Positions 1-64,000 of a DNA stretch of 64,000 nt are shown here, piece by piece. Made by a program: the position numbers and the translations under genes. The notes beneath the pieces were generated by a model. That model worked only from the letters and a program-made list of their open reading frames with translations. It made no database searches and was not told where the DNA came from. How positions within the stretch are numbered: position 1 is the first letter of the stretch; every line of letters begins with the position of its first letter. This stretch comes from Paracyclopina nana (lineage: Eukaryota; Arthropoda; Copepoda; Cyclopoida; Cyclopettidae). The stretch is from positions 5,084,001 to 5,148,000 of the forward strand of contig JAGUCH010000005.1 in the NCBI GenBank assembly GCA_019096065.1, given 5' to 3'.

Positions 1-262
1 TCCATGATGGAGAGGATGGGAATCTCAGCATCTGCTTCACACCTTACAGAGTACAGTGAGCACGGAACCTTTTTTTATAAGCGGTGAAAGCAAGTTTGGC
101 AACTGCGCTGTAGAAGTAAACCGCAGTAAAAATAACGACGCACGCCGTACACAATTGGAGATGATTCTCAAAAAGGGTACAGTAAACTATAAACGAAATT
201 GGTTTTTGCTTTCCATAGGCACGAAAGAGCTGCACACCGCTCGCTGCTTTATTTTGACCTTC
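1..262. other. Left-edge sequence, mostly dymeclin 3' UTR
   Basis: No coding region is recognisable here. The right-hand part is the 3' untranslated region of the minus-strand dymeclin gene, whose poly(A) signal lies at 248-253. Short open frames on both strands have no family resemblance. Confidence 0.5.
248..253 (-). promoter_or_regulatory. Poly(A) signal of dymeclin
   Basis: AATAAA on the minus strand, about 10 bases past the dymeclin stop codon, which implies a very short 3' UTR. Confidence 0.6.
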
Positions 263-2545
263 TCATTGCTCCAAAAAGGCGGCTTTCAAGCTTATTAAGT
301 CGGGATTCCAGTAGATCTTGGTTCGCACCAAAGACCAGGCATAGGGCACAAAAAAGTCCTCAGGCTGCTCCTCTTCAACATACTTGAATCTCAAATCCGG
401 AAATTTCTACGGAGAAAAAATATTAGTAAGGTAATTCAATGGCAACGACTCAAATGTTGAATACCTTGAGTTTGTCTGTTGGGAATTGAATGGCAGTTTG
501 CCGTATAAACTCTTGCATTTCATGCACACTGAGGGAGCCTTCTTTCATGGGCTCAAGCTTTCTGTTGTAAAATTCGATGACTACTGAAATGTTCTGCAAA
601 AGATCTTGGAAATTGGGGTGGGACTGAAACGGCTCAAAAATTTGCTGCTGATACAGTAGGGTATAAATAAAGTTGGAATTTGCTTTGTTCTGTGATATCA
701 GTGTCGAGTTGATAATCTCAAGCACCATCCTCAAAACCTCTTCGAGGGCGGCAACGTCAGAGGCAACATCACAATTGCGTTCCTTGTCTTCTTCTGAAAA
801 CAGAACGTGACATCTAAGACGAATAACACTATTATTTCAGAAGTACCAGTAAAATTGTCCATGTTTTGCAAGGCGGAAACCACCCGATAATACCGCTTTG
901 ACAAGGCTTCGAACAGGGCCAGAATTCGTTGGCACACATAGGGATGGAGGTTTTTGAATTGACTTGACATATTGGCCAAAGCCGCCAGACAATTGGTGTG
1001 CAGGTACTTGTCCCTCATCTTGAGCATATTGTGCTGAATTGTACGGATAACAACTAGAATGATGAGTCCACCGAGGCTTATTTCCCCCAGCACTCGCTCG
1101 CCGTACCATTCCAGATCCTTGACAAAGTTGTCGTGCACATACCCATTGAATAACTCATCCTCACTCAGAATTAGAAGGATAATCAATGACATGTACGTGT
1201 GGTTGTTGTTTCGCTCGTTTGCTGAATACAGCGTTTTTAGCAGTGGCACCACCAGCAAGTCAATGTCCGAGGAGGCCAATACAAAGGTCTTGAACGCATC
1301 ATTTCGATGCAGCAAGGTGTAAAGCAATAAGGTGCCCTCTTCGGTGTTAGTGGATCCATTCAAGGCATGGAACAGTTTTGTAAAATCCACTACGAATGTG
1401 GTTTTCGACGAGGGCTCGCTAGTTCTCTCTTCACTCTCTGAAATGGTGGAATATCAAATAAAGTTTCCTTCTTTGGATCTTTTCAATTACCTTTATGTGA
1501 ATAGCAACGGTATAAAGCCAGGCGAAAGCAATGGTCGTCTGGTATTGACTCGGTGGTAGTAGCTTGTGATGAATGGTTTATTAGCAGGAGCACAAGAAGC
1601 ACTGCAAAGTCAGCGAGCGGTTTTTTGCCCCACATTTCTTCGTCAATGTCAAGATCTGGAATCCCGTGTGATGGAGGTGGTGGCACGACGTTGCTGTAGC
1701 CGAAGGTCAAAATGTTCCAAAGTCCAGATGCCAAACTCAGAACCAAGCTGCCGTTGCCAACTTTGTCATTGCCAGGCTCGTAGATATCAGGAGGAGCAGG
1801 AGTGGCGTTGATGAACTTTTCCGTCAACTTTTGGACAAACGATGGAGCCATGTCAGCCATGCCAGTCAGCATCTTGTCAAAAATCTTTGAATGCCTTCCG
1901 TGCAACGGAGAGGACAGCACCACGATGATCAACTGGGCGGACTCGACTTGCAAATGGTACGAAATTCCTCTGCAATAAAAAAGCCATTAAAATGGGAATT
2001 TCTCTCGAGTGGAAAAGGAGATTTGACTAACTTTTCTTCCAACGATATGACATTCTGTGAGACAGCCCTTATCAGGCTTTCAAATCTTTTTGTTCCCTCG
2101 AGGCCAGCCACAAACTGTTCCTCATCCTCGCAGAGGCTGTGCAGACCTTTCAGAGCGACCCGAAGGACAAAGAGGCCATTGAGAAGCTGCCAGCAGAACA
2201 AAGAGCTGAAAAATCACATAAATTAGCATGAAGAAACGACCTCGGATTGCATTACTACTTCTCCGATTCGATAGCTTGGGCCAACTCATTTTGCCTGGCG
2301 AGCAGCACATCCACCAATGAGCTTAGGTTCCTTGATTTCGTCAAATTTTTGGCCAAATTCACGGTCAGAGGATGAATTGCAGCCTCGAACTGGCTCCATT
2401 CTCCTTTGGTCGACGGTCTCCTCACGGACACGGAGAAGAGGCCATTCCAATAGGGATCGTCGGGGCCGATCTCAGTTTCGCCCACAAACCTTACCAGGGC
2501 TTCACTTTCCAATATGTCCGACCATTTGCTCACAGTTGCTCCCAT
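263..2545 (-). CDS. DYM: Dymeclin
   Basis: Six exons (2259-2545, 2032-2205, 1491-1969, 847-1437, 465-793, 263-406) encode 667 residues, about the length of human dymeclin. The five introns are only 53-62 bp. The family is a peripheral Golgi protein needed for Golgi organisation and ER-Golgi traffic; human loss causes Dyggve-Melchior-Clausen dysplasia. Recognisable blocks run along the whole protein: an N-terminal MGATVSK with Gly2 and Ser6 fitting the N-myristoylation rule, a central [13 protein letters not shown] block, the very conserved [17 protein letters not shown] stretch, and the C-terminal [13 protein letters not shown] followed by YWNP. The start is the only ATG giving the myristoylation signal. 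No residue is obviously missing. The gene diverges from nothing nearby: 1.3 kb of upstream DNA separates it from the 3' end of the receptor gene. Confidence 0.96.
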
Positions 2546-3816
2546 ATCATCAGTATTTACGTTGATTCATCACTGACCACTTCGATTTCGCGATTTTCTA
2601 AAGATTTTCCAAGACTTCTAAAACCTAAGGTAGCTCTATTTACACGCATGTCGGTGACGAATGATGCTTTGGCGAGAAAACAAATGCGCTACCTTACAAA
2701 ACAGAAATCCTGCAACAGCTGTTTTATTGATGACGTTTTCACTGCTGCATTCACTTGTCATGCCCTTATGACAGTCGACTTCGAGTGGAATTGTAAACCG
2801 GAGCTCAACTGGTATTTGTTAATTTGTACGAGGAAAAAAGTTCGAATTCAGAGTACTTCGGCTTTTTTGATTTTTTGTTCCCATTTATGACAGCTGTTAC
2901 TATTGCTTCCTCTTTGCTTTAATTATTAACTGTTCAATTTTCAAGTTGGTGACCTAATTAAAACTGTGCCGCAATTAACAATGCTTTATGTCACGCTGTT
3001 TCTAATTAAGCTTTAATTAATCTACACATGTTGTCATATTGGACTTTTTTGAGACACTCATAAACGATGCTAGATATGAAGATGTGAGTGAAGAAGTTTC
3101 CAATATTCTCAATTAATTTTGATGTATGATACCAACTTCTCTACGTTTGTCTATAAAGTCTTGTATAGAGTATATTTCTGCTTCATGGTTATCCTTAGTG
3201 AATTGTGGTTATGCACCTCATACCAAATATAGGAATAAATCTAGCTAGGGTAGGCAAATAAATGATGCAAAAGTTGCTGAGGAAGGGGTGCAAGGTGATA
3301 AAAACTGAGCCAGCATTGCAAACTCGATCGAGCTAGTGAAATCGAAAGTAATTTTTCATGTAAATTCTCCCCACATCCTTATTCAGTATCCATTTTTTCA
3401 AAATTAGTGTCCCCTTTTTTGTCGCTATTCACGCTCATTTATGGAGAAAATTAGCAGCATTCAAGATGCGTGTTTTTGAAATGCTCAAAGTTGCACAAAA
3501 TGATGAAACGAAAGTTTCACAAATTACGTTTGCTTCTGACAAAAATCCTTAATTAGGCAAACATGGCATATAAGCTCAGAGATGCAACTGAAACTACCAA
3601 CGGAAACTAGTTGCATCTTTTCGGAAATATGACACATCAATGGCTGTATGGCTTGTTTGTACTGCGGCACGTTTTTGCTAGAGTAGGCATTCTTTTGAGG
3701 AATAGTTTATTGGATTAACAGTGTCACTCATAAAACTCGATACACAATGCATATTGCACGCATCATCATAGTATCATATCTTGGGTCTCGTTTGGTCCCT
3801 CTAAAAATAATGGCAG
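2546..3816. other. Intergenic: dymeclin upstream region and receptor 3' UTR
   Basis: About 1.27 kb without a recognisable gene. The left part should hold the dymeclin promoter. The right part is the 3' UTR of the nicotinic receptor, with a poly(A) signal at 3706-3711. The rest is AT-rich unique sequence in which I see no repeat or conserved frame. Confidence 0.6.
3706..3711 (-). promoter_or_regulatory. Poly(A) signal of the nicotinic receptor gene
   Basis: AATAAA on the minus strand about 105 bases past the receptor stop codon. Confidence 0.55.
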
Positions 3817-6800
3817 CTACTCGGCCCTGTTATTCACCTGCCCAGCCATGGGCCTCGCGAGGCCGATTTCCGAGAGACGGGTGTCCAGAGGCTGTCGGTC
3901 GTCATAGAGGGTTGGGGCCTGTAGGATGATTCCTGCCGTGCCCACGAGCACTGCCACGGTGAAGATCCAGAGGAAAAGCCTGTCGAGCACCATCGCCACA
4001 TACTTCCAGTCCTCGATGACCTGCGCGGGTAATTAATGCATATGGTCAAGAGAGTAGCGCGCTTATTGCAATAATGGCGGTAATGTTACTTTGGTGCTCT
4101 CCTCGATCCTCTTTTTCTGCTCGGCAATGAGGAACACTCCCTGGAGAGCCTTCTTCATTTCTGGACATATGTGATGGCCGTTTCCATTGGAGAACAAGAG
4201 GGCAGCTTCGTCCTCGAAGGGATCGTAGAGGAGATGACCATGCTGACCTCCAGACCAATCCACATAATGCATTTTGCAATTACTGCTGCTGCTGCCATCA
4301 TGTCTGCGTGGCCAAGAAGGAAAACGACGTCATATAAGTGCTTGTCAACGCATAACTAGCTTACCTGTGCTGGTCAAGCTCGAAGATGGGCCTTTTCATC
4401 ACTAACAGCCTCGGCAGAATGTGAATGAACACTCGACGCACCCAAGGGGCCATTGTGTGCGTTTGAGGGGTACGAAAGTGCACATTCAGGACGACCACGG
4501 TGACGCAAATGCTGCAATATGGAATCGTGCAAATTTGGACCGCATTGAATGGACTCCTGATTGCCTATTATGTCGACATATTTCCCCAAAGGCTGCTCGC
4601 TTGAAGCGCAAATGATATGCATACCATATCATGGGTGGCGATGACGCATGATTGACACTCGCCAGTGGAAAAAGGTGAAAAATACTGCACTCTCGTATTT
4701 TCGTGGAATGATTCACGAGCTAGATAATTGTGTAATCTATGCAATATCTCGACGCATCGTATAAAAGTAGAGATGAGAGTATATATAGGCATCTCATCAA
4801 AAAAGAGGAGTTCTCTCGAGCCTCTCTGCCTGCATTCTTACGCTTCATTGCACAAATACATTCCCCTTACACACGAAACTTTTGTAGGCACTCTACTCCT
4901 AATACTACATATCCTTTCGTGGGGTGATGCACCATACAAGTCAATACCAGCATTCCCTTTGCAGGAGCTTCACAATTCACTACACGCATATATCACATAT
5001 CTATATGCTACAAAAGTAGAGTATTATAATTATGTTAGCCTGAGAGTTGCTAGGGTTTTATGCCATCATATAAGTCCATATACAACATATGCGTTTACAG
5101 ATTGTCCAACCTTTTCTGGAAAAATAAGCGTTTAAATGAATCGAGCCTATGTTTCTAAGGCCAATAATCAGGCAATGCACTTAGTTCGAATTGGTGCCCG
5201 ATCTATAATATTTCATATTTTGCGAGCTCCGAAAGTTGTGGGACAATCTGCATAGTATACAGTGCGTATTTGCAAATTCAGCAATGAATGGAGTCATCAA
5301 TTATGCCGTTGCAGCTCATATGAACGTAATCATCATAAGGCTCGCTAAAATTGCAGGTATGCCTCGAGTGCGCCATTAATAGCAGCAATCAGCAATCGAT
5401 TCTCACTCGCGCAAAACTTTCCTCTAAACGGATATTGCTTTCTAACATCTCTCAGCCAAGAGTGTTTTTTTTGCTCTAATCTGCTCAGGGCTGATTTTAT
5501 AATCGACATCAAAGGCTGCTTCTCCAAATTGATTATTTTATCAAAACCTGACATCATCACAGGCCTTTGAGGCTGGGAAAAAGTAATTAGAGAGTTAGAA
5601 AGAAAAAGGTTACCTGAATGTATCAAGAATCATGGTGAAGAGTACAAATTTTCCAAGAAGCGGCACCACCAGAGATGTGGGAGGAATAATCTCGGCCAGC
5701 AAGAGGAAGAACACGGTAAGTGACAGCAGGATGGAGATTGAGAGGCTGACCTATGTGAAGAGGCATTCAGACAACATAAGATTGAGCTTCATATACGTCA
5801 AAATGCGTTGATTGCAGAAATGGCAGAAGAAGACCCCTTCCAATATACTGTATCGAGTTTTTCCCCTCTCAGCCAGAATTCCATCTTTTTTTAGTGTGTG
5901 TGTGAGAATTGTCACTGTATGGCATTCCACAATTCGCAGACACAACTCTGATAAAGGAAACTTGTGTCAACGGAAGTTGGCTCTCTTTTCAACAGATTTC
6001 TCGCCATATCCACAAAGGCACTAGCTTGCACCTTTCAAATTGCATACATTTCCACCCCGGCTGCCTTATAGCTCAGCATGTATAGCATTAGGCGCCAGGC
6101 AACTGAAGACGCAGCTTTATCGAGTTATACTCCACTACTCCACACGGTTGCTCTCAAAGATCTTGTGCCAGCTGGTTCTCCAGCCATTTTTGCATCATCA
6201 TGCAAATTAGGTCTTACCTTCTCTCCACTGTCTGAGGGAAGGTAGAAGACGAGAATGGTGAGGAAGGAGATGCCCATGCAGGGTATGATGAGGTTGACTG
6301 TGTAAAACAGCGTTTTCCTCCTCATGGTCACGTTGAAAGTGATGTCAAGGTAGGGCTCATCACAGCAAGTGTAGTATTTCACGTTGCGCACCGCGGGCAC
6401 CTCGAGGATGTCCCACTCGACAGACAAGTAGAATTCCGTGAGGTCCACCCCGATCTCCACCTCGGGCCGCCCGTTCTCCTCGTCAATGTGGCGTAGGTCC
6501 ACTTGGTAGCCGTCGTAGGTCCAACTGCCGAACTTCATCACGCAGGTCTGCTCGTCGAAGGGGAAGTATTCCACGTCCATTTCGCAGGAGGAGTGATAAA
6601 TGGCCGGGGGCTTCCACTCCACCTTCCCAGTGGCCATCAGGGTGGCCTTGGTCGCGAGAGTCACTTCAAAGTTGCCGTCCGCGCTGTAAAGGTGTCAAAA
6701 GGTTATTGATTGAGGTTATATCCCACAGCATTCCACACCATATAGGCTACACCAAAATATGTGCGGTTCTAGTCCGCTAGAGTGGGCTGCGATTTGTTTT

Positions 6801-8387
6801 TCATGCTAGAAATTGCGAACGAGACAGTTTATTTTGCCCATATGACAGCCAAAAATGCCAAAACCGCAAACAGCCAAAAAGTCCACTTCTGGTATATTTA
6901 CATAAAATCACAGTGGCGCCATCACGCGTGGTTATGCGTGGTATCTTGGCAACTGCAGTAGAAATCTATCGCATCGCATAAAATATGCATGCCTGTAAGT
7001 TAAGTGAGGACGCTTTTGAAAAATTCATCATTTTTCTTCCATCTTACGTTGGATAGTGGCATGGAGCTTTGTAGTCGTCACGGACGACAAATCATAGCAG
7101 CAGATTGTACTACAGTTGCTTTTTCCGCCGCCGCGCGCCTATATGCGCGCATACATATTACATGCCACCTAATCTCGCAAAAGTGTATTTGCTCAGCTAG
7201 CCCTACACTACGTTCAACTAGACATACAGAGCTAGAGGCTGGCAGAAAGGTACATAAATTCTTGTTAGAAGCAGGCATTAAAAGCCTGAAGCCAAGTGAA
7301 GTAAAAAAGACGACTGCCAACGAAATCTCCAATATGGTAGCCATGTCTCGCGCGCGTTGGATCAGTCCAATTTGGCGTGAAGGCTGCAACATATGTCGTC
7401 AGCAGCCGAGAAGTTAGAAATGTGAGCCTTTCTCGTCGATGTTGACTTACTTGTTGTAGAGGACAATGTCTGGCCTCCATATATGGTCACTGGGAACGTG
7501 AAGCATGTCGACTCCGCCATATTCGCTCGGGTCCCATTGCAATTTATAGTCGTACCAATACTAGGCATAAGCAATAAAACGATGAAGTGTTTCCTCTCTC
7601 ACAATACATATGCGAATACTGGCAGTGCAAGCATATAATACAATTACCTGTTCCACCCAGAGGTTGGTAGTCATAATTTGGTTTTTGAGGTTCTGCAAAA
7701 AAAAAAAGGAGGATGTAAAGAAAGGAGGCATACTAGTATTACCGCAAGAAAAACACACACAATTTGTCGGCCCCTAGAGGGAACTGAAATTAAAAACCCC
7801 TGCTTTTTTTTGCAATGGCTACGACGAGGTAGGCATTTTAAAAGAGATGATTATATCGCCTTGAAGAAGCCCCACAAGGTTTATTTCAGGGGGCAATTTC
7901 GGCAAAACGAGAGAAATAAGCTTACCTTGTATATCCTATCTAAACGAAAAACAATTCTCAGAGGACATATTTAAGGCTCTCTGATACTATGGTAGTACGT
8001 TGTGTGCATGCCCCTTAGTTTATTTTATCTGAGGCTGGCAACAAATTGCATTTTCGTTAATGGCTTCATTAAAAAAATGTGCTCAGCAAATCCCAGAAAA
8101 TCCTTGGCGACTACTTGCTGCGCACGCAACTACTAAATTAAGTTATTCACTCGGGCAAGCCTTACTATATGGCTACAACAGCAGTATTTATGTGTATTTA
8201 CCACATCGATGAGCTGCGAGAGCTTTAACTTGAGCCGCACCGTCACTGCTTCAGATACATTGACCACAGGCCTCACCAGCTTGTTGTAATTAGAGAGGAG
8301 ATCATCGTAGAGCCTCTTGGCGTCAGGATTGCCTCCAATCGCAAGGCTGGGCAGGAAGACGAGGAGGGTCCAACCCCAGGGCAACAT
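3817..8387 (-). CDS. Nicotinic acetylcholine receptor alpha subunit
   Basis: Eight coding exons (8202-8387, 7648-7692, 7451-7560, 6218-6683, 5614-5750, 4365-4511, 4090-4303, 3817-4020) give 502 residues. It is a Cys-loop, acetylcholine-gated cation channel subunit of synaptic membranes. Visible features in order: signal peptide ([19 protein letters not shown]), the [12 protein letters not shown] block, the WYDYKLQW and [17 protein letters not shown] loops, the Cys-loop ([15 protein letters not shown]), the adjacent cysteines of YYTCCDEPY that define alpha subunits, TM1-TM3 including [20 protein letters not shown] for TM2, a cytoplasmic loop and TM4. The 45- and 110-bp second and third exons match the usual arthropod gene structure. 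The sequence resembles insect alpha1-alpha4 rather than alpha7. A donor at 8535 and acceptor at 8403 suggest an intron in the 5' UTR, so I take the ATG at 8387, which gives the signal peptide; an in-frame ATG at 8426 lies inside that putative intron. Confidence 0.95.
4512..5613 (-). other. Large intron of the nicotinic receptor gene
   Basis: 1.1-kb intron between the TM1-TM3 region and the cytoplasmic-loop exons. It is AT-rich, with many short TATA/ATAT runs. An open frame on the plus strand at 4728-5135 has no resemblance to any family I know. Nothing else is recognisable. Confidence 0.6.
6684..7450 (-). other. Intron of the nicotinic receptor gene
   Basis: 767-bp intron between the YNN exon and the Cys-loop exon. 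It holds a plus-strand frame at 7004-7417 with no recognisable protein. No repeats were seen. A similar empty intron of 509 bp lies at 7693-8201 and one of 467 bp at 5751-6217. Confidence 0.55.
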
Positions 8388-9211
8388 TGCGGAAGTGGTC
8401 AACCTTCGAAGAAAAAAACACCCCAATTATAGGCACTACGTGTTGCTCCTCGCCCAAGGATTGCACCTAGCCCAGCTCCCGCCTATTAAGGCCTCGGAGA
8501 AAGCAAATTGATTGCGATAAATAATTGTGCTTACCAGAAGATGAGCAGAGGAAGTCCATTTTCTGCAGCAGGTACCTCTGTTCTTCAAAGGTTTTAAGCG
8601 ATGTGCACGCTATTTGGCCCAATACGATGTTATCCTGCACCGTAGCTTTCATGTGTTCTGCGCGCGCACTTTGTTGCTGCTGCCGTCGAAGTCGGAGTCC
8701 TCGTTGGCACAGCGACCTACTACTAATGGTGGAGAAAACCACGGTTGAGCGAAAGAGAGAGTGAGAGTGCTCGAGAAGAGCCGCTTTGCCTCTACCTTGG
8801 AGGACTTGGCGTTTCAATTGCAGCCAAAGCTACTATGTCCAGCAATCATTTTCAAAAAACACTCCCTAATAGCTACATAATTTTGTGAAGTACTTTTTTA
8901 GGCAGGCAAGTGCCTAGATTAATTATTGATTATGCGGTGTGAAGACTCACAAGTGTTAGACCGAGAACTACTGCTAAAAAGGGGGAAAGTTTGATGCTTA
9001 CATAGCAGCTAGGTAATAAAGTAATGTAATATTCAATTAAGCCTCGGGAAAAATGAATGGACATGTGTTGAATGCTTTGGCTTCCAATGATCCCAACAGT
9101 GGTAGAAAGGAGCAGAATGAAGAGCAGCAACACGCCGCCAAGAAGAGAGCTGAAGTACGAAAGGTATAAATGGTGTCCCCTACTTTTATTTGTGGAGCTC
9201 TAGCACATGAA
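8388..9211. other. Receptor 5' region and SLU7 3' flank
   Basis: Contains the probable 5' UTR of the nicotinic receptor gene (an upstream exon ending at 8535 and an intron 8404-8534), its promoter, and the short 3' UTR of SLU7 with AATAAA on the minus strand at 9185-9190. No coding region is supported. Confidence 0.5.
9185..9190 (-). promoter_or_regulatory. Poly(A) signal of SLU7
   Basis: AATAAA on the minus strand about 22 bases past the SLU7 stop codon. No comparable signal is visible between CRIPT and SLU7, so this may end both reading frames. Confidence 0.55.
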
Positions 9212-10921
9212 TTAAAAATGCTGCATGGGGTCCTCCTCTCGAGGACGTTTACGGTAGTAGGCCTCAATTTCGGCCTCAGTGGGAGCCGCGTCATCATAGT
9301 TTGTGTTATATCCTCGTTTCCTTTCATCGGGGGTGAAAGACTTCTCTCCCGAATCGAGCTTTCGCATCGCATTTTGCACCTCTTCCTCGAAATCCTGCTC
9401 CTTTTTCTTCTTCTTCTTCTTACTCTTCTTGCTCTTTTTAACGCTCATCGAAAGAGTGTCACAATTTCCAAGGCTTTCTTCCTCCTCCGCCGCCGCCTCC
9501 ACCTCCTCCTCGATGCCACCAACAGCTCTCTGATTGGCAGCAGCAGCAGCAGCCGTCGCCTCTCCAACTTCAGTCGTGGAGATGGCCTTGGCAGCCTTTC
9601 CAGCGTCACCTGTGCAATATGAGTTTTTGATGAAGGAATGGCAGCATTTGTAGCCCCATTTGCCCTCCGACCAAAACGAGCCCCACACAGACTTGTGGTT
9701 GTTGGGAAAGATATCCTCCTCATAACGAGATTTTGTGGCTGAACTCTCCTGCCCCTTGATAACTTTGCCAGTGCGAGAGTACTCCACATAGTCTTCGGTT
9801 TGCGAGAAAATCAGCTCGCGTGGAGGAGCCTGCAAATGCTCCTCGCCTCCGTACTTGTCAAAAATCATGCCCTTCGCGTCCTTCTTCAAATCGGTCTTTT
9901 TTGTCACGTATTCACGCTTGAGAGCCTCCAATTTGGTGGGCTCCGCCAGAGCATGCACATCGAGTCCTTTGGAAGCAGCCTCCCAAGCGAACAACTGGGA
10001 CTTGGCATGGTCGACGGTGTCACCAGAGATGCGCACGAAATTATCTCCTGCATAATCGACCTCCTCTTCATTGCGCCCAGTGCCCTCGTAGGGATTCTTA
10101 CGCATGGCTCGAGTCTTGGGATCGTAGTAGGCCGAATTGGGATCCAAGTTGCGCAAGTACTTCGCGGTGTCCTCGCGAATACGCAGATTTCGCACGGTGT
10201 AGCGCTCAGCAGCGTCCACTTTGGTGCCAGGCATGTCCATCTTGTCCACGTACTTGTCCTCGTCCTCGTCACTGCTCTGGGCGCCATCGTCTTCCTCGGG
10301 ATTGCCGAGGCCAGCTTTGAGCCGCTCCTTCTTCACCTCTTTCTTGACCTCCTCCAACTTCTTGTACTCCTCCACAACCTCGTGGTGGGCGAAGCTGTCA
10401 TAGCCGTTCCAACGATCACGTTTCCCATCGAAACCAAGGGCTAATTTCGGAAGGGCTCGTTCATCGGGTGCGATGTTGTAGCCGCTATATTTGGCACCGA
10501 TTTTGCGAGGTCGTTCCAGGCAGTCTTTCTTTTTATGAGTCATTGCTCCGCAGTTCTCACATGCACCTTTACGATATTTGGTAGCAATTCTCTCGGCTTG
10601 AACAGCAGGTCCCTTGGGATACCATTCGTCGATGGAAACCGAGGGCTTCTCGATTTCTTTCTGCGGACGCTGATGAGACAGGGTCGGCCCTTTGGGATCC
10701 AAGTACCAGGGGGCTTCACTGATATACTGGGGAATATGGGGGTTAATGTCTTTGCCGGTCTCGTCCACAGCCGCGGGGGCTGTTCCGGCTTTGCGCATCT
10801 CCTCCAGTTCTCGCATTTTCTTGTAGTCCCCCCTGGACTTGGAGGACCCATCACTCGTGCCCGCCCCATCATTTTCTTCGGCTATCAGCCTGGACACGGC
10901 GATCTTAGAGACGTGAGCCAT
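9212..10921 (-). CDS. SLU7: Pre-mRNA splicing factor SLU7
   Basis: One uninterrupted exon encodes 569 residues, close to human SLU7. SLU7 acts at the second catalytic step of splicing, helping 3' splice-site choice in the nucleus. The sequence shows the family signature KDINPHIPQYIS, the CCHC zinc knuckle CENCGAMTHKKKDC near residue 120, the blocks GKRDRWNGYDSF and VRNLRIREDTAKYLRNLDP, the motif YAGDNFVRISGDT, then WGYKCCHSFIKNSYCTG. The C-terminus is Lys/Glu-rich, ending after a TPDERKRGYN block. The start ATG sits three bases after the CRIPT stop codon on the same strand, so its 5' UTR must overlap CRIPT or the two share a transcript. Absence of introns in a large splicing-factor gene is notable beside the multi-exon neighbours. 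Confidence 0.97.
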   Translation of the reverse strand: MAHVSKIAVSRLIAEENDGAGTSDGSSKSRGDYKKMRELEEMRKAGTAPAAVDETGKDINPHIPQYISEAPWYLDPKGPTLSHQRPQKEIEKPSVSIDEWYPKGPAVQAERIATKYRKGACENCGAMTHKKKDCLERPRKIGAKYSGYNIAPDERALPKLALGFDGKRDRWNGYDSFAHHEVVEEYKKLEEVKKEVKKERLKAGLGNPEEDDGAQSSDEDEDKYVDKMDMPGTKVDAAERYTVRNLRIREDTAKYLRNLDPNSAYYDPKTRAMRKNPYEGTGRNEEEVDYAGDNFVRISGDTVDHAKSQLFAWEAASKGLDVHALAEPTKLEALKREYVTKKTDLKKDAKGMIFDKYGGEEHLQAPPRELIFSQTEDYVEYSRTGKVIKGQESSATKSRYEEDIFPNNHKSVWGSFWSEGKWGYKCCHSFIKNSYCTGDAGKAAKAISTTEVGEATAAAAAANQRAVGGIEEEVEAAAEEEESLGNCDTLSMSVKKSKKSKKKKKKKEQDFEEEVQNAMRKLDSGEKSFTPDERKRGYNTNYDDAAPTEAEIEAYYRKRPREEDPMQHF

Positions 10922-10924
10922 TTT

Positions 10925-11296
10925 TTAGACGGAGCTTTGCTTGTAGTTTTTCGTCTTCAGAATCTTCACGCCACACATGGCACAAATGCCTTTTTTGTAA
11001 GCGCACTCTTGGCAATAGTGCGAGCCAACTTGATGCACTTTGGTGCGGCAAATGCGACACTTTTCGAACGTGTCGTTGTACGGGTTGAACCTGGCCTTTT
11101 TGGAGCTCAGGAGCTTGTTTTCGTTTACTTTGCGGCCGCAACTTGACGAGGCGGAGTCCTTGGCACTCGAGGCCTTCCAAGGATTCGGAGTTGCGATCTG
11201 AAATCAATCAACGAGAAGGTTGCTGCCACCGTCTCAATCAAAACCTGAATCTGTCAATACCTTTCCCAACTTCTTCTCGCACTTGTCACAGACCAT
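10925..11296 (-). CDS. CRIPT: CRIPT, cysteine-rich PDZ-binding protein
   Basis: Two exons (11261-11296 and 10925-11197) encode 102 residues; human CRIPT has 101. The protein is a small zinc-binding factor of paired CxxC motifs: CDKC near the N-terminus, CRIC, CQEC and CAMC further on, with GSHYCQECAYKKGICAMCG almost unchanged from vertebrates. The C-terminus NYKQSSV ends in the PDZ-binding motif (human QTSV). CRIPT was first described as a PSD-95 ligand and is also linked to the minor spliceosome. The stop codon TAA at 10925-10927 is followed after three bases by the SLU7 start on the same strand, suggesting a dicistronic or overlapping transcript for two splicing-related proteins. Confidence 0.97.
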
Positions 11297-11861
11297 TTCT
11301 CATTTGCGTTCCTTGTGTGCAAAATGTCCAACTAACTCTAGCAAACGTTAGTACTTTGGCAGTCGTTGTTGTTGTTGAAAACTCGCAACGGCTGTTTTTA
11401 AAACTCCATAGCTACAAAAGTGGCTGTTTGTGACATGTAATGGCCTTAAAATAATATTTGACAGATAACAACTAGCAATGCTTTCTCTGGAAGGGAAAGT
11501 TATTTTCGTGGACAAAGTTGAAAAGAATTTCATGCAACAATTTACATTGATCCAATTTAAAGGCGTGTAAAAATTCCGCGTAATCACAGGAGGTTTACGA
11601 GTAAATTTTTAGTTAGTGGAAAATTAGGAGTTTAATAATAAGTTATTTTGGTTCAGCAAAAAAGGTTGAGCTCGGGCTCGAATCGACGCTTCGTCCAGTA
11701 TTCCACCATGAGAAGCAGTCTTCGCTACAATCATTGACTTTTTTCAGCCTCTGACCTTCCTTTGCTGGTTTTGTGCGGCAAACTTTTTCCAAGACCATCT
11801 TCAGCGGGGGAAAACAACGTCAAACTTCCTTCAGCCTACCATAGTGGAGCAGTGAAATACG
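11297..11861. other. CRIPT/CUL1 shared upstream region
   Basis: The 565 bp between the divergent CRIPT and cullin-1 start codons must carry both promoters and 5' UTRs. I see no TATA box or repeat I could defend. Confidence 0.5.
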
Positions 11862-14685
11862 ATGGCCGGCGGAAGTGGAGGCCATGGGGGCGGCTCTTCG
11901 AAGCAGAATTATGACCTCGACCAAATCTGGGGGGACCTCAGAAAGGGCATTGAGGAGGTCTTTGCTCGCCAAGGGATGTCGCTGCAACGTTACATGGAGC
12001 TCTACACTCACGTTTACAACTATTGTACGAGCGTCCATCAAGCCTCAACCGTCTCAAGTAGCGTGGGACCATCAGCCAATGGAACCGTTGGCTCCGGGGG
12101 CTCTGGCGGCCCCTCTGGTGGCCCCGGGGCCTCTTCAAGTTCCAAAGGAGGCCTGACCAAACACAAGAAGGGAGCGGCCCCTGGTGGAGCTCAGTTTGTC
12201 GGTCTTGAACTCTACAAGCGGCTCAAGGAGTTCTTGAAAGAGTACCAAATCAAGCTACTTGATGTAAGATGCTCATTCGTATCCCTTGGTACTGATTGGC
12301 CAATTTTTTCATTATTTTTGCAGAGCGGTGTAGACTTGATGGATGAAGCTGTGCTCAGGTTTTACACTTCACAATGGGAGGAATATCAGTACAGCGCCAA
12401 GGTCTTGAATGGAGTCTGCTCATACTTAAATAGGTGAAGATTTCTTTTTTTAGCATTTCGGTTTGTTCCTGACCTTAATTCATTCAGGCATTGGGTGAGG
12501 CGCGAATGCGAGGAAGGCCGAAAAGGGATCTATGAGATTTATCAGCTCGCCCTAGTTTCCTGGAGGGATAACCTATTTCGACACTTGCACCACCAAGTAA
12601 CCAATGCGGTCCTCAAACTGATTGAGAAGGAGCGAAATGGCGAGACTATCAACACTAGATTAGTTTCTGGTGTCATGAACTGCTACGTTGAATTAGGTGA
12701 GGAAATCTTTTTATTTTTATTACTTTGCGCCTCTTTAACGTTTCGGGTGTTTTTTTTTGCAGGCCTGAACGAAGAAGACCCCACCGCAAGAGGACAGAAT
12801 CTCTCTGTGTACAAGGAGTCGTTCGAAGACCAATTCTTGGAAGATACCGAACGATTTTACACTCGCGAGTCAACCGAGTTCTTGCACCAGAACCCCGTGA
12901 CTGAGTACATGAAGAAGGCCGAGACGAGACTTAAAGAAGAGGAGCGGAGAGTGCAGATTTACTTGCACGAGACCACCCTCGAACGGCTACTCAAAACGTG
13001 TGAAAAAGTGCTCATTCAAAAACACCTGGAGATCTTCCACTCCGAGTTCCAAAACCTGTTGAACGCAGACAAGAATGACGATTTGGGCAGGATGTATCAG
13101 TTGGTGTCCAGAATTCCCGATGGCGTTGGCGAGTTGAAAAGGCTGCTTGAAAATCACATCAACAATCAAGGCCTCGCAGCCATCGAGAAGCTGGGCGAGG
13201 AAGCCCTGAACGTAAGATTTTCTTGAATTTGAGCGTAAGAAATACTTGATTGTTTCCTTTTTCCAGGACCCTAAACTGTACGTTAGCACAATATTGGATG
13301 TTCACCGAAAATACAACGCCTTGGTGATGACTGCGTTCAACAACGACACCGGGTTCGTTGCTTCTCTTGACAAGGCTTGTGGCAAGTTCATCAACAACAA
13401 TTCCGTCACTCGAAAAGCCAACGCGAGTAGTAAGTCGCCTGAGCTTTTGGCGAAATACTGTGATCATCTTTTGAAGAAAAGTAGCAAGAACCCCGAGGAG
13501 GCCGAGTTGGAAGATACTCTCAATCAAGTGGTAAATATCAACAAGAATAGTTTTCTCGCGAAGCATTTCGGTTCCTACGTTTCCTTATTTTAGATGGTGG
13601 TCTTTAAGTACATTGAGGACAAGGACGTTTTTCAAAAGTTTTATAGTAAAATGCTCGCAAAGCGATTGGTGCAGCATATGTCCGCAAGCGATGATGCTGA
13701 GGCCTCCATGATTTCTAAATTGAAGCAAGCTTGCGGCTTTGAGTACACCAACAAGCTCCAGCGGATGTTCCAAGACGTGGGCGTCTCCAAAGACTTGAAT
13801 GAGCAGTTCAGAGTGCATATGCAGAATTCGAATGACCTGCTTGATATTGACTTTCAGATTCAGGTATGCCGATTAAATTTGATGCCTTGGCAAGTTCTAA
13901 TTTGCTGTTGATTTCAGGTGTTATCATCAGGGTCTTGGCCGTTCCAGCAGTCTTGCGTCTTCTCGTTACCCTCTGAGCTGGAGCGATGCGTGCATCGTTT
14001 CACAGGATTCTACGGTGGGCAGCATTCTGGCCGCAAACTCAATTGGCTATATCACATGTCGAAGGGCGAATTGACCACCAATTGCTTCAAAAACAAGTAG
14101 GCTGTTGCATTCTGACCGTTTTTGCTTTTATCACTTTCTTACGTCATTTTTAGGTACACCCTCCAGGCATCAACCTTCCAAATGGCTGTCCTGCTGCAAT
14201 ACAACGATTCTGATCGTTGGACTGTTGCTCAGCTCTCCGAGTCGACTCGTATTAAAATGGATATTCTGTCGCAAGTTCTTCAAATCCTCCTCAAGTCGAA
14301 GTTGTTGGTCACGCAAGACGAGAGCATGGACGAGTCGTCTCTCGACGAGGGCACCCTGGTGAGCTTATTTCACGGGTACAAGAACAAGAAGCTCCGCGTC
14401 AACATCAACATCCCGATGAAAACGGAGCAAAAGCAAGAGATGGAAATGACCCATAAGCACATTGAGGAGGACCGCAAGCTTCTGATCCAGGCTGCCATTG
14501 TGCGCATTATGAAGACGAGAAAGGTGCTGAAGCACCAGCAGCTTATGACCGAGGTACTCAACCAGTTGTCGTCGCGGTTCAAGCCCAAAGTACCTGTTAT
14601 CAAGAAGTGCATTGACATCCTCATCGAAAAGGAGTATCTGGAGAGGCAGGAGGGCGCCAAGGACACCTACAACTATCTCGCTTGA
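11862..14685 (+). CDS. CUL1: Cullin-1
   Basis: Eight exons (11862-12263, 12324-12433, 12488-12696, 12763-13211, 13267-13530, 13594-13863, 13918-14096, 14154-14685) encode 804 residues. Cullin-1 is the scaffold of SCF ubiquitin ligases, binding SKP1-F-box adaptors at its N-terminus and RBX1 at its C-terminus. Diagnostic blocks include [10 protein letters not shown], the [18 protein letters not shown] helix that contacts SKP1, [44 protein letters not shown] and the winged-helix end [19 protein letters not shown]. The neddylation lysine is in [15 protein letters not shown]. It is about 28 residues longer than human CUL1 because of a Gly/Ser-rich insertion around residues 65-105. Close similarity to CUL1 rather than other cullins holds over the whole length. 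Confidence 0.98.
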
Positions 14686-15238
14686 ATTCACTTACCTCTC
14701 TCGAATAACACAATACTAACTAAAAGCACACTGATATAATGCCAAGCTTGGTAATAAAGTTGCTTGCTACAACCGCGATCTCAAATATCTTCTCTCTATG
14801 CAGTTGTGCTGCATTGCGCACAAAGCATTGAATGCAATGATTCAGGTTTATATACGGAGAATTCTTTGGTGCCAAAAGGTGCGACTTAAGTTATGAAACG
14901 AGTTTACTTTTTTAAGGCATAAAATCTAGCTTTTAGATGTTATCAGCAATGGATAAAAATACTTCCAAGGTTTTTTCTCTCTTAGTGGCAAGGAAGAAAA
15001 AACTTTTGTCCATAGTTTTTGCAGGAAAAAGTTTACATTATCTTCAAGGTTGAAGAAATTTGAAACCTATAAACCAGATTGACATATTTTTCGATCTAAA
15101 CGTTCGCTCCTGCGCAGTTGATGTTAAAGTCAATGGCTGCTGCAGCAGAGGAGTAAACAAAACAAAAAGAGTGCCTATTTATTCCATTCGACTTTTTTAG
15201 TTCATTTAAGAGCAGTTGTTAGTCCTAAATTCGTGAAA
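14686..15238. other. CUL1 3' UTR and Rheb upstream region
   Basis: Holds the CUL1 3' UTR with AATAAA at 14753-14758, then the Rheb promoter and 5' UTR. No other coding potential is visible. Confidence 0.55.
14753..14758 (+). promoter_or_regulatory. Poly(A) signal of cullin-1
   Basis: AATAAA 68 bases past the cullin-1 stop codon. Confidence 0.6.
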
Positions 15239-16042
15239 ATGCCTGGTAGACAGAGAAAAATCGCTATAATGGGCTATCGGTCAGTTGGTGAGTTTTCCTT
15301 GGCCTGTCACTCTTTCTTGGCGTGACATGCACTGCTTACTTCTTCCAGGCAAGTCATCGTTGGCCATCCAATTCGTCCAAGGGCAGTTTGTGGACTACTA
15401 CGAGCCAACAATAGAAAACAGTAAAGCAGTTTGATTTTGATGGACATTCCTACTATACGCACCTCTTGCAGCTTTCAACAAGACAGTAAATGTCAAAGGC
15501 CAGCAATACGAGTTGCTCCTAGTTGACACTGCTGGCCAGGACGAGTACACCATTTTTCCAGCAGAATACTCAGTAGATGTCAATGGCTATGTTCTCGTCT
15601 ACTCCATTGACTCCCCGCACAGTTTTGAAGTTTGCAAGAATATCCACGAAAAGCTCATGGACCACATTGGAATTCAAAAGTAATTTTTAATTTAGCCTTT
15701 AAGATCTAGTTTGAGGAGTTAATATGGATTTTCTGATGTTCAGTGTCCCTATAATTTTGGTTGGCAACAAAACAGACCTTCATGGCCATGGTGATCGTCG
15801 CGTCACACAAGAGCAAGGAAAACGCCTAGCCGAGGAAATGAAGGCTGTCTTCTTGGAAACGTCAGCAAAGGAAAATCAGGTTATTTCTATCAGCTATCTT
15901 TTTCTGTCACGTTCTGTTAACCTATTCGTTATTTGATGTTTAGAATGTAGAAGAAATCTTCACCAAGGTGATTGCACAAATGGAGAGCCTCAACCGCGCT
16001 GGTGGGGGCGAAGGCGATGACAAAAAGTGCATCGTGATGTGA
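15239..16042 (+). CDS. RHEB: GTPase Rheb
   Basis: Five exons (15239-15287, 15349-15420, 15472-15679, 15744-15879, 15944-16042) encode 187 residues. Rheb is the small GTPase that activates mTORC1 on lysosomal membranes and is itself inhibited by the TSC complex. The P-loop reads GYRSVGKSS, with the Rheb-specific Arg in place of the Ras Gly. The effector loop is YEPTIENTF, the G3 motif DTAGQDEY, G4 is VGNKTD and G5 is ETSAKEN. The C-terminus CIVM is a CaaX box; a terminal Met favours farnesylation. The four introns are 51-64 bp. Confidence 0.97.
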
Positions 16043-16422
16043 TTCTAAGCAGATTGAAAGCCATACCCCAAGCCTCAATTCTCTGGGAAAGTCTACCATC
16101 ATTATCATCATTCTGGTCCCGATTCAACTACTACATAGGAACTCTTTCGAAATTGTGGCATTTTTAAAGGACTATTTCTATTACTACCACGCAGCATACT
16201 ATTGTTATAAAAAATGTAATCATTAAAAAACATAGTTTCAACACTACATTAAAGCGTTTATTGGAGATCAACCATGCAGTAGCAGAGACACACTTGACAA
16301 GTAGAGCAATTTTCACTAGATGGCTGTCCCAAGTCCGGCTGTCAGTAGTGGTTTTTTCAGAATCATATATCATCGCGGTCTCAGCAATGCCGAGAGGCTC
16401 AGTTAGAGGCTGTTCATTTCAC
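16043..16422. other. Convergent 3' UTRs of Rheb and RPS27
   Basis: Stop codons of the facing genes are 380 bp apart. A possible ATTAAA for Rheb at 16248-16253 and an AATAAA for RPS27 on the minus strand at 16257-16262 nearly abut, so the transcripts probably end within a few tens of bases of each other. Confidence 0.5.
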
Positions 16423-17120
<698 letters not shown>

Positions 17121-17952
17121 GTTGATAGTTTCGCCGGAACCGGAAAAAGGACGATTGTCAGCTGTTGCCGCGCATTCATGGCATAACACCGTCGAATACA
17201 TTTTGGCGTTTCATACTATATAACCGTAACTTCTTCCTTCAACTTTTGTGTACTATTTAATAGAATTGGCTAAATTTGCTATTTCAAACACTAAAAAAGT
17301 TTTTTGATGCACAATTACTGAACGATTCAAGTTTTAAGTTTTCGACGGCTTTATTTCTACAAACATCAATACGCTCTATTGACGAACTTTGCATACGAAA
17401 CCAACATTTTTAGACTAATACAGCAGATTCATAATATTATTAAAGCAGCAATTTCGCAAGATTTTCAGCTTGAATAAATCATGGAGTAGCAATTACATTG
17501 CACAAAAATGCTTACCTGCCGATTCGGCCTTTAGGCCTCCTGCAACAGCTGACAAAGGAGATCCGAGCAAAAATGTCTCGGGCCTAATCATATCCCAAAA
17601 ATCAATCAATTGTGCATTTTAAGCCTCAAAAATAAGTAAGAATGGCTAAAGGTTAGATGAATATTTATTTGAGATTCTATTAAGATTTTAGAGATAAAAT
17701 ATCGCGCTTTTAGCAGCAAAAGCACGCAGCACAAATTTCACCTTGACTTGGAATCGGATCGAAAATGACATAATTTTGAACAAACTCGTCGTTCGTAGTA
17801 GTCTCGTCGTCAGCAGCAGCAAAAGCTCGTAGTCGAGTGAATTTTGCAAAAAGGGAAGAAAGCAAGGAAAGCCAGGCGACCAAGACCCGTGTTCATGTCG
17901 ATAATTGGCGACGTTTCTCCGTTCAGAGGTGCGTTTCGGGCCTCGTGGCACA
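17121..17952. other. Divergent region between RPS27 and the MEIOC homologue
   Basis: The left end holds the RPS27 start with a TOP-like pyrimidine tract at 17141-17150. The rest is AT-rich and should contain the MEIOC promoter and 5' UTR. No gene was found. Confidence 0.5.
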
Positions 17953-19681
17953 ATGGCCGAGCCAGTTACTCATTGGCGCCAATTTGATCCTTTCTTTGCA
18001 GATGGGGACAAAAAATCGACTTCGTCAGCCATGATGACTGGTTCTTTACCCGATTCGTCGTCGTCATCCACGACTTCATCCAACGGATCCGTGAGGCCTT
18101 CGAACGATGACCAGTTCGTGGACGACTTTGTCTCCAGACTTCTCAAAGAGGACTCTGGAGATGACCTGGTTAGCGGACTCAATTCCTTGCTCAAGCAGTA
18201 AGAAGCCTATATTGATTTCACTTCAAGCATGACTCATGGGATTTTTGTTTTCAGAAAACTGCTAATCAATGGTGACAACAATGGCCATGATGAGGCTTCT
18301 TGGCTCTCGAAGCACTGGTCATCATCATCCCATCGACTGGATGAGAAGCAAGAGCAGCATCAGTTCTACCAGAATGGACAGAGGCACTTTCAGCAACCTA
18401 ACTTGAATGGTTTCCCCAACACCAGTCCAATGATGATGGAGCCGCTCAAGATCCTGACCAATGAGTTTGCCGAGAACCTTGGACTTGGGCCTCATAGCAA
18501 GGATTTCGATTCGGGCTACATCTCACCCAACAATGGAAGTCACTTTTTGCCTGGAAAGCCCTTCTTTGATCAGCAGCCCCCGTGCGTTGACCCGTTGCTG
18601 TTGCAGCAGGTTCTGCAGAAGCGTCCGCACCATCATCACCAGCAAATGATCAACCCCAGACCGGTGACAGGCAGCCACCATCACAGGAATCAATATCATC
18701 ATCACCACAACAACAGGCCTCCTCAGCAGCAGTTCAGGGGCGGGTTCCACCACAAGCTTCCGCCCCCCGCTCCAGCAGTGATCCCTCCTCACCTGCAAGA
18801 CCCCTTTGATGTCTCCAGTTGCCTGCCGCCTCCAGAGTATCTGCGAAACATGCCACCCCCCATGCACACCGCTATCACTATGCCCAAATTGCCCTACATG
18901 GAGCTATACGAGAATATGCATGGAATGAGGCCCAACCTGCCTGGATACTATCAGCCGCCCCCGCCTCATTGGAGGCCCAATCAGGGCCCCATTTTTCGAG
19001 GTCGGCCTCCCATGCAAGGCCTACCGGTCAGCATGAACAGCATGAATCATCCTGGAAGGCACTTTCGCAGTGGAACGTCAACCGAGCTTCACACCAGGTA
19101 TTTCTTGATCCTTAGCAACTGCCTCAGTGTTATTATTGGCGAATTTGATTTTAAGGCTGGAAGAGTGCCACGACCAGTTCAAGCAGCTGGAGAAGGAGCG
19201 AAAGAAGACCGAAGCTGATTTGGCCCGCCACCATCCCGGCAAGAAATTGAGCAGCGCCAACAATGTACCAATCCCGAGGCTCCCTCCTAATCCATCTCGA
19301 GTTGATCGTTTGATTGTGGACAACTTTCGTGAGCATGCCCGTGTCGACACCCTGATCGGAAAGATGGAAGGGCTCCGCCAAGGCCAGCCCTTTGAGCCCA
19401 ATGTCAAAGTCACTCTTGTGAGCTGGATGGAGGCAATCAAATTGGTGCAACGGCGACGCCGTCAGGAGATTGTCAATGCTGGCAACGTGGGGATCATGGC
19501 TCCAGCTAGTAAGATGATCAAAGCTGTGGACGAGCGAGAAGTTGTGGGCCTCACCGAGGCCATTCGCGACCTCTCTTTGGCCGAGCGCAAAGTTCGCTCA
19601 ATCTTGTGGGCAGCCTTGCAAATCACCATTTTCAAGGAGAATGCTGGTGATGGTAATAACGAGGCCGAAAATGAGGCGTGA
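17953..19681 (+). CDS. MEIOC: MEIOC homologue (meiosis-specific coiled-coil domain protein)
   Basis: Three exons (17953-18197, 18255-19097, 19156-19681) give 537 residues; an in-frame ATG at 17905 would add 16. The last 180 residues carry the vertebrate MEIOC signature: [20 protein letters not shown], then [37 protein letters not shown], a [19 protein letters not shown] helix and a final [14 protein letters not shown]. In mammals MEIOC works with the RNA helicase YTHDC2 to clear mitotic transcripts and promote meiotic prophase. The N-terminal two thirds are low-complexity: Ser-rich at first, then rich in His, Gln and Pro (runs of HHHH, PPPP), with little conservation expected. Assignment rests on my memory of the C-terminal block. 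A germline role in this animal is inferred. Confidence 0.82.
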
Positions 19682-20793
19682 TGAGGTAGATTTTGCACGG
19701 GATCTTTTATATTACGTTACACTTCTTTAAACACAATTGTTTTTTTGATAACTTCATCCACTGCAAACAATCCTTGAGAGCACATCATTGCTTCACGTAA
19801 TTTCAGGCTTGATCAAATTGCTACTATATTATAAGAACAACCCTTTTTGCTATATATGAACTGCTTGAGAATGAATTCTAGTGTGGAAACTTATATGCGA
19901 ATAATTATTCCCTCCCGGTCAACGTTGAATGAAAAAAAGAAAGAAAACTACTGCAACTTATCCATCCAGATTTGAGTAACCCTATAGCTACTGCTACACA
20001 ACTACTACTTCTATATTATTAGAGATTTTTCCTGCTATTGAAATACCAGTTGCCTTCGTGTACTACAAAGAAAAGCTCTGTGAAAGAAATTCTAGTGTAC
20101 CAATTATAATTCGTGCTGTTGAGATAAATTCATCGTCGTCGTGTGTCCTTTATATCCAAAATACTATATTATTACTATGTATGTTCCTCCTGCATGTGAT
20201 ATTATTACTACACAAAAGTCCTTATGATGTTACTACACTTACTACTACTTCTACTATATTGATGTTAGTCTCAAAAAAAATATTTTCAATGCAATCTCAT
20301 CCCCTGATCGGCTAAGCAAAAAGATGAAAGTAAAAAATAGCATATCCCCCTTATAATCCTTTTCTTACTTCTACAGCTGCTGCTACTACTACTACTACTA
20401 CTCTATTTGTGATATAAAAAAAAGCCACTACAAAATTAATCCTTGTTCACGTTTTCCAATTATCAATTTATTCAGATGATAAGGATGCAATATATTATTA
20501 TCACTACCGAGATTTATGAAGCATGTAACTCTAAAAAAAATCAATCAAAAATACAAGGGACGGAACGCTAAGTAGCTTCTAAAAATCCTACCTGTTACGC
20601 TAATCAATTAATATTATTATTATGAATTGTAATAATTAGAGAACATCGCTAGAAATGAATTGCTAATAAACTGTCACTGCTACACACGTAATATTACTTC
20701 AGTCGTTTTTATCAACCTGTTTTACGTCTTGTTGTTGAAGCTGTTTGCAGTCAACGTAGATCAGGGCCACAGAGAACACAGACAGAAAAAAAC
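19682..20793. other. Probable MEIOC 3' UTR and desaturase upstream region, CTA/TA-rich
   Basis: 1.1 kb of AT-rich sequence with many ACTACT/CTACTA clusters, including a run of CTA units at 20383-20402. A clear AATAAA near the MEIOC stop codon is not visible, so its 3' UTR could be long. No coding region was recognised. Confidence 0.5.
20383..20402 (+). repeat. CTA microsatellite
   Basis: Uninterrupted trinucleotide repeat of about seven CTA units. Looser CTACTA clusters lie within 400 bp on its left. Confidence 0.8.
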
Positions 20794-22193
20794 ATGAGTA
20801 GAGAGACATTCGTTCCAAGTGGAAGGAATGCAGCGTTTAAGACAGCATCAAGATGGCTCAAGTTCAAGCAGCAAGATGACGCAATTGGAGCTGGCCTTTG
20901 GAGGATCCACGATGGCCTTTACGACCTGAAACCATTCATTCACAAGCATCCTGGGGGAGCTGAATGGATACTAATGACAGATGGACACGACATCACTGAA
21001 GCCTTTGAAGCAGCCCACGTTAGAGGATCTCACGTGGAGGCCATTCTGAAGAAATACTTTGTCAAGCATATTGGCACCCCAAGAAATTCTCCGTATACGT
21101 TCAAAAAGGATGGATTTTATCAGGTCCTCAAGTCAAGGGCTGAAAAGGTGCTGTATTCATCAGGTGGACCGGGCCCAACATGGCGGACTTATTTGCTGCA
21201 AGATTCCATAGCAGCTTTGTTTTTGGCGCTCCTCATTGCGGCTGCAGTAAAGAATTCACTCATTTTAGCATGCGTCTCAGGCCTAGTGTTGGGCATGACA
21301 ACTTCTGCAGCCCACAACTTCTTCCACCAAGCGGATCACTGGAGAATGCACTATTGGGACCTGAGCATGGTCTCGTCTAGAGATTGGAGGATAAGCCATA
21401 TGCTGAGCCATCACATGTACACCAATACTTACAATGATGTGGAAATATCTGGCTTGGAGCCTTTTTTGGCCTTCCTCCCGGATCCGAGCAAAAACTGGGT
21501 GCAAAAGTACCTATCCCACTTTTACATTCAAGTAGCAACTTAAAACCATCTCCGAAACTATTCATAGTACATCTCTATTTTTAAGCTGATTTACCTGATA
21601 GTCTTCCCTGAGGAGTATGTAAAGAAGGCCTATCAGATATTAGTAAGTGGAGAGGAGAAATTGAGGCCAGAGAACCTCCTGCCTTTGGCAGAACTCCTTA
21701 TAATTTATGCTCTTTCTGGTGAGCCTCTAAGCAGATCTTTGTTGTTGTGGCTGATTATGCATGCTTTTTCTGGCTACTGGCTCGCATCCACTTCATTGAT
21801 TGCATCGCATCACCACCCTGACATTTACCATGCAGGTGACTTTCCAAGGTGAGACAATAAACTATCTTTTTTATTCATTGGTAGCTTAAAATAGTGTGGC
21901 GTTTTGCGCTCAGACAAGACACTGATTGGGGCCTCCGGCAAATTGATGCTACCAGAGATGTGACAGGCAAGGCAAACAGCTTTTTCTTTGTCGCCACGAC
22001 TTTCGGACATCACACTCTGCACCATTTGTTTCCCACCGTGGATCACTCAAAGTTGCATTTGCTCTATCCAGTTCTGGAGCAAACTTGCTCCGAATTCGGA
22101 GTCTCCTATGTGACCAAATCCCAATGGAACATGCTGGCTGGCATGCATAGCCAGTTAATGAGGACAGAGTCCAAATGTAATTACTTGAAATAA
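20794..22193 (+). CDS. Cyt-b5-r: Cytochrome b5-related protein (b5-desaturase fusion)
   Basis: Three exons (20794-21531, 21586-21848, 21914-22193) encode 426 residues. The N-terminus is a cytochrome b5 domain with the haem motif HPGGAEWI (residues about 52-60); the rest is a membrane fatty-acid-desaturase-type domain. Histidine boxes are visible: HNFFHQADHW, HMLSHHMYTN, HHHPD with HAGDFP, and FGHHTLHHLFPTVDH. Order and motifs match Drosophila Cyt-b5-r, a fat-body and muscle protein whose substrate is not firmly known. Two hydrophobic stretches precede the first His box and another lies near residue 310. The stop codon is embedded in an AATAAA (22189-22194), and only three bases separate it from the stop codon of the facing phosphate transporter gene. 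Confidence 0.93.
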
Positions 22194-22194
22194 A
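22189..22194 (+). promoter_or_regulatory. Poly(A) signal overlapping the desaturase stop codon
   Basis: AATAAA that contains the TAA stop of the cytochrome b5-related gene. If used, the 3' UTR is only tens of bases and runs into the antisense coding end of SLC34. Confidence 0.5.
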
Positions 22195-22196
22195 AA

Positions 22197-25100
22197 TCAA
22201 TATTGGTCATAAATGCCACTGTTGGGTGGAGTTGGTGGGTAATCATCCCTGCCTTGTTGCTTGCCTGGGTCGTCTTGATCCACTGCATCATACTTGGAGC
22301 AGCAGTAGAATCCACAAGTGACAGTCCTCAACAGCCAATCCATGGGCTCCAGTGATCTCATCCAGAGTGGCAGAAAGTCCCAGTTTTTCAACACGAGTGG
22401 CAAATGATGGGGCACTTTGACCTGAGCTACATTCAGAGCTATGGCTATGACCACTACTCCAATGACTGGGATGACAAAACTGAAGAAAATCCCACTGCCA
22501 GCCATTGACAGGCCGAGCACGATGCCAGGAACGATGAAAAACATATTTGTCAGGTAGAAGATGGCGAACCATCGATACTTGGCTGTTGTTTTTCCCAGGA
22601 TCTTGCAAAGAGTCAGAGGCCATCGCATCGCAGGAATGGGATAGAACAAGAGGATTCCAGTGAAGTTGAAGAGAAAATGACAATAGGCAATTTGAAGGGC
22701 ATTCTTCAGATTCTCGTCGCCACCTGCTGCCAAAGCTGCCAATAGAGCCGTTGTGGTAGTACCCAGATTGGATCCTAGCGTAAGAGGGTAGACGCGGTCG
22801 ACTTTGATCATGCCTATGCCAACTAAAGGGGTGAGAGTGGCTGTGAAAACGGAGGATGATTGCACGATAAATGTCAATATGGCTCCAGCTATGATGGCAA
22901 CGTATCCTGTCAGCCAGGGGCATCTTGGAAGGTCAGAGTTGAGGGTCTTCTGAATTATTACAGCCACGGTTCCTAAAAACCAAAAATAAAAATAGAAAGC
23001 TCCCAACCATAAAGTAGCGCGGTAAAGATGACAAAAAGTATGGAAAACGATTCTATGTATATATATATAGGGTACAATGTCATGTTTCGAGGATTACAAC
23101 TATGCTGTAAAACTCAATGTTTATGGCACCAATTTTCATTGCATATACGTATATGTAGCGTATCTACCAGCTGGTATGCGCACGTTGCAAAGAAATGCAG
23201 CTAATTTCGATGGATTCAAAAGCCACTTAGAGAGGGCGCTGGTCACAGAACCTTAGGCAAAGTTTAAAATGAGACTCACAGAGATGGAGTCAAAAAGCTG
23301 CTTGTTTTCAAAGTTACTCATAATAAAGCCTTGTAATGCGTTAGAAAAATTGACTGGTTGATTCTGCGTTTTTAATTCTCCATAATTGAGGATGGTCCAA
23401 CTCAGTCCAGCTCAGTGGTAGATTTTAAAATATCTTAATTAATATAAAAAACTAGAGTCATGTCTCATTTAAAGTATAATTTAATGGACTCAAATGGTTC
23501 AAATTCTTAAGCTCCTTTATGAAGGTATACTTGTGTATGAGGAGTATATTTCAATAATTACGGCCTATAATAAATACTCCCTAATATTATTACTTAGGAT
23601 TTATAAGTACTAAATTAACTTATTTATCGCACATTATAAGGCCGGGATGTACAGATCATGTACTTAATAAACATGATGAGGCGTCTTAGGGCCTGTTCAC
23701 CTGCTTATTATGGCCGTTATTATGGCAAAATATTGGAGAGAAATACTGAGAAACTGAGAATTTTTAAATTGGTGTAGGATTGCTTTTGGCACCAATAGAC
23801 CGATTCCGAAGTCAAAATCTGAAAAATGATTTTACAAATACCAGATATTTGCAATTTCATCATAATATCGTGCGTTATTTTGCTAATAATAATGCAGGTG
23901 AACAGGGCCTTACTATTATTTATAAAATTAACAAATTATAATGGCACCAAAACTTTTCTGGTAAATTTAGGACAGTACCTTGTAGCGCTGATTTCAGCAC
24001 TTTGACAATTAGTATTAGGCAAAGGCTGAGAAGCAACATCGAAACGAGCAGAAGCACAATCCCAATTGTGGAGTCATTCCATTGTGGAATATTAAGCAGG
24101 AACCTGGAGTGAGTTTCGTTGGCTTTCGTCTCATAAACTTTTAGTAATCTACCATCCTGGCAGCCTTCCAAGCTCCAGCACTTTAGAATACTTTTATCGA
24201 TCTGCAAAAGCAATGTCATTAGATCAGTGAGATTGATGGCAATTTCTTTTCTGGCATAGCACTCACCTGAATGATTCTCGTTGTAAGCGGCTTCGTCAGA
24301 GCTCCTAATAAATTGAGGTTAGTCGTTTTGGCCACGTTTTTGGTAGCATTTACAGAAGCAATGTGCATGTGATCTGTTGGAGTCAGCCACAGACTAGCAT
24401 GGTATAAGTATCCTAATGTAAAGATTGATTAGGAGCATTTCCTTCGAAATACAGACTGTGTAGCATATTAATTAATTAATTACCTGTAGGAATTTCTATT
24501 GTGAGTAAGACAATGACAGTCAGCCAGTTGAAGCAGTCATGCACAGTGGCCCCAGCAAAGGCCCTTTCGAATTGGACCTTGTCGGTGACTTGAGTGAGGG
24601 AGACAAGTGTACTGGTCAAGCTTGTCCCCACATTGGAGCCCATCACCATAGGAATGGCTGTTTCCACACTCAAAACTGAAAGTGACAAAAAAATCGGAGC
24701 AAATTACACTTGACCTCGACCTGTATTATTTTATATTTCATTACTTCCACTCGACACCATGGATACAATGACTGAAGTACAAGTCGATGAGCTCTGCACC
24801 AAAACAGTAAACAGAATTCCAATCATGAGCCCAACCACAGGATTATTCAGCAACGGATTAGACTGGAAAACCGAGCCTGGGAAATTGTAGGTAATTTGTA
24901 ATTAGCCTCGATTTTGGCATATGTACTAGAACACTGTATTTATGCAGGTGTGCAAACGCTGCTGTATTTACCTGCGGCTCGGCCAGCAATCAAGCGAAAG
25001 GAAGTGGACAAAAAGTCCAACGAGCAAATGAAGGTGTACAAAAGCAAGGCCAAGGTGGGGACCTTCATCAAGTTCACCGTTGCTGCGAAGGCCTTTTTCC

Positions 25101-25329
25101 TCTTCTCTCTCTTCCTTTGAGCCTCAAGCAGAGGCATAATTTCACCTGACGAAATTGGTGGCCTGGATTCAGGCATGGGACTTCCCATGAGACCTGTCAT
25201 CGAAGTGGCACCAGGTGAGATGTATCCCTCCATGACACTTCTCGGCCTTAGCTCAGACATGCCCATATGATGTACCTTATTGATCACTGCTGGTGGTGGT
25301 GCCTCCAAAGAGGCTTTTTGAGGCTCCAT
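22197..25329 (-). CDS. SLC34A: SLC34-type sodium/phosphate cotransporter
   Basis: Six exons (24972-25329, 24745-24876, 24484-24675, 24267-24412, 23979-24201, 22197-22972) encode 608 residues. The family (type II NaPi) carries inorganic phosphate with sodium across epithelial plasma membranes. The inverted-repeat hallmark is clear: [14 protein letters not shown] in the first half and [16 protein letters not shown] in the second, each with a matching glycine-rich segment ([31 protein letters not shown]). A large extracellular loop with cysteines and N-glycosylation sites lies between (NATKN, KANET). About eight hydrophobic segments can be counted. The C-terminal tail ends NSGIYDQY. I chose the ATG at 25329 because a likely acceptor just upstream suggests an intron in the 5' UTR. 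The 1-kb last intron holds a MITE (23689-23909). Confidence 0.95.
23689..23909 (-). mobile_element. MITE of a TTA-flanked family, copy C
   Basis: 221-bp non-coding element with terminal inverted repeats GGGCCTGTTCACCTGC and its complement, flanked by a TTA duplication (23686-23688 and 23910-23912). It is the reverse-oriented relative of the two copies at 46795-47241. A TTA target with short inverted repeats fits PIF/Harbinger-type elements. It lies in the last intron of the phosphate transporter gene. Confidence 0.88.
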
Positions 25330-27021
25330 TTTCGACCGGGTGCAGCAGGAGACTGAGAGGAATTTACACGTACGCTTCGCGACCACGTTGCCTCGAGGCT
25401 CTAGCTGGCTTTCTCTTTTTCCAAAAAGCTACTCTCGATCCTTACCTAAAGCCTATATACATGCTGCTATGCAATAACTAAGGCTGAATATTTAATTCAC
25501 TGCACTAATGGCATTCTAATGGCTATTATTTCAGGACAAACGAAGCTCAAATTGCTGTAAAGGTCTACTCTTAGCGAGGCTCCTATTCCTACCTTCTCTT
25601 TTTTTCTGCTGCGAGTAAAAAGATACCAACAAGTTATTGTCGCGCGCGCGCAGGTTGCGTGAAAATAAAGTGCTTTCTTACGTGGAAAAAGCAAGGGGAA
25701 AAAATACTATCCTTCTTTAATTAAAATGGAGCCTTATTTTCCAAACTTTTAGATTACCCGAAAGAACACGCTCAGGAGTGTATATTGGCTTGCTGAAATA
25801 TGCATTTTTTCATAACCCTTCATGCAGCAAACTAAACTATGCATTTACCCACATTCTTTTAGTTTTAGCTTCTTTCTGGCCTTTGCATAGATATCCGTGT
25901 AGGCTTCAGTATTGAATTTCCCACTGTGGAGCCAACCCAATTCTAATTTGGGTGTCATTCTGCAGAAGAGGCAACTTTTTGGTTAGTACTGTAATGTAGC
26001 CGCTTCCTAAGCACTGTAAATGTAGACTTAAATGTACGTATACGAAGATTGTTGGCCAGAAATATAATGGCTGCGCAATTGTCCTTGGAATACGCCATAA
26101 GGATAAGTGAAAATGCTAAAAAGGAGGCTCCTTTCGCTCTGGGAGAGACACAAGCATTCCTTTAAGCTGAAGCAGTAAAAGTTTTTGCCCAAATGGCAAA
26201 GACCCAGGCACTAAACCTTTTAAGAGATCAGAGACTTCTTACAAGCGAGTGGAGAGGCATGTCGGTGTGGGATGCATTCGCCTGAGTTACACTTAAGCAA
26301 CCTTGCTAAAACACAAGTTTGGGTAACATTACACCTTGAGAGAGTCCTAATTGCAGAACACTAATAACCTCGAGCAAAGAGAAAGTCCCCATAACTTTGC
26401 AAAATGAGGCATATGTCTGCGAACTTAATTGGGAATACAATATGGGCCGCTATTTATGGCTGACATTATTTTAGCTGTCCTTTTTCTCCCACAATTTCTC
26501 CAGACTTGGTGTAAGAAATTAGTCATGGTTCGTTAAGCTGAGAAAGTTGATTTTTCCCTTCGGCTCTCAAACAAAAAAGATGAGAGTACCCAACCAGAAA
26601 TTTTCCCAAGTTTTCTGAAAGTTATTGTAACGTGTTAGCACTCCTTTGTTTCACCCAGGTTGAGTTTATGTCGTTATGTAACATTAACTTCCGTACCACC
26701 TATGAAAAAAAATTGAGGAAAATCGAATGTGACACGGAAAATTCGTATTTTCGATTTTACCAAGGTGTCAAGGCAGTTAATGTTACATAACGATTTGAAC
26801 TCAATGTTGATAAAACGTATAAGTTTCACTGAGGGTTTTTTTGCCGTATGAGGGCCCAGAATTTCTGGTTGGGTAGAGGCGTTGAAGCATCCTAATTTCC
26901 TTTTTTTAATGTATGTACTATATTTCGCACAGAAGTAAATACACACTTTTTATATGTAGTAAATGGGAAGATACTACAGGTACTATTTGCTATACAATAC
27001 ATTTACTTAAATACTGCATAT
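25330..27021. other. Intergenic: SLC34 upstream and leucokinin-receptor 3' flank
   Basis: 1.7 kb between two minus-strand genes. It should contain the transporter's 5' UTR and promoter and the receptor's 3' UTR. The only structured element I see is a 285-bp TA-flanked MITE at 26589-26873. Confidence 0.6.
26589..26873. mobile_element. TA-flanked MITE (Tc1/mariner-like)
   Basis: 285-bp quasi-palindrome. Ends are CCCAACCAGAAATT and its exact complement, flanked by TA on both sides (26587-26588, 26874-26875). A second inverted pair lies inside: TTATGTAACATTAACT against AGTTAATGTTACATAA. There is no coding capacity. A TA target site suggests mobilisation by a Tc1/mariner-type transposase. Confidence 0.85.
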
Positions 27022-29663
27022 TCAAGCATTTACTCCTCGGTTTTGGTAGCAGTTTTCCTCCTCGCACGTATCAATGTCTGCAGTAAATCCAGTCGTCTTA
27101 GTTAAGCCATTTGGACTTTCTCTTTTGGAGTGCTGATGACCACCAGCTACGACGCTTCGTGTCACCGAAGACCGATTGTTTTGACTTAAAATAAGCTCAA
27201 CTCCGCCATGATTATCGCCACCAATTGGAAATGGGGTCAATGCCAATTCTTCGTCTTCCTGCGATCTGCGTTGTGGACAGCATAATCTTTGCAGCCCATT
27301 GCAATGGGCTTTCTCTTTGAACTCACGCTTGAACTTCTCCTACAAAATTAATCTGTGTTATGCTAGGCACAATTACTTAAAGCTGGATTTATGCTACAGC
27401 AAAATCACGAAAGAAGGCGCAGGATGTCTCTCATAATCAAAGTTTGTTTTAGAAGTGGTGCTTATATCTTGACAACCCTATAGCATAAAAGGCTTTCCTC
27501 ATCTTTTGCTTTAGGCCTCTGCACTGTATAAGTCTTGGAGCAGAAGTGACACCCGCGAGAAGTGGAGAAGTGGTATGAAAAAGTTACTGATGACTGATGC
27601 AGGAAAATGTGCGGTCTAAATTAGACCGATGCCATCTCTTTTATCATCTTTTAACATGTCAATTAAACTGAGTCAACTATTCTTTGTTCAGAAAAGATGA
27701 TCCAATATTTCAGTTATTACCAAAGCTGCTAAGGTCGAAATTTACGTAAGCAGGGAGCTCTTACATATATAGAATACACATAAGGTTAGGTTTTTTTAAT
27801 GACTCATTTTTTTATCTGAATGTCAGGGACTTACTTCAATAGTCTCAGCCTAATCTAAAAGAGAGCCTTCATGAGCCATCATGTGCAAGGCTTCTCAGCA
27901 AATGACATTTAGCATGATGCCCTTAGTTTGTCTAAGGCCTTGGTGGAAAAATCCAGAGAGACAATTAATTCAATGTACTCACGCTGTAAATGGCGTAGAT
28001 AAACGGGTTATAGCAGCTATTACTCATAGCCAGCCAATGGCTAGCAAAGAAGATAATATTGATGTATTTGAAGCTGGAAAGAAAAATTAAACTCTCCATT
28101 GAGATGCTCGAATCGAGAACTAATGGGCTCACTTGTATAATGAGGGCCAAATGAGACCGAGGCTATGATAGACATGCCATGGGAGCCAGCAGATGCCAAA
28201 TAGCAGAACGACCAATGAGAGCATCTTGATGAACTTTTTCTTATTTGTCAGAATGCTTTCATCCCTTTTATCATGCGCGTTTCCTGGTGTCTTGGTCAGC
28301 CACAATTTGATGCTCATCCTCAGGTACGCGTAGCTGATAATTGTCAGTGGAATGATGTATTCCATGACTGTCAAAATGATGACGTAGATTTGGTAGTATC
28401 CCAAGGATGAAGAGGAGGATCCTGATGACTCATTAAATGTGGTCAGATTGCCATTCGCTTCGTTTTTTGCGACACTCTCGGGCTCCTCAGGGATAAGCTC
28501 GCCATTTTCCATGGGAGAGCAAAAAGGTTTGAGTCCATTTCCATTCTCGTCATAGACATAGGAGAATTGGTGGAAAACTGCCATTGGCACCGCGAGGCAA
28601 ACTGCAACCGCCCAGATGACGATAATGGCCATTTTAGCCATGCGTTTGGAGGTTTTCTCTGATAGCGGGCTCATGATTGCCTTGTACCTAAAAAAAGGAT
28701 TCACTCATCGCGTTTGAATTGAGCCTAAATTGCAGGGCCGAGTATCTCTAAAAGTGCCTATTTTGTCAATCAGACTGACCTCAAGTGACCAATCTGTTGA
28801 TTCAGCCACTTCTAATCTGCGAGCCTGGCAGCTTTTTATTTTTACCCTTCATAAAATAAAGACTCTTAGTTTTGATGAAAGCAGTTTTTTCCTATGCAAC
28901 ACGGCACTTATTAAAAATATCTTGTCTAATGGGGAAGTACGGAATATTGAAATACCTATCCAGGGAAATGGCAATCAGTGTGAAAATGCTGACGTTCACG
29001 CTGAGTATTTGAGCGAATGGGCAGAACTTGCACATAAATTGCGGTAGCTCCCAGCGTTGCAGCAGCGCAGCGTAAAATTGAAAGGGAATGCAAAAAATGG
29101 CAATCGTGACATCGCTCACTGCCAAATTCGCGATGAAGAAATTCGTCACATTTTGCATGCTTCTCGATGAGGCCACCACCCAGATGACGAGAGCATTTCC
29201 AGCCACAGAAATGAGTGAGATGATGCCGTACAACGTAGACAAAAGCACAATGATACCTGAGGAAAAAGAAAGTTGTGAGGTAATCCTGCTGCTTAGCGGA
29301 TCACAAAACTGCCACAACGGCCAGCAGCAAAGAAATCGAAAAACTTGGTGCCAGCCACAGATTCTCTTTTGATCGATTTGGCTTGGAAGAAAAATTGCAT
29401 TTTCCATTTCAAAGCATAGCATTTAAGAAGGAGCTGCATAAAAATGGGTATTGTTAAATTCTGCATTTTCCCGTAGAATATCAGGATATATCAGGGATAA
29501 TTGAAAGCACCCTAGAAATTGAAATTAATCATGGATTTGGTCTATGTACTGTACCTGTTGATACGCTATAAAGAGGATTTTCTGAGGGACACCAAGTGTA
29601 CGTATTAAGTTCTTCGTAATAGCAGAACGTGTCGTTGTCCACTGTAATTGTCGAGTTCATCAT
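27022..29663 (-). CDS. Lkr: Leucokinin-like neuropeptide receptor (class A GPCR)
   Basis: Five exons (29555-29663, 28956-29256, 28687-28133, 28073-27983, 27339-27022, high to low) give 457 residues. The extracellular N-terminus has N-glycosylation sites (NST, NDT). Seven hydrophobic segments follow. Key motifs: GNALVIWVV in TM1, NLAVSDV in TM2, the run FQFYAALLQRWELPQFMC, LDRY in place of DRY, FGICWLPWH in TM6 and NSCYNPFIY in TM7, followed by EKFKREFKEK. The block PGNAHDKRDESIL before TM6 and ASHWLAMSNSCYNPFIYAIY match arthropod leucokinin receptors best. Leucokinin acts through such receptors to drive calcium signalling in renal tubules and gut. RYamide and tachykinin receptors are the alternatives. 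The C-terminal tail of about 100 residues is Ser/Asn/Glu-rich. Confidence 0.88.
27340..27982 (-). other. Last intron of the leucokinin-like receptor gene
   Basis: 643-bp intron between TM7 and the cytoplasmic tail exon. No exon, repeat or conserved frame is visible. Confidence 0.5.
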
Positions 29664-31487
29664 TGAGCTGTATTTGGATAAATGATGAGATATTACAACT
29701 GAACAATGTACCTGCCAATAACAAATGTTGGCTTTGCATAAATCCTGAAAATTGGATTCAGTTTTGGGTAAATCGAGCGAAAAGCTGAACTGCAGAGGAA
29801 CAATTTTTTAGGCAAATGAGGCAATTGCAAAATTCAAAAGGCGCAAAATGAACTAAAAAAAGCAAGTGAATTGAATTCTGAAAGATATGGAACAAATGGC
29901 ACGTTTTGTTGTCTACCCAGACCACGTAGACGCTTAAATTGATGAGTGCCACAATGAGGAAAAGTCAAGGGCATGGAGGCAAATGAAAGCAATTGATGGA
30001 TGATTTTTGCCAAGAGAGAAAACATTAGTACTTTAGCTAAAACAAATTGGTTTAACTGTATTTACACTCTTACGGCAGACGCAGGAATTAGGAGCTCAAG
30101 GAGGGCTAGTGTATCTTCAAGTACGCAGCATATTTCTAGTTTTTTTTTGTATTTTCGTAGCCAAAAGTTGGAACATTTCAGCAACAGCGAAATTTGCTCT
30201 TCAGATAATCAAAAGATGGATCTGAGAGTAGACTTTGACGTGATAAGAATTTTTTTTTGGGGGGCGCCTCCTCAGCAAAACGGACATGGCCGCAATAGAT
30301 TGATGTATGTCTGTGCCTGTCACGTATTTTTCATCCAAGTTTGCTAGCCATCACATTCATATAGTACTACTATTATAGTCGAAGAGCCACTTGACCAACG
30401 TAACACGTACATAATTCTAAAAAGCGATTAAATGACTGCTAGCTAGCTGGAAAACGTTCTTGCGTAATTTTAGCAGAAGTCCAACGCATTCATGGAGAGT
30501 GACTACAGCCATTTTGCTCAGAGCATTTTTGCAGTGTTGTTTTTTAATTAACTCTAGCCAAGAGCTGCGGAGCTTTGGCATCGATACGAAAAACTGGAAA
30601 AGCCAATAAAACTTTCTTTTGACCACTTGATTTGAAGCACTTTTTTGAGCTAACCATAGCTGAAATTCTACCTAATCAAAAGATACCAATCTGGGTAGGA
30701 TTTACATGTGGGGAAAGTAGCCCAAAGCGTCCAACAACTGAAAAGTTAAAATTAAATCAAACTTGACTATAGCTTTAACGTTTTCCATCCAATTTTGCCG
30801 AGCATGGGAGAAATCGAATTTGGATTGAATCACACACATTGTAAGGTTATATAGGATATGATGGTGTTTTCGTAGGTGATTGCATAGAGCTTCACTCACC
30901 TGAGGTTTATTCTCCTGATGACAGATCAAACAATCTTTGGTCTTTGTTAGCTCGCGTATGAGTTGTGTATGATGATGTGATGACTATGGTTACTTATCCA
31001 GCTTTGAGGCCTCGACGGCTTTCGCTTTTTGCTTCATCGGCAGCGACGGAAGAAATAGAGCAGCAAGAGAGCGCAAATGGCAATACTAGTATACAGCATT
31101 GTTAAAGTATTCTGAACATACTGTTGCAGATTTTTTTTGCCTATATGCTTCTTTTCTTGCCCACAATTATTAGTTTCACATAACTTTTTCTCTCTCTCTC
31201 TTTCTGCTGGCCAGGATTTTTGGGGATTGTTTACTCCTTTCCTATATTGTGGGAGCTGCATGCTTTCATTTTGGAGCAGCTCTACTTCAATTTTTTCAAT
31301 GGGCCTCGGCTCAAAAGATCCCCACCTTCCTTTGTGTCTAAAAAAAGGAAGAGAGTGAACTCAATCTAAAAAAAGGGTTTTTCACTCAAGTCGATTGTGC
31401 CACTGTTATTTGCTTGATTGGTCTCTTGCTTTCTACAATGTACATGTATTATGTATTTTGGCTAGCGTATTACAGCAGTACATTTTT
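29664..31487. other. Intergenic: receptor promoter side and choline transporter 3' flank
   Basis: 1.8 kb between two minus-strand genes with no coding region. It contains a short CT-rich run near 31187-31204. Several short open frames look random. The promoter and 5' UTR of the receptor and the 3' UTR of the transporter should lie here. Confidence 0.5.
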
Positions 31488-34400
31488 TCACATTTTGCTT
31501 GTTGTCGTGTTGTCGTTACTCGATTGATCTGTCAGATGCCTGGACGATGATAGTGTTATGCCTCCCGTCGAGTCACTGCGAAAGAAAAAGCGATATTAAT
31601 GGTCCACTTTGTGATGGATCATGGGATGGGAAAATTCAAATTGGTCAGCAGGTCAAGTAGGCTCTTGAGACCTCACTGATTTTTTGGCCCTTACAACCAA
31701 ACACTAACCACGTTTTGAAGCACCCGAGGAAGTCCCAGGAGAGGCCAATCTTTGCGCTCACAAAAAGATGGCTTGAGATCCAGCTTATCATCAGGTGGGA
31801 AATCAATGAAATCAGCATGACAATGGTGCGAAATGGTACGTCTCCGGTGGCGAAGGTGCCATCCTCATTGGGAGTTGCGCTGGTGATCTTGCCAAAGCTG
31901 ATCAATGGTTCGAGGCCAAAGTTTGCCTCACCACCTGACGAAGAAATAAGCTAGTTAGGCTGCTGAGGACATAAAAGAGCATCGTTACAGAGCAATCGAA
32001 GAGTTAACCCCACCACAAAGGAGGCCAGAGATCCATATGTATTAGCCTTGTCAAAGTAGAGAACTAACAAGAGCTGTGGGAAGACGATGACAAAAACAAA
32101 GTCACCACAAAGGACGCTGAAAAGAGGACAATAATTTTCAACCGAGCCTCAAATGTCTGGCTACAGGATTTGCCTCACAAGAGAGAGTAAATACTTTTGT
32201 ATTTGATGGCCAATGCAGTTGCACACGAGCAGTTCAGCACGATGAGCACCCAGAGGGCGATTAGAACTTCTTTATCTGAGGCCTATTGATAGAAGAAAAG
32301 GTGTATTTTTAGTTTAGGCACGTACAGAAGATGCATGATTATTACATATAAATAGAATCTTCTGCGCTGAAACTGAGATTAGCTGAGCTGATTTTTCATT
32401 TAGGTACTGCTATTTTAATCTATTTTTGACCTGAACTCGAGCGAATATGACTTTTCAGGGTCATTTTGCCTTTAAAATTATGATTTATGTTCGCCAAAAA
32501 TCAAGCCTCATTTTCAATGGTTTTAAAAGACTCTATTTGTTATAACAAGAACTCGCGTTATTTTTGGGATGAGGCCGCAAAAAACCTTTCAATGCTATAC
32601 AACTCCTTCTAAAAAAGCTATTACCTTAATGCTTGGCCACTCTACAACCACGAGCAGAAATTTCCTCAGGAACCTTTCTGTTTCTTAGAATACAGACGCT
32701 ACATAGCATTTTCTAATATTCCAGCTGTATTCACGTAAGATACTACATTCGTACCACTCCTGCCAAGCGTGTATTCACAATATCGTGCTCTAACCGTTTT
32801 CATCATAATGGCTTTGCGCAATGACATCACTTGCACATGACAGCCATTTCATATACTGGGTTTTTTCTTACCTTCGGTCTGAATACGCTCCGGTAGACAT
32901 TTCTCGCCAACATCGTCGAAGCTGACAGCATGGAAGAGTCCGTTGAAGACATCACTGCAGCGCTAATGGCACCCAGCCCAAAAAACGACACCCATTCAGG
33001 GGTCAGATATTGCAAGCAGAGGGGCAACACCAGATTGCTGTCGCCATTTTCCCCTGGAATTCGACCATATCCGGTGCTTTTCCAATCTGTCGCCTTCGCA
33101 ATTATGCCGAAAAAGACAGAAGGAACTGTCATGGCTAGGGCAATCAGGCCACCTCCATAAGAGAGTAGAACTGCTCGCGTGGATGTTTTGGACGACAAAA
33201 CACGTTGGTAGTAGCATTGCCATGGAATTCCGCCCAAAAGCAGGAGAAATGCGTAATCTATCCACACACCAATTTCGTAGTCAGGAATTTCGCCAATCCA
33301 GTCATTTACGCTTGGATCAATGCTTCCAACATTTTCATTAGCCAGGCAAAATGGTAGGGCCAAAAACTGAAGTAAAAAAGAGGAGAGTTCTTTTTTGTAC
33401 TACTTGCTCCAGGTAAAAACGTATTTTTAAAGTCATTTTTTGAAGTTACAGTATTTCACTGCAGATGCCTCCAACATAAAATAGAGCCAATATGCGCACG
33501 CAATACGTAAAGAATAGCAATTTTGAGCATTTTAGGCTAATTTCGTCGAGCTTCGGGACATGACTTGAATATCTTTTACTTGACCTTATCTTCAAAAAGA
33601 TAGAACAATGAGCACAAGCCTTTTGGAAAAATTCCGCTCATATTCATCACACTCGTAGATTTTGTAATCTTCTGCACTACTTACTAACTAGTCAAGTTGA
33701 ACAAGAATCATGTCTTTATAATGCCATTTGTCGACTCGGTCACGTTTCAATCTTGTACATACGAGTTGTGACGTAAGGGCAGATCACAGCAACGAGTGGG
33801 CATCAAAAAATGACACATATCACAATTACTAGCAATTTTACATTCTTGGCTTGCTTAGAAGCACAAGCTGTGTTCAAATAAATGGCAGTGGTTTTTGTCC
33901 GAGTCAAATGTAGGGCTCTGTTTTTTGTCACTTAATTGCTGTGACCTCATTTTGAGTGGCTTTCACTGCTCAGAATCGGGTCGTGTACCCAACAGTAGCG
34001 GATATTTCGTTTAGTACATTTTCATACAGTATCTAGCTCTTTTAATGTATTTATGGTATAATAAAGTCAATCTAAGTTAGAACGAGATTTTCAAAGTTAA
34101 AAATGTCATTACTCTAATTATGAAGGCTAGTTGCATGATGGCCTTTAAAATATAGACAAAGAAAAAGTTCCCTCACCAGTCCAAAGGCGATGAAAAAAAG
34201 CTGAAATACGTCAGTGTACGCCACTGATATCAGCCCTCCGATCAACGTGTACAACACGGCAATCACTGCGCTGATGATAATTGAGGTATTGATGTCAATC
34301 TTGAGAATGACTTGCAACGTGGATCCTAAAGCTGCCAAAATGGAGGCCGACCAGAAAACTTCGGAAACTGCCGCAGGAAAGGCCTGCAGAGCGCCCCACC

Positions 34401-35096
34401 GACCGTACTTTTGCGTAAATGGATCGATCATGGTGACATAATGCGAGTCTCGCATCTTCCTCGCGAAAAATGTCCCAGAAATGAAGAGTGACAGGCTGTA
34501 ACCAATGGGCGCTTGAGTCCATATCAAACCGGTGGTATACGTGGCCTCAGCTGATCCATTGATGAACCCACCACCCACCCACGTGGCTGGAAAAAATGTC
34601 AACATACCGCATCATGTCACGAATATCTCAGCATAGCACGTCAAATCTGAACGGAAAATTTTGACAACTTTTGAGCTCATATCTTAGCATGCAAGCTGAA
34701 AGCGGAAGTTTCAAGCTTTCTAATGATTTCGTGGTTTTTCAGGCGTAACCAGCTTCTGAGTAAGCAGAATGGATATGTGTCAAAATTTTCCTCTCGGACT
34801 CTATTTCTGCATTGCAGCGTTGGTAAATCATTGCTTTTTACTGATTTACCTCCCATTGTTAGCACTCCTACAAAGAGGCCAATATTTCTTCCAGCCAACA
34901 TGACAGTTTCTTGATCAGCTTGAGCCCCGCTTTTCTTTTGCCTCCATCCAGCCCAAACTCCAATGGCCAATACAATCAAGTAAAAAATGACGATAGAAAT
35001 CAGACCAGAGACGTTGAGAGCTCCGCCATCGTCATCAGCAGCGTTGCCACTTGGCTCCGTAGCATTGTTGCTGCCGTCACCATTTAAAGCAGACAT
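31488..35096 (-). CDS. SLC5A7: High-affinity choline transporter CHT1
   Basis: Seven exons (34850-35096, 34177-34586, 32872-33366, 32179-32282, 31989-32116, 31709-31934, 31488-31575) encode 565 residues. CHT1 takes up choline with sodium and chloride into cholinergic nerve endings, the rate-limiting step of acetylcholine synthesis. Diagnostic blocks: [78 protein letters not shown] and [18 protein letters not shown]. The extracellular N-terminus is about 25 residues longer than the human one and has an NAT and an NVS site. The last exon is the least certain part: it adds a Ser/Thr-rich tail ([10 protein letters not shown]) after TM13, and the tail is shorter than in mammals. An acceptor just upstream of the ATG suggests an intron in the 5' UTR. 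Confidence 0.93.
33367..34176 (-). other. Intron of the choline transporter gene
   Basis: 810-bp AT-rich intron with no recognisable exon or repeat. A further 589-bp intron lies at 32283-32871. Confidence 0.5.
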
Positions 35097-37815
35097 TTTG
35101 TTGCGTTCACCAGCTCCGATTGTATGAATGATCGCAGGAACGACTGAAATCACGCAGCAGCACTGTTGAATATAAATTAGCTTTATTGCACATGCTCATG
35201 ATTCAGACGTATCGCAGTTAGTCGCTGTTTTTTATTTTACCTCGTTGTCCTCGTTTTATGCTTTAGATGGGTATTAATTCACGAGCCTCACTCGAACGTC
35301 CACGAAAATCCAAGTTTACGCTGTCACTTTACATTTTTCCAAACCTGTCGGCCCAGCGTAGCTTAAAAATGCCTCACGGCTATTTTACACGAATACGTGC
35401 ACAGTGGACAAGCAAGGCTATTTGCGCGCGCTTGGTGTCTGCACTGGAAGGAATGTACGTAGCATCCATGATATCCAAAGGTGAAAATATTCTGAATTCT
35501 CAGAAAATGGAAAAAATGCTCATTCAGAGTACAATAAAAACTGGGATTACCCAGCTTCTCAGTGAAGCTTAATTTTATTTTTGCAGAGTAGCTAATTATT
35601 ACATAACATGTATGTAGTATACGGCTAAAAATTGCAGAAACAAAAGTGCGCGCATCTCTCTTGGATTTGCTTTTAAGCTTTCACTCAAAATAACACATTG
35701 CTGAACAGTTAAATTAGCAAACGAACCTAGTACTACTGTATTTGAAATAGAGTTAGCGGCCTTGGCTTCAATCAGATTCTTTACATTACAATTGTAGTTT
35801 CGAATAAGCTCTTTAGCAAAATATTGAGCTACGCGAAGTACATTTGCGATCACATGCCTTAGATATTCTTTGCCTTAAAGTATAAAGAATTAATTATGTT
35901 CGCTCATCGTAAAGCCAACTAACGTAATACATCCCGAAAACTAATAAGAAGAGCATACTGTGCATAAAGGCCAAAATTTGATTGGTATAGTGCCGATGCA
36001 AGATATGGGCAATTCGATTAGTCTGTCTCAAATGAATGAAGAAATGTGTTGTTGACTCGGAATATTGGAAAAGATGATCAACATCACTTTTTCGAATCAT
36101 ATGCTAGAAACCATACCAAAAAGCAATTTTGCGATTTTTCGACTAATCGAAACAGTAGTTGACATTTGCCAAATAACATTTTTGACATTATTGGCAATAT
36201 GAATTTTGGCGTGGCATTTGTCTGAAAACGTAAAAACGCCCAACATGGCCCATATTTTATGCTTTATGCTAAATGATATCACCGCAAAAGTGCCGTCGCA
36301 CTTTAGAGCAAAAAATGGATTGGATGGATAGCCCCTTTAAAAGGGCAATCCTACTATACTCAAAAGTGGACTGAGTTAGAGGGGAATAACATTTCGACGA
36401 GAAATTTCTGCTTAAAAAGGGATATTGGCATTCGAGTCAATATTTGCCTTAAATGCTCGTTTTTGAGACATCAAAGTGGGTCTTATCTGTGCACCAAAGT
36501 CGCATGAGAAAGTTATTCTTAATACCAAGAGTGTTTTTGGACGAGAATAGAAGAAGACCTTTGAACCTTTGTAGAATAGAGCACTACTACCTAAGAAAAG
36601 TTTCATTGCGGCAAAATGTTGGAAATGTCAGGCCTATCAAAGATATATACAAAGACAGCAACTCATTTTTCCTATTCAAATTTTTTTCTTGCTTCTTGTC
36701 TAAACTTTGCATGAACTTCCGTAGCATCCTGAAGGTCTGCAAAAGAGATGCTTTATCCTTTGAAGCCTTTTAGGGAAAACGATGTCGTTATTTGCTTGAT
36801 TGACTTGACCAATATTTGACCACCAATTTACCAAATTTTTTATCTTGGCTCTTTTTTCGCGCTGAAAGACTAATTAACAGAAAAGAAACCCTAGATGATC
36901 ATCAATGCAAGTTAACGCATTAATTTCACCAAGTGAGGCATTCATTCAGCAAAGTGCACAGTAATCTCACTACTTTTAAAAGAGCATTTTTTGCACCGCT
37001 AATGCATTTTGTCCCCAATATGAAAAGCTTGCTGAAGCTTCCCGATATTAGCCCTCTCAAGTCCTAATAAAAATGTAAGCTCAAGCGCAATTATGGTGTT
37101 GTAATGTTGAGGCTTTTTTCAAAATCTCTGTCATATAACACAATAGGTCACTGACAAGCCAAGAGGAGTAATAATTTGAAAAATGCTGCCAAACAATTTT
37201 AAATTCTCAGAGAAAAATAATCACGGTAGATTATGCTCCCAAAGGAATAGTAAACATGGCGCCGCCGTTCCGATCTAGTGGCCAAGAGCAATTACTATAA
37301 AATTTGTGGTCACTCCATCAATCTCCTTTGGAGTTTGCACCCTTCTCTGCTCCTTCTTGAAGCGTCGGAATTTTAAGAGTTCTCAAATTACTCGATAGGA
37401 GGAGCCATGGACAATCTGAGCGTCACTCTTGTCCCGATCGGTGCGCCATCCAGCGGCAGGTATTTTCAGACTGCATTTACGCCCGAATAGATCGATTTTT
37501 TGCAACATAAAGTACCAACTTAGAATCTCCTTCAAATAAGCTTTCCATTGATATCTCATTTGCCCGGATTAGAGCGAATTTTTTCGCCAAATTTTATTTT
37601 GAATTTTCGCGCCATTCGAGGTTTCGCGATTTTTAGCCTTTCAGCCGTGCGCCGACGCCATTTGCCGAAATACAGCGAGCGACGAAGGGAGCGAAGAGTG
37701 TACATTTTTTCGACAAATGTAAGTACGCGGGTGCAATTTTCCGCGTCAATATTGGCCGAACCGGACGCCCGGCGACTCCATCTTGCCTTGGGTGGGCCTT
37801 TCGAGGCCTGAAAAG

Positions 37816-37825
37816 CTAAGATGGC
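37816..37825 (+). promoter_or_regulatory. YY1/Pho-like site
   Basis: CTAAGATGGC, close to the AAGATGGC core bound by YY1 in housekeeping promoters. A second copy, CCAAGATGGC, lies at 38054-38063. Both precede the probable 5' UTR exons of the EP400-like gene. Function is inferred only from the motif. Confidence 0.35.
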
Positions 37826-38053
37826 TGTGATATACGCCGATTTGAAATCGTCCATTGAGGCTGCGGCCATTAAATACCATTTGGGCGGCAAAAGTTCGCA
37901 CCTACATTTATCGGTTTGCTTGGCCATGTCCGGCTCGAAAGTGACACAGTGCAGTGAGAAACAAAGGCAACCGAGGAAATTTTGTGTTTTTGTGAGCATT
38001 CAAGGCCTCGAAAGGCCTAAACAAGGCTCCAGTCAATTAGGCTGGCCGGGCTG

Positions 38054-38063
38054 CCAAGATGGC
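38054..38063 (+). promoter_or_regulatory. YY1/Pho-like site, second copy
   Basis: CCAAGATGGC, upstream of the probable last 5' UTR exons of the EP400-like gene; see the copy at 37816-37825. Confidence 0.35.
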
Positions 38064-38350
38064 CGGCAGTGAACGAAAACAAAAACAAAACAAAAGTTTT
38101 AAAATTTGTTTTCGCATTTCAGGAATATAGCAACTCTACACTTGAGTGGACCTTTGTTGTTGTTGTTCTGAAGGCAACCTTACTACTTCAAAGCCATCGC
38201 CAATACCAATGATGTCGCTGATATAAAGAAGGAGCGGATCGTGCCACCCAACTGAGGTAAGAGTTGACATGATGCAAAAAAGTGCTTGAGATTAATGCTT
38301 TGTCTTTACAGGGGGCCCGTATGCGCTCCTTGCATTAAAGTTGTGGTAAA

Positions 38351-41300
38351 ATGAGCAACCCGCCATTGGCCACAACGACAACCTCTTCGGCCGACACCAT
38401 GACGATAAACAGCAACGAGCCCACTGGGTCCAACATGGAGGAGGACGCCTCTCCGCCCTCCTGCAAAAAGCTCAAGTTGGATATTGACATCGCCAAAGGC
38501 CAAGTCAATTGCACCAACAATGCCTCGCCCAAGACCTCGAGGCAACGGCTGTTGGACAAGCGGCTGGCGAGAAGGGCCAAGATACTCGAGTCCTACAAAG
38601 ACAACATGTCCGAGCTCTTCTTCCTCCAGTCCAAAGGCAACGTCGTAGATCTTCCTGCCTTCAGAAAGAAACCAAGCCAGCAGTTCCTGAATTTCCTCAA
38701 GTCCAACAATGCGCCTGAGGAGATTCTCGAGGAAATCAGATTGGTTGTCCTGGGGCCCAACGCCAGCCTGGAAAAGCCACAAGTTTCTGTTTCCTCCACC
38801 ACTGGCAAGGTGACAGTGACCTCTGCCGCCATGGCTGCCGCAGTGTTGGCCGTCCATGGGCCGAATTGGAAGCCCATTGTGGCATCCTCAGCAGACACAG
38901 CAGCCTCCACTTCATCGACTGCATCAAAGCCTCCATATTCACCGCGTTCAAATTTGCTGTCACCTGTCAAGTTTGGCGACCAACTGCAGCCCTACCCGGC
39001 GTCAAGAGCAAATGCCATAGTGTCATCCTACGCTTCATATAGGTTACCTTCCTACTCAAGAGACCTCCTAACTGAAAAAATCCGACAAGAAGCCTGGGTG
39101 ACGCGACGAGTCAATGATCTTGCCAGGGAGGGGCTGTGGTCGGAGAAAAGGCTGCCCAAAGTTTGTGAACGGCCCAGGCCGAAAACGCATTGGGACTCGC
39201 TGCTCTCCGAGATGCAGTGGCTGGCTGTTGATTTTCATGAAGAGCGAAAATGGAAGATGGCAGTTGCCAAAATGCTCGCTTATTCGGCCAAAAAGTATGT
39301 TGAGCAGCAGGCAGAGCGGCAGGCTCGCAAGGCTGAAATTTTGGAGCAGAAAAAGCGACGCATTGCTCGGTTCATGGCTGGCCAAGTTGAGCTCTTTTGG
39401 AGCAGCATTTCCATCACCAACACCGAGCTCAGCGAGGACAAGGATGAGCCAACGCCGACGACAGCCAACACAACTACCACGGCTGAACTCCTTCATCACC
39501 ACGGTGAAGCTTCCAGTGAAAGTGGTGTGTGCAATCTGGACGACGATGACGACGAAGACCAGAGCAATGTTGACGAGGAGGATGACAACGTGTTTGAAGC
39601 TTTCGAAGAGGAGGACTTGGATGAGTCCACCATTGCGGAGCAGGAAGACTATGAGTCGACACATTATGATAGTTGGCATGAGCAAGAACTGACCATTTTG
39701 AGCGAGGACAATGCCAAGCCCATCGAGGCTGTGCTGGCCTCCTCGTTTCCGGGCTATGATCTCAATACACCTTATGACTTGCAGCAGCACGACTCTTCTC
39801 TATCGTCGGAAGATGACGACTCTGAAGACCTTGACCTCGACTCCGATGACGAGGATGAGGGAGAGGATGAAGAAGAATTTTCTTTCTCGGACTCTGAGAA
39901 GGTCATCCACCTGCCTTTGTCGACGCGTCAACGCAAGTTGTACGACGACTACCTCAGCTCCACCTCTAGCCAGAATGCTCTTGAAAGTCTAGACGCGAAA
40001 GCCATTGCAAGCGTGCTCCAAACATTGAGGAAGATCTGCAATCATCCTCAACTTTTGGATGAACGCGCGGATGAGTTGAGCAGTGAAGAAGTACCTGACA
40101 GTGAGGAGCCAAGCAACTTTGTGAGAATTGCTGATTGCCTCAGAATTCCTGGTTTGGTGGCGAGAGCCACGGACTATCAGCCCCTTGAAATGGTGGACTT
40201 GGCCTCGCTGAACCTCGTGTTTTACACCCACGAGTCCACCCTCACTGCAATCACCTCTGACAGGATTCGCAAGTGCTGTGCACCCAAGGTTCTCATCGAG
40301 GAGCTTCCAGAGGAGGCAACTCAGCCTAAAATTCCCAAGTTCCCCTTCAGCTTGACAGCGGAAGGGTGGCTCATGGAAACAACAACCAAGTCCAAAGAAG
40401 AAGTTGGTAGCAGCGGCCAGGAGAAAAGTGCGGCTACTGCTACAACTGCTAAAGGGGCATTCCACAAAGACTCTCTCAATGTGATAGCCAGATTCAATGA
40501 GCGGCGGTGCAATGGGATGCCGCTGTATGGCCAGGACCTGATTGAGGTTCTCACCATTGTGTCTGATGAGGCCATATGTTCACCCCCGAAGTTGTCGTCG
40601 TCAGGCTCTGGTGGCATCTGGAAGGGCTCAGGATTTGTGGCCCCTGGCTGCCTGCAGGCTGGAATTTTGCCAGACACTCTTGCCTCTCAGTTTTGGCCCT
40701 TTTTCGGTGCCAAGAAGCCCCAGCTGAGAGCCTCCAAGCATTTGCGCTCACGGTGGCTGAAAACAACGACGGTCTCCCACGACCTCTCCGCATTGACCAT
40801 GCAAATTCATTCAGATACTACAGTTGGACTCTCTGTGCCTCCCAAAGTCCAGTTGGTGGCTGGTTTTAATCGGACTCATTTAGTTTTGACATCCAAACAT
40901 TTAGCCGTCGTCGAGGCTGTCAAGTTTGCTCGCGCCAAAGCCACCGGGGCTGGAATTTCATCAACATCATCATCATATAGGGCAATTTTGACATCGGCCG
41001 AAAACAAGAACCTGAGAGAGGTGAGCTCAAAGTTGACCCACTTGGACAGCTTGCTGCAAAACTTCCGCAAGAATGGAGAGCGAGCGCTGATATTTTGTGA
41101 AATGCCCGAAATGCTCTCGTTGCTGATGCGATATTTGCGGACGCATCGCTACCCATTTGCGTACCTCGACCCCGAAGCCACAATCAAAGAGAGGTTAACT
41201 GTCATGGAAGAGTTCACCGACCGCAACAGTCTCCTTGTGCTGCTGGCGTCAAGAAAAGCTGCTGCGACGACCATCCACTTGAATCGGTTTTGCGGCTACT

Positions 41301-44300
41301 CCAACGTATGTAACGTCGTGTTCTTTGACTCTAATCTTAACAACAATCCTGATCATGCGGACACTTTGGAATGGTGCAAGAGCTTCAGCGGCTTGAACCG
41401 GCTCACAGTTTACAAATTAGTGTGTGAAGGCACCGTTGAAGACAGCCTCAGTATTAAAGCTTTGCAGCAAAAGTTGATGCTCAACAGCCGTTGCGTTGAA
41501 GATCTCGCCATGGAGACCACGAGCAATGGACCACTGGCAAAGATTAAAAAGCATGCTCTAGATGCATTGTTCAACCCAAATCTCGGAGACAACGGTCTCC
41601 TAGGGAGAAATCAGAATGTAAGTTGTGCAATCCTCACTTTTTACGTGTCCCACTATATAGCTATATTTTATTATTTTTAAGGTGGAGGAGGAAACAACTC
41701 TGGTTAAAATAATGGAGGACCAAGAAGCCATCGCTCAGCTTGGCTGGTTGTGGTCAGACAAGAATCACACTTTGGGACAGAGCATTGTCGAACTTTCACA
41801 GCAAGTTGATAAAGGCTGTGTAAAGGATGAACTCAAACCAATTGAGAGGTGAGTAGTAAAGTCAAATTTCTCAATGGAAACAATTGAGCTTTTTAAAAAT
41901 TCGCTTTATAATAACCTAGAATGACTGTCTTACCACATCTAATTTAGAATGCTTACATGCGTTGAACTAATTTTTTTGTCCGTTTACTTACCAGTATCAC
42001 GTTAATACTATTTGTTTAAAAAATTATATAGCGTCAACTATTTTCGCCAGTTATCTCGCATTTGCGCTCTTATTTAAAAAGGACTAAATGTTTTGCGTAA
42101 AAACCAAAAATATTCAAGCTTTCCAATTTTAGTCATTGGAAAGCTTTGGTTTGTAGCTTTGAAGATTGTGGAATCGTTTTTTTGTGTTGCTCTAAGAACA
42201 CAGCTTTTGTCTAGCTTTGGTTTTCAGTGCTCTCATGATTCAAATATGTAGCCATGCGGATTGATGCGCAATTGTTTGGGCCTCATCTACTTATAAAAAG
42301 AAACATTAGTCTCAAAAATGCGTTAAGTTGAGCGATTCAGCTAAAAGCAATGCTCCTCATATTTTTTTGTTTAATGCTTTATTTGACCAAGTTCTTAACT
42401 AGCTGGGTAATTAGAAGAGTAAACAGCTTACAAATTTAATAAGCTGACATTTGTGTAACTCGTTCTCCAGCTAATTAACGAGGCAATTTATCCTCAAGTG
42501 CATTAATTTGCTTTTTCACGTGTAGTATAGGGTTTCATCGCTGCAATTTTATTTCAGATACGCTTGTGAAGTTCTTCCGACTCTTTCCAAAGAAGGGGAT
42601 TTGGTGGCTGATTCCTTCAGCCTTATTGAGCCAGAAGATGTGGAAGCAGAGAAAATCGAATGGGAAGAAGCTTATCAACGTGAATTGGCCATTTTGGCTG
42701 CGGAACTCGAAGACCTCGAAAAAATGGAGCCTCAGCTGACTTATTCAAGGGAGGATGCGAGTCGATCATGGCATGGAAAAGATGGTCAGCCCATGCCCCT
42801 ATGGACCCCACCCATGCCTTCGACTCTAATGGCAGACTCAAAGCAAGGCACCCTTAGGATTGAAGATCATCTCTCGTACTTGTACGAGATCTCTCTGATG
42901 GAGGAAGTTGATTTGCCGCAAGTCTATGTGAAGAAGGACCTGAAGCGATCTGGCTCGGAAGCAGGCATGAATGATCATGACAAGCATAAAATTCGCAAGG
43001 ATGATGGGGCCTTTCCCTCGCTGCCTTCTCAAGGCGGAGCGCCAAGATCATTATTTGACCGTCATCCAGGCATTCAGAAGCAAAAGCTGAAGGCACAGCA
43101 GAAAAAGTTCCCCATTGGCTCTGGTCCTGGCTTTGTGCAGCATCCTCTCGTTCCTGGTGTTGCTGGGGCATCATCAAATAGCCTCAGTTTCCAAGCAAAC
43201 GCCGTGTCCGGCCTCAGGCATCCCATTCCAAGGCAGCAGGTTGAAGCTGAGAATCAGCCCGACTGGCTCATCCAGGAGGACTGGGCTCTTTTGCATACCA
43301 TCAAAGATATTCAAGGTTTACCGCTGACTCTGAATACCATGTCCCCAGCTCACACAGTCAATTGGGATTTGGTCAGCGACATGGTCAACGCAGTGTCCCG
43401 AGTCTACCGTGGCCCAAGACAATGCAAGCATCGTTTTGACACCATCATTACGCCAAGAGAAGAAGGCCGCATGCACTATGAACTTCCAGGATCGTCCACC
43501 GCCTCAACATTGGCTGTGGCTGCTTCAAATAGCAAGAAGTCGAAAAAGAAGCAACTGACTGGAGCTTCCGGCCTCAAGCTGCCCAATGCGCCAGCCAAAA
43601 TGAGCCGGCCCATGAAAACCTCCCAGATATTTGCTCAAGACAGGAACACATCTTGGTCAGCTTTGTTTGCGACTCGCTTCGAAACAATCAAGTCAGTTGC
43701 CAACAAACGATCGCCCACTACCAAATCAATGATGGTGACTCCGGCGCAAAAAAGCTCAAACCACGCCACGGTGTTGTCCGACTGCAAGATTTCCTACGAT
43801 GCTCCTTTGAATCCCATTCAGGTGGCTGCCAATCGAGCTGAGAGGATCCAAAAGGAAAAGCAGAAGAGCGCCCAAGACGCTGCCAACCAGCAACTTCAGC
43901 AACGTGTGGCTGCGGCACAAGCTGCAGCAAATGCAGCTCAGCAGTCGGCGGCTGCCACAGCTCGTGTCGCTATTGTACAACAGCAGCAGCAGCAGCCGCA
44001 ACAGCAGCAAGCAGTTGTGGTTGGCATCAGTCAGCAAATTCCAAATGTGGGCGGAGGTCCCAACGCCCAGCAGCAGGTGAGGCAAGTAATCAGCCATCAT
44101 CAGGCCGTTCAAGAGCTGGTGAGGTCGCAGCCTCAAGCAGTTTCCATGGCTCAGCAACAGCAACCGACTGTAGTAGTGACTTCCCATCCACCTGTGGTGT
44201 CCGTAGCCAATTTGACTCCAAGCCAACTTGCTCAAGTGAAGCAGGCTGCTGCTCAAGCTGGGAAACAGGCTGGAGCCGTGGTTGCCACGTCTCCTGCTGG

Positions 44301-45508
44301 TACCAGCGTGCAAGGAAGACTCACACCTCAGCAAGTGAACATCTTGAAGCAACAACAGGCAATGCTGAAGAAAAACAACGAGGCCAAGGCCAGACTTCAG
44401 GGTATGCAGCAAGTTCAGGCCACGGCCGTCGTGGCTGCCACCACCAACACAGGGCAGAAAGTGTCGATTGCTGTGACGCCCAGCGGCGTGACTCTGGCCT
44501 CAATTGTGTCGAATTCGATGCCAGCTGGAGCGGTGACTGTGGTGACTCAGGCCATGGGCCAGCAGAAGTTGATCAGGGGCGTGACTGCTGCAGGAGCCAA
44601 GGGCAACCTCAGAATGACTGAGGCCGATATGAAGCTGCTTCTGGCTAGCAAGCAGCAAATTCAGCAGCAGCAGCAACAGCATGCTCAGCAGCAGCAATCG
44701 CAGATGAAGGCCTCTCCGCACCAGCAAAGCGTGACCACCTTGCTGCAAGGCATTCAAACCACTCTGGTGAAACCTGCTACCAGTGGTGGAGTCTCTGCTG
44801 TGACGGGCAGCAATGCTGGTGTGGCCGTTTCTGGAGCCACGCAAAGTGTCACAATCCCACTGCAAATGCAGAGCATCCAAGGCATCAAAACTTTGCGACA
44901 GACGCCCAACCAACAGCAAATGGTCCAGTTGCGGCATCAGCTTGTGCAGCAAGGACCCCGCTCCAAAATCATTCCCGGTGGTCAGGCGATATTAACCACA
45001 AATCAGCAAGGCCAAAAAGTCTTCAGCCAGGTTGCAGGCGCGAAAGGCATTCCAACTCAGCTTATCGTGTCCTCTGCATCCAACAAACCTGTGATCCAGC
45101 AGTTCCAGCAAATCAAGGCGCAAGGCCAGCCAGGCACAACTGTCAACTACCAACAAGCTTTGCTGCAAGCCAAAAGCCAAGGCCAGGGAGTGCAAGCTCG
45201 AGTCATACCAGCCACTGTGTCAGGCCGGCCTCAGCAGATTCACGTGGTCGCAGCTCCAGCCTCTTCTCTGCCCCAGGGACCCGGAGGGCGTCATGCAGCT
45301 CCCAATGTCACTGTTGATGCTTCAGGTCGGCCAACCTCTGGAGCCGTTCAGATTGGCTCTCAAATCCGAGTGGCTGCGGGCACGTCTCCCCAAATCCTGA
45401 ATCAAGTGCTCCGATCTCCTTCGGCAAATGTGATTGCCCAAGCTCAGGCTTCGAACAATATCAATGCCTCGACCACAAAGTTGCAAGTGGTTCACGCGGC
45501 AACGGCCC

Positions 45509-45543
<35 letters not shown>

Positions 45544-45564
45544 AATGAACAACATAATGGCTAA
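38351..45564 (+). CDS. EP400: EP400/Domino-like protein lacking the first ATPase lobe
   Basis: Three exons (38351-41617, 41682-41848, 42558-45564) encode 2146 residues. EP400/Domino is the SNF2-type subunit of the Tip60/NuA4 complex that exchanges H2A.Z and acetylates chromatin. Domains seen: HSA helix near residues 278-350 (HWDSLLSEMQWLAVDFHEER), an acidic stretch containing DESTIAEQE and a second at about 489-510, then the start of SNF2 lobe 2 (LPLSTRQRKLYDDYLS, LRKICNHPQLLD), the long family-typical insertion, the second half of lobe 2 (GERALIFCEMPEML), a SANT domain near 1378-1445 and a Gln-rich tail ending in 12 glutamines. Lobe 1 with Walker A and B is absent: acidic sequence runs straight into lobe 2 in one open exon. 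Motifs V and VI of lobe 2 are also degraded. The reading frame is otherwise intact, so I read it as a functional gene for a non-catalytic protein. The start follows an in-frame stop in the 5' UTR. Confidence 0.9.
41849..42557 (+). other. Second intron of the EP400-like gene
   Basis: 709-bp AT-rich intron. I checked it for the missing ATPase lobe and saw no helicase motif in any frame. Confidence 0.6.
45508..45543 (+). repeat. (CAA)12 repeat coding for polyglutamine
   Basis: Twelve perfect CAA units encode the terminal polyglutamine tract of the EP400-like protein, 6 codons before the stop. Perfect repetition suggests that the length varies between individuals. Confidence 0.9.
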
Positions 45565-46447
45565 TTCAATCTGCAATATGTACAACTTACCGTTCTCCTA
45601 ATTACTACCCTCTGTAAATGCATTTTCTTATAGAAAGTCACATCCAGAAGCTGCCACGCTATATTACTATATTATGAAGCTCCCAACTGAGTCTTGTGTG
45701 CCAACCGCGCTTCTTCTTTTGGGGGGCATTTTAAAAGGATGAATCAATAAATTATATCCTCCTCCTCCTCCCACAATTTTGTTTGACGATCCCCACATAC
45801 TACTACTACACCAATTTTGTACTACTACAACTCTGAGATTAAAGAAAAATGCAGACAAAATGCTTGTCTTGAGTAGTGTTCTAAAAAGTCTGAGATAGAG
45901 AACAATAAACTCGCTGATCTTCATGGACAGATCAGAAAATAAAATTGAAATTTCATTCAATCCGTGAAAGCATCACCTACATCTTGCTCGAGATTCTTCG
46001 TAGCTTCAGTACACTATCTCGACATGAGCAGCTTTCTTATCAAGCCGAGTGAGGATAGAAATCTCGAAAAAGTTGATGATCTAAAGTAGAGAGGGATGAT
46101 GTAGTAGTAGCTTCTCCCCGCCAAGAACATCGTTTATATTTTACGTAAATGCCACATATGCATACATTCTTGATACCGGCGCTGCCGTAAGATATCTCAT
46201 TTTCAAAAATTGTTTTCAAACGGTTATTAATTTTCGCACCTTTACTATACTCAAAGGTTCCGACCTAACCATGATTGACATTAATGAGCTCATCTTATGA
46301 CACGCCTCTTATAAATAGTGTCCAAATCCATTTCGAATTATGAATTTATTACAGAAAAAAATGAGTTACCAATTGTGAAAATAGAAATCGTGTTCGATTG
46401 GCACAAGTTGTCCAGGTGCCTGTGCAATCTACTCAACATTTGCGCTC
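45565..46447. other. EP400-like 3' UTR and intergenic DNA
   Basis: Contains the 3' UTR with a poly(A) signal at 45746-45751 and CTACTA-type clusters near 45800. Beyond about 45770 I see only AT-rich unique DNA up to the motif array that starts near 46448. Confidence 0.5.
45746..45751 (+). promoter_or_regulatory. Poly(A) signal of the EP400-like gene
   Basis: AATAAA about 180 bases past the stop codon. Confidence 0.55.
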
Positions 46448-46650
46448 TGTAAATACTTAGATCACAAAGATACTAAAGATAGTTAAGATCCCAAATCTTT
46501 GGGATCTATATGTTGACAATTTTATAAACACATAGATCTCTGTTGGGCAAAGAGGATCTATGTATTGACAGTTTTCTCAGCTACAAGTTGGTGGTCAACA
46601 ATTAGATCCTCTTCAGGGAACAGAATCTAAGGATTGACATTTAAAGATCT
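46448..46650. repeat. GATC-rich motif array, left arm
   Basis: About 200 bp with three same-direction copies of a 15-16-bp motif close to GATCTATGTATTGACA (46503-46518, 46555-46570, 46625-46639) and several short AGATC palindromes. A related arm lies at 47461-47653, on the far side of two MITEs. The reverse complement of this arm aligns with the right arm over most of its length. Confidence 0.75.
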
Positions 46651-46794
46651 GTTTGGGCTCAACGCAAATTTATTTATAGACTAGGGTAGTACCAAACTCA
46701 TTCAAAGTATATATTTGCTTTATTTCCAACTCAAAAGAATGGGAAAAGCACTGACAATAATATTTTTGTAATAATTGTCGGTTGGCAAGCCTTA

Positions 46795-47016
46795 GGCCCT
46801 GTTCACCTGCATTATTATCAGCAAAATAATCCGCGATATTATGATGAAATTTGCATATATCTGGTATTTGTAAAATCATTTTTCAGATTTTGACTTCAAA
46901 ATCGGCCTATAGGTACCAAAAGCCATCCTACCCCAAAATAAAAATTCTCAGTTTCTCAGTATTTCTCTCCAATATTTTACCAAAATAACGGCCATAATAA
47001 GCAGGTGAACAGGCCC
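46795..47016 (+). mobile_element. MITE of the TTA-flanked family, copy A
   Basis: 222-bp element starting GGCCCTGTTCACCTGC and ending GCAGGTGAACAGGCCC, flanked by TTA (46792-46794 and 47017-47019). It is roughly 90 percent alike to copy B by eye and has no coding capacity. Confidence 0.9.
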
Positions 47017-47019
47017 TTA

Positions 47020-47241
47020 GGCCCTGTTCACCTGCATTATTATCAGCAAAATAACGAGCGATATTATGCTGATATTTGCAAATATCCGGTATTTGTGTAA
47101 TCATTTTTCAGATTTTGACTTCGGAATCGATCTATTGGTACCAAAAGCCATCCTGCTCCAAAATAAAAATTCTCAGTTTCTCAGTATTTCTCTCCAATAT
47201 TTTGCTAAAATAACGGCTATAATAAGCAGGTGAACAGGCCC
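47020..47241 (+). mobile_element. MITE of the TTA-flanked family, copy B
   Basis: 222-bp element in the same orientation as copy A and separated from it by a single shared TTA (47017-47019); the right-hand TTA is 47242-47244. The arrangement fits insertion of one element into the target duplication of the other. Confidence 0.9.
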
Positions 47242-47460
47242 TTAATCTCTCTTTTTTTTGGCCTGAAGATCTTTACAGTCAGTTAAACGGATCAGTCACA
47301 ATTCACAAACAATACTTGCATCTGTGATTGGAATAGGCTGAAGCCTTCTGAGAATAATAGATGTTTCAAATAGTTTTGAAGTAGTTTATGACAGTATCTA
47401 TTTGCAATGATTTTGATTTAGTTTACCCTAAAATCTAGTTCTGACTTTGTAGAGTCTATT

Positions 47461-47653
47461 AGGATCTTTAGATGTCAATACTTAGATCTTCATTGGTCGA
47501 AGAGGATCTATATTTGACTACCAATTCATTACCTGGAAATGTGTCAATATATAGATCCTCTTGGACCTATGAAGATCTAAGTATTGACAAAATTGTAAAT
47601 ACTTAGATCATAAAGATCCCGGATCTTTGCTATCTATAGGATCTTTGGGATCT
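47461..47653. repeat. GATC-rich motif array, right arm
   Basis: Three more copies of the 16-bp motif: two reversed (47473-47488, 47542-47557) and one in the left-arm direction (47574-47589). The arm ends about 300 bp upstream of the first myosin start codon. Confidence 0.75.
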
Positions 47654-47952
47654 AAAAATCCATGGACCCCAACATTTGCAAATGCTCTCTCCTCTCAACG
47701 CCCCTGTTTATGATCTCCAGATTGCTTGAATAAGATGGGGCTAAAGAAGCGCGCGCAAGTCTGGCCTCAATTTCTCATCCAGGCCAGCCTCCATAGTATA
47801 TATAAGTGTTTCACGGATCGGCGTGGCGTTGCTCTGGTGTTCTTCAGCCTCTGCTGCATCAACACCTATACCAGAGTCCTAGAAAAGAGAGTAAGCTTGA
47901 TTATAATTACACAATGGCATGATTCTAATAATTAATACTGTATTAGTAAGCA

Positions 47953-50900
47953 ATGCCAGGAAACGTAAAGTTGGGCTCATCCAATGAGCCTGACCCTGAT
48001 CCAACTCCATACCTTATGGTCTCTGCCGAGACCAAAAGGGCTGATCACAACAAGCCGTACGACCCCAAAAAATCAGTCTGGGTCCCTGACGACGAAGGAG
48101 GGTTTTTTGAAGGACTGCTACAGTCTGACGATGGAAAAAAGGCCGTTGTCATGATTGGCCACGAGAAGAAGACGTTCAAAAGTGAGCAAGTTGCACCTAT
48201 GAACCCTCCCAAGTTTGAGAAATGCGAGGATATGGCGGATTTGACGTATCTCAATGAAGCCTCAGTTCTGTGGAACCTCAAAGCTCGCTACCAGGCCAAC
48301 ATAATTTACGTAAGCAAAATAATTCTTGTACGGAAGATTGTCTCATGGTTCAAAGTCACATTTTTAGACCTATTCTGGCTTATTTTGCGTCGCTGTCAAT
48401 CCGTACAAAAGGTTTCCGATCTACACTCCCACAACGGTCAAGTTGTACATGGGGAAACGAAGGAGTGAGGTGCCACCGCACTTGTTTGCCATTTCTGATA
48501 TTGCTTACAGAAACATGATTGCCAGTAAGTCTAGCTCATTATGAGAAAAGAATGCAGTAAAAATCATGAGGAATTACTCTCTTACAGCTCACTGCAATCA
48601 GAGTATGTTGATAACGTAAGTGAACTCCAATTTGATGCAGCATGAATCATCATCGTACTATGCAGCTTTCTCCAAACATATGAAAGCATGCCAGCTATAA
48701 AATAATCTCGCAGAATTTACTGAGCTCATTAAAATCACTTTCTGCTTTAGGGGAGAATCGGGAGCAGGCAAAACGGAAAATACTAAGAAGGTTATCTCGT
48801 ATTTCGCCCTTGTTGGAGCTCGAAGTGACAAGAAAGGATCAAAGAAGGTCTCTTTAGAAGATCAAATTGTACAGACAAACCCAATTTTGGAGGCCTTTGG
48901 AAATGCTAAAACTGCAAGAAATGACAACTCTTCCAGATTCGTATGAGCTCTCCTGTAATACTATGGAGTTTTGAAGTATTATAGAATGCTTTCTCTTTAA
49001 GGGAAAATTTATTCGTATCCATTTCAACAACCAAGGGAAATTGGCTGGATGTGACATCGAAACTTATTTGTTGGAAAAATCAAGAATCACTTTTCAGCAA
49101 GAAGTGGAGAGGTCGTATCACATCTTTTACCAAATGATGCAAAAGGCAGTGCCAGATTTGAAAGCCAAGTGCCTGCTTTCTAATGACATCTACGACTACC
49201 ATTATGTCAGTCAAGGAAAAACTTCGGTGCCCTCAATTGATGATAATGAGGACTTGGAATTCACCCATGAGGCATTCAATATACTGCACTACACTGAGGA
49301 GGAGACATACAATATTTACAAATGTGTATCTGCAGTCATGAATATGGGAGAGCTGGTGCGTAGCTCAAATGCATATTGGCAAAAAATGGCAATTTTGTGA
49401 CCTTTTAATATTTTTCAGAAATTCAAACAAAAAGGCAGGGAAGAGCAGTGTGAGCCAGATGACAAGGAGAGAGCTGAGATTGTAGGAGAGCTACTTGGAA
49501 TTGATCCAGAAATGATGATGAAAGCCTTTTGCAAGCCAAAGATCAAAGTTGGAACTGAATGGGTGACAAAAGGCCAGAATATTGACCAGTCCACCCAATC
49601 TGTTGCAGGCATTGCTAGAGGCCTTTACGATAGGATCTTCAGATTCCTTGTTGAGAAATGCAATGAGACCCTGGTTGATCCAACCATGAAGAAGGTGGTC
49701 TTCATTGGAGTTTTGGACATTGCTGGATTCGAGATTTTCAAGTACAACGGATTTGAGCAGATTTGCATCAACTTTTGCAATGAGAAACTGCAACAATTTT
49801 TCAACCATCACACATTTGTCCTCGAGCAAGAGGAATACTTGAAAGAAGGCATTGATTGGGCAATGGTTGATTTTGGAATGGATCTGCAAGCTTGCATCAG
49901 TCTGTTTGAAAAACCCATGGGAATTTTGGCCATTTTGGAAGAGGAGTCCTTGTTTCCAAAAGCCACTGACAAATCTTTTGAGGAGAAGCTGAAGGCCAAT
50001 CATTTGGGAAAATCATCCAACTTTGCAAAGGCGTCTACCAAAACTGACAAAAATGCCCATTTTGCCATAGTTCACTATGCTGGTACTGTATCATACAACT
50101 TGACTGGATGGCTAGAAAAGAACAAGGATCCACTGAACGATACAGTTGTTGAGCTACTAAAGAATGGCTCCAATAAGTTGGTGGTTCACATGTTTGTTGA
50201 CCATCCGGGACAGAGTGGGGATAACCCCAATGCTGGTGATGCAAAAGGAGGTCGGGGACGAAGAGGCGGTGCTTCCAAGACTGTCTCAAGTTTCTACAAA
50301 ACTCAACTAGATTCACTGATGACAACCTTGAATGCAACTGAGCCCCACTTTATCAGATGCATTGTACCCAATGGGAACAAAATGCCTGGCCAAATGGACT
50401 CTGCATTGGTCCTTCACCAATTGACATGCAATGGTGTTCTTGAGGGAATTCGCATTTGCATGAGGGGCTTTCCCAATCGAATGCCATATGAGGATTTCAC
50501 CAAAAGATACTACATAATAAGAGCCAACGAAATCTCATCCTCTGGAACAACTGATTTGAAAAAGATGGCAGACATCATTTGTAGCAATACAGTAGATAAG
50601 GAGCGCTACAGGATTGGGAAAAGCAAAATTTTCTTCAGAGCTGGAGTCCTTGGCTACCTTGAGGAGGTCAGGGATGAAATTGTCTGCAGACTTATTCGCT
50701 ATCTGCAAGGGGCTTGCCGAGGATACATTCATCGCAAGGACTACCAATTTAGAAAAATGCAAAGGGAGTACATGTTTGTGATTCAGAGGAATTTCAGACA
50801 ATTCTTGAGACTACGCAACTGGAACTGGTTCAGCATCATCCAGAAGACTAAGCCATTGATAGGAATGATCAACATTGAAGAGGAAATCAAGATACTTGAG

Positions 50901-53900
50901 AATACAGCTGAAAATGCAATCATCGAAAGTGAAAGAGAGGCAGCAGAAAAGAAGAGGCTCGAAGAAGAAAATAAAAGATTGCAGGAGGAGAAGCAAAACT
51001 TGATGAGAAGACTTGAAAATGAACAAGGAGATTTAGGCCTGTATGAAGAGAGAGTTGCCAAAGCAGCAGCTCAAAAGGCTGATCTTGAGGTGCAAATGCA
51101 AGAAACTCAAGCAAGGTTGGAGGAAGAGGAATTGAAAAGGCAGCAGCTACATACTCAGAGAATGACACTAGAAAGTGAGTCCAATTTGGTCAGAAGGGAG
51201 TTGCAAGAGATGGAAGAAGAATTGACTAAAGCTGAGGCTGAAAAAACCAAAAGAGACCATACAATGAGGGCAATCAACGAGGAAATCAACTCTCAAGAGG
51301 ATATCATTCAAAAGTTGAACAGGGAGAAGAAGTTCTTCCAGGAAAATGCAAGCAGAGCTGACGAAGAGCTTGCTACTGCCAATGACAAAGTGGAGCATCT
51401 CAACTTGGTCAAAAACAAGCTTGAGCAGACTCTGGATGATCTCGAAGATACTTTGGAGCTTGAAAAGCGAGCCAAAAATGATGTTGAGAAAGCAAGACGC
51501 AAGCTTGAAACTGACCTCAAGGTAAGTCAGGAAATGGTAGCTGATATTGAGCGTGGCAAAAAGGAAATGGAAGCAAATGTGGGTCGCAAAGAGAGGGAAA
51601 TTGCTGAAGCATCAGCTCGTTTGGAAGGGGAGCAAGCAGTTGTTTCAAAGCAACAACGGGTCATCAAGGACTTCCAGGGCAGAATTGAAGAGCATGAAGA
51701 AGAGCTTGAGGCTGAAAGGCAAGCTAGAGCCAAAGCTGAACGCCAAAGGTCTGACTTGGGCAAAGAGTTGGAAGAGCTCACTGAGAGGCTGGAAGAGGCC
51801 AGTGGAGCCACTGCTTCCCAAATTGAGCTCAACAAGAGGAGGGAATTGGAAGTGCAGAAGTTGCGCAAGGATTTAGAGGAGTCTGCGATTCAGCAAGAAG
51901 CCACCATTTTGAGCCTAAAAAAGAAGCACCAAGATGCCATTCAAGAGATGTCCGAGCAAATTGACCAACTCAATAAGTTGAAGGCAAAAGCAGAAACTGA
52001 AAAGGCCACCATTAAAGTGCAAACAGATGACTTGAAGGCTGCCCATGATCATTTACAAAATGAGAAAGCTGCAGCGGAAAAGTCAAACAAAACTCTGCAA
52101 ACTCAACTTGGGGATTTGAACAAAAGGCTCACTGAGGGAAATTTGCAGCTGCAAGATATTGATTCCATCAACAAGAAATCAGCGAGTGAAAATTCTGAAT
52201 TATTGAGGCAGCTTGAAGAGCTGGAAGCAAATATTTCGATCTTGCAAAAGACCAAAATTCAGCTTTCTAATCAACTTGAAGAAGCTAAAAGGCTCTGTGA
52301 TGAGGAAAATAAAGAGAGAGCTTCTCTCATGGGACGCTACAGGACTCTTGAGCATGAGTATGATGGCACTTGTGCTGTCTACGAGGAAGAAAAGGTAGCC
52401 AAAGAGGATTTGGTGAGGCTCTGCCAAAAAGCTGAGGCTGATGCCAACTTCTGGAGGCTCAAATACGAGCAGGATGGAATTGCCAAAATCGAGGAGTTAG
52501 AAAACACCAAGCTCAAACTTCAGGCCAGATTGGCAGAGTGTGAAAGCACTGTGGGCAACTTGGGCACCAAATTGGACAACCTGGAAAAGAGCAAGGCCAA
52601 GCTGCAATCTGAAATCGAAGAGGTAGGAGCTTATGTGGACACTGCTTCTGCCAGAGCCAACCAGATGGAAAAGCGCATCAAGCAATTTGACAAGATCATT
52701 GGCGATTGGAAGCGCAAAGCAGATGGGCTTTCACAAGAGCTGGATCAGTCACAGAAGGAGTGCAGAAATGTCAGTTCTGAGCTGTTCAGGGTTAGATCTG
52801 GGTATGAGGAAGCCTCCGTTCAGCTAGGAGACGTCAAACGAGAGAATTCGATTCTCTGCGATGAAATCAAGGATATTATGGAGCAGATCAGTGAAGGAGG
52901 CCGCAATATTCACGAGATTGAAAAGCAAAGGAAGAGGCTTGAAACGGAGAAAAAAGAGCTGCAGGCAGCACTGGAAGATGCGGAAGCTGCACTTGAGCAA
53001 GAGGAGAACAAATGCCTGAGGGCTCAAGTTGAGCTGGGACAAGTGAGACAAGAGATAGAGAGGCGATTGCAAGAAAAGGAAGAGGAGTTCAACAATGCTC
53101 GCAAAATGCACCAAAAGCAAGCAGAGCAAATGCAAGCCAACATCGAGTCTGAGTCCAAGCTGAAGGCCGAAGTTTTGCGAGCCAAGAAAAAACTGGAAGC
53201 TGATGTGCAAGAATTGGAAGCAGCCCTGGATCATTCTAACCAAGTGGCTCACGAGAACCAAAAGAACATCCACAAATATCAGGTACCTACTATTTTTCTT
53301 AGTAGCACGAATTTTGCTGACTTAATTTGCCATGTGGCTTTGTTTAGGATGCGATTCGCCAGTCATCAAATAGGTTAGAAGAGGAGCAAAAAAGCAAGGC
53401 TATTGCCAGAGAGGTTCTCACCAATGTGGAGAGAAGAACTCACACTTTGCAAAATGCTCTCGAGGAGTCGCGTACCATGCTGGAGCAAGCAGACAGGGCC
53501 AGAAGAGCTGCAGAGCAAGAGATGCAAGACTGCAACGAATCTCTGAGTGACTTGAACGCTCAGAACCAATCTCTCATCACTGCCAAGCGTAGAGCTGAAT
53601 CTGAAATGGAAACAGTTAAGCAAGAGATGGACGATGTGTCCACTGAAGCCAGATCCTCAGAAGAGAAAGCTCATAGGACCATGATGGATGCTGCCAAGCT
53701 GGCTGATGAGCTACGAATGGAACAGGACAACACCAACAGGATAGAAGCTGAAAGAAAAGTAGCCGAACATCAAATACACGAGCTGCAGGCCAGGCTGGAC
53801 GAAGCTGAGGCAAATGCTCTCAAGAATGGAAAGAAAGCTGCCGCAAAGCTCGAGGCCAGAATTCGCGAGTGTGAGGCTGAGTTGGATGCTGAGCAGCGAC

Positions 53901-54322
53901 GACTTGGAGACTCCAGCAAGAATTTGAGGAAAGCTGAGCGCAGAATCAAAGAATTGGACTTCCAGTACGACGAGGATAGAAAGCAGCAAGAGCATATGCA
54001 AGATCTTGTGGATAAACTTCAGCAAAAGGTGAAGCTTCTGTTCTATATAAACAACATTCCTATTGAAGCAGTGAAAAGTTCACAATGTAAAATGTACTGC
54101 TTTTCTTCTAATTTTCTATTGTAGCTGCGATGCTTCAAACGACAAATTGAAGAGGCCGAGGAAATTGCTGCGTTGAATTTGGCCAAGTTTAGGAAGGCTC
54201 AAGGAGACTTGGAAGAGGCTGAAGAGAGAGCTGACCTCAATGAGCAAGCTTTGGCCAAATACAAAGCAATTGGCAGATCCAGAGGAACCACGCCTATTCC
54301 AGGACAGCCCAACTTTCTCTAA
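47953..54322 (+). CDS. Mhc: Muscle myosin heavy chain, first tandem copy
   Basis: Eight exons (47953-48309, 48368-48524, 48588-48615, 48751-48940, 49002-49355, 49419-53282, 53348-54028, 54125-54322) encode 1942 residues, the normal size of a class II muscle myosin. It is an actin-based motor of thick filaments. Seen in order: SH3-like N-terminal domain, P-loop [13 protein letters not shown], switch [10 protein letters not shown], switch II LDIAGFE, loop 2 (Gly/Arg-rich [11 protein letters not shown]), the SH1/SH2 region [16 protein letters not shown], one IQ region and about 1100 residues of heptad-repeat coiled coil. The tail ends [12 protein letters not shown]. The third exon is only 28 bp and ends at the P-loop. 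No duplicated, mutually exclusive exons are visible. A close relative follows at 55522. Confidence 0.96.
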
Positions 54323-54604
54323 TCAATCATCACTGTAAATACTTTATACAATTAATGCATTCACTGTTTAGTATGTAAGGGTGCTTTCACGACCTCTGTT
54401 ACACGACGAGACAATTCAATGCCAATGTATTTAGCATGTAAGGGCGTAGTAGGACTCTTCTGTTTCTTGGCATGTTGCAACAGAAGAATCCACATAATTT
54501 ACCTATAAAGTATTACTATCTTAACCAATTTTTCATGAATGGAGAACAAATGGGAGCCAGCATCGCAAAAGTGTACATATGCATCATATCACAGCTTTAA
54601 CCGA

Positions 54605-54610
54605 AATAAA
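54605..54610 (+). promoter_or_regulatory. Poly(A) signal of the first myosin gene
   Basis: AATAAA about 280 bases past the stop codon. Confidence 0.55.
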
Positions 54611-54793
54611 TCTTTGTTGAAAGCATGCTAAACACAGCAAGCAATTTGGCATTTCATGCGGTCGGTGATGACTCATTCCCTCAGCAGGACTGACCTTTTC
54701 TTCAACAAGAATCAACAGAAATCAGGCAGAGCTGGAGTCTTGTGCATGATGAACTTTGAAAGAGCTTACTTTCGAGAAAATGTCAAAATCTTA

Positions 54794-54899
54794 TACCGAT
54801 TGAGTCATGAGAAACGCAATGCGCTGGCTGCACTGCTGCACTAAATAAACCGGCCGAATTGGCCATAGCGCTTACCCGGTTTTGATGACTCAATCGGTA
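54794..54899. repeat. 106-bp element with perfect 15-bp inverted ends
   Basis: TACCGATTGAGTCAT at the left is matched exactly by its complement at the right, and a weaker GCGCT/AGCGC pair lies inside at the same distance from each end. It may be a very short MITE. Each arm also holds a TGAGTCA (AP-1-type) site. Confidence 0.6.
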
Positions 54900-55521
54900 C
54901 TAAACTTATTTAAGAGCAATCTTCAATAATGAAGGAATTATTTCCAAGCAGGGAGCAAAGCAACTTATTAAGTTTTGAACTTTATTTGTGCTGGGAGAAA
55001 CTAAAATTTTCACTATACTTTTATAGTCACGAATCTCAGTTTCAAATAATATCAGGCCTTATTTACAAAAAGAATGATAAATGAATGTGAGGCATTAGAG
55101 AAGCAGCGTTAGCTTTGCACCCTCGATTAATCATTTAATAAGGCTACAGGATTTAAAAGACGAAATCATGCAAATTGCTTCACATAAGCAAAGCATATTT
55201 TTGTGCAAAATATTTTAGTATGTTGTAAAACAAGCTCCAAAAAAATAGGTGCCAAGATTCCTAAATAAGGTGACGCTTGACATTTCCACATGAGATGCAT
55301 TTTAGAAAGCCACTACAATATGAGGTGAAGACGACTTTCCAAATGCTTTGTGAATTTAGGGCGCGTGTGAGCATCTGTCCCAAAGGAGCTAGCAGAAAAG
55401 TCCAGTCGATAGCTTTTTGTCGACCCATTAGGACCATACGCCTAAACCCCAACTAAGTCAAGTATAAGTCTTATTAACGCTGTTTTGTTAAACTTACTCA
55501 AAACTTAATAACCTTACTAGG

Positions 55522-58500
55522 ATGCCCGGTCACGTTAAACTTGGAAGCAGCAATGAGCCTGATCCCGATCCTCTGCCATATCTGGTTGTTAGCAACGAGA
55601 TGAGGAGAGCTGATATGGCAAAGCCTTACGACTCTAAAAAGTCTGTTTGGGTTCCTGACGGAGAGGGTGGCTTTATTGAAGCCCTATTGGATTCGGAAAA
55701 CGGAGACAAGACAACCGTTATGGTTGGGCATGAGGTATGAGAAAATTCTCACATTATTGACCCATGCGTTAAAATCTGTTAATGCTTTGCAGAAAAAGAC
55801 CTTCAAGTCTGATCAAGTTGGCCAGGTTAATCCTCCCAAGTTTGAAAAATGTGAGGACATGGCAAACCTGACTTTTCTTAATGATGCCTCTGTCTTTTGG
55901 AATCTTAAGACTCGTTACCAGGCCAAGTTGATTTACACCTACTCTGGCTTGTTTTGTGTAGTGGTGAACCCTTACAAAAGGTTCCCCATCTACAGCCAAA
56001 GCGTTGTCAAGCTGTACTTGGGCAAGAGGAGGAATGAGGTCCCACCTCATCTCTGGGCTATCACTGAAACTGCCTATAGGAACATGCTGCTCAACGGCAA
56101 AGATCAGTCAATGTTAATTACAGGAGAGTCTGGGGCTGGAAAGACTGAGAACACCAAGAAGGTCATCTCTTACTTGGCAATGGTTGCCTCGTCTGGAAAG
56201 AAATCTGACAAGAAGGCTTCTCTTGAGGATCAAATTGTTGCAACTAATCCAATTCTTGAGTCCTATGGCAATGCCAAGACATCTAGGAATGACAATTCAT
56301 CCCGTTTTGGCAAGTTTATCAGGATCCACTTTACAGGTAATTTCCCTAAATCCACTCTTCAATAAAGCTTTGAAAGTCACATGAATATTTCTGCAGCTTC
56401 TGGCAAACTTTGTGGTTGTGACATTGAATCTTATTTGTTGGAAAAGTCCAGGATCACCCAGCAGCAAGAAGTTGAACGCTCCTACCACATCTTTTATCAG
56501 CTTCTCCAACCCTTCGTGGCTGATCTGAAGTCAAAATGCCTGCTAACTGATGATATCTATGACTACAGCTATGTCTCTCAAGGAAAAGTCACTGTTGCCT
56601 CAATTGATGACAATGAAGAGTTGGAATACACTGACAATGCTTTTGATGTCATTGGATTCACCACTGCTGAGAAATGGGATTGCTACAAGCTGACTGCAGC
56701 TGTCATGAATTGTGGAGAGATCAAGTTCAAGCAAAAGGGAAGAGATGAGCAATGTGAGCCAGATGGTACTGAAGTGGCTGAAAAGGTAGCAGCTTTATTT
56801 GGAGTTGACTGTGAGCAACTTCTGAAGGCCTTTGTAAAGCCTAAAATTAAAGTTGGCACTGAATGGGTCACCAAAGGCCAGAATATTGATCAAGCAACCA
56901 ATGCAGTAGGTGGTATTGCCAGATCAATTTATGATAGGATCTTCAAGTGGCTTATTGTAAAGTGTAATGACACTCTAATTGATGCGTCCATGAAAAAAGC
57001 CAACTTCACTGCTGTGTTGGATATTGCTGGATTTGAAATCTTTGAGTACAACGGATTTGAGCAAATTTCAATTAACTTTGTTAATGAGAAACTGCAACAA
57101 TTCTTCAACCACCACATGTTTGTAGTGGAGCAAGAGGAATATGTTGCTGAAGGAATTGATTGGGCAATGGTTGATTTTGGCATGGATCTGGCAGCCTGCA
57201 TCATCATGTTTGAGAAGCCTATGGGAATTTGGGCGATTCTAGAAGAGGAGTCTCTTTTCCCCAAAGCTACTGACAAGACCTTTGAGGATAAGTTGAAGGC
57301 TCAATACCTGGGCAAGAATCCCAACTTTGTCAAGCCACAGTCTAAGACTGACAAGAATGCTCATTTTGCCATTGTTCACTATGCTGGAACTGTCTCCTAT
57401 AATGTCACTGGATGGCTTGAGAAAAATAAGGATCCAGTAAACGATACTGTTGTTGACCTTTTGAAGAAGGCTAGCAATGAGTTGCTGGTACTTCTTTGGG
57501 CTGACCACCCTGGTCAAACTGCTCCACCCCAAGAGGATAAGAGCGGCAAAAAGAAGAAGAAGGGTGGTGGAGGTAAAACTGTATCATCAGTCTACTTGGT
57601 ACAGCTTACCTCCCTGATGGCTACTCTTCATTCAACTGAACCCCATTTCATTCGCTGCATTGTGCCTAACACTCACAAGCAGCCAGGCGGAGTTGAGCCA
57701 CCTTTGATCATGCACCAGTTGACTTGCAATGGTGTGCTTGAAGGAATTAGGATTTGTATGAGAGGATTTCCCAATAGAATGTTGTATCCTGACTTTAAGC
57801 AGAGATATGCCATCTTGGGGGCAGGAAAGTTTGAGCCCACACTGGCAGACTTGAAAAAAGTAGCTGACATCATTCTAACTAACACCGAAGGATTTGATAA
57901 GGAGAAGTACAGACTTGGTCACACCAAGGTCTTCTTCAGGGCTGGTAGTTTGGCCTTGCTTGAGGAGAAGCGTGATGATATTGTTACATTGCTGATTCGC
58001 AAGCTTCAAGGAGCCTGCTATGGACATATTAAAAGGAAGGCATTCCAGATCAAAAAGCTTCAAAGGGAGTACATCCAAGTTGTTCAAAGGAACTTCCGCA
58101 AGTACATTGAGCACAGGGATTGGCCATGGTTTACCATCATTCAAAAAACAAGGCCTCTCATTGGTATGGTCAATGTTGAGGAAGAGCTTAGGCTGCTGGA
58201 GGAGAAAGCTACGGCTGCCTATGGGGCCTACCAAGAGCAATTGGAGACCAAGGCAAAATTGGAGGCTGAAAATATTGATCTTGAGAAAGAGTTGGGTGAA
58301 GTGAGGGCCAAAATTACTGCTGAGCAAGGAGACTTGACTGTCTACGAAGAGAAATTGGCAAAGGGGTCGGCTCAGAAAGCAGATCTAGAAGCTCAGCTAG
58401 CAGAAAATCGCGAAAAGCTGGCCAATGAAGAAAGGAACAAGTCTCAGGCTGGAGATGAAAAGCGCAATGTTGAAAGGGAAATTGGTGGCATCAAACAAGA

Positions 58501-61498
58501 TTTGGCGGACATGCAAGCTAAAGTAGACCGAGTTAACCAGGAAAAGTCTAAACTTGATGGAATCTTGAGAGGTCTCAATGATGAAGTTCTCCACAGAGAT
58601 GAATCGATTTCAAAGCTTAACAAAGAGAAAAAGTACATCAATGAGCACATGGGCAAAGCTTCAGAGGAGTTGACTACTAATCAAGACAAGCTCAACCACT
58701 TGAATGATATCAAAGCTAAATTGGAGAAGACTCTTGATCAAATGGACAGTGCTGTTGAGTCAGAAAAACGGGCCAAGGCAAATGTGGAAAAGGAGAGAAG
58801 GAAACTTGAGGGAGACCTGAAGATGTCTCAAGAAGCAGTCTCAGATATGGAAAGGCGTAAGCGAGAAATTGAGCAAAGCATTATGAGGAAGGACACCGAG
58901 ATCCACCAAATGATGAATAAACTTGATGACGAGCAATCTGGCATGAACAGATACCAAAAGACCATAAAGGAGTTGACTGCTCGTGTGGAGGAGATGGAAG
59001 AGGAATTGGAGGCTGAGCGCCAAGGTCGATCCAAAGCTGAAAGGCAAAGGCAAGACCTGTCAAGGGAGTATGACGAACTCACTGAGCGACTGGATGAATC
59101 TTGTGCTGCCACTGCTGCTCAAACTGAACTCAATAAGAAGCGCGAGACTGAAATCCAAAAGATGAGAAAGGATGTGGAGGAAAACAATATCCATCATGAA
59201 GCAACTTTGCTCAGCCTCAGGAAGAAACACCAGGATAGTATTGCTGAAATGTCTGAGCAGATTGACCAACTTGGCAAGCTAAAGGCTAGAATTGAAAAAG
59301 ACAAAATGACAGTGAGAATGCAGCTTGATGACACCAGAGCAGCCATTGAGCATATACACCATGAAAAGGCTGTTGCTGAGAAAAATCTGAAGGCTCAAGA
59401 AGCCCAGTTGCAAGCCTTGCAAAAGAAGATAGATGAGCATATGGTCACTCTGGGAGACTATGAGTCTCAAAATAAGAGGATGACCTCAGAAAATGCCAAC
59501 TTGTTCACTAAACTGGAGGAGCTATTGGGCAATGCATCTATGTTGCAGAAAGTGAAAGCTCAGCTCCAATCTCAACTGGATGATGTCAAAAGAATGGCAG
59601 ATGATGAGGCCAAAGAGAGGCAATCTCTCCTAGGCAGATTCAGGACTCTTGAGCATGAGTTTGATGGTGTGAAAGGTCATATGGATGATGAGATTCAGCA
59701 AAAAGAGGAGGTTGGTCGCCAATTGAACAAGACCATGGGAGAGGTCAACCATTGGCGTGCCAAGTATGAGCAAGAGGCTTTTGCTCGCATCGAGGAGCTC
59801 GAGGCCACTAAGGTCAAACTTCAGGCAAGGCTGGCAGAGGCTGAAGCAACCATGGAAAATCAGGTACAAAAAACTCGTGCCTTTTTAGAGAAATTTTCTA
59901 AATTAAATTGCTTTTAGAATGGCAAGCTTATGTCACTAGAGAAGGCAAAGTTGACTTTGACCAAAGAGATTGAAGATATGACCGCTAGGGTGGACCAGGC
60001 CAATGTTATCTACAGCCATGCAGAGAAGAAAATCAGGCAAATGGACAAGGTCATAGCTGACTGGAAAACTAAGGCAGATGGCATCAGCTTGGAACTGAAT
60101 AACAGCCAGAAAGAGTGCAGGAATGCATCAGCAGAGCTCTTCAGAGTTAAGAATGGCTATGAGGAAGCCAATGTTCAACTTGATGATGTGCGAAGGGAAA
60201 ATAAGTCGCTCTCAGAAGAGATCAAGGACCTTATGGAGCAAATCAGTGAGGGTGGTAGATCAATTCATGAGATTGAGAAGCAACGCAAGAAGCTGGAACA
60301 GGAGAAATTCGAGCTTGAAACTGCTCTTGGAGACGCCGAGTCAGCTCTGGAGCAAGAGGAAAACAAGCTACTCAGGTTGAGCCTTGAGGTCAACCAAGTT
60401 AGAGCTGACATTGAGAAGAGGATTCAGGAAAAAGAGGAGGAATTTGAAGGAACCAGAAGGAACCACACAAAGCAGCTTGAGCAAATGCAATTTAGCATTG
60501 AGTCTGAAAGCAAGGCAAAGGCTGAGGCGATGAGGATGCGCAAGAAGCTTGAGCTGGATATAGGAGAGCTTGACTCTGCCTTGGAGCATGCTCATTTGGC
60601 TAATCTTGAGCTTCAAAAGAGCATCAAGTCCTACCAGGACAAGATTCGCGAAAAAACCTTGCAATACGAGGCCGAGCAAGTGGCAAAAGATAATGCTCGC
60701 GAGTGCATGATGAACGCGGAGAGGAGAGCTAACACTGTTCAAAATGCTCTTGAGGAAGCAAAAACAATGCTGGAGCAGGCTGACAGGGCAAGGAAAATGG
60801 CTGAGCAAGAACTGTCTGATACAAATGAGACCTTGGCTGATCTCACGGTTCAAAACCAAAGCCTTACCTCAGCAAAGAGGAAGCTAGATCAAGACTTGTC
60901 TGACCTGAGACATGAGGCAGATGAAGCTATGAATGAGGCCAGAGAAATGGAGGCCAAGGCCAAACGTGCAATGCTTGATGCTGCTAAATTGGCTGAAGAG
61001 CTCAGGGCTGAGCAAGAGAATGCTCAACTTTTGGAGCGTGACAGAAAGGAGATGGAAGCAAGAGCTCATGAGCTCCAAGTGAGCCTTGATGAAGCTGAAG
61101 CCAATGCCATCAAATGGGGTCGCAAGATGGTGGCTAAATTAGAATCGAGAGCCAAGGACATTGAAAACGAGCTTGATTCTGAACAGAGAAGATTGGGAGA
61201 TGCTACCAAAAATTACAGGAAGTGCGAGAGAGGCATCAAGGAATTGACATTTAGGCATGACGAGGACCGCAAAAATGCAGAGAGAATGCAGGATTTGGTG
61301 GACAAGTTGCAGCAGCAAGTGAGAAACTACAAGAAGCAAATTGAAGAAGCTGAGGAAATTGCTGCCCTCAACTTGGCCAAATTTAGAAAGGCTCAAATTG
61401 ACCTCCAGGAAAGCTTGGAAAGGGCTGACCTCAGTGAACAAGCCCTGGCCAAGTCCCGAGTTCGAGGTCGATCCATGTCTCTTGCGAGGGAATTTTAA
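55522..61498 (+). CDS. Mhc: Muscle myosin heavy chain, second tandem copy
   Basis: Four exons (55522-55734, 55793-56336, 56397-59863, 59918-61498) encode 1934 residues. Motor motifs are complete: P-loop [38 protein letters not shown], a Lys-rich loop 2 ([10 protein letters not shown]), [16 protein letters not shown], then the lever arm and a long coiled coil. The tail ends [12 protein letters not shown]. The protein is collinear with the first copy but differs in loop 2, in the tail end and in gene structure (three introns instead of seven). The converter, relay and hinge are all encoded in one 3.5-kb exon, so the alternative exons used by insect Mhc are not possible here. The two copies are probably specialised for different muscles (inference). 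Confidence 0.97.
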
Positions 61499-61633
61499 AC
61501 TGCCAAAGAACGCGCAAAAAAAGAAAAAAAAAACCACCTCTTTACATAATCTATTAATCCCGAATTCTGTTTCTGTACCGTGACTGAAGAAAAGACCATT
61601 GCTTTCTATCCTGTGTCCCCCAACTTGTACATG

Positions 61634-61639
61634 AATAAA
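61634..61639 (+). promoter_or_regulatory. Poly(A) signal of the second myosin gene
   Basis: AATAAA about 135 bases past the stop codon. Confidence 0.6.
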
Positions 61640-61767
61640 GATAACTTACATCAATGAAGCTGGTTACGCTTATTCACTGTTTTCTCTTGACTAGTTGAAA
61701 CTCATCAGCAATCTGAATACCACGTCCGTCTTGAACAAGTAAACAACTAAATTCTGAACATGACCAA

Positions 61768-61843
61768 TGCTGGGGGCCGGTACGTGAATTGAACGTGACC
61801 ACACGCGCCAGGCAGAGACTGGTTTAACTGAGCTAAGTCAACC
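61768..61843 (-). repeat. tRNA-like remnant (pseudogene or SINE head)
   Basis: On the minus strand, TTAGCTCAGTTAAACCAG resembles a tRNA A box and ACGTTCAATTCACGT a B box, but the D arm is shortened, the T stem does not pair properly and no confident anticodon loop forms. I read it as a decayed tRNA gene or a tRNA-derived SINE head. Confidence 0.35.
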
Positions 61844-62369
61844 CTCGTGCATCGACAGCTGACCTCAGCTGAGTAATGAATGACAGTGCTGCCAGATTTT
61901 TTTCTCAAAATTACGCTAGTATGTTGTTAATAATCGCCGGAATCTTGCGTAACTATTTTTTTTGGCTTAGTTGCGTGAAAAAACGCCAGTAAGTTTAGAG
62001 AATGTTCTACTCACCAAAATCTACTGCTCTGGATTTGACGAAAAAATTAATTGAGAACGCGACTCGGTAGGTCAATTACGCTGACCGCTGAGAAGTGGGA
62101 CGTGTGTAAGTCTTTTCTCAGTTTGGAGCTACCAAATATTACTGTTCCCATAAATTGTAACTGAAAAGTTGACTTTTTTTGAAATGATTTGGAGATTTAG
62201 GAAGCTCTGTTTCTAGTAGCTTTCCAAAGAGAAAACAAAAATCGCGATCTTCTACCGCTATACGCAAAACTTTCAAAAATCAAAATATTCAGCTATTAGT
62301 TTAACTTTACAATTATCATCTTCCTCGAACCAATTTGAATATTGCATTGGTTTTCAGTGCGGGATTACC

Positions 62370-63481
62370 ATGTACAATCGAAGATCGTATTCTTTGGGAT
62401 TTTTGCAATGGCAAAGAAAAGCATTTGGTTTGACCACCGAAGCCGCCGATTCAATGGGCGATCGCCATGTGCTCGACTACGACGAATCACTCATTTCGAG
62501 GCACATTCATCCCGGAATAATTGACTCGCACTGTCATTTGGATTTCATATTTGCTCGAATGAAGCAAAGGCACCATACGAATTTCCCCAGCTTTAAAGCT
62601 TTCACCGACAAATTCCAGCCTGAATTTCCACCCAGTTTTTCTGGGTGCATCGCAGTTTTTTGTGAGCCTTCCAAGTGGATGAAGGTGCAGCTCTTAGGAG
62701 GTGAAATACGTACAATAGTCTCTAATTATTTCCCTTTTTTCAGTATGGCGTGGAAGAAGCTGTCAATCGTGACAGCAACGTGTGGAAAACTTTCGGCGTT
62801 CATCCGCACTATGCCAAGGACTATGATATCGCTACCCACGTGGCTTTGACCAAGTTATTGGAGCTCCCTCGCGTGGTGGCTTTGGGCGAAATAGGCCTGG
62901 ATTACTCTTCCAAAAACAGCTCTGACAGGCGAGTCCAACAAAGAGTCTTTGATGCCCAATTGAGGCTGGCCATGGAGTACAAATTGCCAGTTTGCCTGCA
63001 TATTCGCGAAGCAGATGAAGATGGGCTTCAAATATTGAAAGAGGTTGGCCTTCCTTCCACCTATGCAATACACCTGCATTGCTTTAACGGTACGTGGGAG
63101 CACTGCCAAGTTTGGCTAAAAAACTATCCGAATCTCAAAGTTGGGTTCACGCCCCTGATTACCTTCAAAAATGTAACGCACTTGCATGAAGTCATACGGA
63201 GAATTCCCTTGGAAAAAATTCTGCTTGAAACAGACTCGCCCTATTTTGTGCCCAGGCAAATCTCCAATTGTGACAGAAGCATCGATTTCTCACATCCGGG
63301 ATTCGTAGTACATACAGCAGCTCAAGTAGCCAAGTTGAAAAACGTTCCTATAGAAGATGTTGCCAAGGCTCATCAACGAAACTTGTTTGAGGTATACAAA
63401 ATTGATGCTGTACTGGATAGCAGCAACGCTTGCCTGGACGCTGCGCCTGTCCTCTATAACAAGGGCAAAGAAGTTGATTAA
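62370..63481 (+). CDS. TATDN2: TatD-family metal-dependent nuclease, TATDN2-like
   Basis: Two exons (62370-62684 and 62744-63481, with a 59-bp intron) give 350 residues. TatD proteins are TIM-barrel metal-dependent deoxyribonucleases. Metal-ligand motifs are all present: IDSHCHLDF, GEIGLDYS, CLHIREADEDG, HLHCFNG and LLETDSPYF. The blocks SGCIAVFCEPSKW and TFGVHPHYAKDYD match human TATDN2 much better than TATDN1 or TATDN3. Human TATDN2 has a long N-terminal extension; here only about 45 residues precede the catalytic domain. A splice acceptor just upstream of the chosen ATG (before 62358) shows that at least one more exon exists, coding or not, so the start is uncertain. The donor GTGCAG is weak but is the only one keeping frame. 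Confidence 0.9.
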
Positions 63482-64000
63482 TCATGCATTTGCAAGATGC
63501 ACCAGAATATGTTCATTAATGTAGAATAATTGCCATTTGTGTGACCGTATGGCATTACGCGTCTCTTTCTGCATCAAATACATGAGCGAAATGTCTCGCA
63601 GGAAATTCCCAAAACCTCGATTAGGCTATAATTGCTGATTGTATTACGGAGTGAACGACGAAAGCATGCGAACCTTTCCCTTGCGCTCGACACAATAGTC
63701 TTTTTATTGCTCATACATTATCCCTCATGCATGCGAGCTTACCATAATTAATTACACATAGAGCACACACTGGACAAGCTGTCTCCTTTGGTTCACGAGT
63801 TTGCTTGACGGTGTTTGGCTTTGGTTTCTTTGAGGACATCCGTCTCCTTGACCTTCACCAAATTTGGCGTTTGCAACCAGAGGCAATTTCTGATTCCACG
63901 AGAGACGGTAACAAAGTCCTGTGGTAGCAGAAGAGAAAGCAATTTGTACCAACAAAAAAGAGGTTGTGGAAATCATTTTCCGGAATTACCTGATGCGAGG
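63482..64000. other. Right-edge region
   Basis: Begins with the TATDN2 3' UTR. A minus-strand poly(A) signal (fwd TTTATT near 63703) and a possible last exon at 63793-63918 suggest the 3' end of another gene that continues past the edge; see the separate entry. Confidence 0.4.
63793..63918 (-). CDS. Possible last exon of an unidentified minus-strand gene
   Basis: An ACCACAG acceptor-like site is followed by a frame starting DFVTVSRGIRNCLWL and ending KHRQANS. I do not recognise the family. Two other frames also stay open: one from an ATG at 63839 gives a short protein with the metal-site-like stretch CPVCALC. The frame, and even the existence of the gene, cannot be settled from 200 bases at the edge. 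Confidence 0.25.
   Translation of the reverse strand, partial: DFVTVSRGIRNCLWLQTPNLVKVKETDVLKETKAKHRQANS

Follow-up and report, generated by a model that had tools for sequence, protein, structure and literature searches.

A probable motor-less EP400/DOM-A-type scaffold in the copepod Paracyclopina nana, alongside a separate SRCAP-type gene

Yeast Eaf1 (Vid21) and plant EAF1 combine an HSA and a SANT domain in a platform that has no ATPase, and a separate gene encodes the Swr1-type ATPase (PMC4358907). In flies a single gene, domino, yields both DOM-A, which is NuA4-like and carries a SANT domain and a Q-rich region, and DOM-B, which is SWR1-like; isoforms with differing C-termini are also described for four further insects and a house spider (PMC7239659). 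The same paper reports that the H4K12 acetyltransferase activity of the fly DOM-A complex is independent of the ATPase activity of DOM-A. In human TIP60, as described in PMC11995519, EP400 is the organiser of the modules: its pre-HSA and HSA regions bind DMAP1 and the ARP module, its motor and insertion sit with the RUVBL ring, its post-motor domain (PMD), folded back, contributes to tethering the acetyltransferase module, and its SANT and hydrophobic (HD) domains hold TRRAP. In vitro, human TIP60 with its motor carries out H2A.Z exchange (PMC11995519), and the motor therefore does serve in at least one animal.

We analysed 64,000 nucleotides of the genome of the copepod Paracyclopina nana (hereafter the window; contig JAGUCH010000005.1, or C5, positions 5,084,001 to 5,148,000). 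The window contains a gene whose product follows human EP400 in domain order: HSA, lobe-2 pieces with an INO80-family insertion, PMD, SANT, HD and a Gln-rich tail. Unlike human EP400, the window protein has no SNF2 lobe 1 and has lost the arginines of motif VI, and at 2146 residues it is shorter than the human protein (3159; PDB chain 8qr1_A). Its three exons (38351-41617, 41682-41848 and 42558-45564) were joined at GT/AG splice sites picked by eye, and the resulting model has one terminal stop and none internal. The model reproduces the 2146 in-frame residues given in an earlier note on this DNA, and the uninterrupted 3.27-kb exon of that note is exon 1, which is free of stops over all of its 3267 bp. 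The features of the gene, in window coordinates, are as follows.

38351..45564, + strand: whole coding gene, three exons, 2146 aa, a putative motor-less EP400/DOM-A-type scaffold (in-frame splice model)
38522..38710, + strand: EP400_N-like segment (SELFFLQSKGNVVDLPAFRKKP...), PF15790 at 22 bits, under the 27-bit cut-off
39167..39370, + strand: HSA domain, PF07529 at 57.9 bits (cut-off 23), human EP400 alignment at 105.2 bits
39431..39895, + strand: acidic linker, part of which aligns with the pre-motor linker of the SRCAP-type paralogue
39893..39898, + strand: junction at which the entire SNF2 lobe 1 (~266 residues) is absent in the alignment with the paralogue
39896..40066, + strand: lobe-2 start (EKVIHLPLSTRQRKLYDDY...KICNHPQLLDER), BLASTP to the paralogue; 40.9 bits to SRCAP, 21.4 bits to EP400
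40067..41008, + strand: INO80/SWR1-type insertion between the lobe-2 halves, with a conserved NERRCNGMPLYGQDL block at ~40496-40561
41009..41575, + strand: decayed C-terminal half of lobe 2, PF00271 at 30 bits
41369-41401, + strand: motif VI (EWCKSFSGLNR), both arginines gone in comparison with human EP400 and SRCAP
42715..42960, end approximate, + strand: post-motor domain (LTYSREDA...PLWTPPMP...LPQVYVKK), human EP400 alignment
43258..43467, + strand: SANT domain, aligned with human EP400
43762..43866, + strand: hydrophobic domain (HD; TRRAP-binding in human), core aligned with human EP400
43867..45561, + strand: Gln-rich tail, 122 Q among the final 567 residues

On exon 1 Pfam gave HSA, a partial Helicase_C and a weak EP400_N below its cut-off, at the bit scores listed above; the EP400_N-like segment aligns with residues 357-429 of human EP400 at 12.4 bits, and the insertion gives a weak match to that of yeast Swr1 (E 0.1). 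On exon 3 Pfam found no family at E up to 0.1. Searching PDB with the exon-3 part by phmmer returned 5 of 177635 distinct sequences at E up to 0.01, four from human EP400 (best E 1.9e-45) and one from a TFIID subunit (E 0.007), which places the PMD, SANT and HD domains with the EP400 type. Together with the Q count of the tail, Pfam and the human EP400 alignments bear out the earlier claim that HSA, parts of lobe 2, SANT and the Gln-rich tail are retained.

Missing from the protein is the first SNF2 lobe in its entirety, with Walker A and the DEAH-type box. The acidic linker stops at residue 515 and lobe 2 starts at residue 516 with EKVIHLPLSTRQRKLYDDY (position 39896), the direct passage from one to the other that the earlier note had described. 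In an E-INS-i alignment with the genome's SRCAP-type paralogue (see below), the largest gap measures 266 columns, spans all of lobe 1 and corresponds to paralogue residues 386-652, and the linker carries an additional gap of ~28. Downstream of the junction, 45 of 126 residues (516-641, including the lobe-2 start) are identical to the paralogue by BLASTP. Exon 1 matches the final 58 of the 290 positions of Pfam's SNF2-rel_dom and no others, at 15.6 bits and under the 24.9 cut-off. Comparing lobe 1 of the paralogue with the whole window by tblastn gave a best E of only 0.77, and we reject on this result the idea that lobe 1 lies concealed within an intron or on the opposite strand; a PF00176 search of the 92-Mb genome at E up to 0.001 gave 31 matches, none of them on C5. 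These results confirm the central claim of the earlier note, the absence of lobe 1 from an EP400/Domino homologue. Because lobe 1 is absent, we do not class the gene as a remodeller ATPase.

Lobe 2 has degenerated as well, a point that the earlier note lacked, so the protein is more than an EP400 without lobe 1. Its motif VI reads EWCKSFSGLNR, against EWCDRIGRCKD in human EP400 and DRCHRIGQTRD in both human SRCAP and the paralogue, and what remains of lobe 2 is, judged by its sequence, dead rather than a working half. In the C-terminal half of the lobe, the window protein and human EP400 share 42 of 138 residues (30%), compared with 127 of 151 between the paralogue and human SRCAP and 79 of 135 between the two human proteins. 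The HSA domain is 44% identical to that of human EP400 (60/137), similar to the 58/139 between paralogue and human SRCAP, and identity to human EP400 reaches 41/69 (59%) in SANT and 22/33 in HD. With the C half of lobe 2 so much further diverged than HSA and SANT, the loss of constraint appears concentrated in the motor, where constraint is read from a comparison of identities and is not a measure of selection.

The relic has nonetheless stayed open. Residues 517-1075 include 0 stops in 559 codons, and the other five frames hold 15 to 31 each, so the gene looks like a maintained scaffold and not like a pseudogene; the widespread stop codons that the earlier note had named as a sign of a pseudogene are not there. 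As to whether the relic is EP400-like or SRCAP-like by origin, alignment columns shared exclusively with human EP400 and those shared exclusively with human SRCAP number 5 and 7 in the lobe-2 start, 9 and 7 in the lobe-2 C half, and 15 and 10 in HSA, a near balance that is not decisive.

An intact SRCAP/Swr1-type gene lies on another contig (C1:12465739-12460955, minus strand, 1519 aa), which answers the earlier suggestion to search the genome for a complete Domino/SRCAP paralogue. Its product has HSA, a complete lobe 1 and a canonical motif VI, ends in an acidic stretch, and is without SANT and without a Gln-rich tail. The two proteins are thus reversed, one with SANT, HD and Q-rich tail but no motor, the other with the full motor but no SANT or Q-rich tail; HSA, the linker, the lobe-2 start and the insertion blocks of SRCAP/Swr1/DOM-B are homologous to those of the window protein. 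Lobe 1 of the paralogue (C1:12463565-12464422, minus strand) scores 543 bits to human SRCAP and is nearer yeast Swr1 (422 bits) than human EP400 (310 bits), which points to rapid evolution of the EP400 motor in vertebrates as well.

A genome search with HSA gave two matches but not the SRCAP-type gene, whose HSA, interrupted by an intron, probably escaped the search for that reason; in its spliced model the domain is present. One of the two, at C7:703004, was considered as the missing SRCAP and set aside, since its ORFs read by eye as BRM/SMARCA4-type with a bromodomain-like region. Using the post-motor/SANT/HD region as query, two candidates were scored and one was kept, the window gene; no second SANT-HD copy or other EP400-type platform was found in the genome with this query. 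Among families of partner subunits, genome searches matched TRRAP as one gene in 3 pieces, EPL1 in 3 places, MYST in 8 pieces, YL1 in 1 place and TIP49 in 10 pieces, two of them weak.

The 31 SNF2 matches were grouped by hand into 17 loci, and the sequence of each of the 17 was retrieved. INO80 (through DBINO) and SRCAP are the only two families tested by comparison. The others we take, by eye, to be of CHD1, Mi-2, BTAF1, TTF2, CSB, SHPRH, ATRX, HELLS, RAD54, SMARCAD1, ISWI and SMARCAL1 types, with one bearing a RING; these names come from ORFs bearing chosen motifs, a set to which locus L015 contributed no ORF and which was drawn up without L017. On C3, the end of an SNF2 lobe 1 is matched twice at the same score, 2.4 kb apart on the minus strand (C3:4707314-4707844 and C3:4709743-4710273), at a locus that is RAD54-like by eye and is perhaps a partial tandem duplication.

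Contact residues named for human TIP60 (PMC11995519) were mapped from human EP400 onto the window protein, and 13 of 17 are identical. All three in the pre-HSA region (R807, K809 and H811, within RPKTHWD) and all six in HD (L2498, I2503, Y2505, L2509, P2511 and I2512) are kept, as are four of five in the SANT region (H2397, D2406, R2413 and K2469), where H2464 is replaced by Arg. None of the three PMD residues (D2259, I2260 and Y2261) is identical, in a gapped stretch mapped by hand. The insertion retains the block NERRCNGMPLYGQDL, which corresponds to NDRRCNACPLYGKDL in the SRCAP-type paralogue; with this block kept, docking to RUVBL may persist.

Combining these observations, we propose, at a probability of about 0.82, that the gene encodes a maintained EP400/DOM-A-type platform of NuA4/TIP60 whose SNF2 motor has been lost. 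Its HSA and pre-HSA would still assemble the actin/ARP-DMAP1 module, SANT and HD would still hold TRRAP, and the post-motor domain together with HSA would still tether the acetyltransferase module. The remnant of lobe 2 and its insertion may, to judge from the conserved blocks, still serve passively as a docking site for the RUVBL1/2 ring. The SRCAP-type complex would be alone in carrying out ATP-driven H2A.Z exchange. The intact SRCAP/Swr1-type gene and the kept scaffold domains lend support to what the earlier note had put forward, a scaffold-only EP400 with catalysis perhaps residing in a SRCAP-type paralogue.

Such a platform resembles Eaf1/Vid21, in that the window protein has HSA and SANT without an ATPase and the genome has a separate Swr1-type gene. 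Unlike Eaf1, it keeps a decayed lobe 2 with insertion, and in its post-motor domain and HD it follows EP400. A phmmer comparison with yeast Eaf1 matched the HSA region only, and the C-terminal part gave no Eaf1 match at E up to 0.01. We infer that the protein would work like Eaf1 but is not Eaf1 by descent, because the lobe-2 relic and the INO80-type insertion remain. Drosophila DOM-A appears to be a platform of the same type, a likeness drawn from its description in PMC7239659 and not from its sequence. The earlier note knew of no described EP400 with the architecture, and this stands in part: no animal EP400/Domino without the ATPase motor was found among the listed titles and openings of abstracts from openly licensed PMC papers, but ATPase-less HSA-SANT platforms are known in Eaf1/EAF1 (PMC4358907), so the working principle is not new.

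Four other explanations deserve weighing. First, the decayed motor may be more than a passive scaffold and be kept for a positive function, such as that of a pseudo-motor which binds DNA or H2A.Z and blocks or regulates exchange. Lobe 2 does persist in frame with its start and parts of its C half, as do the insertion blocks, and the genome has a YL1 gene; with lobe 1 and motif VI gone, we nevertheless consider this role unlikely. Second, the real gene might possess lobe 1 and the assembly might have dropped ~800 bp at the acidic low-complexity junction. The breakpoint does fall within such a stretch, and TRF at a low threshold (minimum score 30, 39400-40200) reports one 21-base array at 39539-39559, ~330 bases ahead of the junction. 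However, TRF reports no tandem array at the junction itself in that interval, the window has 0 N, and the gap sits at a domain boundary with the frame kept. Moreover, lobe 2 lies outside the gap and has still lost motif VI and diverged far beyond HSA and SANT, which fits a motor that had already lost its use. An artefact of this kind is very improbable.

Third, the gene could be a pseudogene, or an EP400 copy inactivated not long ago, and the true EP400 could lie at another locus, as the degenerate motor parts might suggest. We reject this reading, to which we attach little more than a token chance, on the open frame of the two large exons and the relic, the strong conservation of SANT and HD, and the single SANT-HD copy found in the genome. 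Fourth, and least credible of all, lobe 1 could be encoded elsewhere and join in trans, as a separate polypeptide or by trans-splicing: split proteins exist in general, but the other SNF2 loci read by eye as different families, the only Swr1/EP400-type lobe 1 seen belongs to the SRCAP-type gene, where a canonical lobe 2 accompanies it, and a lobe 2 that lacks the motif VI arginines is not expected to regain catalysis from a lobe 1 supplied in trans.

Returning to the maintained platform that has lost its motor, the best reading of the gene pair is that the two Domino functions are divided between two genes, a separate arrangement like that of yeast. The two genes look as though the DOM-A and DOM-B isoforms had been pulled apart and the DOM-A-like one stripped of its motor. 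An Eaf1-like function would have been reached here via loss from a fused EP400/Domino ancestor. We give roughly even odds to a fuller scenario, in which this lineage undid the animal EP400/Domino fusion and its TIP60 is left without H2A.Z exchange of its own. A Domino-like gene, from which other arthropods obtain the two functions as splice isoforms (DOM-A and DOM-B), would have duplicated and undergone reciprocal loss, the SRCAP-type copy keeping the motor and losing SANT and the Q-rich tail and the platform copy losing the motor, and the yeast division between Eaf1 and Swr1 would be re-created by reversal. Decay of an old EP400 gene is an alternative origin to duplication of an arthropod Domino, and the near balance of EP400-only and SRCAP-only columns favours neither.

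A lineage that lost the motor and kept the platform would constitute a natural experiment, showing that in an animal the platform role can stand apart from the motor and suffices. It would offer an animal system for studying acetylation separately from H2A.Z exchange, and would show that the union of Eaf1-like and Swr1-like roles in a single animal protein can be reversed.

Several further observations were made in the course of the analysis. Animals usually have two TIP49/RuvB-like genes, RUVBL1 and RUVBL2; three strong loci of this kind are present here, at C7:2489702-2490833 (minus strand), C8:5209499-5210590 (plus strand) and C7:4835440-4836524 (plus strand). Downstream of the EP400/DOM-A-type gene, the window holds tandem muscle-type myosin heavy chain genes on the plus strand, at ~47950-54124 and ~55604-61498; the stretch 49401-53378 is matched by Pfam Myosin_head and Myosin_tail_1, and the second gene was recognised by eye. 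TTAGG is the typical arthropod telomere repeat, and of 14 contig ends fetched, 6 carry TTAGG arrays, 2 CCTGG arrays, 2 N and 4 neither. The CCTGG arrays are long, at C1:1-1500 and C4:9686585-9688084.
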